A DNA stretch of 44,529 nt from Candidatus Zixiibacteriota bacterium. Lineage in GTDB: Bacteria > Zixibacteria > MSB-5A5 > UBA10806 > 4484-95. The translations under genes and the position numbers were made by a program. Location of the stretch: assembly GCA_021159005.1 (NCBI GenBank), contig JAGGSN010000085.1, forward strand, positions 1-44,529, written 5' to 3'. The notes under the pieces were generated by a model. The model worked only from the letters and a program-made list of their open reading frames with translations, did not search any database and was not told where the DNA came from. Below are positions 1 through 44,529 of this stretch, piece after piece; within the stretch, counting starts at the first letter, position 1; each line of letters opens with the position of its first letter.

Positions 1-150
1 CAGCAGCAGCAGCAGCAGCAGCCTAAGAAAGGCGAGATGTCGGAGAAAGAAGCCAAGGAATTATTAGAGGCATTCAAAGAAGATGAAAAAGAGATACAGA
101 AAAACCTTAAAAAAGTTGTCGTCCGTTCCGGCTCGCGCCGCGATTGGTAG
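1..150 (+). CDS. batC: BatC-like TPR protein, C-terminal end only
   Basis: The window opens inside this gene. The visible 49 residues start with seven glutamines encoded by a pure CAG tract (1-21), then PKKGEMSEKEAKELLEAFK and a charged tail that ends at the TAG at 148-150. A Gln-rich stretch followed by an MSxEEAxxLLEAL-like segment is typical of the end of BatC-type TPR proteins of the Bacteroides aerotolerance (Bat) operon. The next genes are batD and batE, which supports the assignment. The TPR repeats themselves are outside the window. The reading frame overlaps the proposed start of batD by 68 bases. Confidence 0.7.
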   Translation, partial: QQQQQQQPKKGEMSEKEAKELLEAFKEDEKEIQKNLKKVVVRSGSRRDW

Positions 151-1927
151 TATTGTAATACTACTGCTGGCATCCGGGATAGCCGGCGCGGGCGATATCG
201 ATATCAATGCCAGTGTCGATAGGACGGAAATAACGCTTGGGGAATCGATAGAGCTTACTATCTCCGTAGCCGGTCCGGTAAGACATATCGACAAGCCCGA
301 ACTGCCCGACCTTTCTAAATTTGACGTGTATTCATCGGGAACATCGTCAAATATTTCAATTGTACCCGGAGCAATAAACTACCAGACCGATTATTCCTAT
401 ATTCTTATGCCAAGAAAAACCGGCACTTACACAATCCAACCGGCGCGAGTAAAATATAAAGGGAAGCGCTATTCCACAACGCCGATTATTATCAAAGTTA
501 CACGTCAGGCACAAGCAAAGCAGGCTGTTCCGTCAAAATCGCAATCAAATGCGAAAACCAGCCAGCGCTCTCAGACAACAAGCGACTTCTTCATCGAACA
601 GGATGTAGACACAAAAAAGCCATATATCGGGCAGCAGGTAACGATGATTTTCAGATTTTATCAGGCTAAGAACTTATATGAACAGCCAACATTGCAATGG
701 CCTGACTACAACGGGTTTTGGGTTGAGGATTTGCCCCCGCAAAAAACATATAATAAAATGATTAACGGTAAAACGTATAGAGTTACCGAAATTCGCAAAG
801 CCCTTTTCGCTACGGTTGCCGGTAAAATTACTATTGAACCGGTAGTATTAACAATTCCCCCAAGCGCGCGTAATTCATTTTTCGACTTTGACCCTTTTAG
901 CATGCATTCTCGTCGAAAACAAAGATCCTCAAGCAAAAACGTTTTACGCAGTAAAAAAATCATCATAGATGTTCAATCTCTGCCAATGGCAAATAAGCCC
1001 TCTGATTTTTCAGGCGCAGTCGGTTCATACAGCTGGAAAATCTCAATCGACAAGGACACCGTAGAGGTAGACCAGCCGATTACATTAAAAGCATCCGTAA
1101 CAGGTTCCGGTAACATCAAAAAACTTCCGGGTGTAGAAATACCCGAATTGGAAAATTTCCGTCTTTATGATTCGGGGAGCAATGAGAATATCTCTAAGAA
1201 GAATTACAAAGTATCCGGTTCCAAGTTATTTGAATGGGTCTTAATTCCCACCGCGCCGGGCGAGTATGAACTTCCCGAATTAAGTTTCAACTTTTTTGAC
1301 CCGTGGTCTAAAAAATACAAAAAACAGTCAAAAAAACCGGGCAAAGTGTATGTCAAGCCATCCTCGGTTAGTTTAATGGCTCTGGGAGACAGGCCGGTTA
1401 ATGTTATACCAGCCGCTCGAACCAGTTTGAATTATATTGCAACCGAACTCTCAAGCAAATCAATTTCGACGCCGTTTTTCAAGTCTAAGTTAGTATGGAT
1501 TGTTCAACTAATGCCTGTGCTCTGGCTTATTTTTCTTACTGTTCATATCAACCGACGGAAAAGACTTGAGGGTGATATCGCCTATGCCCGCCGCAAACTG
1601 GCCTCAAAAGCCGCTAAGAAAGCATTAAAAGAGGCTTATAACGGTTTGAAAAAACCGGAGTTATTTTACAGCTTAGTTTTTAATGGCATTGTTGGTTTTA
1701 TATCAGATAAATTAAACGTAAAAGCCGCCGGCCTTACTAATACTCAGATAATTGAAATGCTGAAAAGTACCGGCAAATGTGATAGCATCATTGATGAATT
1801 CTCAAGTTTCTTAGATAAGTGTGATATAGGCAGGTTTTCACCGAATAGGCCAACATCCGAACAGGCGCAACAGATTTATAACAAGGCGGAAAACCTGCTG
1901 TCGGAGCTGGATAGGAACCTGAAATGA
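83..1927 (+). CDS. batD: BatD family protein (aerotolerance operon, membrane anchored)
   Basis: 614 residues. A basic n-region (MKKRYRKTLKK) and a hydrophobic stretch to about residue 36 form a signal peptide. The beta-rich body has two similar units: an Ig-like unit beginning DINASVDRTEITLGESIEL, with the family motif FWVEDLPPQKTY near residue 215, and a second beginning near 320 (KISIDKDTVEVDQPITL). A single membrane helix lies near 469-491, followed by a basic, helical cytoplasmic tail. BatD proteins are encoded with BatA/B/C/E and a MoxR ATPase; their exact function is unsettled, with roles proposed in envelope or oxidative stress. The ATG at 83 lies inside batC. A TTG at 116 is an alternative that keeps most of the signal peptide. 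The gene overlaps batE by 4 bases (ATGA), so translation is probably coupled. Confidence 0.85.
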   Translation: MKKRYRKTLKKLSSVPARAAIGSIVILLLASGIAGAGDIDINASVDRTEITLGESIELTISVAGPVRHIDKPELPDLSKFDVYSSGTSSNISIVPGAINYQTDYSYILMPRKTGTYTIQPARVKYKGKRYSTTPIIIKVTRQAQAKQAVPSKSQSNAKTSQRSQTTSDFFIEQDVDTKKPYIGQQVTMIFRFYQAKNLYEQPTLQWPDYNGFWVEDLPPQKTYNKMINGKTYRVTEIRKALFATVAGKITIEPVVLTIPPSARNSFFDFDPFSMHSRRKQRSSSKNVLRSKKIIIDVQSLPMANKPSDFSGAVGSYSWKISIDKDTVEVDQPITLKASVTGSGNIKKLPGVEIPELENFRLYDSGSNENISKKNYKVSGSKLFEWVLIPTAPGEYELPELSFNFFDPWSKKYKKQSKKPGKVYVKPSSVSLMALGDRPVNVIPAARTSLNYIATELSSKSISTPFFKSKLVWIVQLMPVLWLIFLTVHINRRKRLEGDIAYARRKLASKAAKKALKEAYNGLKKPELFYSLVFNGIVGFISDKLNVKAAGLTNTQIIEMLKSTGKCDSIIDEFSSFLDKCDIGRFSPNRPTSEQAQQIYNKAENLLSELDRNLK

Positions 1928-2676
1928 GATTAGCTTCAATACTGTTTATATGCATACTAATGCTTCCGGTTAGTTCTGCAAGCGGTTCCGATCAGGATAT
2001 CTGGGAACAGGCAAATAATGCGTATGACCAAAATAATTTTAAAGAGGCTTTGGACGGCTATCTATTGCTTCTGGAACATGGGAACCGAAGCCCTTCGGTA
2101 TATTATAATCTCGGCAGCGCTTATTTTAAAAATAACCAGGTTGGTATGGCAATAGCCGCCTATCGTTTATGCCTCAAGCTCGACCCATCCTTCACTAAGG
2201 CGCAAGAAAATCTCGAATATGTGCGCAGATATACTGTCGATAAGGTAGAAAAACCGCCAAAAGGATTTTTGCTGAATCTATGGTCGGGTATGGCAGGGAT
2301 ATTTTCTGCTGAAGAGTATTTTGTGTTTACTATAATTATTTACTGGATTTTAAGCTTGATTATAACTTTAATGATATTGGGAATCGGTAAAAAGGAGTTT
2401 TTAAGTTATTTGTTGATATTGCTTGTCGTAGTGTTTATCTTGTCGGGCGTTCAAACTCATTTTGTGATTAACGAAACAATTAATACAAAGTGGGGCGTTC
2501 TAACGGCAGCTTCAGCAGAGTTGAGAGAAGGACCGGGTGAGGATTTTGAGAAAATCTTCACTGGCCATGAGGGATTGGAATTTAAGATACTATCCCAAAG
2601 GCAAGGCTATTACTTGGTTGAACTTGCCAATGGCTTAAATGGATGGATTAAGGGAGCCACCTTGACGGAGATTTAA
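1924..2676 (+). CDS. batE: BatE-like protein: TPR, two membrane helices, SH3 domain
   Basis: 250 residues. A signal peptide (to about residue 19) is followed by two TPR units, about 25-100 (DIWEQANNAYDQNNFKEAL, then YYNLGSAYFKNNQVGMAIAAYRLCLKLDP). Two membrane helices lie near 132-155 and 159-182. A C-terminal bacterial SH3-type domain (about 190-250) contains the typical AELREGPGEDFEKI segment and ends in GWIKGATL. The TPR-TM-TM-SH3 order is that of BatE in the Bat operon. The start codon lies in an ATGA overlap with batD. The SH3 domain probably faces the periplasm and contacts cell wall or other envelope parts; that part is inferred. Confidence 0.82.
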   Translation: MRLASILFICILMLPVSSASGSDQDIWEQANNAYDQNNFKEALDGYLLLLEHGNRSPSVYYNLGSAYFKNNQVGMAIAAYRLCLKLDPSFTKAQENLEYVRRYTVDKVEKPPKGFLLNLWSGMAGIFSAEEYFVFTIIIYWILSLIITLMILGIGKKEFLSYLLILLVVVFILSGVQTHFVINETINTKWGVLTAASAELREGPGEDFEKIFTGHEGLEFKILSQRQGYYLVELANGLNGWIKGATLTEI

Positions 2677-2677
2677 T

Positions 2678-3715
2678 TTGGCTCTATTGAAGAGAAAAAG
2701 GTTTTGGGGAGCAATACTCGCTTTAATTCTTATAATCTTTTTATTCAGGGATTTTAAGTTTAAAGAAATCTGGAATATTATTATAAGTATAAACTTCTGG
2801 TATCTAATCCCGCTTTGTATAGCGGAATTCCTGATTGCTTTTGTTCGCTCTCAGCGATGGAAATATATTATCGATCCGGGCAAAAAGATCAGCTCATTGG
2901 ATATATTTTCGACATTTTCAATCGGTATGATGATGAACCTTCTATTACCGGCTTTAACCGGTCAGGTTGCGCGTATTTTCCTGTTAGCTAAAAAAGAGTC
3001 AATGAAAAAAACATTTGCTTTCACCACAGTCGTTTTAGAGGTCTTATTCGATGCTATCGTGTTGTTTGGGTTATTGCTTTTTGTTTCCACATTTTATGTG
3101 TTCCCGGATTATATCAGCGGTTGGTGGCCAATTGGCGGACTGGCTGTTGCAGCGTTAGCCGGCTGGTTATATTGGTTGTCGCGCAATTATAAAGCTGCTG
3201 CTGAAAAAATCGAAAACGGCAGTTTCAATGAGGTAAAAGGCTTTGCCGAAAGATTGCTTTATCTTAAGACAACTTTTATCTATGGGCTGCAGATGCTCCA
3301 CAGTTCCAAACATCTTTTCTTGGTAACCGGCTTTACTATTATTTCCTGGAGCTTTCAGGCAATAATGGTATATCTTTTAATAGGCGCATTTAGCCTTAAT
3401 ATAGACCTCTGGGGCGCAGTTATTATCATGATAATAAATACTATTATGGTATTAATTGTCGTAACTCCGGTCAATATCGGCACCTTTCAGCTTGCCTGTG
3501 TTTTCGCTCTTTCATTATTTGGCATAGATAAACATACCGCTCTGAGCTTTTCAATTGTATTGCACGCATTCAACTATATTCCGCCGGTTTTGTTGGGCTG
3601 GTTTTTCTCAGTTAAAGAGGGCTTAAGCTTCAAGAAACTCTACAATGAAAGGGCGCAAAAGGATAGTGATGAGATAGAGATTGAAGAAATTAAAATTAGG
3701 GAACCCATAAGATAA
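2678..3715 (+). CDS. Lysylphosphatidylglycerol synthetase-type transmembrane protein (flippase-like)
   Basis: 345 residues, about eight hydrophobic helices, and a charged cytoplasmic tail rich in Asp/Glu/Ile (ending EEIKIREPIR). Conserved patterns of the LPG_synthase_TM / UPF0104 family are visible: the early R-x-x-R-W motif (VRSQRWKYI), the GMMMNLLLPALTGQVAR segment, which corresponds to the family's G-x-x-x-N-x-x-L-P-x-R-x-G region, and TPVNIGTFQLACVFAL near the end. Family members act as lipid or polyprenyl-lipid flippases or as the membrane part of aminoacyl-lipid synthases; the substrate cannot be told here. Start is a TTG one base after the batE stop, with GGAG at 2667-2670 at good spacing, so it belongs to the bat operon. 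Confidence 0.75.
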   Translation: MALLKRKRFWGAILALILIIFLFRDFKFKEIWNIIISINFWYLIPLCIAEFLIAFVRSQRWKYIIDPGKKISSLDIFSTFSIGMMMNLLLPALTGQVARIFLLAKKESMKKTFAFTTVVLEVLFDAIVLFGLLLFVSTFYVFPDYISGWWPIGGLAVAALAGWLYWLSRNYKAAAEKIENGSFNEVKGFAERLLYLKTTFIYGLQMLHSSKHLFLVTGFTIISWSFQAIMVYLLIGAFSLNIDLWGAVIIMIINTIMVLIVVTPVNIGTFQLACVFALSLFGIDKHTALSFSIVLHAFNYIPPVLLGWFFSVKEGLSFKKLYNERAQKDSDEIEIEEIKIREPIR

Positions 3716-3730
3716 TTAACCGCCGTATAA

Positions 3731-3803
3731 ACCAACAGCGCTGGTGCGCGAGGACGTACACCAGCCGCGTTATAACAAGGACATACACTAACCACGTAAT
3801 TTA
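3731..3803. repeat. Dispersed hairpin repeat A, two degenerate copies
   Basis: The first copy forms an inverted repeat: GCTGGTG (3740-3746) pairs with CACCAGC (3759-3765) around a loop containing CGAGGACGT. A second, weaker copy follows (AAGGACATACACTAACCAC, from 3777). The reverse complement of the core recurs as a tandem pair at 41771-41836. Sequence comparison was by eye. Confidence 0.65.
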
Positions 3804-3886
3804 ATAACTGCTTACATACGCCAATCAAAATTAATATAATTGTTGAGATAAAAGAAATCCTTCCGATAAAAATAAATGTATAAATA

Positions 3887-3930
3887 TAATTCCCTCTGGT
3901 TACCGAGCGGTGCTTGGCAACCAGAGCTAA
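3887..3930 (+). repeat. Dispersed hairpin repeat B, copy 1
   Basis: GGTTACCGAG and CTTGGCAACC (about 3898-3922) form a 10-pair stem with two G-U pairs and a short loop CGGTG. The flanks AATTCCCTCT and AGAGCTAA are also shared with a second copy on the opposite strand at 41898-41959, where the loop is longer. It lies in the 278-base gap before the DUF2231 gene. Confidence 0.6.
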
Positions 3931-3993
3931 TGCGCTTGTCAGCGTGTTGTTTGTTATTATTTGTAGTTAGTTATACATAATGAATGAGGCAAT

Positions 3994-4671
3994 ATGAATC
4001 TAATACATCCAACAATTGTTCACCTTGCAATTGCCCTTTTTATAATGTCAATGATTTGCGAAGCGTTAAGTTTGATAACCAGCAAGAAAACCTGGCCGCA
4101 ATTTGCAAAATACTATATTGGCGCATCGGCAGTAATGTCATTTATTGCCATAATAACCGGCTCAGTAGATTATAGAACTTTATGGATGACCGAGTATGGC
4201 TATATTTATCTTCAAACGCACATGATACTTGGAGTACTGGTATTTTTTATTATTCAACTTTTAGCGAATTATCGGATACTATTACAAAAGATGCTGCCAA
4301 AATCTGCTTTCACCGCCTATCTGATTCTATGCGGAATTTGTCTTGGGTTGTTATCCGGTACTGCCAGTCTTGGTAAAACCGGCGTTTATAAGTACGGTGC
4401 CGGTGTTTCTGCGGCAATGTTGAACCGTTTGGAGACTGAGGAATATCTTAAAAAGCAATACCAACTGGCAGCAATTCCCGCGCTTATCGATAAAGACTCA
4501 TTAGCGGTTCTATCAGCTAATCTTACCGCCTTTTCTACTGAGGATATCCTGTATGCGCCTTCCGATTCAATGGTTCAAGATGACCGCGAACCCAATTCAT
4601 CAGAGCTTGAAATGAACGAAAATCATCCCGATTCGCCTGTTATTGACGATGACCATCATGGGCATCATTAG
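3994..4671 (+). CDS. DUF2231 family membrane protein with His-rich C-terminus
   Basis: 225 residues. It begins MNLIHPTIVHLAIALFIMSM, close to the HPxxVHFPIAL start of DUF2231 proteins, which have four membrane helices; helices lie near 8-28, 44-62, 74-94 and 104-124 here. The function of the family is not established; histidines in the helices have suggested heme or metal binding. The C-terminal 70 residues are soluble, acidic, and end in DDDHHGHH, a likely metal-binding tail. GAGG at 3986 supports the ATG at 3994. The gene stands alone between repeat-bearing DNA and the 4672-4940 gap. Confidence 0.72.
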   Translation: MNLIHPTIVHLAIALFIMSMICEALSLITSKKTWPQFAKYYIGASAVMSFIAIITGSVDYRTLWMTEYGYIYLQTHMILGVLVFFIIQLLANYRILLQKMLPKSAFTAYLILCGICLGLLSGTASLGKTGVYKYGAGVSAAMLNRLETEEYLKKQYQLAAIPALIDKDSLAVLSANLTAFSTEDILYAPSDSMVQDDREPNSSELEMNENHPDSPVIDDDHHGHH

Positions 4672-4897
4672 CCGCATTCAGGTGGAAATTGCGGAAATTC
4701 TATAGCTGTCAAACAAATATCGCAATTAGTAATTGAGACAGAATATTCGACTTTGGCTTTTCCGGTCATTATTTCACGGTAAAAACACCTGCAATCAGCC
4801 GTTTAAGACAGTCATCTTTGTATTAAAACAATAATTTTTCTGGTATTATAGAATATGCTATGCTATTTTACTTTAGCAGTATTGAAATTAACCGATT

Positions 4898-4914
4898 GGT
4901 TAAAGATAAGAAGA
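4898..4914. promoter_or_regulatory. Possible operator palindrome upstream of the small orphan gene
   Basis: TTAACC-GATT-GGTTAA is a perfect 6-base inverted repeat about 27 bases before the ATG at 4941. Its size and position suit a dimeric repressor or activator site. No regulator gene is adjacent, so the role is inferred only from symmetry and position. The rest of 4672-4940 is AT-rich and shows no other gene. Confidence 0.3.
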
Positions 4915-4940
4915 CAGTATTTTAGTTCAAAGGGTGATTC

Positions 4941-5252
4941 ATGAAGGAAAATTCAAGAACTATAACATTCAAGGATTTTAAACTAACAATCAGAGCGGCA
5001 GATAAGCCTGATGCTGTCTTAGTTTTATTTCATGGCGGAACTGATGTAGATGGTTATGGCTGCGAAAGTTCAGCTGGCGACAGGAAGAAGCTTGAGGAAG
5101 ATTTCAAGTTTATGTTTATACCCGCTGAGGCGCCATCCCGGAAAAAAGGCGAATATATTTTGTATTTCAGACTTCCCGGAAAAGAAGAAAAATTCTTTAA
5201 CTGGGTCGATAAGCAAAAGAAAATGTATTATGGGATAGAAGATGACAGATGA
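4941..5252 (+). CDS. Small conserved-looking protein of unknown function
   Basis: 103 residues, no signal peptide or membrane helix, rich in Lys, Asp and Glu. I do not recognise the family. It starts MKENSRTITFKDFKLTIRA and has a hydrophobic beta strand followed by Gly/Asp (AVLVLFHGGTDVDGYG), then a charged helix and a beta-rich end. The size suggests a single small alpha/beta domain. AAAGGGTG upstream of the ATG gives a plausible ribosome site. It is transcribed in the same direction as lon, 82 bases before the earliest possible lon start, but a separate lon promoter is visible in the gap. Confidence 0.55.
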   Translation: MKENSRTITFKDFKLTIRAADKPDAVLVLFHGGTDVDGYGCESSAGDRKKLEEDFKFMFIPAEAPSRKKGEYILYFRLPGKEEKFFNWVDKQKKMYYGIEDDR

Positions 5253-5289
5253 ATACTATTACTAAAACCGCTTTACATTCAATTAGTAT

Positions 5290-5317
5290 TTGGATGTATT
5301 AATAATATCATTATAAT
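5290..5317 (+). promoter_or_regulatory. Putative sigma-70 promoter of lon
   Basis: A perfect TATAAT at 5312-5317 has a weak -35 (TTGGAT, 5290-5295) at 16-base spacing. Transcription would start near 5324, giving a very short leader. No CIRCE or other heat-shock operator is seen. Confidence 0.45.
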
Positions 5318-5340
5318 AGAGAATTAAGGCAGGGATGATT

Positions 5341-7797
5341 ATGGAAACTATAAATGCAAATAATGAAAAAGTAGCTAATATCGATATAAGTAATTTGACA
5401 ACCGAACCAATTTCAATTCTACCGATACAAACTACCGTTGTATTCCCTTCTCTGGTTATGCCTCTTATGGTAGCAGAAGCGCGGTTCACAAAGCTTGTTG
5501 ATGAGACATTGATGGATGGCAAGCCGTTGGGGCTTTTTACTCAGAAAGACCCGGGAAAAGAAAATATTAACTCTGATGACATATATAGGGTGGGTGTTGC
5601 CGGACATATCTTGAAAATGCTTCGTTTCCCCGATGGTTCTGTTCGTTTTTTAGTTCAGGGTATTTCACGTATCAAGATTAAAAAGTTTGTCGAGACCGAA
5701 CCGTTTTTAAAAGCCGATGTTGAAGTTCCGAAGGAAATATTCGATGAATCTATTGAAACCGAAGCATTGATGCGAAATGTTTTGGAGCAATTGGCAAATG
5801 TTACCAAACTTGCTCCGTATTTGCCGGATGATTTGCAAGTTTCGGCATATAATACAAGCGAACCCTCAAAACTGGCAGATTTAATTGCCTCGAATCTTAA
5901 CATTAGCATTGCTGAAAAGCAGGAAGTTTTAGAGATATTTGATGTCAAGAAGCGTTTGCTTAAAGTAAACATGATGATAAACAAAGAACTTCAGGTGCTT
6001 GAAACATCGCGAAAGATTCAGACTGATGCAGCCTCGGAAATGGGCAAATCTCAGCGCGATTATATTCTTCGCGAACAGCTTAAGGCAATCCAGAAAGAGT
6101 TGGGTGAAGCTGATGACCGGATGTTGGAAATCGAGGATATTAAAAAGAAAATCAAGACGGCTAATATGCCCGATGAGGCGCGGGAGGCATCCGAAAAGGA
6201 ACTTGACAGATTGTCGAAAATGAATCCCTCGGCGGCTGAATATACTGTAAGCCGCACTTATCTCGACTGGCTGGTAAATCTGCCATGGTCGGTTAGCACT
6301 GAGGATATTCTCGATATTAAAGCCGCTCAAAAAGTATTGAATGAAGACCATTATGATCTCGATAAAGTCAAAGAACGAATACTCGAGTATTTAGCTGTCA
6401 GGAAATTAAACAGCGACTTGAAAGGACCGATACTTTGTTTTGTGGGTCCTCCCGGCGTGGGTAAAACCTCTCTGGGCATGTCTATTGCGAGAGCAATGGG
6501 TAGAAAATTTTTCAGGATGTCGTTAGGCGGTGTTCGGGATGAAGCGGAAGTCCGCGGTCATCGGCGAACATATATCGGAGCTTTGCCCGGAAGGATAATT
6601 CAGGGTATACGAAAATCAGGTTCAAACAATCCGGTTTTTATGTTGGATGAAGTCGATAAAATCGGCCAGGATTTCCGCGGTGATCCATCCTCGGCATTGC
6701 TGGAGGTGCTTGACCCGGAACAGAATTTTAGCTTTGCCGATCATTATCTTGATGTAAACTTCGATTTAACAAAGGTCATGTTTATCACCACTGCTAATAT
6801 CCTCGAAACTATACCGGCAGTTCTTCTTGATCGTATGGAAGTTATTACCTTGCCCGGATATACTGATCTTGAGAAGCTGGCAATCGCCAAGAAATTTCTT
6901 ATTCCGAGAAACTTAACCGACCACGGCCTAACATTGAAGAATCTGACTTTTACTGATAAAGCTATTAAAAATGTTGTATCTGATTATACCCGTGAATCCG
7001 GTTTACGCAATTTAAATAGAGAACTCGGTACTATCTGCCGCAAAGTTGCCAGAAAAGTAGCGGCTGAAGAAGTAATATACACGAATGTTACTCCAAAATT
7101 AGTTCAAGAATTCCTTGGACCAGAAAAGTATTTTCAGGATTTTGCAGAGAAAATTCCCTCAATTGGAGTTGTGCCCGGCCTGGCCTGGACATCAGCCGGC
7201 GGTGAAATTCTGTTTATCGAGGCAGCAGCCATGCCCGGCAAAAAAGACCTTAAACTGACAGGTCAGCTTGGCGATGTCATGAAAGAATCCGTGATGACAG
7301 CGTTGTCATATTTGAGATCGATTTCGGATCAACTGGGAATCGAGCAATCATATTTCACTACTCATGATTTTCATGTGCATGTACCGGCAGGCGCTACCCC
7401 AAAAGACGGACCTTCTGCCGGAGTAACTATGTTCACAGCATTAGCTTCCTTGGCAACCAATACTCCAATCGCTCCTTATATGGCTATGACCGGCGAGATT
7501 ACGCTGCGCGGCGATGTGCTGCCGATTGGAGGTCTCAAACAAAAAGCATTAGCCGCTTTCAGGGCAGGGATAAAAACAATTCTATTCCCCAAAAAGAATA
7601 AGCGGGACTTGATTGAAATTCCTAAGGAGATTACAAACAAGATAACATTCGTGCCAGTAGAGAATATTGATGATATTTTGGAAAACGCGCTGGGGTTGAA
7701 ATTAAAAAAAGTTGCTTCCAAAGAGAAAAAAATCAAAACAACTTCCAAAAAGCTTAAAAAGAAATCAACAAAAAAGGCGGCTAAGAAAAAACGCTAA
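5341..7797 (+). CDS. lon: ATP-dependent protease Lon (LonA type) with basic C-terminal tail
   Basis: 818 residues from the ATG at 5341. Another in-frame ATG lies at 5335, but AAGG/AGGG at 5326-5334 is too close to it and fits 5341. Domains in order: N-terminal substrate-binding domain (PISILPIQTTVVFPSLVMPL onward, about 20-205), coiled-coil linker, AAA+ module with Walker A GPPGVGKTS (about 6445-6470) and Walker B VFMLDEVDKIG, then the protease domain. The catalytic Ser is in PKDGPSAG (codon at 7414) and the Lys in GGLKQK (codon at 7543), 43 residues apart as in E. coli Lon. It degrades misfolded and regulatory proteins in the cytoplasm. After the usual end of Lon there is an added tail of roughly 30 residues, mostly Lys, Ser, Thr and Ala, ending KKAAKKKR. 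Confidence 0.97.
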   Translation: METINANNEKVANIDISNLTTEPISILPIQTTVVFPSLVMPLMVAEARFTKLVDETLMDGKPLGLFTQKDPGKENINSDDIYRVGVAGHILKMLRFPDGSVRFLVQGISRIKIKKFVETEPFLKADVEVPKEIFDESIETEALMRNVLEQLANVTKLAPYLPDDLQVSAYNTSEPSKLADLIASNLNISIAEKQEVLEIFDVKKRLLKVNMMINKELQVLETSRKIQTDAASEMGKSQRDYILREQLKAIQKELGEADDRMLEIEDIKKKIKTANMPDEAREASEKELDRLSKMNPSAAEYTVSRTYLDWLVNLPWSVSTEDILDIKAAQKVLNEDHYDLDKVKERILEYLAVRKLNSDLKGPILCFVGPPGVGKTSLGMSIARAMGRKFFRMSLGGVRDEAEVRGHRRTYIGALPGRIIQGIRKSGSNNPVFMLDEVDKIGQDFRGDPSSALLEVLDPEQNFSFADHYLDVNFDLTKVMFITTANILETIPAVLLDRMEVITLPGYTDLEKLAIAKKFLIPRNLTDHGLTLKNLTFTDKAIKNVVSDYTRESGLRNLNRELGTICRKVARKVAAEEVIYTNVTPKLVQEFLGPEKYFQDFAEKIPSIGVVPGLAWTSAGGEILFIEAAAMPGKKDLKLTGQLGDVMKESVMTALSYLRSISDQLGIEQSYFTTHDFHVHVPAGATPKDGPSAGVTMFTALASLATNTPIAPYMAMTGEITLRGDVLPIGGLKQKALAAFRAGIKTILFPKKNKRDLIEIPKEITNKITFVPVENIDDILENALGLKLKKVASKEKKIKTTSKKLKKKSTKKAAKKKR

Positions 7798-7802
7798 CCT
7801 GC

Positions 7803-7894
7803 ATTTTTCACAAATATTAGCATGTGATGACATGCGCCATAGGCGAATTTTTCTGTTGGAACTGTCGGAAGTAACTTCCGACAGCACAAAAAAT
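7803..7894 (+). repeat. Dispersed 3'-end repeat R, copy 1
   Basis: Begins 6 bases after the lon stop. It shares the string TTAGCATGTG, then TGACAT, and a terminal hairpin with a second copy at 44342-44436, in the same orientation and again just after a stop codon. The hairpin is perfect: CTGTCGGAAG (7862-7871), loop TAA, CTTCCGACAG (7875-7884), followed by CACAAAAAAT. There is no U-tract on the plus strand, so it is not a classic intrinsic terminator, though it may shape the 3' end of lon mRNA and of the convergent mscS transcript. Confidence 0.65.
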
Positions 7895-7961
7895 GACGAA
7901 TAAAAGTTTATAAACAATCTAGTTTTAAGTGATAGCCGGTAAATCCTAAACTAACGTACAG

Positions 7962-9038
7962 CTATTCCTTTTTCTGCTTATCCTGCTTTTTGAGAATCTC
8001 AGATAATAATTCCCGTTTTGCCTCTAATCGGATAATCTGAGATTGAAGATGCTGTCGCTTGCTTTCATCTTTAATCTGTTCAAGTTGGTTATTGAGTTCC
8101 AAAAGTTCTTTGCCGGTTTTATCATAAGATTCGCGAATATTTTCAATTTTTGCTGCCTGTTCAGCTTTATCGAAAACGATACTTTCCGGTGGCTTGGCGC
8201 TGATAGTTTTATCAACTTTACCGCTGACTGCGCTTCTTTTCGGAACATACTGCTTTGTATCGGGATAAGTCCGCGTATTCATCAAAGTCGGGGAGGCTAT
8301 TTCGATATTAGCCTCGTTAAATATATCTAAAATCATCTCGTTAAGGCGCGACCGGGCAGATATAACCTGCTTGATATCCTCAAGAAATCCTGCCGCGCGG
8401 TATGTTGCCGAAAAATCACCAAGTTTAAGAATATAAATGAAAGGGTCCCGTAATTCCGCTTTTTGGGCGGCTTTTAAAAGCAGACTTTCTATTTTCGTTC
8501 GGGGGATATCATAGCCAAGCGATACCTGAGCAGTAATAAATGTCCCGGAGGCTCGTACTACTTTCACGGGATTGTTAACAAGGTACAGGTTTGGCAGAGT
8601 CATCAAGTCGCTATCCTCGTTTTGAATTTCAATATGGAAAAGCCCTCGTTCGGATACTCGCCCAAAATATTCGCCCACACGAATATAATCACCAGGTTTA
8701 AAACTTTGAATAATCCGAAGCATAAAGCCAGCCATTGCATTGCCCAGTATAGTCGTTGATGATAAGGCTATGGCGGCGCTGAGAAGGATACCAAGCAGGC
8801 TTAAAAGCTGGCCGCGGGAGCTATCGCTAATCGGCAATGCCATTATAATAACCAGCAAACCGGCAAATACTAATGCCAGCATTATCATCTGGAGATGAAA
8901 GCGGCGCCCGGATGATACCGTATAGCGTCTGTTGAGCACATAGTAAGCGGCAAAAAGAAATATAACTACTCCAGCCATAACAGCGGCATTTGGCAAGAAT
9001 GACAATATATTGTTAATAAAGTTATTCAGCAAATCCAT
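7962..9038 (-). CDS. MscS-family mechanosensitive channel with C-terminal coiled coil
   Basis: 358 residues. Three membrane helices (about 14-34, 46-66, 72-100) precede the MscS-type pore helix (LSSTTILGNAMAGFMLRIIQSF) and the beta domain beginning FKPGDYIRVGEYFGRV, which matches the MscS signature PFxxGDxIxxxxxxGxV. An alpha/beta cytoplasmic domain follows to about 275. The last 70 residues are highly charged and predicted coiled coil (ESYDKTGKELLELNNQLEQI onward), which is not part of the minimal MscS fold. Such channels release solutes on hypo-osmotic shock. It lies 35 bases downstream of the flavoprotein gene and probably shares its transcript. Confidence 0.85.
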   Translation of the reverse strand: MDLLNNFINNILSFLPNAAVMAGVVIFLFAAYYVLNRRYTVSSGRRFHLQMIMLALVFAGLLVIIMALPISDSSRGQLLSLLGILLSAAIALSSTTILGNAMAGFMLRIIQSFKPGDYIRVGEYFGRVSERGLFHIEIQNEDSDLMTLPNLYLVNNPVKVVRASGTFITAQVSLGYDIPRTKIESLLLKAAQKAELRDPFIYILKLGDFSATYRAAGFLEDIKQVISARSRLNEMILDIFNEANIEIASPTLMNTRTYPDTKQYVPKRSAVSGKVDKTISAKPPESIVFDKAEQAAKIENIRESYDKTGKELLELNNQLEQIKDESKRQHLQSQIIRLEAKRELLSEILKKQDKQKKE

Positions 9039-9073
9039 AACAATGATTTCTTAATATAGAAATACTTGATGTG

Positions 9074-10399
9074 TCAAGTTTTTAGATTATCGATAGTTCC
9101 CGAAACACTGCATTTATCGATTGAATGTCCGGCAAGCCAGCCTGTCGAAAACGCCGCCTGCAAATTATAGCCGCCGGTATCGGCATCAATATCGAGCGTC
9201 TCGCCGGCAAAATAAAGACCTTTTACCAAACGTGAAGCCATCGTGCGGGGATCAACTTCTCGAGTGCTCACTCCTCCGGCGGTTATAATCGCCTCAGCAA
9301 GCGGACGATAGCCGGTTATCTCAAGGCGGAAATCTTTCAGCCAGGTTTTCAATCGCTTTCGTTCGGAAGCCGTAATCTGATTGTTAAGTTTGTCCGGAGC
9401 TATGTCCATTAAATTTAAACATACGGGTATCAGCTTGCTGGGAAGCAGTCCCTTAAGAAGCGATTTGAATATTTTCTTTCCATAGGTGTTAATATCACGT
9501 ATAAGGCGGGCTTCCAGCTTATGCTCATCGAGGGCGGGTTTGAGATCGATAGAGACAGCAACCTTGCCGCCGCGGTTTAGCGCATCGACAACCTGTTTGC
9601 TTAATGTCAGGATAATCGGGCCGGAAATGCCAAAATGCGTGAATATCATTTCTCCGAATTCTTCCGCTCGTTTTTTCCTGTCGATAAACACTTTAGCCAT
9701 TACATTTTTAAGCTGTAGTCCTTGAAGTTTTGGAGCTGTATCACCTGCGGTTTCCAGGGGAATCAAGGCTGGTCTTATTGGCACAATAGTATGTCCGACT
9801 GCTTCTGCCAATCGGAAGCCATCTCCTGTCGAACCGGTGCCCGGATATGATGCTCCGCCGGCGGCAATTATCACGGCATCAGCGTTATACTCATGCTTTT
9901 TTAAGCGTTTGCTTCCTTTTGTGCTTGTAGACGTTTTTAACGCCTCAACTCCAATTACCTGATTATTCTCTATCAACAATCGTTGTACAGGCGATTTTGT
10001 TTGCAGAGCTGCGCCGCACTCGATAGCCCATCGCGTTAAGGCATTAACTATATCATTGGCGTCATCGCTAACCGGAAATACTCGTCCGCCTCGTTCGGTT
10101 ACAGTTGGAACGCCAAGTTTTTCAAAAAATTCGATAAGCTCAGGTGCGTAAAATCTCGAGAATGCCTGACGGAGAAAATTACCATTGCGCCCGAAACGAG
10201 CAATGAATTCGGACTGTTTTGCAATATTGGTAAGATTGCATCGCCCTTTGCCGGTTATACTAAGCTTGCAGCCAGGCGAACCTTTCTTTTCCAAAATAAG
10301 CGTTTTAGCTCCGGATAATGCGGACTGTCCGGCGGCCATCAATCCGGCAGCACCGGCTCCGATTACGATTACTCTGTTTTTTATCATAATATGCCGCAC
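9074..10399 (-). CDS. NAD(P)/FAD-dependent oxidoreductase, HI0933/YhiN (BaiN) family
   Basis: 441 residues from a GTG at 10399, or 437 from the ATG at 10387; no strong ribosome site separates them. The N-terminal Rossmann motif VIVIGAGAAGLMAAGQSA binds FAD. GKGRCNLTNI, the central AVIIAAGGASYPGTGSTGDGFRLAE and the C-terminal ITAGGVSTREVDPRTMASR and GETLDIDADTGGYNLQAAFSTG blocks are hallmarks of the HI0933-like flavoprotein family (YhiN, BaiN, 'aminoacetone oxidase'). Members are soluble flavoenzymes whose true substrates are mostly unknown; one is reported to act in bile-acid reduction, which should not be carried over here. It is the first gene of a likely two-gene minus-strand unit with the MscS channel. 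Confidence 0.9.
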   Translation of the reverse strand: MRHIMIKNRVIVIGAGAAGLMAAGQSALSGAKTLILEKKGSPGCKLSITGKGRCNLTNIAKQSEFIARFGRNGNFLRQAFSRFYAPELIEFFEKLGVPTVTERGGRVFPVSDDANDIVNALTRWAIECGAALQTKSPVQRLLIENNQVIGVEALKTSTSTKGSKRLKKHEYNADAVIIAAGGASYPGTGSTGDGFRLAEAVGHTIVPIRPALIPLETAGDTAPKLQGLQLKNVMAKVFIDRKKRAEEFGEMIFTHFGISGPIILTLSKQVVDALNRGGKVAVSIDLKPALDEHKLEARLIRDINTYGKKIFKSLLKGLLPSKLIPVCLNLMDIAPDKLNNQITASERKRLKTWLKDFRLEITGYRPLAEAIITAGGVSTREVDPRTMASRLVKGLYFAGETLDIDADTGGYNLQAAFSTGWLAGHSIDKCSVSGTIDNLKT

Positions 10400-10454
10400 T
10401 TTATGCTATCGGGCGCTCCTACTCAACAGTATTTGTTCAGCGATGATACGGTGT

Positions 10455-10480
10455 CAGGTGCAAAGACCTGTCAGCACCTG
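10455..10480. repeat. Intergenic inverted repeat (hairpin)
   Basis: CAGGTGC (10455-10461) pairs perfectly with GCACCTG (10474-10480). An alternative shorter stem, CAGGT (10455-10459) with ACCTG (10466-10470), shares the left arm, so two exclusive structures are possible. It resembles the hairpin repeats elsewhere in the window in being intergenic and palindromic, but no second copy was found here. Confidence 0.45.
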
Positions 10481-10795
10481 CAATTATTTACATGCAGATG
10501 AATTTGAGGATTTTTTAATGGCAAGTCAACCTTTAAGATATCTATTTAGGAGCGTATAATTATTTCTGCGAAAAGCTATCAGAATTAAATCGCTTTTTTA
10601 AATCGCTTGGCAAATATGCAGATTGCAGCGCCTTATTAAAATAAACCATTTGAAAGCGCTTAAATGAAGCCTATAAAGCCAATGAAGTCCATAATAAAGA
10701 ATTAAAAACATTTTTTATTAATTAATGTTAGTTAACTTTTTAATCTAAAAGACGATACTAATTTTGTAATAACAAAGAAAGGCATCAAACAAAAC

Positions 10796-10824
10796 TTGAC
10801 ACATGTTTAGACTAATAATACAAT
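10796..10824 (+). promoter_or_regulatory. Near-consensus sigma-70 promoter of the pil operon
   Basis: TTGACA (10796-10801), exactly 17 bases, TACAAT (10819-10824). Transcription would start near 10831, 35 bases before the pilM ATG. AAGAGG just before the ATG is the ribosome site. Eleven of twelve consensus bases match, so strong, growth-linked expression is likely. Confidence 0.8.
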
Positions 10825-10865
10825 TAGAAAAGTTGAAAACTAAGTGTAAATATTAAGAGGCAAAT

Positions 10866-11915
10866 ATGGCCTTCGGTAAAAAATCAAAACTAGCTGCAGG
10901 ATTGGATGTAGGCACTAATTCAATTAAGCTGATAAAGCTTAGGAAAAAAGGCGATAGTTACATACTCAAGGCGCTGGCAATCAAAGAGCTTCCTTTGGGT
11001 GTTATATCCGATGAAGAAATTAAGGATCGGGATGCTGTAATATTCGATATCCAGAGTTTGGTAGACCAAACAGATCCCAAATTAAAAGAGATTGTTTTAT
11101 CAATTTCGGGACATGGAGTAATCACCGATAAAATAGTGATTGACAGAAAATCCGGAGCAGAGGCAGAACAGGCGATATTATTTGAGGCGGAACAGCGGTC
11201 TCCTTTTGATGTTGAGGATGTTACCTTAGATTATCATATAATCTCAGAGGATGTCGAAACTAACAAGATGGAGGTATTGCTTGTTGCGGCGAGAAATGAA
11301 TTCTTAAAAAGTTATCTTGATATGATAATCGACGCCGGTTTGAAACCTGTTATAGTAGATACGGATGCTTTTGCTATTTTAAATGCCTATAAAATCAATT
11401 ACGATATCGACCCCTCGCGAGTTACCGCATTAATCGATATGGGGTTTGATGTAACCAATATGATTTTTCTTAAAGATGGGCTGTATCATTCTACTCGCGA
11501 TGTCTCAAATGGCGTTAGAATCATTTTTGATGCCATATCGAAAGAGTTTCGCCTTAACCAAGAGTTAACCGCAAAGGCGATTCGCGGAGAGATGGACGGT
11601 TCAATCGATCAGGATATGTTTAAGGCCACAATAGTTACCGCATCTGAGGAGCTTGTGGCCGGACTTGAAGTAGCTATATCATATTTTAAAAACTCATCGG
11701 GGGCTGAACAGGTAGATTGGATTGTGCTTTCCGGAGGCGGCGCTTTGATTCCGTTTTTGCCGGAAATGCTTCAGGCAAAATTGTCAACCCCGATTGAAAT
11801 TTGCAATCCATTGCGAAATATCGAATATGACCCGGATATGTTTATTGAATTCCAACCGGAAAAAGTGGCTCCGCTTCTGGCGGTACCGGTAGGGTTAGCG
11901 GCAAGGAATATTTAA
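10866..11915 (+). CDS. pilM: Type IV pilus assembly protein PilM (actin-like ATPase)
   Basis: 349 residues, the usual PilM length. The actin-like fold is shown by the phosphate-1 motif GLDVGTNSIKLIKL (residues 12-25), phosphate-2 ALIDMGFDVTNM (about 188) and the adenosine motif VLSGGGALIP (about 288). The EAEQRSPFDVEDVTLDYHII segment is typical of PilM. In known systems PilM is cytoplasmic, binds the N-terminal peptide of PilN and links the PilNOP inner-membrane ring to the pilus motor. It is first in the operon, and its stop codon directly abuts the pilN start. Confidence 0.93.
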   Translation: MAFGKKSKLAAGLDVGTNSIKLIKLRKKGDSYILKALAIKELPLGVISDEEIKDRDAVIFDIQSLVDQTDPKLKEIVLSISGHGVITDKIVIDRKSGAEAEQAILFEAEQRSPFDVEDVTLDYHIISEDVETNKMEVLLVAARNEFLKSYLDMIIDAGLKPVIVDTDAFAILNAYKINYDIDPSRVTALIDMGFDVTNMIFLKDGLYHSTRDVSNGVRIIFDAISKEFRLNQELTAKAIRGEMDGSIDQDMFKATIVTASEELVAGLEVAISYFKNSSGAEQVDWIVLSGGGALIPFLPEMLQAKLSTPIEICNPLRNIEYDPDMFIEFQPEKVAPLLAVPVGLAARNI

Positions 11916-12560
11916 ATGATAGAAATTAATCTTTTACCAAAAATATACCAAAAGAAAAAATTTGGTATAAAACTGGATAAAAACACCCTATACGTAATAG
12001 GCGGCGGCATTGGGGTGCTTGTTTTATTATTCGCCTATTCATTAATATTCCAGATAATGCCGGCAAATAGCCTTAGTGAGAAAATCAAAACCGCTCGCAT
12101 TGAAGCGGCTCAATATGATTCGGAAATCGCTTTGATTAAGGAATTAAAAAGCAAAAAGAACCTGATTCTATCCAGGATTAGCACAATCGAAGTGCTTGAT
12201 CGCGACCGAGATGCTTGGATAAATGTAATTTCTGATCTTGGTTCTCGGGTGCCAAACTATTTATGGTTAACGGGTTTCGAGCAAGCTTCAGGTGGAACTC
12301 AAGAAGGAGAACCTGCAAAAACTACTATTAACGGCAGGTCATTTTCGATAAACAGCCTGGCAACATTCCTTATCAAACTGAAAAAATCTCCTTATCTAAA
12401 GAATATTGAAATTTCTACGATTGCATTAGAAGAGGAGATGGATGTTGAATCATATACTTTTACTATTAATTGCGATCTTATGTTAACTGGTTTTGAGGAT
12501 ATGATAGATTCAGAAAAAACCTTAATTGCAGGAAAGCAGGCGGCTGGTTCTGAATTTTAA
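11916..12560 (+). CDS. pilN: Type IV pilus assembly protein PilN
   Basis: 214 residues. The N-terminal cytoplasmic peptide MIEINLLPKIYQKKKFG contains the INLLP motif that binds PilM. One membrane helix lies near 25-48, then a coiled coil and a periplasmic ferredoxin-like domain (SRVPNYLWLTGFEQAS onward). It forms a heterodimer with PilO in the alignment complex. Its ATG immediately follows the pilM stop with no gap, so translation is coupled. Confidence 0.92.
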   Translation: MIEINLLPKIYQKKKFGIKLDKNTLYVIGGGIGVLVLLFAYSLIFQIMPANSLSEKIKTARIEAAQYDSEIALIKELKSKKNLILSRISTIEVLDRDRDAWINVISDLGSRVPNYLWLTGFEQASGGTQEGEPAKTTINGRSFSINSLATFLIKLKKSPYLKNIEISTIALEEEMDVESYTFTINCDLMLTGFEDMIDSEKTLIAGKQAAGSEF

Positions 12561-12604
12561 GCGATACCCATGCAGGCGTCTTTGTGAACCTGCAGGAGGA
12601 ATAT

Positions 12605-13198
12605 ATGGATTTAAGAGACCCTAAAAATCAAATTCTATCTGTAATAGTTGCTGGCTTTATTATTCTATTCTATATCTGGTATTCACAATTCTATTCAGCT
12701 TATGAAATTGAATTGAACGAAAAGAAAGCCCAAAATCAACAATTAGAGCAGCAATTATTTTCTGTTAGACAGCAAGCTAAAAGCCTGGATGCATTACAAG
12801 AGGAATATAATGAACTACTGAACCGATATGAGAAAGTTAAGCTATGGCTGCCAGAGGTAAAAGAAGATGAGGCTTTCCTGGCTCAGATGCATATAGCCGC
12901 CCAACTCGCAAACTCAACTATTATAAGCGTTACGCCGCAGGTAACGGTATCTCATGATTATTATAGCGCTAATTCTTATCTGGTTGAGGTTGAATCAACA
13001 TATCATAATCTCGGTAGTTTTTATGCTAAGATTGTTAATTTCCCGTTTATAGTAACTATTTCTGATGTGAAATTGAAGAGTATTGAAGAGGGAAAAGGTT
13101 TGGATATCGGTAATACGCTAAAACAAAATGACCATACCGTTTCATCAACATTTAAGCTCACATCATACAACTCCAATCAAGGAGGTCAAACGCAATGA
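12605..13198 (+). CDS. pilO: Type IV pilus assembly protein PilO
   Basis: 197 residues from ATG 12605 (MDLRDPKNQILSVIVAGFII). An upstream GTG at 12584 is in frame, but the strong ribosome site CAGGAGG at 12593-12599 sits inside that extension and points to 12605. A membrane helix (about 9-28) is followed by a coiled coil (EKKAQNQQLEQQLFSVRQQA) and a periplasmic domain with the PilO-type LVEVESTYHNLGSFYAKI segment. It pairs with PilN. The stop overlaps the next gene by 4 bases (ATGA). Confidence 0.9.
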   Translation: MDLRDPKNQILSVIVAGFIILFYIWYSQFYSAYEIELNEKKAQNQQLEQQLFSVRQQAKSLDALQEEYNELLNRYEKVKLWLPEVKEDEAFLAQMHIAAQLANSTIISVTPQVTVSHDYYSANSYLVEVESTYHNLGSFYAKIVNFPFIVTISDVKLKSIEEGKGLDIGNTLKQNDHTVSSTFKLTSYNSNQGGQTQ

Positions 13199-14058
13199 GA
13201 ATATTTATGTGTTTAATCATTGTGTTTATGATATTTTCTACCAGTCAGGCGGAAATATATTTGAAGGATATAAATGTTTCTAAGCATGGTGATTCTGTTT
13301 GTGTAGAAATCACAACCTCGAAGCCATGTCTTTATGAACATTTTATGATTAAAAAAGCGCCTGAAAAAATTGTGGTAGATATCCAGGATGTTGTTAATAA
13401 TTGGCCGCGTAAAAGCTTTGGGAAACTGCCTTTTAAGTCTATCGAAAAAATAAGAACCAGTCAGTTTCAAATAACTCCCAATTTAATAACGCGGGTTGTG
13501 CTTGATGTTAATAGACCGATAGGATACAAAGTCGAACAACTGCCGCTGGGTCTCAAAATAACAATACCAGTGATTACAGGTGAACAAGCATTTATACCCT
13601 GGAGTGCCAATAAGCAATTACCGGCAATTGCTCAGGCAGTTAAAAAAACTCCGAGCAATAAAACTGCAGCCAAACCGGCAAAAGCAAAAAAGAAAACATC
13701 ACAAAAAAGGAAATCCGGAATAAAAATTGAGTCATTCCCTAAACGGAAGCTTGTTAAATATAAAGTTGGCAGTCATCGCGACCCATTTAAACCTTTAGTT
13801 GGAAACCGCGGAAGTTTAATCGCTGGCGATATGCCAGCTATTGAAAACTTATCATTAGTTGGAGTTTTCGATGAAGAGGCAGGGGAAAAAGCTTTATTTG
13901 AAGATACTGAAGGTAATGGCTTTCTTTTCAAGCCCGGCGATAGAGTTCAGAATGGTTATTTAGTTTCCGTACGAAAGAATAAGGCTATTTTCCAGGTAAC
14001 GGAATATGGATGGACCAGAACCGTAGCCCTTAAACTGCAAATGACTGAGATAAAATAG
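13195..14058 (+). CDS. pilP: AMIN domain / PilP-like fusion protein
   Basis: 287 residues. A signal peptide (MRIFMCLIIVFMIFSTSQA) is followed by an AMIN domain, about 20-130 (IYLKDINVSKHGDSVCVEI, then KIVVDIQDVV and TRVVLDV), a Lys/Ala-rich linker (about 145-180) and a PilP-like domain with the family motif SHRDPFKPLVG and LSLVGVFDEEAGEKALFED. PilP is normally a lipoprotein tying the PilNO ring to the secretin PilQ. No lipobox is evident here. AMIN domains usually sit on PilQ and bind peptidoglycan; here the domain has moved to the PilP partner. Gene order (after pilO, before the secretin) supports the name. Confidence 0.82.
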   Translation: MRIFMCLIIVFMIFSTSQAEIYLKDINVSKHGDSVCVEITTSKPCLYEHFMIKKAPEKIVVDIQDVVNNWPRKSFGKLPFKSIEKIRTSQFQITPNLITRVVLDVNRPIGYKVEQLPLGLKITIPVITGEQAFIPWSANKQLPAIAQAVKKTPSNKTAAKPAKAKKKTSQKRKSGIKIESFPKRKLVKYKVGSHRDPFKPLVGNRGSLIAGDMPAIENLSLVGVFDEEAGEKALFEDTEGNGFLFKPGDRVQNGYLVSVRKNKAIFQVTEYGWTRTVALKLQMTEIK

Positions 14059-14069
14059 GAGATTATGTT

Positions 14070-15401
14070 ATGAAAAATATCAGGGTTGTAGCGGCAATTT
14101 TATCAGCAGTTTTAGGGATGGGTTTATTCCTGTCCGGAGGCGGTATCCTTCTAAGCCAAGAACCGGACTCGACAGACGCGCTTATTGCTGAAAAACCGCA
14201 AATAATTAAAACGATATCTTTGACTAATGCGGACATTAGGTCAGTTATGATGTATTTATCGTCATTTTCTGATGCCAACATCGTGGTTGCCCCTCAAATT
14301 GAAGCCGAAATCACGGTAAAATTAAAAAATGTAACTTGGAGACAAGCTCTTGATATTCTCTTGGACACATATGGTCTTGTCGGAGTCGAATCGGATAATT
14401 ATATCAGAGTTGTTAAAGCTGATGACTATTATGCTGAAAAGAGGGCTTTGGAACAATATAACGCCGAACAGGCAACCTTGAAAAACCTTCGGACGCGAAT
14501 CATAAAAATCAAATATAATGTCGCCGAAGAGATTACCAAGGCTGTTGTTGGCTTGCTGTCCAAAAGAGGTTCTGTTGCTACTGATGAGAGAACCAATTCG
14601 CTGGTGCTCCGCGACCTTCCCGACAACCTCGACAGGATGGAGGAATTGGTTACAGTCCTGGATAAGGAAACAAAACAGGTAAAAATATCAGCCCAACTGC
14701 TGGAAATTGAAAGCAGAACTCTTAGAGAAATGGGTTTTGATTTCCAGGCTTTGGATGGCACCGGTATTACCTGGTATGATCCGTATTCTACGGCAGATCC
14801 TCCTGAAGTGCTTGATTACTGGCCGCACGGCAATGATCAGATAAATACATCCCAGAATATGGCCACTGATGCAATCGGTGATTTTATATATGCCACCAAA
14901 GAAGGCGACTGGGGACTTAAGGCTATGCTAAAAATAGCCGAGTCATCCAATAAAGTCAAAGTCATTGCCCATCCCGAGATAACTACTGTCGATAATGTTG
15001 AGGCTTTCATTCAGATGGGACAGAAAATTCCTATCAAACAATTTGATCCCTCAGGCAATACGATTATTACTTTTTATGATGTTGGTGTCCAGCTAAAAGT
15101 AACTCCGCATATCACCTCCGAAAACCGGATTTTATTGAAACTGAAACCAGAACGCAGCTCATACCAGTTCGACCCGAATGGCGTTATTATCAATACTCAG
15201 AATGCCGAAACTAATGTTGTTGTTGATAATGGCCAAACAACGGTTATCGCCGGATTAACCAAACAGGAAAATTTGAAGCTTCGAGCTGGCATTCCAATCT
15301 TGAAAGATATTCCGCTTTTGGGCTATTTATTTAGTTATGATAAAAAAGAAATACAGAGTCAGGATCTGGTAATTTTCGTAACGCCCACTATTATCGATTG
15401 A
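14070..15401 (+). CDS. pilQ: Short PilQ-like secretin
   Basis: 443 residues, shorter than most PilQ proteins (about 600-900). A signal peptide is followed by an STN/N0 domain (about 48-115, NADIRSVMMYLSSFSDANIVVA), an N1/KH-like domain (about 130-205, IIKIKYNVAEEITKAVVGLL, TDERTNSLVLRD) and the secretin barrel (about 210-443) with PEITTVDNVEAFIQMGQKIP, VQLKVTPHIT and the closing GIPILKDIPLLGYLF plus LVIFVTPTII signature. It would form the outer-membrane pore of the pilus. N-terminal AMIN domains are absent, which fits the AMIN domain on the preceding gene. It ends the pil operon. Confidence 0.9.
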   Translation: MKNIRVVAAILSAVLGMGLFLSGGGILLSQEPDSTDALIAEKPQIIKTISLTNADIRSVMMYLSSFSDANIVVAPQIEAEITVKLKNVTWRQALDILLDTYGLVGVESDNYIRVVKADDYYAEKRALEQYNAEQATLKNLRTRIIKIKYNVAEEITKAVVGLLSKRGSVATDERTNSLVLRDLPDNLDRMEELVTVLDKETKQVKISAQLLEIESRTLREMGFDFQALDGTGITWYDPYSTADPPEVLDYWPHGNDQINTSQNMATDAIGDFIYATKEGDWGLKAMLKIAESSNKVKVIAHPEITTVDNVEAFIQMGQKIPIKQFDPSGNTIITFYDVGVQLKVTPHITSENRILLKLKPERSSYQFDPNGVIINTQNAETNVVVDNGQTTVIAGLTKQENLKLRAGIPILKDIPLLGYLFSYDKKEIQSQDLVIFVTPTIID

Positions 15402-15427
15402 ATAATATCTGAATATTAGAATACGTT

Positions 15428-15462
15428 AAGTCGTCGGGTCGATGTATCCGACGACTTTTTTT
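15428..15462 (+). terminator. Intrinsic terminator of the pil operon
   Basis: AAGTCGTCGG (15428-15437) pairs perfectly with CCGACGACTT (15448-15457), followed by a run of seven T (15456-15462). It lies 26 bases after the pilQ stop and before the convergent OPT transporter gene. The T run is on the plus-strand side only. Confidence 0.92.
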
Positions 15463-15480
15463 GTCCCGGATATCAATATC

Positions 15481-17484
15481 CTACTGCCTGGCAACCCTAA
15501 ACAAATGATACGACAGCGCAATAAATATCAGCCCGGCAAATATCATACTGAATATTTCCCCGGATGCAAAACTATCCCAAAAATTACCAAACAAGCCGCG
15601 CATTGAATCCAGTAAATATATAGGCTCACCAACGCCGTCTGAGCCGATTTTTATTACCGCTGTCGCCGCCAAAAGTACGCCAACTAAGCCAAAACCGGCT
15701 ACCAGTCCCGATGAATAGAGCACGCCCTTGTCGGAATCTGATGGCTTTCCATCGGTAAGCTTATCGCGGTAGAAACGCAGCATACCGCCGATAAAAATCG
15801 GTGTAGTGGTTTCCAGGGGCAGATAAAGCCCCACTGCTGCCGGTAATGAAGGCACTTTAAAGATTTCAAATATTGCCGCTATCGCCGCGCCTATCCCAAC
15901 TAATATCCAAGGGATATTCTGATCAATTACGCCCCTAACAACAAAACTCATCAAAGTTGCCTGCGGCGCCGCAAGTTCAGTTTTGCCGTTAAACGGCGAT
16001 GGCGCCTCGGCAAAGCCATAAGCATTATACAATGCTATCAGCGTAAAACCCAATACTGCCGCTGATGATAACACTCCGATAAACTCCCCGATTTGCTGCT
16101 TGCGCGGCGTTGCGCCAATCAGGAAACCGGTTTTTAAATCCTGTGAGGTATCGCCGGATGTGCAAGCCGCCATACACACTACCGCGCCTATGGTCAAGGC
16201 TGTTATCTTGGCTCCGGGTCCCGTTAAGCCGAACATGACGAATATTATCGATGTACCCAGCAAGGTGGCAATAGTCATGCCTGATACCGGTGATGATGTC
16301 GAACCGACTAAACCGACAATACGAGAAGCTACGGTAACAAAGAAAAATGAAAATATAACCACCAACAAAGAAGATAGCGCCGCCATGCCAAATGTCATGT
16401 TCTCCAGACCGATAGCCATAGCTGCTGCCAGGAAGATTATTACAATGATTGATATCCAGAGGACTATTTTTATTGGCAGGTCGCGGTTGGTTCTCTTAAT
16501 TCCGGATGAATCAGCGCCTTTCATCATCTGCCGAGCGCCAAGCCTGAACGATTCGATAATTGTCGGTATAGCTCTAATAAGCGTGATTATACCGCCGAAA
16601 GCGACAGCGCCCGCTCCGATAAACCGTATGAAATAATGCCAAATATCCCAAGCCGGCATTTCGGCAATACTGGAAATGCCGTTGGCTTTTTTTACAGCAT
16701 CTAAAAAGCTGAGACTATCGCCGAAATATGCCAATAATGGTATCAATAAAAACCAGGAGACAGCGCCCCCCGCAACCATTATTGTCGAAATGCGGCGTTT
16801 CAATATATAGCCAACGCCAAGCAGGGCCGGATTTACCTCTAATGAAACTATCATTTTGCGAACAACAACTGTGGGAAATTCGATTGTGCCGGCAAACATA
16901 TAAAATCCCTTACGGGCTAATTCCACAAGTGCCCCAATTCCCAAACCTACAAATACATACTTGGCTGATGCGCCGCCAATATCCGCCGATTTAATAACCT
17001 CGGCGCAGGCTGTGCCCTCCGGATATGGCAGAGTGTTGTGTTCTTTTTTAATAAGATATTGACGCAATGGTATCATAAAAGCGACACCTAAAACTCCTCC
17101 AATAGCCGCGATAATAGTAATTGTAATTACCTGCATCCCATAGTCGACATCCCAGCCAAGCATGAACATTGCCGGAATCGTAAATATAACTCCGGCGGCT
17201 AATGATTCCCCTGCCGAGCCGATTGTCTGCGCCATGTTCGTTTCCAGAGGACTTCCTTTTTTGACATTAAAAAACTTGTGGATGGCAGAGAATATAGCCA
17301 CCGACATTACCGAAACGGGAATTGATGCCGAAATAGTCAAGCCGGAAATTAAGCCAACATAGGCATTAGCCCAGGAAAATAGAATGCCCAGGCTGGTTCC
17401 GATTATTATCGCTTTCCAGGTAAATTCAGCGGGAGTTTCCGAGTGCTTAATATAGGGTTCAAATTCCTTAGTCTTATCAGCCAT
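15481..17484 (-). CDS. OPT-family oligopeptide transporter
   Basis: 667 residues, with about 14-16 hydrophobic helices and almost no soluble domain. Typical OPT blocks are present: FTWKAIIIGTSLGILFSWAN at the start, NTLPYPEGTACAEVIKS (the NPYPEG-like OPT signature), and TSGDTSQDLKTGFLIGATPRKQQ in the second half. Prokaryotic OPT proteins (PF03169) import small peptides or metal-chelate compounds with protons; the substrate here is unknown. GGAGG lies seven bases before the ATG at 17484. It is a single-gene unit convergent with the pil operon. Confidence 0.92.
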   Translation of the reverse strand: MADKTKEFEPYIKHSETPAEFTWKAIIIGTSLGILFSWANAYVGLISGLTISASIPVSVMSVAIFSAIHKFFNVKKGSPLETNMAQTIGSAGESLAAGVIFTIPAMFMLGWDVDYGMQVITITIIAAIGGVLGVAFMIPLRQYLIKKEHNTLPYPEGTACAEVIKSADIGGASAKYVFVGLGIGALVELARKGFYMFAGTIEFPTVVVRKMIVSLEVNPALLGVGYILKRRISTIMVAGGAVSWFLLIPLLAYFGDSLSFLDAVKKANGISSIAEMPAWDIWHYFIRFIGAGAVAFGGIITLIRAIPTIIESFRLGARQMMKGADSSGIKRTNRDLPIKIVLWISIIVIIFLAAAMAIGLENMTFGMAALSSLLVVIFSFFFVTVASRIVGLVGSTSSPVSGMTIATLLGTSIIFVMFGLTGPGAKITALTIGAVVCMAACTSGDTSQDLKTGFLIGATPRKQQIGEFIGVLSSAAVLGFTLIALYNAYGFAEAPSPFNGKTELAAPQATLMSFVVRGVIDQNIPWILVGIGAAIAAIFEIFKVPSLPAAVGLYLPLETTTPIFIGGMLRFYRDKLTDGKPSDSDKGVLYSSGLVAGFGLVGVLLAATAVIKIGSDGVGEPIYLLDSMRGLFGNFWDSFASGEIFSMIFAGLIFIALSYHLFRVARQ

Positions 17485-17532
17485 AAAACCTCCGTTATTG
17501 CTGGGGGATATTAGTGAAGGTAGCCATAGTTT

Positions 17533-17562
17533 AGTTTATTATTTATTCGGTTGTACAGTCAA
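17533..17562 (-). promoter_or_regulatory. Putative sigma-70 promoter of the OPT gene
   Basis: Read on the minus strand: TTGACT (17562-17557), 18 bases, TAAACT (17538-17533). Transcription would start about 40 bases before the ATG. The -35 is good and the -10 is moderate. Confidence 0.4.
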
Positions 17563-17714
17563 GTAAAAATGGAAGTGTTGCTTCGTAAGCGTTAGAATGC
17601 AAATCAGTCTTTACAGGCAACAGCCTGACGTTTGCAGCATTATTTCCTTAAAAAAAATGGTTTTTCAAGCTAAAATAAAATATCAAAGAAGCTTCCGAAT
17701 CTCATATCATAAGC

Positions 17715-17741
17715 TAAACAGCATAGCCTATTCGCCGATAA
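17715..17741 (+). promoter_or_regulatory. Sigma-28 (FliA-type) promoter of motAB
   Basis: TAAA (17715-17718), exactly 15 bases, GCCGATAA (17734-17741). This matches every conserved position of the flagellar sigma-28 consensus (TAAA-N15-GCCGATAA). Transcription would start near 17749, about 24 bases before the motA ATG at 17773. It implies that a FliA-type sigma factor, encoded elsewhere, controls the stator genes as late flagellar genes. Confidence 0.85.
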
Positions 17742-17772
17742 TATTATTAAGGATAATATTTCCTTTAATGTT

Positions 17773-18534
17773 ATGGATATTGCAACAATAATCGGATTAA
17801 TAGTTGGCATCAGCGCTGTTATTATCGCCTTCCTTATGGAGGGCGGTCATCTGTCGGCGTTGTTCCATATACCGGCATTGATATTAGTTGTTTTCGGTAC
17901 AATAGGCGCAGCAACAGTTACGACATCAATAAGGACGGTTTTAAATGTTCCGGCGCTGCTCAGAGTTGCTTTTACTGATCATTCTGAAGATTTAATTGCC
18001 TTAATAAATAAAATCGTGTCCTTAGCCGAAAAAGCTCGACGGGAAGGTATTTTAGGTCTTGAGGACAATATCGCCCGCGAGAAAAATCCGGTTTTCAAAA
18101 AAGCCGTGCAATTGGTAATCGATGGAACTGAGGCAACGCTTTTCCGCAATATCATCGAGACAGAGATTGCCTATATCAGTCAGCGCCACGGTGCCGGCAT
18201 CCTGTTTTTCCAAAAGCTGGGCGGTTTTTCTCCAACTCTGGGGATAGTCGGAACGGTGCTTGGCTTGATACATGCTCTTTCACAAATAGAGGATGCCTCA
18301 AAAATAGCCGTCGCTATCGCCGGCGCTTTTGTCGCCACCTTATGGGGTATCTCATTGGCTAATCTCTGCTATTTGCCCATTGCGGATAAATTGAGATTTA
18401 ACCATCAGGAAGAAACCAAGCAGCTCGAATTAATTTTAGAAGGAATGCTCTCGATTCAATCAGGAGAAAATCCGAAATTTATACGAAATAAGCTGCTCTC
18501 ATATATCACGCCTCAAAAACGAAATGAACTGTAG
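17773..18534 (+). CDS. motA: Flagellar stator protein MotA
   Basis: 253 residues. Four membrane helices lie near 3-21, 31-50, 150-170 and 178-200, with a large cytoplasmic loop between helices 2 and 3 that interacts with FliG. The family segment GGFSPTLGIVGTVLGLIHAL and the fourth helix AGAFVATLWGISLANLCYLPIADKL are clear. With MotB it forms the ion channel that drives rotation. The ribosome site is weak (GGATAATATTTCC). The gene follows a perfect sigma-28 promoter and precedes motB by 8 bases. Confidence 0.95.
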   Translation: MDIATIIGLIVGISAVIIAFLMEGGHLSALFHIPALILVVFGTIGAATVTTSIRTVLNVPALLRVAFTDHSEDLIALINKIVSLAEKARREGILGLEDNIAREKNPVFKKAVQLVIDGTEATLFRNIIETEIAYISQRHGAGILFFQKLGGFSPTLGIVGTVLGLIHALSQIEDASKIAVAIAGAFVATLWGISLANLCYLPIADKLRFNHQEETKQLELILEGMLSIQSGENPKFIRNKLLSYITPQKRNEL

Positions 18535-18542
18535 GTGAGATA

Positions 18543-19355
18543 ATGTTGTTTCAGCGCAATAAAAGCGCCTTTGAGGATAATGAAAACCTCGACCGCTGGC
18601 TATTGACCTACGCCGATTTAATCACGCTTCTATTGGCCTTTTTTGTGATTCTATACTCAATGTCGCGAGTTGACGCCGGTAAATTCAATAATATATCAGG
18701 AGCGTTAAGCGGCGTTTTTAAAGGCGATGAAGAGTTAGGAAAGAAATTTACCGAACAGTTATCATCAAAACTTGTTGTTAACAAATTATTAAAACGAGGC
18801 AATCTGATTGTGCTTAAAGATCAGGTTGATAAAATCTCTCAGCAATTTAAGCTCGGCTCTATTATAAACACAGAAATTCAAACACGAGGATTAGTAATCC
18901 ATTTAAGCGAATCTGCATTTTACGATCCGGGTAAAGCCGATTTAAAACAGGATGCCAAAAAAATCCTCGATTTATTATCAGTTCAATTGTTAAAAATCCC
19001 CAACCATATCAGGGTGGAAGGACATACCGACAACCTGCCAATACATACTGCGCGGTTCCCGTCAAATTGGGAGCTTTCTACAACCAGAGCAACAAACTGC
19101 TTGAGATATTTTTTGGAAAAGTATCCTTTCCCGGCGGCAAGAATATCGGCTTTGGGCTATGCCGAATATCGTCCTATCACCAACAACGATACTGCCGAAG
19201 GACGAGCTAAAAACCGCCGCGTGGATATCATAATTTTAAATATAGAGGATTCATATATCGAACCGGAAAACCTAACCGGTGAGCCTGTAAATACCTTGCC
19301 AGATACAACACTTGATGGCAATTCAGATTCGAATACTAAAACCGCCGGAGCTTAG
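18543..19355 (+). CDS. motB: Flagellar stator protein MotB
   Basis: 270 residues. The single membrane helix starts WLLTYADLITLLLAFFVILY; the Asp of YAD (residue 25) is the ion-carrying residue of MotB proteins. A linker/plug region leads to an OmpA-like peptidoglycan-binding domain (about 118-240) with VEGHTDNLPIHTARFPSNWELSTTRA split by family-typical spacing, and ending GRAKNRRVDIIIL. A short acidic Thr/Asn-rich tail follows. Whether protons or sodium are used cannot be decided safely from this sequence. TAGGTGAG precedes the start. Confidence 0.95.
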   Translation: MLFQRNKSAFEDNENLDRWLLTYADLITLLLAFFVILYSMSRVDAGKFNNISGALSGVFKGDEELGKKFTEQLSSKLVVNKLLKRGNLIVLKDQVDKISQQFKLGSIINTEIQTRGLVIHLSESAFYDPGKADLKQDAKKILDLLSVQLLKIPNHIRVEGHTDNLPIHTARFPSNWELSTTRATNCLRYFLEKYPFPAARISALGYAEYRPITNNDTAEGRAKNRRVDIIILNIEDSYIEPENLTGEPVNTLPDTTLDGNSDSNTKTAGA

Positions 19356-19481
19356 CATTCAGAATATTTTATAAGCATATCAATATTTTTAAGAACATTT
19401 TATATTCCGAAACAGGAAAACATTTCCCCCCTTATAAAAAAAATGAATCGTTTCAACGTGGAACAAAACAGCTAAAGCATT

Positions 19482-19508
19482 CTAACACACGGTAAAACAA
19501 CGTGTTAG
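19482..19508. promoter_or_regulatory. Possible activator site upstream of the flgB sigma-54 promoter
   Basis: CTAACAC (19482-19488) and GTGTTAG (19502-19508) form a 7-base inverted repeat ending about 29 bases before the -24 element. Sigma-54 promoters need a bound enhancer-type activator (NtrC family, such as FlrC/FlgR/FleQ), so a dyad here is a candidate site. The spacing is closer than for many such sites. Confidence 0.3.
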
Positions 19509-19534
19509 CAATATTTCTGCTGTATTTTAAACGT

Positions 19535-19552
19535 TTGGCATGGTCATTGCAA
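19535..19552 (+). promoter_or_regulatory. Sigma-54 promoter of the flgB operon
   Basis: TTGGCATGGTCATTGCAA: GG (19537-19538), ten bases, GC (19549-19550), matching the TGGCAY-N5-TTGCW consensus. Transcription would begin near 19562, leaving an 85-base leader before flgB. The 19356-19534 stretch before it is AT-rich and has no gene. Confidence 0.85.
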
Positions 19553-19646
19553 TATGATTAGCAGATTAAAGTGTTAATGTTGTCTGAAAATAGCGGAGGA
19601 TGTCGGCTTTAAATAAGATTAATAATAAAAACAAGCTGAGTAAATT

Positions 19647-20057
19647 ATGATTATTAAAGATCAAATACTAAACAAATCGGGAGTGCCGCTTTTTAAAAAC
19701 CTGTTGCGGGTTGTTTCCAGTTCTCAGAAACTAACCGCCGCTAATGTCGCTAATGTTTCGCTTCCGGGCTACCAGTCGAAGTCAATTGATTTTAAGCAAG
19801 AGATGGCAAAAGCTGTCAGAAAACAAAAAATCACTTTAAATGTTACTAACGAGCGGCATATACCACCGCCGGGTAGAATGAGGTCAATAAAAGTGATAAA
19901 GAATATTGATGATACCAATGAATCCGGAGTCAACAATGTTGATATTGACAAAGAAATGGCTCGTCTGGCGGAAAACCAGATTCTGTATACCTACGGTACA
20001 AAGGCATTGGCAAAGAAATTTTATACGTTAAAAACAGTAATTAGAGGCAGGAGTTAA
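19647..20057 (+). CDS. flgB: Flagellar basal-body rod protein FlgB
   Basis: 136 residues, the normal length. The N-terminal rod motif SSQKLTAANVANVSLPGYQSK is close to the ANLANxxTPGY signature of axial proteins, and the C-terminal helix includes NNVDIDKEMARLAENQILY, typical of FlgB. It forms the proximal rod with FlgC and FliE, outside the inner membrane, exported by the flagellar type III system. First gene of the sigma-54 operon; flgC follows after 2 bases. Confidence 0.95.
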   Translation: MIIKDQILNKSGVPLFKNLLRVVSSSQKLTAANVANVSLPGYQSKSIDFKQEMAKAVRKQKITLNVTNERHIPPPGRMRSIKVIKNIDDTNESGVNNVDIDKEMARLAENQILYTYGTKALAKKFYTLKTVIRGRS

Positions 20058-20059
20058 TC

Positions 20060-20554
20060 ATGACAGGTTTATTCTCAATTATTGATATTAGCGCCTCAGG
20101 CTTATCGGCTCAACGGAAAAAATTAAATACCGTGGCGCAAAATATAGCTAATGTCGAAACCACGAAAACTCTGGACGGAACGCCTTATAAAAGAAAAAGA
20201 GTAGTCTTTTCTGAAAATCCGCGGAAAGCCAGTTTTATTGATTCATTGCAAAGCTCAATAAAAACTCTGACAAGAACACATCGAAAGCACTTGGCAAGCA
20301 GAGATTCCTACAATACCAAAGATGGGGTTATACCTTTTGTGGCTGGAAATGAAAAAGTAGTTGAGCCGGCTAATTTTAAAATTGTTCATGATCCCGGGCA
20401 TCCCGATGCCGATGAAGAGGGGAATGTTTTAATGCCGGATATTAACATAATTTCAGAGATGGTTGACATGATGTCGGCCTCCCGGGCTTATGAGGCGAAT
20501 GTTACAGTTGTTCAATCTGCTAAGAATATGGCTAAGGATGCTTTGGATATATAA
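20060..20554 (+). CDS. flgC: Flagellar basal-body rod protein FlgC
   Basis: 164 residues. The N-terminal axial motif LNTVAQNIANVETTKTLDGTPY and the C-terminal MMSASRAYEANVTVVQSAKN are diagnostic of FlgC. The middle contains the usual DPGHPDADEEGNVLMPD strand, conserved in FlgC/FlgG-type rod proteins. GGCAGGAG gives a good ribosome site. Part of the proximal rod. Confidence 0.95.
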   Translation: MTGLFSIIDISASGLSAQRKKLNTVAQNIANVETTKTLDGTPYKRKRVVFSENPRKASFIDSLQSSIKTLTRTHRKHLASRDSYNTKDGVIPFVAGNEKVVEPANFKIVHDPGHPDADEEGNVLMPDINIISEMVDMMSASRAYEANVTVVQSAKNMAKDALDI

Positions 20555-20630
20555 CTGTCAGACATGAAAGCAGCCAATGAAAATAGCTTTGGAGGAATAT
20601 TTTACCGGCGTTTGAAGTAAGGAGTTTATC

Positions 20631-20996
20631 ATGATGAATATTAATTCAATTGGTATTTATACCGACAAAGGAGTGGTTCAGGGCAGCATTTCTCATGCTG
20701 CTAATGGTCGGATAGCTGAATCGGAACAGGGGAATCATCCGGATTATCAAAACCAGGGAAAGTCGAACCAAAAAACGAGATCCCGGGATATGCAGCATCA
20801 ATTTGCCAAATCTAATTTTGCCAAATCTCATCAGAATGCAAAACAAGGCAAGTCGATAAATAAAACACTATCAAAAGCGGAAAGCAGTCGAATAACAGAT
20901 TTATTTGGACGGTTTGATATGGATGATTTAAGCCAGGTAAGTCAAGGGTCAGAATCAGAAAACCGTCCCGGACGTATCATTAACATTGTGGTGTAA
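20631..20996 (+). CDS. Small hydrophilic protein of unknown function inside the flagellar operon
   Basis: 121 residues, not recognised. It is strongly hydrophilic, rich in Ser, Gln, Asn and Lys, with no signal peptide, membrane helix or Cys. The middle carries a short tandem repeat (FAKSNFAKSHQNAK). The C-terminal third looks folded (AESSRITDLFGRFDMDDL) and ends RPGRIINIVV, similar in kind to the FliK end YGGVIDIVA. AAGGAG six bases before the ATG supports the start. It lies between flgC and fliE, three genes after the sigma-54 promoter. The position suggests an export substrate, chaperone or regulator of rod assembly; this is inference from position only. Confidence 0.7.
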   Translation: MMNINSIGIYTDKGVVQGSISHAANGRIAESEQGNHPDYQNQGKSNQKTRSRDMQHQFAKSNFAKSHQNAKQGKSINKTLSKAESSRITDLFGRFDMDDLSQVSQGSESENRPGRIINIVV

Positions 20997-20998
20997 AG

Positions 20999-21319
20999 AT
21001 GACTAAAATTTTACCAGGATATGCAAGACAAGTATTGCCGGATTTTTCTGCTTTAGTCAAGAATGAAAATTCCGAGTATAATGACAAGGAAACGCAGAAA
21101 CTTGGTTTCCCTCAGGTATTCAAAGAGATGATTAATAACACAAACGAGCTTCAACATTCTGCCGCCGACATCGCCGAACAATTTGCCCTTGGCGAAATTA
21201 CGGATATTCATGATGTTATGATAGCCGCCGAAGAGGCTGGAGTGGCTTTGGAACTGGTAATGGAAATCAGAAACAAGCTGATTGAGGCTTACCAGGGATT
21301 AATGCGGATGCCAGTTTAA
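20999..21319 (+). CDS. fliE: Flagellar hook-basal body complex protein FliE
   Basis: 106 residues. The FliE core is clear: FPQVFKEMINNTNELQHSAADIAEQFALGEITDIHDVMIAAEEAG splits into the usual helix with the GE(I/T)xxxHxVMIAxExA motif, then ALELVMEIRNKLIEAYQGLMRMPV, the standard C-terminus (YqEimrMqv). FliE joins the MS ring to the rod. It starts 2 bases after the upstream orphan gene and abuts fliF. Confidence 0.95.
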   Translation: MTKILPGYARQVLPDFSALVKNENSEYNDKETQKLGFPQVFKEMINNTNELQHSAADIAEQFALGEITDIHDVMIAAEEAGVALELVMEIRNKLIEAYQGLMRMPV

Positions 21320-22876
21320 TTGCTTATGTTAGACACGCTTAAAGAATATTTTGAACAGCTTAAAACTAAGATTGCGCCTTGGTGGTCCGACTTATCCAAA
21401 GCTAAGCAGATAATATTTACCGGCTTAGGCGGATTAGCGCTAATAATAATAATTACGCTTCTAAGCCAGGTGGTTAAAATAGATTATCAAGCTCTATATC
21501 GCAATCTTGAACCAGCTGAGGCGGGAGAGGTTGTTGATTATTTAGCCAACAACAATATACCCTATCGGTTGTCTCAAGGCGGTACGGCTGTTTATATCCC
21601 GGGAAATAAAATTCAAAAAGTCAGGTTGGAACTCGCAGCCTCGGGTTTGCCAAAACAGGGACAGGTAGGCTATGAGATTTTCGATAAAACAAACCTGGGG
21701 ATGACTGATTTTTTACAAAAGATTAATTTTCGCCGTGCGCTTGAAGGGGAATTGGCAAAAACAATTTCCCAACTCGAGGCGATTAGATCTTCTCGCATTC
21801 ATCTCGTTATCCCGGAAAAAAGACTTTTTAAAGAAGATGTAAAAGAACCCAGCGCTTCGGTAGTATTGTATCTTAATCGTAATGGTTCATTATCTCAAAA
21901 GCAAATAGAGGGTATTATACACCTTATTGCTTCATCTGTAGAGGGGCTTTCGCATGAAAATATAACCGTCCTTGATTCATCGGGCAAATTATTATCAGTC
22001 GGTCAAAAACAGGATAGATTAGCAAGATTATCATCAAACCAGCTTGAATTGAAAAAAAATGTAGAGATGTATCTTGAAGATAAAGCGCAATCGATGTTGG
22101 ATGCTGTTCTTGGTTTCGATAAGTCTATTGTTAGGGTTAGCGCCGATTTGAATTTCAATCAAGTTGAACACACTAAAGAAACTTATGATCCTGATAATCT
22201 TTCTGTAAGGTCGGAGGAAATAATGGAGGAAAACCAATCCGAATCAGATTCACAAGTGCCGGAGAAGATAAGAGATTCATCCAATTCCAGGAAAAATACT
22301 ATCAGAAACTATGAAATTAATAAAACTATTGAACATTTAGTGAATGAAATAGGCAATCTATCCCGATTGCATGTGGCGGTTTCGTTGGATGGCATCTATG
22401 AGATGGTTAAGGGGCCGGATGGAAAAATGGTACGCCAGTATAATCCCAGGCCGCAGGAGGAAGTCAGCAAATTAGTATCTTTGGTTAAGGGGGCGGTTGG
22501 TTTTTCCGAAAAAAGAAATGATATAATGGAAATCGCTAATATTCCATTTGAAACAATCAAGGATGACTGGAATGAAAAACAGCGTATTCTTCGGGATGAT
22601 CAAATTAAATTCTGGATAAAAACAGGCTGGCAAATTCTGGCTTTGGCTATTATCGTTTTTATTCTCTGGAAATTCCGCAAAAAATACAGCGAATACAGAG
22701 CTAAGCGAATATCGCATAAACGATTCCAGGAAGCCCAGGCTGAAATAAGAAGAAAAGCAGTGGATATTATTCCGAAAATATCTAAAGAACCAAAATTAAT
22801 TGATCATGTTCGTAAAATAGCGGATGATAATCCCGCTGAAATCGCAAAAGCTATAAAAACAATGTTGGCTGAATAA
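21320..22876 (+). CDS. fliF: Flagellar MS-ring protein FliF
   Basis: 518 residues from a TTG directly after the fliE stop; an ATG at 21326 is an alternative (516 residues) and neither has a clear ribosome site. Two membrane helices lie near 29-50 and 431-452 with the periplasmic ring-building domains between them. IDYQALYRNLEPAEAGEVV and RRALEGELAKTISQLEAI are conserved FliF blocks. The C-terminal cytoplasmic tail ends IDHVRKIADDNPAEIAKAIKTML and contacts FliG. It forms the base on which the whole motor assembles. Confidence 0.95.
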   Translation: MLMLDTLKEYFEQLKTKIAPWWSDLSKAKQIIFTGLGGLALIIIITLLSQVVKIDYQALYRNLEPAEAGEVVDYLANNNIPYRLSQGGTAVYIPGNKIQKVRLELAASGLPKQGQVGYEIFDKTNLGMTDFLQKINFRRALEGELAKTISQLEAIRSSRIHLVIPEKRLFKEDVKEPSASVVLYLNRNGSLSQKQIEGIIHLIASSVEGLSHENITVLDSSGKLLSVGQKQDRLARLSSNQLELKKNVEMYLEDKAQSMLDAVLGFDKSIVRVSADLNFNQVEHTKETYDPDNLSVRSEEIMEENQSESDSQVPEKIRDSSNSRKNTIRNYEINKTIEHLVNEIGNLSRLHVAVSLDGIYEMVKGPDGKMVRQYNPRPQEEVSKLVSLVKGAVGFSEKRNDIMEIANIPFETIKDDWNEKQRILRDDQIKFWIKTGWQILALAIIVFILWKFRKKYSEYRAKRISHKRFQEAQAEIRRKAVDIIPKISKEPKLIDHVRKIADDNPAEIAKAIKTMLAE

Positions 22877-22877
22877 A

Positions 22878-23897
22878 ATGGCAGATAATGCATTTGAAGA
22901 TTTAAACGGAGCCCAAAAAGCGGCAATTTTAATCATCGGTTTGGGACAGGAGATTTCAACGAGAGTAATGCAAGAGCTAAGCGATGTCGAACTCGAAAAG
23001 ATTACTATCGAAATTGCCAACCTCCGAGATGTCTCCTCAAAACTGGAGGAACAGGTTGTCAAAGAAGTTTCTCAATTAATCATGGCTCAGCAGTATATTA
23101 ATCAGGGCGGCGTTGAGTATGCCAAAAGCCTCCTTGAAACCGCTGTCGGGTCTACCAAAGCGGTCGAAATTTTAAAAAGACTTGAAGGTTCTCTAAAGGC
23201 AACCGGTTTTGCCCGCATTAAACATATTGACCCCAAGCAGCTGATTAACTTTATCCAAAACGAGCATCCGCAAACTATTGCTCTAATTTTAGCCCAGCTT
23301 GCTCATGGCCAAGCTGCCCAGATACTTGCAGATTTAGACCCCGAACTTCAGGCTGAAGTATCAATGAGAATGGCTACGATGGAAAAAATCTCGCCGGAGA
23401 TTATAAGCGAATTAGAAGGCGTTCTTGAGGGACAATTCGAAGAAGTCGGCAGCCGCGACCTGTCAATATCAGGCGGAACTAAAACTGTAGCCGAAATCCT
23501 TAACCTTATTGAGTCATCAACCGAGAAAGCTATTCTCGAAACCATGGAAGCCGAAGACCCGGAATTAGCCGCCGAAATTAAAAATCTGATGTTTGTATTT
23601 GAAGATATGGTCGTTCTCGATGACCGTTCAATACAAAGAGTATTGAAAGATGTGGAAACTAAAGACCTTGCAGTTGCGCTTAAAGCCGCCAGCGATGAAG
23701 TTAAGGAAAAAGTATTCAAGAATGTATCCGAAAGAGTTGGCGGAATGATTCAGGAGGAAATCGAATTCATGGGACCGATGAGGCTTTCCGATGTGGAATT
23801 GGCTCAGCAGAGAATCGTTGAAGTAATCAGAAGGCTTCAGGATGAAGGACAAATTATTATCGCCGGACGCGGAGGCAAGGAAGAACTTGTTGTATAG
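22878..23897 (+). CDS. fliG: Flagellar motor switch protein FliG
   Basis: 339 residues, usual length. The N-terminal domain binds FliF (NGAQKAAILIIGLGQEISTR), the middle domain has the EHPQTIALILAQL motif (about 129-141) that binds FliM, and the C-terminal torque domain contains DDRSIQRVLKDVETKDLAVALK and RLSDVELAQQRIVEVIRRL. It transmits stator force to the rotor. One base separates it from fliF. Its 3' end overlaps fliH. Confidence 0.96.
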   Translation: MADNAFEDLNGAQKAAILIIGLGQEISTRVMQELSDVELEKITIEIANLRDVSSKLEEQVVKEVSQLIMAQQYINQGGVEYAKSLLETAVGSTKAVEILKRLEGSLKATGFARIKHIDPKQLINFIQNEHPQTIALILAQLAHGQAAQILADLDPELQAEVSMRMATMEKISPEIISELEGVLEGQFEEVGSRDLSISGGTKTVAEILNLIESSTEKAILETMEAEDPELAAEIKNLMFVFEDMVVLDDRSIQRVLKDVETKDLAVALKAASDEVKEKVFKNVSERVGGMIQEEIEFMGPMRLSDVELAQQRIVEVIRRLQDEGQIIIAGRGGKEELVV

Positions 23898-24813
23898 TAA
23901 ATTAATAAAAAGATATAAGTACAATACCTCGAAGGAACAGAAAGTTGTTAAAAAGCAACAAATACTGAAAAGGACAATGCTTGAACATGACATATTACAT
24001 GAGTCGCCTGAAATCACATTTCGCAACGTGTTGAAAAAAGGACAATTTCAGGAGTTGGATTTATCCTTATTCAATTCTAATAAAACGGATAGTCAAAAAA
24101 AAAAGGCCGATGCGAAATCATCTTCCCCCAATAAACTTAATGAAACTAAAGCCCGAACTTCTGTCGGCGCATTAAAAAAAGATTCCCCCAAAAATAATTC
24201 GACTAACGTGCAGGCGAGCAGTTTGAATATTGGTGACAGTAAAGCCAATTTAAATAATGCTAATCGCCGCTCCATAGAAGACGTTTTAAAAAAGGAACAT
24301 GAAGCTCGCCTAAAAAAGGAAACCGAAAAATCATATAAAATAGGTTTTAGGGATGGCCATAAGAATGGTTTGGATGAAGCTGGCTCGAAGACAGACCAAA
24401 TCAATCGGGTTTTGAATACTATTACAGAAGAGCTTAATGAAAAAAGTCAGAATTTCTTTAATGAAGTTGAAGATATAGTAATGGATTTATCGGTTCATCT
24501 CGCTAAGAAAATTATCTTTGGGGCGGTGGATATGGTCCCGGATATTGTTAAGGCGAATGTTGAGAACTGCGTTAAACTTTTAGCTGGAGCAGGCCAGGTT
24601 ATTATAAAAATTAATCCCGCAGATTATGATATAATAAAAGAATATATACCCGGTTTAGACCAGAAACATGAAGGGAAATTCTCCTTTGTTATTGAACCCG
24701 ACAATAGTATAACTCGCGGCGGCTGTCTTATTGAACTTAATGGTTCTGTAGTTGACGGTCGTATTGAGACCCAGTTCGAGAAATTAAAACAACATATGGA
24801 AATGCTTGTATAA
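23887..24813 (+). CDS. fliH: Flagellar assembly protein FliH
   Basis: 308 residues from a TTG at 23887. The frame is open from an ATG at 23842, but that lies 56 bases inside fliG; AAGGAAG at 23878-23884 favours the TTG, overlapping fliG by 11 bases. The N-terminal half is basic, low-complexity linker. The helical part (KEHEARLKKETEKSYKIGF, with a GxxxG-like DGHKNGLDEAG) is followed by the conserved FliH/HrpE domain: VEDIVMDLSVHLAKKIIFG, then VIIKINPADYDIIKEYI and DNSITRGGCLIELNGSVVDGRIETQ in two blocks. FliH regulates the export ATPase FliI. The stop overlaps the fliI start by one base (TAATG). Confidence 0.88.
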   Translation: MLYSKLIKRYKYNTSKEQKVVKKQQILKRTMLEHDILHESPEITFRNVLKKGQFQELDLSLFNSNKTDSQKKKADAKSSSPNKLNETKARTSVGALKKDSPKNNSTNVQASSLNIGDSKANLNNANRRSIEDVLKKEHEARLKKETEKSYKIGFRDGHKNGLDEAGSKTDQINRVLNTITEELNEKSQNFFNEVEDIVMDLSVHLAKKIIFGAVDMVPDIVKANVENCVKLLAGAGQVIIKINPADYDIIKEYIPGLDQKHEGKFSFVIEPDNSITRGGCLIELNGSVVDGRIETQFEKLKQHMEMLV

Positions 24814-26150
24814 TGTTAGCTGTTGGTGAAAAAGCGGCAAAGATCAAAGGAATATTAGATTCAGTTCAATTTGTCAGCCAAAAAGGTGTGGTTAAGCGTG
24901 TTGTAGGCATTGTAATCGAGGCGACCGGACCCGCTCTTAAAGTAGGCGATCAGGTTTCGGTTGATACTCCCAACGGCGCTATACCCGGAGAGGTTGTAGG
25001 TTTTAGGGATGGCAGCATCTATTTGATGCCTTTGGGAGAAATGACAGGCATAGGTCCCGGAGCTGTTGTAACCGCAAGCGGCAAAACTTTGACCGTCCAG
25101 GTCGGTACTGAACTGCTTGGCCGGGTTGTTGACGGGCTTGGCAGACCTATAGACAACGGGCCGCCTTTTCTGTGCCGGGAAAACAGACCACTGAACGCTT
25201 CTGCGCCCCATCCTCTTGAAAGACAGAGAATCACCAAACCATTAACGACTGGTATCAGAGCTATCGATAGTTTTCTTACAATGGGACAGGGGCAGAGAAT
25301 CGGCATATTTGCCGGTTCGGGAGTCGGTAAAAGCGTGCTTTTAGGGATGATTGCCAGGTCTACATCCGCTGATGTTAATGTCATTGGTCTGGTTGGGGAA
25401 AGAGGCAGAGAAGTGAGAGATTTCATCGAAAAAGACCTTGGCGAAGAAGGTCTTAAAAAATCCGTAATCGTTGCGGTAACCTCGGATGAATCCCCCCTGC
25501 TTCGAATTAAAGGACTTATGGTGGCAACAACAATCGCCGAATACTTCCGTGATCAGGGAAATAATGTAGCTTTAATGGTAGATTCATTAACAAGAGTAGC
25601 TATGGGACAGCGCGAGATAGGTCTTTCTATCGGCGAACCGCCAACAACAAGAGGCTATACACCGTCGGTATTTTCCTTGTTCCCAAAACTTCTGGAGCGG
25701 GCAGGACAATCAAAAAACGGAAATATCACCGCTTTTTATACCGTGCTGGTCGAGGGCGATGATTTATCCGAACCGATAAGCGATATAACAAGGTCAATCC
25801 TCGATGGACATATTGTTCTTTCACGCAACCTGGCATCTAAATTCCACTACCCGGCAATTGATGTGCTGGAATCTATTAGCAGGCTTATGCCAGATGTTTG
25901 CGATAAGGAACATCTTGAGATCGCCAGCAAATGCAGAACCATACTAGCTGATTATCGAGATGCAGAGGATTTAATCAACATTGGCGCTTATGTCAAAGGC
26001 TCATCCGCAAAAATCGATTATACTATTGAAAGAATAGATGCTCTCAACGAGTTTTTAAATCAGTCAGTTGGAGAAAAAAGCGATTTCGAACAATCGCTTA
26101 ACAGACTCCGGCAAATTTTAATAGGTCCTCAGGATAATGAAAAAGTTTAA
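24813..26150 (+). CDS. fliI: Flagellum-specific export ATPase FliI
   Basis: 445 residues, normal length. Walker A is AGSGVGKS (167-174), Walker B is VALMVDSLTRVA (about 251-262), and the type III ATPase block GEPPTTRGYTPSVFSLFPKL follows. It is the hexameric ATPase of the flagellar export gate, related to F1-beta. It starts within the fliH stop and overlaps fliJ by 14 bases, so fliH-fliI-fliJ are tightly coupled. Confidence 0.96.
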   Translation: MLAVGEKAAKIKGILDSVQFVSQKGVVKRVVGIVIEATGPALKVGDQVSVDTPNGAIPGEVVGFRDGSIYLMPLGEMTGIGPGAVVTASGKTLTVQVGTELLGRVVDGLGRPIDNGPPFLCRENRPLNASAPHPLERQRITKPLTTGIRAIDSFLTMGQGQRIGIFAGSGVGKSVLLGMIARSTSADVNVIGLVGERGREVRDFIEKDLGEEGLKKSVIVAVTSDESPLLRIKGLMVATTIAEYFRDQGNNVALMVDSLTRVAMGQREIGLSIGEPPTTRGYTPSVFSLFPKLLERAGQSKNGNITAFYTVLVEGDDLSEPISDITRSILDGHIVLSRNLASKFHYPAIDVLESISRLMPDVCDKEHLEIASKCRTILADYRDAEDLINIGAYVKGSSAKIDYTIERIDALNEFLNQSVGEKSDFEQSLNRLRQILIGPQDNEKV

Positions 26151-26586
26151 TTTCAGGCTGGAAAAAATCAGAAAATATAAAGAACAACTCGAGCAAAATA
26201 AAAAATTGAAATTAGCTTCCGAGCAAGCCCGTCATCTTGTTGAACAAAACAAATTGTCGGATATAATTTATACTAAAGGCAAATACTATCTAATGTATGG
26301 CATACGTAAACCCGGAAAGATTAATATTTATAATCTGCTTGTTGCTAAAAGATACATTGATAAACTCAGCCAGGATATAGTTGTTCAAACAGAGGTAGTA
26401 ACTTCTGTTGAAAAAAATGTTTCCAAAGCCCAACAGGAACTTTTAAACGCTTCACGTGAAAAGAAGAAATATGAGAAGCTAAAAGAGAAACATCTTCAAA
26501 ACTTTAATAAAGATATGCTGCGTTTGGAAACCAGGGAATTGGATGAGTTCGGCAGCAGGGACAACAGAACAAAACAGCTGATTTAA
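26137..26586 (+). CDS. fliJ: Flagellar export protein FliJ
   Basis: 149 residues, almost fully helical. It begins MKKFNFRLEKIRKYKEQLEQ, typical of FliJ (F-x-F-x-L-x-x-V-L-x-x-R/K), and continues as a coiled coil ending RLETRELDEFGSRDNR. FliJ is the stalk of the export ATPase. It starts inside fliI. Transcription of this operon segment ends here, before the oppositely oriented subtilase gene. Confidence 0.9.
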   Translation: MKKFNFRLEKIRKYKEQLEQNKKLKLASEQARHLVEQNKLSDIIYTKGKYYLMYGIRKPGKINIYNLLVAKRYIDKLSQDIVVQTEVVTSVEKNVSKAQQELLNASREKKKYEKLKEKHLQNFNKDMLRLETRELDEFGSRDNRTKQLI

Positions 26587-26632
26587 CAGCAAACAGAAAT
26601 TACGCCCGGATTGCATTTGAATTATTTTATAG

Positions 26633-26673
26633 CCCCCAGGATAATCCGTCTTAAGCGGATAACATCCTGAGGG
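26633..26673. terminator. Hairpin between convergent fliJ and subtilase genes
   Basis: An outer stem (CCC..CAGGAT with ATCCTGAGGG, one mismatch) encloses an inner stem ATCCG/CGGAT, giving a long imperfect hairpin. Neither side has a proper T run, so it may be a weak bidirectional terminator or a 3'-end stabiliser. Confidence 0.45.
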
Positions 26674-26685
26674 TAATACAATCTA

Positions 26686-29600
26686 CTATTTTTGCTTAGG
26701 CGGTTTGACCGCTTTTTTATCAATTTCGCAGGGAATAATCATAATATCGAGTTTTCCAGGTTTAAGTACTGATATATTTGCGGGTATGCTTGCCGGCGGA
26801 ACATCCGGACACCAACGCAAAGTGTCGCTTTGACCCTTAAAATATCTTATCATATAAGTAATATCAGAACCCAAAAAACTGCAGCTGGCGTTAACATCAC
26901 AGGCAGCATAGAGCCATGATTCATCGGGAAGCTGACAGCTATCCGGCGGCGTATTGCCGGTACCCCTGAAATAGTTGACTCCATAAATCACATCGGAGGC
27001 AATAACTATGCCATCGCCGTTTATATCGCCCGGCAAATAATCACAGCTCGAAGGAATAATTACATGCAGAGCCGCTTCAATCTCGATAATACTGTCAACT
27101 GGATCATTAGAAACAACAGTAATTGTGCCCGTATAATCGCCTTCGATTAATCCCGATGCGTTCACGGTAATATTAATCGTATCAGGAGCTTCACCCTCAG
27201 CAGCCGCGCCGTTATCGGGATTCTCGGAAAGCCATGATCTGTTATCGGTGATACTGTATGTAAGCGTGCCGCTGCCGTTGTTGCCTATGGTTATCTCAAC
27301 AGCAGTAACACTATCCTCATAAATAGTCTCTTCGATTGAATCCACGCTTATATCGATGACCGGTACGGTTTCAATCTCGACAGTTAGATTAACAGGTATG
27401 TCGATTTCCGGCTGAGCCGGGTCATTCGAGCTAACGGTTATTGTGTCGGAATAGCTGCCCTCATCAAGAGCCGCCGCATCTAAGGTTATGGTTATCGTAT
27501 CAGTCATTGAGGGAGATACCCTGCCGCTGTCGGGAGATTCTGAAATCCAGTCGCTGTTATCGCTGAGATTATAATCCAAATCTGCCGTGCCGACATTGAT
27601 AATGATAAGCTCAATATCAGTTGATTGACCGACATATACGGTATCATCGATTTCGAAAAGACTAAGGTCTATTATAGGTCCCGGTTCACCGCCAACCGTT
27701 AAGGTTACGGGAATATCAACATCAGGTTCGGCAGGGTCGTTGCTCATTAAATTAATATTGCCGGTATAAACGCCAACATCAAGCTCGGAAGCATCAAAAG
27801 TAACGGTTGCATTATAGTATTCATGCGGCGGAACTGTCCCGATTTCCGGGTAAACAGACAGCCAGATCGGGTCAGCGGATATTTCTACTGCCAGGTTGTT
27901 GTGAACATAAGCGGCATTATAGACAACCTCAAGACCAATTGTCGAGTTTTCATTTTGGATACCCAGAGTCGTCGAGTTATCGGGAGAGTTAATATCCTGA
28001 TACTGGAAAATTATTTTACCGCCGCTTAAAAGAATTATCTGGAATGAATACGGACCGCCGGAACTGTAATGAGGGACATCTACCCATGAGATAACAAGGC
28101 TGTCGCTGTTGTTCGTGTAGTAATAAGCCGAACCGCCATTTCTGAAATCAAGATCATCCCAGAACGGCGCAATTATATTGTATGGTTCGCTATTGGAGGG
28201 AATTGAAAGATTAGTACAGGATGTATATATGGAGGTGAAAGATATAAAACCATTGGTAGAAAATCTGAATGAGTTAAAATTATTGCCGTAGAAATTGAAA
28301 TTAAATCCGAACGAGAACGGACCAACGTTAGTGTCATCGCCAATACCTGTAATCTGTGTTCCTGTTGATGTTATATCAACCCATGAATATACCGGACCGC
28401 TCGGTTCATCAGAATCAATCCAGCAATAGCCGTAATCATCAGGACCGCCGTGGTCGGTAATTAAAGGCGGATAGTATGGTTCTCTTTTTGCGCCTTTCTT
28501 ATCGCTGAGCGGGTGATAACCGAGAAGTTCTGTTTTTTGCGGAGATATAGCTGCCGGTAAAGTTTGACCGTTAACAAGAGTAAGAAGGCTGTAAATTTCG
28601 GTAGATAAGTTGTAGCTTAAGGAACCATCGCCATCATTTGTTAATGTCAGGTTGCTGTTCTGGGTATTTCCCGGTTGTATAAGGATATTATACGATGACG
28701 GATTGTATGACATATCCGGCGGCACCGGAGGCTGTGCGCCTACCACAACGACATCATCAATATACCAGCCTGCTCTCGCAACAGAGCCGTCCGTGCCGAA
28801 TCTCCAGCGGAATATAACATTTTGATTATAGCAGCTTGAGATATCGAATACGGCATGTATCCAACCATTGCTTGAGTTAGTATAACCCGGCTCTAAATAA
28901 CCAAATGCCGAAATATCAGGATCGGGATAACCGCCATCCGGTGTTAGCAATGTCCAGTTTGCGCCGCCATTAGTAGAGATAGAAACATTGCCCCCATCAT
29001 AACTGTTTTCGATATCATACCAATGATAGAATTCCAATCTTGCGTTAGGGTCAGAAATGAAATGTTCCGAGCTTGTTAAGTAATCATCAACATTATTTGG
29101 ATATGTCCCCCCAAGAACAGTGCCCCAGACTTTCGCCCCCGACCAGGCGCTGGCTGGTCCGTATGTGGGTTCGCCCCATTCCCAGACGCCGCTTCCCGAA
29201 TAACCGCCATTGTTTGCTTCAAATGATTCAGCCGGCCAAAGTGTAAAATCTAAAATGTTAGTCTGGCCATCCTGAACAAATATTGAATCTAACCCATGGC
29301 TGCAGCCGATTGCTTTAACCTGCACATCATAGGTGCTTCCCGATGGAATTGACGGGAATTGATAATAGCCATTGACATCTGTTGTTTCCGGCGGAACAGG
29401 CGTATTGAGTATTGTAATCTCGGCATTAGGTATTGAGTCGCCGACAACAGAGGTAACCGTTCCCTCCAGAACCGCCGTTGGAGCTAAGGCAAGGGAGAAA
29501 TCCTGTGATACTGTATCATCAAGAGCTGCATAAACAGACTGCTGTTGGGGAAGGTATCCGAAATAGGACGCTTCCAACATGAAAGTCGTATCTGCAGGCA

Positions 29601-31179
29601 AGCCGATAAAATAATAGCCTGATGCATTAGCGTTTGTTTCAACCTGCATGTCAACAACGCTGACTTTTCCGGGAATAGGCGCAGAAGTGCCGGCATCGGT
29701 GATATAACCATCAACAAAACCAAAACCCTGCGCAAAAAGTACCGCCTGGTAAAGATTAATAAGGCCATGCCCGAACGTGTTCTCCTCGCCATCAGGAGAT
29801 GCAAGCGGCAAATCTACTGCTGTAGCCATCAGAATTTCTTTTATTGTATTAGCATCAAGGTTGGGGTTTGCCTGACGGATAACCGCAACCGCGCCGGTAA
29901 CATGAGGCGATGCCATAGAGGTACCGCTTTTCGTGCCATAACCGCCGCCCGGGATAGAGCTTCGAATATCACTCCCCGGAGCGACGACTTCCGGTTTGAT
30001 AGCCAAATCGCCGCTGGCGCATTCTGTCGGACCCAGAGCCGAGAAATAAGATATTGGATATGAAGGATCATTGGCATCGATAGAACCAACCGAAAAACAG
30101 TTATAATATGTCGTTGCCCTATCGGCTGGCGAGCGCAGTCCGTTTGAACTTTCATTGCCGGCGGAAAAAATAACCACCGTACCGGCAGCCTCGCAATTAT
30201 CGATAGCGACCCAGAAAGTCGTATCGCAATCAGGATAGCCGATGCCATCAGGGATGCCCCATGAGTTGCCGCAGGCATCGGGGTTGTCTTGGGTTAACGG
30301 GTCGCCGTCAGGGTCGGCAATCCATTGAAAAGATAAAAGGATATCGGATATTGTCCTCTCAATAGTACTTCTATCTACTGGAGCAGCGGCAATCCAGGTA
30401 GCGTCAATCGCCACGCCGATAGTATCGCCGGCGGCTGAACGGCCGCAGATTGTGCCCATCGTATGAGTGCCATGCGTGCCTGAATCTTGAGGAAAATCCC
30501 AGTTAGTATCATACGGGTCATACCAGCTTTCGTCAACGTCGCCGTCATCATCAACATCGCCGCGAAAACGGTCTGCCAGCGCCGGATGAGTACCGTCAAC
30601 GCCGGTATCAAGATTAGAAACTACGCGGCCAAGTCCGGTATAGCCAAGCGCCCACGTTTCCGGAGCATGAATAGCGATTAATCCCTGCTCAATGCCCTTA
30701 GCGAGAATATCAGGCTCTGCCGGTTTAGGGTTTTCTATCGGCTCAATAAGCTCGACAGCAAAATCGATGGTTATTTTACCAACCTCATCCATCATAGCAA
30801 GCGTATTAATAGACTTGGCGGTTCCCTCAAAAAATATCATATTAGCCAGCCACAAGGCTTTGACATTTTTTATCTCGCCTCTGGCAGACAGGTCGTCTAT
30901 CATTGCCAAAACCGACGGCTGAGTTTGAGTGGCTTTCTCCTGAAGCGTAGTAATAACCTGATAATTTCTGTGAGCTAAGGTTGCCTTTTCTAAGATTAAT
31001 TGATGGTCTATTTCATAGATATTAGCCTGGTCAGCCATAACTAATATCACTTTGTGAGTCCCCTCCGGATTTGTGTTTTCAATTTGTGCTTGAAGCTGCG
31101 GGCTTATTGACCCAGCCATAACAAGTGCTGGAATACAAAGCAACATACAGCCTATCACTGCTGCTCGAAATAACTTCAT
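26686..31179 (-). CDS. Secreted multidomain subtilase (S8) with dockerin-like C-terminus
   Basis: 1497 residues. Signal peptide 1-22, then an inhibitor-like propeptide (about 38-140). The S8 domain has the complete triad: Asp191 (SNLDTGVDGTHP), His236 (GTHGTHTMG), Ser421 (SGTSMASPH), with oxyanion Asn342 (SAGNESS); it resembles bacillopeptidase F-type subtilases. Next come two carboxypeptidase-regulatory-like beta domains (about 490-640), a jelly-roll/MAM-like domain with WYIDDVVVVG, and a beta domain with FRFSTNGFISF. Three tandem Ig-like repeats of about 100 residues follow, each with SNDP and a W-x-S/N-x-x-P-x-x-G motif. A pair of EF-hand dockerin-like units (GDINGDGIVIASDVIYGVNY; ACDVNASCSFLGSDITYMIR) closes it. 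Probably an extracellular or surface protease. It sits between two flagellar operon halves on the other strand. Confidence 0.9.
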   Translation of the reverse strand: MKLFRAAVIGCMLLCIPALVMAGSISPQLQAQIENTNPEGTHKVILVMADQANIYEIDHQLILEKATLAHRNYQVITTLQEKATQTQPSVLAMIDDLSARGEIKNVKALWLANMIFFEGTAKSINTLAMMDEVGKITIDFAVELIEPIENPKPAEPDILAKGIEQGLIAIHAPETWALGYTGLGRVVSNLDTGVDGTHPALADRFRGDVDDDGDVDESWYDPYDTNWDFPQDSGTHGTHTMGTICGRSAAGDTIGVAIDATWIAAAPVDRSTIERTISDILLSFQWIADPDGDPLTQDNPDACGNSWGIPDGIGYPDCDTTFWVAIDNCEAAGTVVIFSAGNESSNGLRSPADRATTYYNCFSVGSIDANDPSYPISYFSALGPTECASGDLAIKPEVVAPGSDIRSSIPGGGYGTKSGTSMASPHVTGAVAVIRQANPNLDANTIKEILMATAVDLPLASPDGEENTFGHGLINLYQAVLFAQGFGFVDGYITDAGTSAPIPGKVSVVDMQVETNANASGYYFIGLPADTTFMLEASYFGYLPQQQSVYAALDDTVSQDFSLALAPTAVLEGTVTSVVGDSIPNAEITILNTPVPPETTDVNGYYQFPSIPSGSTYDVQVKAIGCSHGLDSIFVQDGQTNILDFTLWPAESFEANNGGYSGSGVWEWGEPTYGPASAWSGAKVWGTVLGGTYPNNVDDYLTSSEHFISDPNARLEFYHWYDIENSYDGGNVSISTNGGANWTLLTPDGGYPDPDISAFGYLEPGYTNSSNGWIHAVFDISSCYNQNVIFRWRFGTDGSVARAGWYIDDVVVVGAQPPVPPDMSYNPSSYNILIQPGNTQNSNLTLTNDGDGSLSYNLSTEIYSLLTLVNGQTLPAAISPQKTELLGYHPLSDKKGAKREPYYPPLITDHGGPDDYGYCWIDSDEPSGPVYSWVDITSTGTQITGIGDDTNVGPFSFGFNFNFYGNNFNSFRFSTNGFISFTSIYTSCTNLSIPSNSEPYNIIAPFWDDLDFRNGGSAYYYTNNSDSLVISWVDVPHYSSGGPYSFQIILLSGGKIIFQYQDINSPDNSTTLGIQNENSTIGLEVVYNAAYVHNNLAVEISADPIWLSVYPEIGTVPPHEYYNATVTFDASELDVGVYTGNINLMSNDPAEPDVDIPVTLTVGGEPGPIIDLSLFEIDDTVYVGQSTDIELIIINVGTADLDYNLSDNSDWISESPDSGRVSPSMTDTITITLDAAALDEGSYSDTITVSSNDPAQPEIDIPVNLTVEIETVPVIDISVDSIEETIYEDSVTAVEITIGNNGSGTLTYSITDNRSWLSENPDNGAAAEGEAPDTINITVNASGLIEGDYTGTITVVSNDPVDSIIEIEAALHVIIPSSCDYLPGDINGDGIVIASDVIYGVNYFRGTGNTPPDSCQLPDESWLYAACDVNASCSFLGSDITYMIRYFKGQSDTLRWCPDVPPASIPANISVLKPGKLDIMIIPCEIDKKAVKPPKQK

Positions 31180-31271
31180 AATACTCTCTTTCTTTGAAGG
31201 ATTATCAATGATTTATCGTACAATTTCCATTTTTCAAGTTAATGACAAACGCCTGAATATATAGTAGCTAA

Positions 31272-31300
31272 ATAATATTGAAAATTTACTATAAAATCAA
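31272..31300 (-). promoter_or_regulatory. Putative sigma-70 promoter of the subtilase
   Basis: On the minus strand: TTGATT (31300-31295), 17 bases, TATTAT (31277-31272). Transcription would start near 31265, giving a leader of about 85 bases. Nothing here resembles the sigma-54 or sigma-28 boxes of the flanking flagellar genes, so the subtilase is probably not co-regulated with them. Confidence 0.5.
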
Positions 31301-31500
31301 GTTAAATATGGCTTAAGGCTGTCAAAGGTTAAAACCCCGGTTATTAAAAGTCGGGCTTTTTAGCAGCTTTCGTTTAAAGGAAAATTATGCTCATAAGCTC
31401 AGGAAATATTTTCTTAATATAAACATCAGATGATTTGCAAAAGACCTTTTTGCTGCATGTAATTAATTGAACTGCAACATGTTGTTATAAATTAAGTTCT

Positions 31501-31518
31501 CCGGCATGCTCATTGCTT
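31501..31518 (+). promoter_or_regulatory. Sigma-54 promoter of the second flagellar operon
   Basis: CCGGCATGCTCATTGCTT: GG (31503-31504), ten bases, GC (31515-31516). The core GGCATG-N-TCATTGC is the same as in the flgB promoter (19537-19550) apart from one base. Transcription would start near 31528, only about 12 bases before the ATG at 31540. Confidence 0.85.
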
Positions 31519-31539
31519 TGTTATAAGGCGGGAAAGTAT

Positions 31540-32115
31540 ATGAGTATTGTTTTTAAAATATTCGGTTATCTGGCAGCAGTTGTATTTGGTCTGGCGGTTT
31601 ATATGGTAGTCTTTTTAGCCGCCCTTGGCTTAAAGCCGGATATTAGTATGGCATACGCCAAATACAAGTTAACTCATCTAAAAGAAAGCGCTGCAGACAT
31701 TAGTTATGATGACTTATTCACTGCTGAAGAGCGGGAAGCTATAATGCCTTATTATGTGAAAGAAGAAATAGCATCTGCAAGACTGAAAATTGATGTCGAG
31801 CGTGATGAGATGCAAAGCCAAATAGACTCGCTGGCGGCAGAGAGAATCAAGCTTGAAAACCTGAAAAGAGAAATTGAATTGCTAATTGAGAAAAAAACAA
31901 GGGTTGAAGATAAGAAAATGACTGAGCTGGCACAGCTTTATGATAAAATGGATTTAAAAAGAGTAGCTGAAGTTTTACATCAAATGGACGATTCTCTTAT
32001 TGTAGAGATATTACCCAGAATGAAGTCTGCTAACGCCAGTCAGGTATTAGAATATATGTCGCCGGTAAAATCGGCTGAGATATCTCAATTGCTGTTGGAG
32101 GGAAAAATAAAATGA
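31540..32115 (+). CDS. MotE-like flagellar protein (COG3334; YlxF position)
   Basis: 191 residues from ATG 31540, with AAGGCGGGA as ribosome site. A TTG at 31513 would extend it but falls inside the promoter. One membrane helix (about 5-28) is followed by a coiled coil (about 85-130) and a C-terminal MgtE-N-like domain of short helical pairs (MDLKRVAEVLHQMDDSLIVE, ILPRMKSANASQVLEYM). This is the MotE/COG3334 layout, and the place after fliJ and before fliK is that of Bacillus ylxF. MotE is described as a chaperone or partner for motility proteins; the exact role here is unknown. It overlaps fliK by 4 bases. Confidence 0.78.
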   Translation: MSIVFKIFGYLAAVVFGLAVYMVVFLAALGLKPDISMAYAKYKLTHLKESAADISYDDLFTAEEREAIMPYYVKEEIASARLKIDVERDEMQSQIDSLAAERIKLENLKREIELLIEKKTRVEDKKMTELAQLYDKMDLKRVAEVLHQMDDSLIVEILPRMKSANASQVLEYMSPVKSAEISQLLLEGKIK

Positions 32116-34154
32116 ATCAGATATTGTTTGATATAACAGCTCTGACAGATTTCTTCATAGATCAAAATGAAATACCGGTTATCCAAAATACCGGCGCCAA
32201 TTCAGATTTTAAAAATATCCTGACAACATCGATTATTAATGATAAAATCAGGCAGGAATGCCAAAATAAAACTGATATTGATCTTGTTTATTCTATTTTA
32301 AGCAATATTCCCGCTATTGTAATTAATACAGATATAATCCCCAATCTGTCATTCAATAAGTATCTAACGAATGAAAATCTTATTGGTGATACCCTCGTTC
32401 AAGCTAACCGGGAATCAATATGTTATCCTCAGATAGAAACGCTTACGCCTGAATCAATGGCTGTTTGCGATTTAAAAAGCCTTATTGAAGCTCAGGCAAT
32501 TCCACTGACATTAAACCTTAATAGAGTTAATGCTGATGTTGTTGACTGGGCAGACCCGCATAAGTTTCAGAATGTTATAAGTACTGAGACTAAAGGTGTT
32601 CAGAATGATCTATTCGGCGGTCAATCTAAGGGAAATGTATTGCCTGATAATGCGCTGCTAATGGATGATTCAAAGAGCAATGCTATTAAGCCGGACCTGG
32701 TTCAAACTGCAAATTCCGGTTATATGACGGAAGGCAAAGCCCAGTATTCAAAAATAATTTTCACTGTCGATCAGATTTTTGATAATTCGCAGGATGAAGT
32801 TCCGGTGAAAGTTCTTGATGACAGCAATAGTGTTTCCGACATGAAGATTGCCGTATCAAAGTTAATAGAGTTGGTGAAGAATTATCCCGATAAAATCATC
32901 GTCGAGGTTAAAACTACTCCGGCAGATACCCGGTTGATGGCTGATGTTGGCGTTATAAATACACCGCAAACAATAATGCCGGCTGCTTCTGATGTTCATA
33001 CTGAAGCCGGATTCGCAAAACCACCATCAGAGAAATTTGTTATTTTTAATTTGAATTCTCTTTTATCACATGATGGTTCTGAGAAAATCAATGTTGTGCA
33101 AAAAACACTAAGCGATAGTCCGCAAGCTTACGTTAACTCAAAAAATCAACATCCCTATTTGCCCGAAACCAGATTTATTACAAATATAAATCATGAAATA
33201 AAATTTGTTCCAAGTATTAATTCTTCCTCTACGGTTGAAATCGCCGCTAATGAACAGCCGGCAATGAATCAAAAACAGGAAATGCTTTCGTCTGTTAGCA
33301 ATTCACCGCCCGAAAATGTTAAATCGAATAATCAGGAAACTGCAGTCAAGCAAACATCGCAGGAACATTTAACAGAAAAGGATGACAACTTGAAAAACAT
33401 AAATGATCTCGATTTAAAACGTAAGGATAATCGACAAGCCGCAAGTTTTAGCAGAGATAATGTAAATAAATTAACCGATAGTAATAGTACTAAAAATAAT
33501 CAGGATGCAAAAACCTTAACGACATCCGAGCATAGCTCATCAACAAATAAAGTTCCAATACAACCGTCTCAAGCGGATACTATACAAACGCAATCGTCTC
33601 AAACTCAGGATACTCAACAACAGGCATCACAATTACAATCAGCGCATAGGTCAAGTATTCAACCCAGTATTCAGCCGGATGCTCCTGCTGCCGAGAGTCG
33701 TATTTCTGCGAGGCAAGCTGATACAACTGAAAATATAATCAACCAGATAAAATCAAAGATGGTTGTTGCTCATGATAATACTCGCATGACCATACAACTT
33801 AAACCGGAAAGTCTGGGCAAAATATTAATTGATTTCAAGTATAATGGGCATAAGCTGGAGGTTTTATTCAGGGTTGATAATCTCGATGTAAAACAGGCGC
33901 TCGATTTAGAGATGCCGAAACTAAAAGCCGATTGGAAAATTGACGATTTCCGCGTGGCGATGAATAATAGCGAACAACAACCTAATCTAAGCGAAAACAA
34001 TCAGCGTTCATCCGGAATGGCTAATCAGAAATCATCATCCGGTAATAATTCGGTCAATAATGTTATAAATGCAGATAACGATGTATTGCCAATTGAGCGC
34101 AATAGCAGAAATCCTGCTAATGTGTATGGCGGTGTAATAGATATAGTAGCTTAA
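32112..34154 (+). CDS. fliK: Flagellar hook-length control protein FliK
   Basis: 680 residues, long for FliK (Salmonella 405). Most of the first 540 residues are low-complexity and disordered, with a Gln/Ser/Thr-rich stretch (about 460-530), fitting a molecular ruler. The conserved C-terminal Flg_hook domain (about 545-625) has MTIQLKPESLGKILIDFKY and LEVLFRVDNLDVKQALDLEM. The extreme end is NPANVYGGVIDIVA. FliK sets hook length and switches export from hook to filament. A longer ruler fits the very large hook protein encoded downstream, though the link is only an inference. ATGA overlap with the motE-like gene. Confidence 0.88.
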   Translation: MNQILFDITALTDFFIDQNEIPVIQNTGANSDFKNILTTSIINDKIRQECQNKTDIDLVYSILSNIPAIVINTDIIPNLSFNKYLTNENLIGDTLVQANRESICYPQIETLTPESMAVCDLKSLIEAQAIPLTLNLNRVNADVVDWADPHKFQNVISTETKGVQNDLFGGQSKGNVLPDNALLMDDSKSNAIKPDLVQTANSGYMTEGKAQYSKIIFTVDQIFDNSQDEVPVKVLDDSNSVSDMKIAVSKLIELVKNYPDKIIVEVKTTPADTRLMADVGVINTPQTIMPAASDVHTEAGFAKPPSEKFVIFNLNSLLSHDGSEKINVVQKTLSDSPQAYVNSKNQHPYLPETRFITNINHEIKFVPSINSSSTVEIAANEQPAMNQKQEMLSSVSNSPPENVKSNNQETAVKQTSQEHLTEKDDNLKNINDLDLKRKDNRQAASFSRDNVNKLTDSNSTKNNQDAKTLTTSEHSSSTNKVPIQPSQADTIQTQSSQTQDTQQQASQLQSAHRSSIQPSIQPDAPAAESRISARQADTTENIINQIKSKMVVAHDNTRMTIQLKPESLGKILIDFKYNGHKLEVLFRVDNLDVKQALDLEMPKLKADWKIDDFRVAMNNSEQQPNLSENNQRSSGMANQKSSSGNNSVNNVINADNDVLPIERNSRNPANVYGGVIDIVA

Positions 34155-34169
34155 GAAAGGAGGTGAATA

Positions 34170-34877
34170 ATGACTTATATTTCAGATTTGCAATTCTATA
34201 ACCCTCTTTATGATGGGTACGATGCTTCAACCAGCAGAGATCTTGCCAAGGATGATTTCCTTCAGCTTTTGGTAACACAGCTTAAATACCAGGACCCGCT
34301 TGAACCGATGAAGGATCAAGAATTTGTGGCTCAGCTGGCTCAATTTTCCCAACTTGAACAGTTGGAAAACATGAGCGAATCCCTGGATGTGAGTACTCAG
34401 GTCGACTATTTAATGGGTCAAACTATTGCCAATACAATGGCTACGACGCTTATCGGGAAAACAGTGGTTGCCGAGGGTTGTGACTTCACATTAACGCCGG
34501 GTGAGGATACTAATCTGGGCTACCATCTGGGCACAGATGCCGCCAATGTTGATATCAATATATACAACGAGGGCGGAGCATTGGTCAGAACTGTCCATTT
34601 GGATGATGTTAGCGAAGGCAATAACACGTTTGCCTGGGATGGCCGGGATGATAACGATAGTCCGCTTGGTCCGGGTCTATATTCCTATGAAGTGTCGGGT
34701 ACAACAACAGCCGGCGAAACAGTAACGACTCAAAAGCGCGTTATCGGTATGGTCAACTCGGTCAAGTATATTGATGGTAAGGCGTATTTATTTGTTGGCG
34801 GCGGTTTTCAAGTAGATATATCAACTATTATTGAAATCGAACAATCGGATAATCCGATGTCAAATTATGAAGGTTAA
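34170..34877 (+). CDS. flgD: Flagellar hook assembly (capping) protein FlgD
   Basis: 235 residues. The N-terminal FlgD signature is clear (KDDFLQLLVTQLKYQDPLEP and KDQEFVAQLAQFSQLEQLEN, residues about 22-64). The C-terminal half has FLN-like and tudor-like folds with TFAWDGRDDNDSPLGPGLYSYEV, typical of FlgD. AAAGGAGGTG seven bases before the ATG is one of the strongest ribosome sites in the window. FlgD caps the growing hook. Confidence 0.95.
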   Translation: MTYISDLQFYNPLYDGYDASTSRDLAKDDFLQLLVTQLKYQDPLEPMKDQEFVAQLAQFSQLEQLENMSESLDVSTQVDYLMGQTIANTMATTLIGKTVVAEGCDFTLTPGEDTNLGYHLGTDAANVDINIYNEGGALVRTVHLDDVSEGNNTFAWDGRDDNDSPLGPGLYSYEVSGTTTAGETVTTQKRVIGMVNSVKYIDGKAYLFVGGGFQVDISTIIEIEQSDNPMSNYEG

Positions 34878-34904
34878 TCAATGACTATGGAAGGAGGTGA
34901 AAAG

Positions 34905-35285
34905 ATGACTGTACAAGGCGTTGGTAAAAGCTCGGCAGTCCGATCGGATGATCAAATCAGGCCAGGTTATAATGTGCCTGACGAATCGGGGGATTTTAAA
35001 AAGACTTTGTCGGAGGTTTTGTCAAATAAGACCAATTTGAAGTTTTCCAATCATGCTATCGACAGGTTGTCGGATAGAGGTGTTTATATCGACAACAACA
35101 CTGTCGACCGGCTGGATAAAGCGATTACAGCTGCCGGAAAGAAAGGTGCAGACCAATCGCTGGTTTTGCTGGATGAGATGGCTTATTTAGTATCAGTAAA
35201 GAATAAAACCATCATCACGGCAATGGAAACAAAAAACATGAAAGAAGGCGTAATCACAAAAATCGATAGCGCTATAATAGGTTAA
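34905..35285 (+). CDS. Flagellar operon protein, TIGR02530 type
   Basis: 126 residues from ATG 34905. The frame opens at 34881, but GAAGGAGGTG (34889-34898) lies within that extension and points to 34905. A disordered N-terminus is followed by the conserved core KFSNHAIDRLSDRGVYIDN, then LDKAITAAGKKGADQSLVLL and AYLVSVKNKTIITAMETKNM. This core matches the small TIGR02530 family ('flagellar operon protein'), found between flgD and flgE in many bacteria. Its biochemical role is unknown. It precedes flgE by about 80 bases that contain a hairpin. Confidence 0.8.
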   Translation: MTVQGVGKSSAVRSDDQIRPGYNVPDESGDFKKTLSEVLSNKTNLKFSNHAIDRLSDRGVYIDNNTVDRLDKAITAAGKKGADQSLVLLDEMAYLVSVKNKTIITAMETKNMKEGVITKIDSAIIG

Positions 35286-35294
35286 TTTCAAACA

Positions 35295-35320
35295 GAGCTG
35301 GACCCCATAAGGGGAGGCTC
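35295..35320 (+). other. RNA hairpin upstream of flgE
   Basis: GAGC and CCCC pair with GGGG and GCTC: 35295-35298 with 35317-35320 and 35303-35306 with 35311-35314, loop ATAA. It lies 45 bases before the flgE start in an otherwise tight operon and has no T run. Confidence 0.5.
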
Positions 35321-35364
35321 TTGATTCGGCCTGATTGGTCGAACCAGAGAAGGAGAATTTTGTT

Positions 35365-37650
35365 ATGATGGCATCACTTTTTGCCGGTGTGTCCGGTTTG
35401 AGAAACCATCAGGTTAAAATGAATGTAGTTGGCGATAACATCGCCAATGTAAATACAATCGGATTTAAGCTTGGAAGAGTTACGTTCCAGGAAGCGTTAG
35501 TCCAAACTCTTAAGGGAGCAACAAGACCTACGACTACGGCAGGTGGTTCTAATCCCCTGCAATTAGGTTTGGGCATGTCTTTATCGACAATCGATAATAT
35601 TTTTCAACAGGGCGGCTTGGAATCTACCGGTCAGGTAACAGATTTGGCGATACAGGGAAGCGGTTTCTTTGTTCTCTCTGACGGCCAGCAGGAATATTAT
35701 ACCCGCGCCGGTAATTTCAGTTTCGATTCCGAATCAAATATGATAAACCCCTCCAATGGATTCATCCTTCAGGGGAAAATGGCTGATGCCACCGGTGTAA
35801 TTCCCGCCAGCACGCCAGTCGGAAATATAGTAATGCCGTTTGGCCAGCAGGATCCAGCCAGCGCCACAACAGAAATCGGATTGGTGGCAAATCTCGATGC
35901 TATGGCTACCGATTCGGAAGCCTCGCTGACAACAGCCGGCGCTACTAATATAACAACCGTATCCGGCGAAGCTATTAACGGCTCCGGCGGTATCCATTCA
36001 ATTCAGATAACAGGCAATAATGCCTCTTTTTCGCAGCTTTCAGGTGTGCATGCCAAAGAGCTTGACGATCTTGGGGCAGGCGATGTTACTACAGCTGATA
36101 ATTTGGATGGCGCGGGAGTGCTTGCTCCCGGAACAAATTATTTCTATACAGTAGTAGCTGTTAATGGCATAGGCCAATCGACGGGAGTTGAATTCAGTCA
36201 CACTCTGGGCGCTGGGCAGGATTCGATTGTTCTTGACTGGTCCGGTTATCCCGATTTGGCTGATGCCGACCAAGTCTTTATTTACAGGTCTACTACCTCC
36301 GGCGATTACACCGGCGGCAATGACGGTTTGATTGCTATTGAAAATGTAGGCGCTCCGGATACATTCACGGACTTGGGAACGGCGCCGCTGTCCAATACCA
36401 ATCCGCCAACTATCAATTCCACGTTAAGTCTTACCGGCAGCGAACTGCTGTCCGCTCTTGGCATAACAGATGTATCCGATTTCCAGATAAGCGTTGATAA
36501 TGGAAGCTTTACTACAATCACAGGCTTAACAACCGCGTCAACCGTTGATGATTTAATCGCAGCGATTAATTCAAATGCGCCCGGCGTTACTGCCTCAATC
36601 CAAAATGGTCAGATTGAGTTAAAGCGCGATTATGCCGGTGCTGGCGGCACCTATAATGTTGTAGTGCAGGATGAAGCGGCTTCCGGCTGTGATGTATGCT
36701 TGCAGTTATTCGGAAATGCAACCTTCACTGTTAATAACGGAATCGGCGCAACGCTTATGGCTACCGATACGTTTACGCCGAATGTTACAGGCGTAGCTCT
36801 GACTCCGGAAACGCTTGGATTAATAACTGATTCTACCACAGGCATTGTTACCGGCATTGAAGGTTTAGCCGGCGGCGGTATTACAGTTGGAGCTAATCAG
36901 AATGGTTTAGCTGCTGGAACTGCCGTAATTGAAACCGAAGATACCCAGCATGCCACCAGTATTACAACCTATGATTCCCAGGGCGGCAAGCATACGGTTA
37001 CTATTCAGTTTACAAAAAGCTATCTTGAAAACGAATGGAGTTGGGAAGCTTTAGTTGGCGGACAGGAGATTATTCGATCGGGCGGTTCGGGAATGGTTAA
37101 TTTCAACTCGGATGGTTCCTTGGCCTCGTTTACTTTTGACGGCACCGCTAATTCTCTTATTATCGACCCAAACAACGGCGCCCAGCAGATGGATATTGAT
37201 TTGACGACCGGCACACCTGCCGGTTTCGATGGTTTGACCAGTTTCTCCGCTCAATCCACAGCCGCCGCGCGTTCCCAAGATGGTTACGGACTCGGCGTAT
37301 TATCGAATATTTCAATCGATGCCGCCGGCAACATTTCAGGCTTGTTTACTAATGGCGTCTCAAGGCTTCTGGCGCAAATATATATCGCCGAATTCAACAA
37401 TCCCGGCGGCTTATTGAAAGCTGGCCGAAATCAGTATTCATCATCGGCTAATTCAGGCGATGCGATTATCACCAGAGCCGATGTATCTGCCTCGACTACT
37501 ATTACATCAGGAGCCTTAGAGATTTCTAATGTCGATATGGCGCAGGAATTTACAAACATGATTGTAGCTCAGAGAGGATTTCAGGCTAATGCCAGGGTGA
37601 TTACAACATCCGATGAGATGCTGAACGAACTGGTTAATATCAAACGATAG
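35365..37650 (+). CDS. flgE: Flagellar hook protein FlgE, enlarged, with inserted domains
   Basis: 761 residues from ATG 35365 (AGAAGGAG at 35348-35355 excludes the in-frame TTG at 35335); Salmonella FlgE has 403. The ends are canonical: SLFAGVSGLRNHQVKMNVVG and DNIANVNTIGFK at the start, SNVDMAQEFTNMIVAQRGFQ and ANARVITTSDEMLNELVNIKR at the end. The D1 core VTDLAIQGSGFFVLSDG is also present. The insertion includes a fibronectin-III-like unit (about 235-350: YFYTVVAVNGIGQSTGVEFS, VFIYRSTTSGDY) and a flagellin-hook-like unit (ISVDNGSFTTITGLTTASTV). The only two cysteines, at residues 442 and 445 (CDVC), lie in the variable part. It builds the hook by polymerising outside the cell. Confidence 0.93.
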   Translation: MMASLFAGVSGLRNHQVKMNVVGDNIANVNTIGFKLGRVTFQEALVQTLKGATRPTTTAGGSNPLQLGLGMSLSTIDNIFQQGGLESTGQVTDLAIQGSGFFVLSDGQQEYYTRAGNFSFDSESNMINPSNGFILQGKMADATGVIPASTPVGNIVMPFGQQDPASATTEIGLVANLDAMATDSEASLTTAGATNITTVSGEAINGSGGIHSIQITGNNASFSQLSGVHAKELDDLGAGDVTTADNLDGAGVLAPGTNYFYTVVAVNGIGQSTGVEFSHTLGAGQDSIVLDWSGYPDLADADQVFIYRSTTSGDYTGGNDGLIAIENVGAPDTFTDLGTAPLSNTNPPTINSTLSLTGSELLSALGITDVSDFQISVDNGSFTTITGLTTASTVDDLIAAINSNAPGVTASIQNGQIELKRDYAGAGGTYNVVVQDEAASGCDVCLQLFGNATFTVNNGIGATLMATDTFTPNVTGVALTPETLGLITDSTTGIVTGIEGLAGGGITVGANQNGLAAGTAVIETEDTQHATSITTYDSQGGKHTVTIQFTKSYLENEWSWEALVGGQEIIRSGGSGMVNFNSDGSLASFTFDGTANSLIIDPNNGAQQMDIDLTTGTPAGFDGLTSFSAQSTAAARSQDGYGLGVLSNISIDAAGNISGLFTNGVSRLLAQIYIAEFNNPGGLLKAGRNQYSSSANSGDAIITRADVSASTTITSGALEISNVDMAQEFTNMIVAQRGFQANARVITTSDEMLNELVNIKR

Positions 37651-37660
37651 ACCGATAATT

Positions 37661-37686
37661 ATAGGGGGAGGATAGCCTCCCCCTAT
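37661..37686 (+). other. Perfect hairpin between flgE and flbD
   Basis: ATAGGGGGAGG (37661-37671) pairs perfectly with CCTCCCCCTAT (37676-37686), loop ATAG. It starts 11 bases after the flgE stop. It has no T run and the operon continues, so it is more likely an mRNA processing or stabilising structure, or a partial terminator, than a full stop. Confidence 0.7.
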
Positions 37687-37700
37687 TATAAGGTGATGTT

Positions 37701-37907
37701 ATGATTAAAGCGACAAGGCTAAACGATTCGGAACTGGTGATTAATGCCGATATGATTGAATTTATCGAATCGATTCCCGATACAATCATTAGCCTGACAA
37801 CTGGGAAAAAGATCATGGTTAAAGAAACAGTCGATGAATTAATCGAAAAAGTTGAAAGCTATAAAAGAAGAATACATCAGTTAGAAATCAATAACAATGC
37901 GAGGTAA
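37701..37907 (+). CDS. flbD: Flagellar protein FlbD (SwrD-like)
   Basis: 68 residues. It begins MIKATRLNDSELVINADMIE and continues FIESIPDTIISLTTGKKIMV, the conserved core of the small FlbD/SwrD family (I-x-L-T-x-L-x-G-x-x-x-x-x-N). SwrD raises flagellar motor power in Bacillus. AAGGTGATGTT gives the ribosome site. It lies 14 bases after a strong hairpin and 2 bases before fliL. Confidence 0.9.
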   Translation: MIKATRLNDSELVINADMIEFIESIPDTIISLTTGKKIMVKETVDELIEKVESYKRRIHQLEINNNAR

Positions 37908-37909
37908 GC

Positions 37910-38524
37910 ATGGCTGAAGTTGAGGAAATTGAAGTTCCGGAATTAGAACCGTCCGTGAAGAAAAAGTCAGCCGGGAAATCTGGCAAGAAGAAAAGCGGTT
38001 TGCCAATTAATCTTATTATCATATTCGCAGCGCAATTATTACTGGCTTTTGCCGGGTTTTACTTTGTTAGCAATTTTATTCAACCCGACCCGGCGCTGCA
38101 AAAGGTTCTAGTGGAATATGGTAAACAGGAAGAAATAATAAAAAGCGAAACTTCTGAAACAACCGAAGGAGTAAAAGAAGGTCCCAAAGAAATCTATTTG
38201 TTGGAGGATATAATTGTCAATCCCGCCGGTACGCGGGGAAGCCGTTATCTATCCATCTCGGTTGGTATCGAAATGAACGCTGCCGAAGAAGAAGAGGGTG
38301 GCGGCGGACACGGCGGTGGCGGTGAAAAAAGCACTCCGCTTGACAAGAAAAAACTGCAACTGAAAGATGCACTGATAAATATCCTGTCGGCGAAAACAAT
38401 AGTACAACTAACATCTGTAGAGGAAAAAGAACTAATCAGAAACGAAATACTGGAAAAATTCGGAGAGATTTTAGACCCTCTTCCTGTTTATCAAATCTAT
38501 TTCGTTGATTTTGTTTTGCAGTAA
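37910..38524 (+). CDS. fliL: Flagellar basal body-associated protein FliL
   Basis: 204 residues. A basic, Lys/Ser-rich cytoplasmic N-terminus (about 1-30), one membrane helix (about 32-56), and a periplasmic stomatin-like FliL domain: IYLLEDIIVNPAGTRGSRYLS, SVGIEMN, LKDALINILSAKTIVQLTS, IYFVDFVLQ. An insertion of acidic residues followed by Gly and His (EEEEGGGGHGGGGEKS, about 124-139) sits in a loop. FliL surrounds and supports the stator units. Confidence 0.9.
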   Translation: MAEVEEIEVPELEPSVKKKSAGKSGKKKSGLPINLIIIFAAQLLLAFAGFYFVSNFIQPDPALQKVLVEYGKQEEIIKSETSETTEGVKEGPKEIYLLEDIIVNPAGTRGSRYLSISVGIEMNAAEEEEGGGGHGGGGEKSTPLDKKKLQLKDALINILSAKTIVQLTSVEEKELIRNEILEKFGEILDPLPVYQIYFVDFVLQ

Positions 38525-38529
38525 TAATT

Positions 38530-39510
38530 ATGGCTAAGATTTTATCACAAAATGAGATTGATGCTTTATTAAATCAGGTCTCCGCAAGCGATGAAAAAAC
38601 GTCGGCAGCGGATAGTCTTGAATTATCTGAGATGTCACGCAAAGCAATTGCCTATGATTTCAAACACCCCAATCGCGTCTCGAAAGATCAGATGAGAACA
38701 TTAGAATCACTGCATTCTAACTTCGCCGGACACTTCGGGTCGGCCCTTTCGGGTATAACTCGATCAGTAATAGATATCGATCTTTTATCTGTTGATCAGA
38801 TTACCTACTCAGAATTTATCATGTCTCTGGTTTCACCATCCTGCACTTACGTGTTTTCATTAGCGCCGCTTGAAGGTGGAGGAATTCTTGACTTCAATCC
38901 CTCGGTAGTGTTCTCGTTCGTAGATAGAATGTTTGGCGGATTGGGAAAATCTCTATCTACCGAAAGAGAACTCACGGGTATCGAGAAAGCGTTAATGACC
39001 AAAATTTCGAATAGAGGATTTAAGGAACTTGAAAAAGCATGGGCGCATATTCAATCCCTGCAAATCAAGATGTCGGCTCTTGAATCAAACCCGCAATTTA
39101 TTCAAATTGTGCCCCCTGGCGAAACAGTAATTGTCATCTCGCTTCAGATGAAAATGCAGGCAACTTCCGGTATTATGACCATTTGTTATCCCTATCTTAC
39201 TTTAGAAAGCATTGTCGGCAAACTTTCTGCTCAAAATTGGATCGACAAGAATAAAAAAATGATGGGTGAGGATGACAGCAACCTAAATAAAAAACGACTG
39301 GCGCCGGTTACGACTGATATTAAAGCAATACTCGGCAATTCATCTGTCTCTATTCGAGATCTTCTAAGTCTCGAAGAGGGCGATGTTTTGAGAATCAATA
39401 AGCATGCAAAAAGCAGCATTGACATTTATATTGGTGATAAAATAAAATTTCAGGGGAAACCGGGAAAAGCTGGAAAACAAATGGCAGTAAAAATTAATAG
39501 TGTTTTTTGA
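38530..39510 (+). CDS. fliM: Flagellar motor switch protein FliM
   Basis: 326 residues, usual length. The N-terminal LSQNEIDALLNQ (residues 5-16) is the CheY-P-binding peptide, so the motor is expected to respond to chemotaxis even though no che genes are in the window. The middle domain has MRTLESLHSNFAGHFGSALSG and VVFSFVDRMFGGLG; the C-terminal SpoA domain (about 250-320) has VTTDIKAILGNSSVSIRDLL. It forms the C-ring with FliG and FliN. Confidence 0.95.
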   Translation: MAKILSQNEIDALLNQVSASDEKTSAADSLELSEMSRKAIAYDFKHPNRVSKDQMRTLESLHSNFAGHFGSALSGITRSVIDIDLLSVDQITYSEFIMSLVSPSCTYVFSLAPLEGGGILDFNPSVVFSFVDRMFGGLGKSLSTERELTGIEKALMTKISNRGFKELEKAWAHIQSLQIKMSALESNPQFIQIVPPGETVIVISLQMKMQATSGIMTICYPYLTLESIVGKLSAQNWIDKNKKMMGEDDSNLNKKRLAPVTTDIKAILGNSSVSIRDLLSLEEGDVLRINKHAKSSIDIYIGDKIKFQGKPGKAGKQMAVKINSVF

Positions 39511-39519
39511 GGTATTATT

Positions 39520-40209
39520 ATGGATGAGGAAAAACAAATTCCATTAGATGATGATTCTGAAACTAAGCCGGCTGATATGTCATCCGAACCGCAGGATGCA
39601 GCAGCCGATGAGGAATCATCAAAAAGTGACGACTTATCAATGCCGGATATGGATTTGCCAAATAAGGAAAGCGATGAACAATCTGCGCAAACCGAAACTG
39701 ACGGACAAGCCGCAGAGGCTGATACCGGCGACCAAGCTGAGCAGGAGATAAAAGCAGATTCGAGCAGCGAACCTGAAAAAGCCAATCCTGATGATTGGGG
39801 CGAAGATGACGCCGAAGCCGCAATGCTCAAAATGATGGAAAAAGAAGCCGCAGAAGCTGAAAAACCATCCGAATTGTCCGCTGATGATTCACAGCCAATA
39901 GTCCAGAAAGCAGCCTTCGAGAATCTTAAACCCGAAAATCAGGCCGAAACACAAAATCTTGATTTGCTTTTGGATGTTACTCTGCCTATTTCAATAGAGC
40001 TTGGGCGAACATCGATGGCTATTGAAAATATCCTTAATCTCAGCCCCGGATCCGTTATCGAGCTTGACAAACTGGCCGGCGAACCGGTCGACCTTCTGGT
40101 TAATAACAAGCTTCTTGCCAAAGGTGAAGTTGTAGTAATCGATGAAAATTTTGGCGTTCGAATCACAAGCATGATATCCCCGAAGGATAGAATCAGGAAC
40201 CTGCAATGA
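39520..40209 (+). CDS. fliN: Flagellar motor switch protein FliN with long acidic N-terminus
   Basis: 229 residues. The last 80 residues are the SpoA/FliN domain: [40 protein letters not shown] and [20 protein letters not shown]. The first 145 are disordered and strongly acidic (Asp, Glu, Ser, Ala), with no CheC-like phosphatase domain such as Bacillus FliY carries. A short FENLKPENQ segment joins the parts. FliN completes the C-ring and helps dock the export ATPase complex. It overlaps fliO by 4 bases. Confidence 0.93.
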
Positions 40210-40643
40210 AGCTCATAACAGTATTGTCTGTAGTTTTAATGCTGCCAGGCTTAGTTATGGCGCAGGATACAACACAAGTTATCCCAAAGCCGCCTCAAAT
40301 AGATTATAACCCCGGTATCGCCGGAATCTTGCTCAAACTATTTATATCGCTGATTATTGTAGTTGGCTTGATTTATCTATCAATATTCCTGCTTAAGAAA
40401 ATCAACAATAAAACTTATGCTAGCAGCAATCAGTTGATTAGTATAATTGGAAAATCATATCTTGCGCCCAAGCAAAGTCTCTATATTGTTAAGATGGGTT
40501 TATCATATGCGGTTTTGGGAGTATGTGAAAATTCTATTAACCTAATAAAAGAATTAGCTCCGAAAGAAGTGGAAAGTTTGCAAAAATATCCTGAAAAGAA
40601 TAAAGGCTTTCAGAATATTTTTAAATCAGTTTTAAACAAATGA
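40206..40643 (+). CDS. fliO: Flagellar biosynthetic protein FliO
   Basis: 145 residues. A signal-peptide-like N-terminus ([20 protein letters not shown]), a membrane helix (about 34-58) and a small basic cytoplasmic domain with [20 protein letters not shown] and [18 protein letters not shown], the recognisable FliO core. FliO helps assemble the FliP ring of the export gate. ATGA overlaps on both sides couple it to fliN and fliP. Confidence 0.9.
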
Positions 40644-41386
40644 AGTATTTTAAAGTAGTAATTTTAGTATTAATTTTTTTAGCTATCGTCGGCAATTCAG
40701 CATCGGCTCAAACATTGCCAAAAATTACCTTGGGAGTCGAGGACGGTAAAGATGCCAAGGACTTTTCGGTTACCCTTCAAATCCTTTTACTGTTAACAAT
40801 ATTAACATTAGCACCATCAATTATTATAATGCTGACCTCTTTTATAAGAATAATCGTAATTTTTTCATTTATGCGTCATGCAATAGGCACACATCAAATG
40901 CCGCCAAATCAATTACTGGTCGGGTTGGCAATTATACTGACAGCTTTTATCATGGCGCCTACAATCACTAAAGTTAATGAAACAGCGCTTCAGCCGTATC
41001 TTAACGATGAAATAACTCAAAAGGAAGCTTACGATATCGGCATTAAACCAATCCGGGAGTTTATGCTAAAACAGGTGCGCGAAAAGGACCTGGCGCTGTT
41101 TGTTTCGCTGTCCGGCATACCAAAACCAGACTCGCCTGCTGATTTGCCCACTTATCTAATTATACCGGGATTTGTTATATCAGAATTGAGAATTGCTTTC
41201 CAAATAAGCTTTATTATTTTTATACCGTTTCTAATTATCGATATGGTGGTAGCGTCCGTTCTGATGTCTATGGGTATGCTAATGCTGCCTCCGATTATGG
41301 TATCACTGCCGTTTAAAATATTATTATTTGTGTTGGTTGATGGGTGGTACTTGATAATAAAATCGGTAGTTTCAAGTTTTCACTGA
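40640..41386 (+). CDS. fliP: Flagellar biosynthetic protein FliP
   Basis: 248 residues. A cleavable signal peptide (to about residue 24, SASA), then four membrane helices. The FliP signatures are present: PSIIIMLTSFIRIIVIFSFM, GTHQMPPNQLLVGLAIILT, and IPGFVISELRIAFQISFIIF, ending SMGMLMLPPIMVSLPFKILL. It forms the core of the export channel with FliQ and FliR. Confidence 0.96.
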   Translation: MKYFKVVILVLIFLAIVGNSASAQTLPKITLGVEDGKDAKDFSVTLQILLLLTILTLAPSIIIMLTSFIRIIVIFSFMRHAIGTHQMPPNQLLVGLAIILTAFIMAPTITKVNETALQPYLNDEITQKEAYDIGIKPIREFMLKQVREKDLALFVSLSGIPKPDSPADLPTYLIIPGFVISELRIAFQISFIIFIPFLIIDMVVASVLMSMGMLMLPPIMVSLPFKILLFVLVDGWYLIIKSVVSSFH

Positions 41387-41432
41387 CGGTTGACTGCCCG
41401 TCGAGGACAGGTAAGTATTTAGAGGTATAGTT

Positions 41433-41702
41433 ATGGATATGCAATATGTAATTTCATTGGGACGCGCCGCTATTTATACCACATTGATGGTTGCTTCACC
41501 GATGCTGTTATTATCTTTAGCGGTTGGTCTGGTTATTGCAATTTTGCAGGGCGTAACCCAGATTCAGGAGATGACTTTAACATTTATTCCCAAGATTCTC
41601 GCCGTCGCGGTAGCTTTAGTAGTTTTCTTACCTTGGATGCTTAATATGCTTTTAAGTTTCACAGACCAGCTTTTTTCGATTATTCCAACGTTGGCGCGCT
41701 GA
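41433..41702 (+). CDS. fliQ: Flagellar biosynthetic protein FliQ
   Basis: 89 residues, two membrane helices. The family blocks LSLAVGLVIAILQGVTQIQE and MTLTFIPKILAVAVALVVFL are clear. AGAGGTAT precedes the ATG. It is the last flagellar gene in the window; the usual neighbours fliR, flhB and flhA are not found in the following 2.8 kb. Confidence 0.95.
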   Translation: MDMQYVISLGRAAIYTTLMVASPMLLLSLAVGLVIAILQGVTQIQEMTLTFIPKILAVAVALVVFLPWMLNMLLSFTDQLFSIIPTLAR

Positions 41703-41770
41703 TTTGATAGTTATCTTGTAAACTGTAAATCAAATTCTATTACCTATAGCCTTCAGAAAATATAAGATTG

Positions 41771-41836
41771 GTCGGTGCACGTCCTCATGCACCAACATTT
41801 AAGGTGGTTGGTGTATGTCCTCATGCACCAACATTT
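41771..41836 (+). repeat. Dispersed hairpin repeat A, tandem pair
   Basis: Two copies with a 36-base period (41771-41800 and 41807-41836). Each reads GTYGGTGYAYGTCCTCATGC followed by ACCAACATTT, and can fold with a TCCT loop. Only two units and a self-complementary core make a CRISPR array unlikely. Confidence 0.8.
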
Positions 41837-41897
41837 TATTATTCCCCTCTTGAGAGGGACTAAGGATGTGTTTTAAACGCTAAACGTTCAACATAAT

Positions 41898-41959
41898 TTA
41901 GCTCCGGCTGCCAAGCGACGTCCTGAGATACATCCGTGATTGGCAACCAGGGTAATTCC
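41898..41959 (-). repeat. Dispersed hairpin repeat B, copy 2
   Basis: On the minus strand the sequence aligns with 3887-3930: AATT.CCC.TGGTTGCCAA, then a longer insert, then GCTTGGCAGCCGGAGCTAA. GGCTGCCAA and TTGGCAACC form the stem. The extra loop sequence is about 18 bases longer than in copy 1. Confidence 0.6.
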
Positions 41960-42122
41960 GATTATTTTAATGTATTTATAGTTCTACTGCAAAATATGGG
42001 TTTATAACCCGGATTATTCATAACCTCCAGCAAAAGATACTACAATAGCATGGCTATAATATTTTTGAATAATCCAAGATAAAATGCTTAGATATTTTGT
42101 GAGATACTCTATTAACCGTCAA

Positions 42123-42875
42123 TCATTCATCCGATGAGTCGTCATCGATATTGCCGGAAATTGGAATAGTTATTCTCGAATTAGGTTTCTCTTCCATCTC
42201 GATGGAAATAGAGGTCAGGAATTTACCGGGTTCAAGGTTTTTTAGAAGCGTTAAGGTTAGCTCGGTTGTATCCCCGGGTTTCAATTTACTCTTTTTCAGG
42301 CTGGTTTTAATAAAAGCATCTGATGGTTTTACCGGCATCACGATTTTTACTTTTTCATCAGCCATATTAGTCAAGCTAACTATAACCTGTTTTTCGGTTC
42401 CGCGAGGAACAGTTTCAAAATCAATTTGAAGTGGAGAAAACTCAAGCAATTGCGACGGGTTATTTATTATTGCCTTAAATCTGAGTTCTATATATGGGTT
42501 TACCGGGTCGTTAGTTTCAAGCTTAATCGATTTAGTGATTTTGCCATTGTATTTCCCCGAATAGAAAACAATATCAATACTCGAACGTTCTCCCGGCGCA
42601 ACATCAATATCGGATAAACGAGTTGATGTACAGCCGCAGGTTGGCTTGATTTTAGAGATTATCAGGGTATCTGTTCCGGTGTTTGAAAACCAATAATTAT
42701 GAGTAACATTTGAACCTTTGGTTATCGAGCCAAAATTAAATATGGTTTGCTCAAAGACAATTCGGGCATTTGATTTGGATAATCTGATGCTTGGATTAAT
42801 AGGTTGGCCGTAACTTGCAGTTGTTATTAAACATATAATCGAGAACGCGATTAACGGTAATTTTATTGTTTTCAT
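42123..42875 (-). CDS. DUF1573 family exported protein
   Basis: 250 residues. A signal peptide (MKTIKLPLIAFSIICLITTA) is followed by a DUF1573 domain (about 39-130): FEQTIFNFGSITKGSNVTHN, then FSNTGTDTLIISKIKPTCGC and VAPGERSSIDIVFYSGKYNG. The CGC motif and the tHxFxFxNtG pattern define the family. A second Ig-like unit fills about 135-245 and ends in an acidic tail. DUF1573 proteins are common in Bacteroidetes and relatives; they resemble ASH/MSP-type Ig domains and probably act in the envelope, function unknown. AAAGGAG lies before the ATG, and a TTGACA is visible on the minus strand about 60 bases upstream, without a convincing -10 at standard spacing. Confidence 0.88.
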   Translation of the reverse strand: MKTIKLPLIAFSIICLITTASYGQPINPSIRLSKSNARIVFEQTIFNFGSITKGSNVTHNYWFSNTGTDTLIISKIKPTCGCTSTRLSDIDVAPGERSSIDIVFYSGKYNGKITKSIKLETNDPVNPYIELRFKAIINNPSQLLEFSPLQIDFETVPRGTEKQVIVSLTNMADEKVKIVMPVKPSDAFIKTSLKKSKLKPGDTTELTLTLLKNLEPGKFLTSISIEMEEKPNSRITIPISGNIDDDSSDE

Positions 42876-42980
42876 ACCTAAGTCTCCTTTATCTATTTTA
42901 TAAAATATCTTTTATTATAAAATGTCAAGCAATTTCCCCAATGCGTTTCAAATGTTGTCAAGTAGGGGCGCTCGACAGCT

Positions 42981-43008
42981 CTGGCAGAAAAAAAACACAT
43001 GTTATAAT
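42981..43008 (+). promoter_or_regulatory. Putative extended -10 promoter upstream of the 393-residue orphan
   Basis: TGTTATAAT (43000-43008) is a perfect extended -10. A fair -35 (CTGGCA, 42981-42986) lies 16 bases before it. The leader would be about 128 bases. A second, weaker candidate for sigma-28 (GTCGATAA, 43097-43104) lies nearer to the gene but lacks a TAAA box. Confidence 0.45.
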
Positions 43009-43141
43009 TTACGAATAATGCGAATTAGATGCAATGAAAGTCCTGCTTGTAACAATAGCAAGTGTTTCAAGTTGAATGCAAGGAAACTAAATTTTTGTCG
43101 ATAAAAGATATAATCAGGCAAAATTAATCAAGGAGGATATT

Positions 43142-44323
43142 ATGTTTGGCAATTATGATCAACTTTTCGGCTTATTGCATGGAAGTTATAAGCTCCCTAA
43201 CCTCGAATATTTACTACATCTGAATAAAGGACAAAAACACAACATGATGAGAAGCAACGGCAAGCATAACAGATTGCCAGGCTTGCAATCATCAAAAACT
43301 GCTCCGCTCCCGAGCGTTGAACCCGGAAGTGATGCGATAACCATTAATATGCAAAAACCATCCCCAATGGATAATCGATTACTTAATATGTTATACAAAC
43401 CTGATAATATTATGAAAAACCATCCGGGGAAAGCGCCCGAAATTGAAAACCAACCATCACCATCAACCCAAACTCAAACAGAACTAACAGAACAAAAATT
43501 TCTGAATATGGTCAACTTAAATCTTGATTTCAATATAGAAGATTTCGAAAAAGTTCTAACTACAATAGTCGAAGATGCTCAAGATGGGAATTTTGAGGTA
43601 GCCGCTATAAACAATATTGACATCGGCCTTAATGTAGATTTTCAAGCAAAAGCTAAAATGACAGAAACATACAGAATTGATGGCAATAATGCTGATGCTA
43701 AAGGAATCGAGTTTGAACGCAATAAAACACAGCAAATGCGGGAGCTAAAAGCCTTAATGAAAACACGGGAATTTGAAGCAAATTTATTCTATCGGGAAAA
43801 CCTTAAAGCCAACTACAGCAGTAAAAAACATTACGCCGATGGCTTTATCCGTGTGTCTCGCAAGCTTGCCATACGCTATACTCAGGATATCTCTTTAAAT
43901 CTAAAATCCCTTAATATGTATAATGAGCAGGCAAGAGACTTGACTGATGATGAAGACATTAAAAATTATCTAAGCAATACAGAAACAATGGTCGATAATC
44001 CGGAAATATCAGGCGAGCTGATTGGTCAATTTTTCGAGACAGTACAGCTTTACATTGACAAGGCGGAAAACAATCTTATCGAAAAGGTTAATAGTTATTT
44101 TAATAATCTGACTCAGCAGCTTGGAGTAAATCCGGAATATCTCGGGGATACTAAAGAAAGGTTATTAGAGAGCGTTTCAGTCTTTTTCGATAAGGTCGAC
44201 CAGACGGTTAACTCTTTCAGAAATAATCATATTGCGGATGAACAAACAACCGAACAAATAACTGAACCTGAGACTGCGGCTGATAATACCACAGAACCTG
44301 TTGAACAAACTGCGGTTGCATAA
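43142..44323 (+). CDS. Protein of unknown function, 393 residues, cytosolic-looking
   Basis: I do not recognise the family. AAGGAGG lies seven bases before the ATG. No signal peptide, membrane helix or cysteine is visible. The first 140 residues look disordered (many Pro, Asn, Lys). A folded-looking block at about 120-270 has LNLDFNIEDFEKVLTTIVED and alternating-residue strands such as INNIDIGLNVDFQAKAKMTE and RKLAIRYTQDISLNLKSLNM. A helical block at about 280-365 includes LIGQFFETVQLYIDKAENNL and RLLESVSVFFDKVDQTVNSF. The last 30 residues are Thr/Glu-rich. The pattern resembles uncharacterised gammaproteobacterial proteins of the DUF5610 kind, but only loosely. It stands alone after the flagellar cluster. 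Confidence 0.7.
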   Translation: MFGNYDQLFGLLHGSYKLPNLEYLLHLNKGQKHNMMRSNGKHNRLPGLQSSKTAPLPSVEPGSDAITINMQKPSPMDNRLLNMLYKPDNIMKNHPGKAPEIENQPSPSTQTQTELTEQKFLNMVNLNLDFNIEDFEKVLTTIVEDAQDGNFEVAAINNIDIGLNVDFQAKAKMTETYRIDGNNADAKGIEFERNKTQQMRELKALMKTREFEANLFYRENLKANYSSKKHYADGFIRVSRKLAIRYTQDISLNLKSLNMYNEQARDLTDDEDIKNYLSNTETMVDNPEISGELIGQFFETVQLYIDKAENNLIEKVNSYFNNLTQQLGVNPEYLGDTKERLLESVSVFFDKVDQTVNSFRNNHIADEQTTEQITEPETAADNTTEPVEQTAVA

Positions 44324-44341
44324 TTTGTAAACGCATCCCGC

Positions 44342-44436
44342 ATCATTCATAAATTTTAGCATGTGCTGACATCCGGCAAGCTGCCGGATGTCTCTGCCAG
44401 AATTGTCGAAAGCAGCTTCCGACAACATAAAAAATA
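44342..44436 (+). repeat. Dispersed 3'-end repeat R, copy 2
   Basis: Begins 19 bases after the stop of the orphan gene, in the same orientation as copy 1 after lon. It has two hairpins: GACATCCGGCA (44368-44378) pairing perfectly with TGCCGGATGTC (44382-44392), and TTGTCGAAAG with CTTCCGACAA (44403-44425, one mismatch). It is followed by CATAAAAAATA. The first hairpin is decayed in copy 1. No further gene is seen to the end of the window. Confidence 0.65.
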
Positions 44437-44529
44437 TTATCCTAAATTTTGCAGTTGAACAATAAATAAACTATTCGGAATTATGTTTAATATTTATTAC
44501 ACTACTGTCCGGCCTTTTGTTCGCCTTAG

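Follow-up and report, generated by a model that had tools for sequence, protein, structure and literature searches.

The window is a stretch of 44,529 nucleotides, contig C85 of the 3.66 Mb assembly (G000) of a Candidatus Zixiibacteriota bacterium, and the nearest relative with a name that a FliI scan brought up is chromosome CP070742.1 of a Candidatus Zixiibacteriota from the same order (G005). The window carries two blocks of flagellar genes on the plus strand. The first block extends from flgB to fliJ and ends with fliI (24813–26150) and fliJ (26137–26586), the latter matching TIGR02473 with 72 bits, above the cut-off, and PF02050 with 60 bits. The second block is headed by a motE/ylxF/FlbB-like gene (31541–32115, plus strand) and continues with fliK (32112–34154; PF02120, Flg_hook, 36.6 bits), flgD (34170–34877; PF03963, 80.6 bits), and, past flgD, a TIGR02530 gene, flgE, and fliL, identified by profile matches. 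The identity of the motE-like gene is weak by profile—24.9 bits for MgtE_N, just below the cut-off, and 21.9 for FlbB—and firm by position, which is conserved in relatives. For fliJ, the motE-like gene, fliK, flgD, flgE, and fliL, the profiles agree with the original prediction; flgC, fliE–fliH, flbD, fliM, fliN, and fliO–fliQ are given as first read. A minus-strand gene for a DUF1573/HYDIN-like Ig protein is located beyond the flagellar genes at 42123–42875.

The interval 26587–31540 runs exactly from the fliJ stop to the motE start. It contains a minus-strand ORF of 1497 aa (26686–31179), which confirms the subtilase read there on the opposite strand between fliJ and the motE-like gene. Between the convergent stops of fliJ and the protease lies a hairpin (26632–26674) with fold z values of −3.3 and −3.0 on the two strands, a probable two-way terminator. 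The divergent spacer on the other side features two elements on the plus strand: tandem palindromes of the GGAA-N5-TTCC type (31379–31414), spaced 23 bp apart and located 123 bp upstream of the −24 element, as the putative enhancer of the motE operon; and the −24/−12 site CGGCATGCTCATTGCT (31502–31517) of the motE–fliK–flgD operon, with a score of 13.5. The head of the first operon is built alike, with a −24/−12 site TGGCATGGTCATTGCA upstream of flgB (19536–19551, plus strand; score 14.75) and a palindrome pair of the motE-enhancer type, GGAAAACATTTCC... (19415–19447, plus strand; P ~0.012 against random stretches). These scores refer to a hand-made sigma-54 consensus (GG-N10-GC) with a maximum of 15.75, and the calls are motif matches.

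The protease is a multi-domain protein. Its Peptidase_S8 catalytic domain occupies aa 184–472 (29764–30630, minus strand) and scores 157–162.5 bits at a cut-off of 21.8; carboxypeptidase-regulatory-like, MAM, NIDO, and BACON/HYDIN Ig-like domains are recognized by profiles, and a prodomain is annotated in addition. A Sec-type signal peptide and dockerin-like repeats can be appreciated by eye in the translation, in line with the earlier description of a large, secreted protease. The catalytic Asp, His, and Ser motifs, likewise read by eye, are DTGVDGTHP, HGTHTMG, and GTSMASPH, the last at aa 419. By domain and motifs, the protein is a member of Peptidase S8 with predicted proteolytic activity. 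Many paralogues of it occur in every genome of the order, and the window genome has seven S8 genes.

The fliJ–motE joint holds a protease-type gene on the minus strand, whole or in part, in all seven flagellated genomes examined of the order, in a sample of only nine genomes in which several contigs end inside the protease. The window genome and G001 show a complete protease with both flanks. The site subtilase of G001 (L098 7682–13834) measures 2050 aa because its C-terminal region, corresponding to window residues ~820–1490, is apparently present twice. In G003, the site is spread over two contigs, one with a complete subtilase on the side of motE and the other with a protease-family tail on that of fliJ; in G004, the subtilase on the motE side runs to the contig end; and in G002, a protease-family tail is found on the fliJ side. 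Given the contig ends in G002 and G003, the slot may contain one gene or more. An extra minus-strand coding sequence in G003 between the complete subtilase and fliJ (L099 1–575 and L100 1–1647) may be a second secreted gene in the slot, with contig ends intervening.

The two remaining flagellated members are represented by scaffolds. G007 carries N- and C-terminal parts of a protease on either side of scaffold gaps, with fliI and flgD 1.8 Mb apart and half of the protease at each. A chromosomal break through the gene was considered and rejected: a run of exactly 100 N lies at each of the two breaks, and the split is an artefact of scaffolding, for which paralogous repeats are the likeliest cause. 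Exact 100-N runs are present in the single-contig assemblies of G005 and G007, several of them in or beside subtilase genes (L108 8119–8218; L109 5625–5724; L241–L243; L248), and these nominally complete assemblies are, hence, scaffolds broken at protease paralogues. The protease-type gene of G005 (CP070742.1) is an M6 metalloprotease with a dockerin, in the identical slot and orientation. Since the flagellar stretch examined in this genome (L107) is free of N gaps, though gaps occur elsewhere in it, the M6 gene at the joint stands. It has only the dockerin-like tail in common with the S8 site proteases (38–48% over 70–90 aa).

G006 has neither FlgD nor flagellin, and its copy of the protease gene is not near any flagellar genes and lacks the enhancer. 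Survival of this gene in place at a relic flagellar locus was rejected, as the neighbors are phosphotransacetylase and TyrRS and no flagellar gene was found in the 17-kb stretch; phosphotransacetylase as an anchor for the G006 copy gave no useful synteny. A tree of the MAM region unites the site copies from G000, G001, G003, and G004 with the G002 fragment and the full-length G006 copy in one clade (support 100). In the catalytic-domain tree, G004 and G006 fall in another paralogue clade, which indicates that catalytic heads were exchanged. Since catalytic-domain trees group G004, and also the fragment from G007, with other paralogues, independent arrivals of proteases retain a small probability. 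The case for one orthologous insertion is built on fragments and on three copies that are complete or nearly so.

The state of the joint outside the order was assessed in loci fetched by FliI similarity and also containing a FlgD match. The order fliI–fliJ–[motE/ylxF-like]–fliK–flgD is contiguous on one strand in most of ~55 such loci from other phyla, with exceptions that include L199 and L216. The latter, from bacterium Modern_marine.mb.176, bears a 1501-aa minus-strand ORF after fliI (L216 7103–11608); tried as a protease, it proved to be a giant FlgE-type hook protein. The run is likewise unbroken in ten Zixibacteria genomes (families f3, f5, and f15), with about 3–4 kb from fliI to flgD and, where measured, 166–295 bp between fliJ and motE. 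In a second Zixibacteria set (15 rows from f6, f7, f9, f12, f17, and CSMAG_164), the joint is occupied by unrelated genes. In the FliI tree—which is built from one gene, with quick support values, and sampled six of the seven protease-bearing genomes—these six form one clade (SH-aLRT 96), the 15 rows with a broken joint form another (SH-aLRT 92), and the remainder and the outgroups are contiguous.

Gene order and clade can be read directly from these data, and two changes on the tree explain all three states of the joint. On this ground, contiguity of fliJ and motE is the best-supported ancestral state, and the insertion in the order was most likely a single event that predates the divergence of its two families. 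Because the protease at the joint is common to all seven flagellated genomes of the order, the insertion is old, not recent. The original prediction had the protease enter an ancestrally contiguous cluster exactly at the fliJ/motE joint, and had proposed a comparison of this interval across relatives; both the contiguity in outgroups and in f3, f5, and f15 and the clade of protease-bearing genomes in the FliI tree bear this out. The search for target-site traces that it had also proposed came out negative, with no direct repeat of at least 9 bases between the two edges. A recent transposon-borne insertion was discarded for lack of such repeats and because a protease or part of one is at the site in all seven flagellated members of the order. 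A history in which the two operons had never been joined in this lineage, with the protease merely at their border and the contiguous families fused later, is unlikely. The 15 rows with other genes at the joint and a promoter of its own for each operon would fit such a history; however, the same contiguous order in most outgroup loci and in f3, f5, and f15 would then call for independent re-joining, which is much less parsimonious than the two changes on the FliI tree.

The sigma-54 site before motE is a nearly constant feature of the joint. A site scoring at least 13 of 15.75 lies close to the start in 14 of 15 motE loci—six in the order and nine contiguous—compared with 3 of 158 other ORF starts from the same loci (P 7e-17), and one of these three is flgB in the window. 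Among the nine contiguous genomes without the protease, eight have the site at the same place, and the ninth (L111) has it further upstream. Genomes with a rearranged joint carry the motE site too, the weakest being L132 with a score of 12. RpoN is encoded in the window genome (PF04552, E 3.6e-60). With a conserved promoter motif at its head and rpoN in the genome, the second block qualifies as a predicted sigma-54-dependent flagellar operon.

The original prediction had a new sigma-54 promoter restore expression downstream of the protease. The promoter site is present, but it is not new, as contiguous relatives without the protease have the same site and the same putative enhancer at the same place. 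A history in which one long operon was cut by the insertion and a promoter then evolved to restore motE–fliK and the genes downstream is, hence, hardly credible. Beyond the site itself at 31502–31517, it would have to accommodate the site in eight of nine contiguous genomes, the upstream site in L111, those at rearranged joints, and the widespread enhancer pair; it is refuted by the promoter in protease-free relatives, unless all of these lost the insert. As the promoter and the probable enhancer predate the protease, a second transcription unit would already have begun internally at the fliJ/motE joint. With enhancer and promoter both retained, the motE operon had no need of a new promoter, and the downstream flagellar genes probably required no repair.

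The tandem palindromes accompany this promoter. A GGAA-N5-TTCC-like pair is found ~120–147 bp upstream of the −24 element, or 101 bp in one locus, with the two palindromes most often 21–23 bp apart. The pair was first noticed in the order and then tested on 20 other members of the class: a pair reaching 12 of 16 matches is present in 19 of these 20 loci, compared with 5.9% of dinucleotide shuffles (P 7e-23). Overall, tandem palindromes occur in 25 of 26 loci, and a like pair precedes flgB in several genomes. The conserved motif is probably where the sigma-54 activator of the flagellar genes binds and, hence, a putative enhancer. An assignment of the GGAA element to the protease itself was rejected, since it is also found before flgB and before motE in genomes without a protease there. 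In contiguous genomes, the pair begins −27 to +14 bp relative to the fliJ stop codon. As it overlaps or abuts this stop in relatives, the protease would separate fliJ from a control unit that is complete and older than the insertion. A palindrome pair is also located between fliJ and fliM in L125 and L126 (G041 and G030, family f14, at least 90% complete). These loci feature fliF–fliH–fliI–fliJ–fliM–fliN, with FlgD and flagellin not found, and represent either a flagellar-type export locus in reduced form or a relative that is non-flagellar.

The protease shares the divergent, enhancer-bearing spacer with motE in all members in which the motE side is assembled. Toward the protease, no sigma-54 site of motE strength was found in six genomes (best scores 9.25–12), and the divergent spacer yielded no conserved sigma-54, sigma-28, or strong sigma-70 candidate for the gene. 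At the other end, the hairpin between the convergent stops is a feature of the window's family (f1), and stronger hairpins with T runs occur at the fliJ/protease stop junction in G001, G002, and G003; because it stands between the convergent stops, any read-through from fliJ to motE was presumably lost in f1. A terminator-like site on the plus strand at 31336–31355 was dismissed, as a simple scan finds near-chance numbers of such sites and no counterpart is evident in G001 or G003.

The suggested link to motility, which the protease would exploit or serve, finds no support: G006 keeps the gene elsewhere, G005 has an M6 enzyme instead, and no sigma-54 site of motE strength faces the protease. 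Retention by flagellar co-regulation—the enhancer acting both ways through the shared spacer, for surface motility or filament processing—is accordingly unlikely. It would agree with the head-to-head arrangement wherever the motE side is assembled and with the secreted protease-type gene, from two unrelated catalytic families, that every flagellated member keeps at the slot. Yet the best sites toward the protease stay below motE strength, motE alone explains the enhancer, family paralogues are numerous in every genome, and G006, without FlgD and flagellin, has its gene at another place that lacks the enhancer. This last copy points to an ordinary secreted digestive enzyme with no need of a flagellum, and the protease is most likely an extracellular digestive enzyme with a promoter of its own and expression that does not depend on motility. 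It is likewise improbable that the seam is a maintained protease slot whose heads were repeatedly exchanged (two S8 types and M6) and whose position and orientation are selected because the shared spacer ties protease output to the flagellar program.

An old insertion at a pre-existing border of transcription units, between the fliJ stop and an intact enhancer–promoter unit, is probably what happened at this joint. In the ancestor of Zixibacteria, flgB...fliJ and motE–fliK–flgD... would have been contiguous on one strand, each block with its own sigma-54 promoter and tandem-palindrome enhancer, the second enhancer overlapping the fliJ stop codon or following it directly. Later, in the order's ancestor, a gene for a secreted multi-domain protease would have entered in reverse between this stop and the enhancer, converging on fliJ and diverging from motE; in the window's family, a probable hairpin terminator separates the two convergent stops. 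The motE operon would have kept its enhancer and promoter, and any read-through from fliJ would have been lost. The gene would then have stayed in the slot in all seven flagellated members, with the head exchanged in G004 and the whole gene replaced by M6 in G005.

A long conserved flagellar run can, hence, open without apparent harm at a point already equipped with a second promoter and enhancer: the old promoter at the joint made the insertion site tolerable. The same seam opened in a second, separate Zixibacteria clade. In a Zixibacteria clade other than the studied order, the gene convergent with fliJ encodes a 430–472-aa secreted protein with a Por/FlgD-Ig sorting tail (L147 4215–5510; L151 2035–3324; L148 4716–6065; L127 2926–4341; L146 4178–5482). 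The Por/FlgD-Ig-tailed protein of G053 carries a cohesin domain; the studied order has dockerin-bearing proteases at the same seam. For the protease itself, the arrangement is of little importance, as it looks like an ordinary secreted enzyme, and the palindrome motif offers a testable handle on the flagellar sigma-54 activator of an uncultured phylum.

Little was found in the literature on Zixibacteria flagella, and nothing relevant on Zixibacteria flagella or secreted proteases; the locus can be set beside systems from elsewhere. The fla/che operon of Bacillus subtilis has the same flagellar gene order (fliJ–ylxF–fliK–ylxG/flgD–flgE), and this run is driven from the upstream fla/che promoter with SigA/SigD, whereas the Zixibacteria run is split into two sigma-54-type units. 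Like the sigma-54 flagellar operons of the FlrC, FleR, FlbD, and FlgR systems, these units feature a −24/−12 promoter, a paired element ~120–147 bp upstream, and RpoN; in place of a described activator and its site, they have the GGAA-N5-TTCC pair as a candidate site and a putative activator. The window enzyme resembles multi-domain secreted S8 proteases in its Asp-His-Ser motifs, signal peptide, Ig-like and MAM domains, and dockerin-like end, being ordinary in kind and unusual solely in its genomic position. The dockerin-bearing M6 metalloproteases, which are immune inhibitor A-like, occupy the same slot and orientation in G005 with a catalytic fold unrelated to S8.
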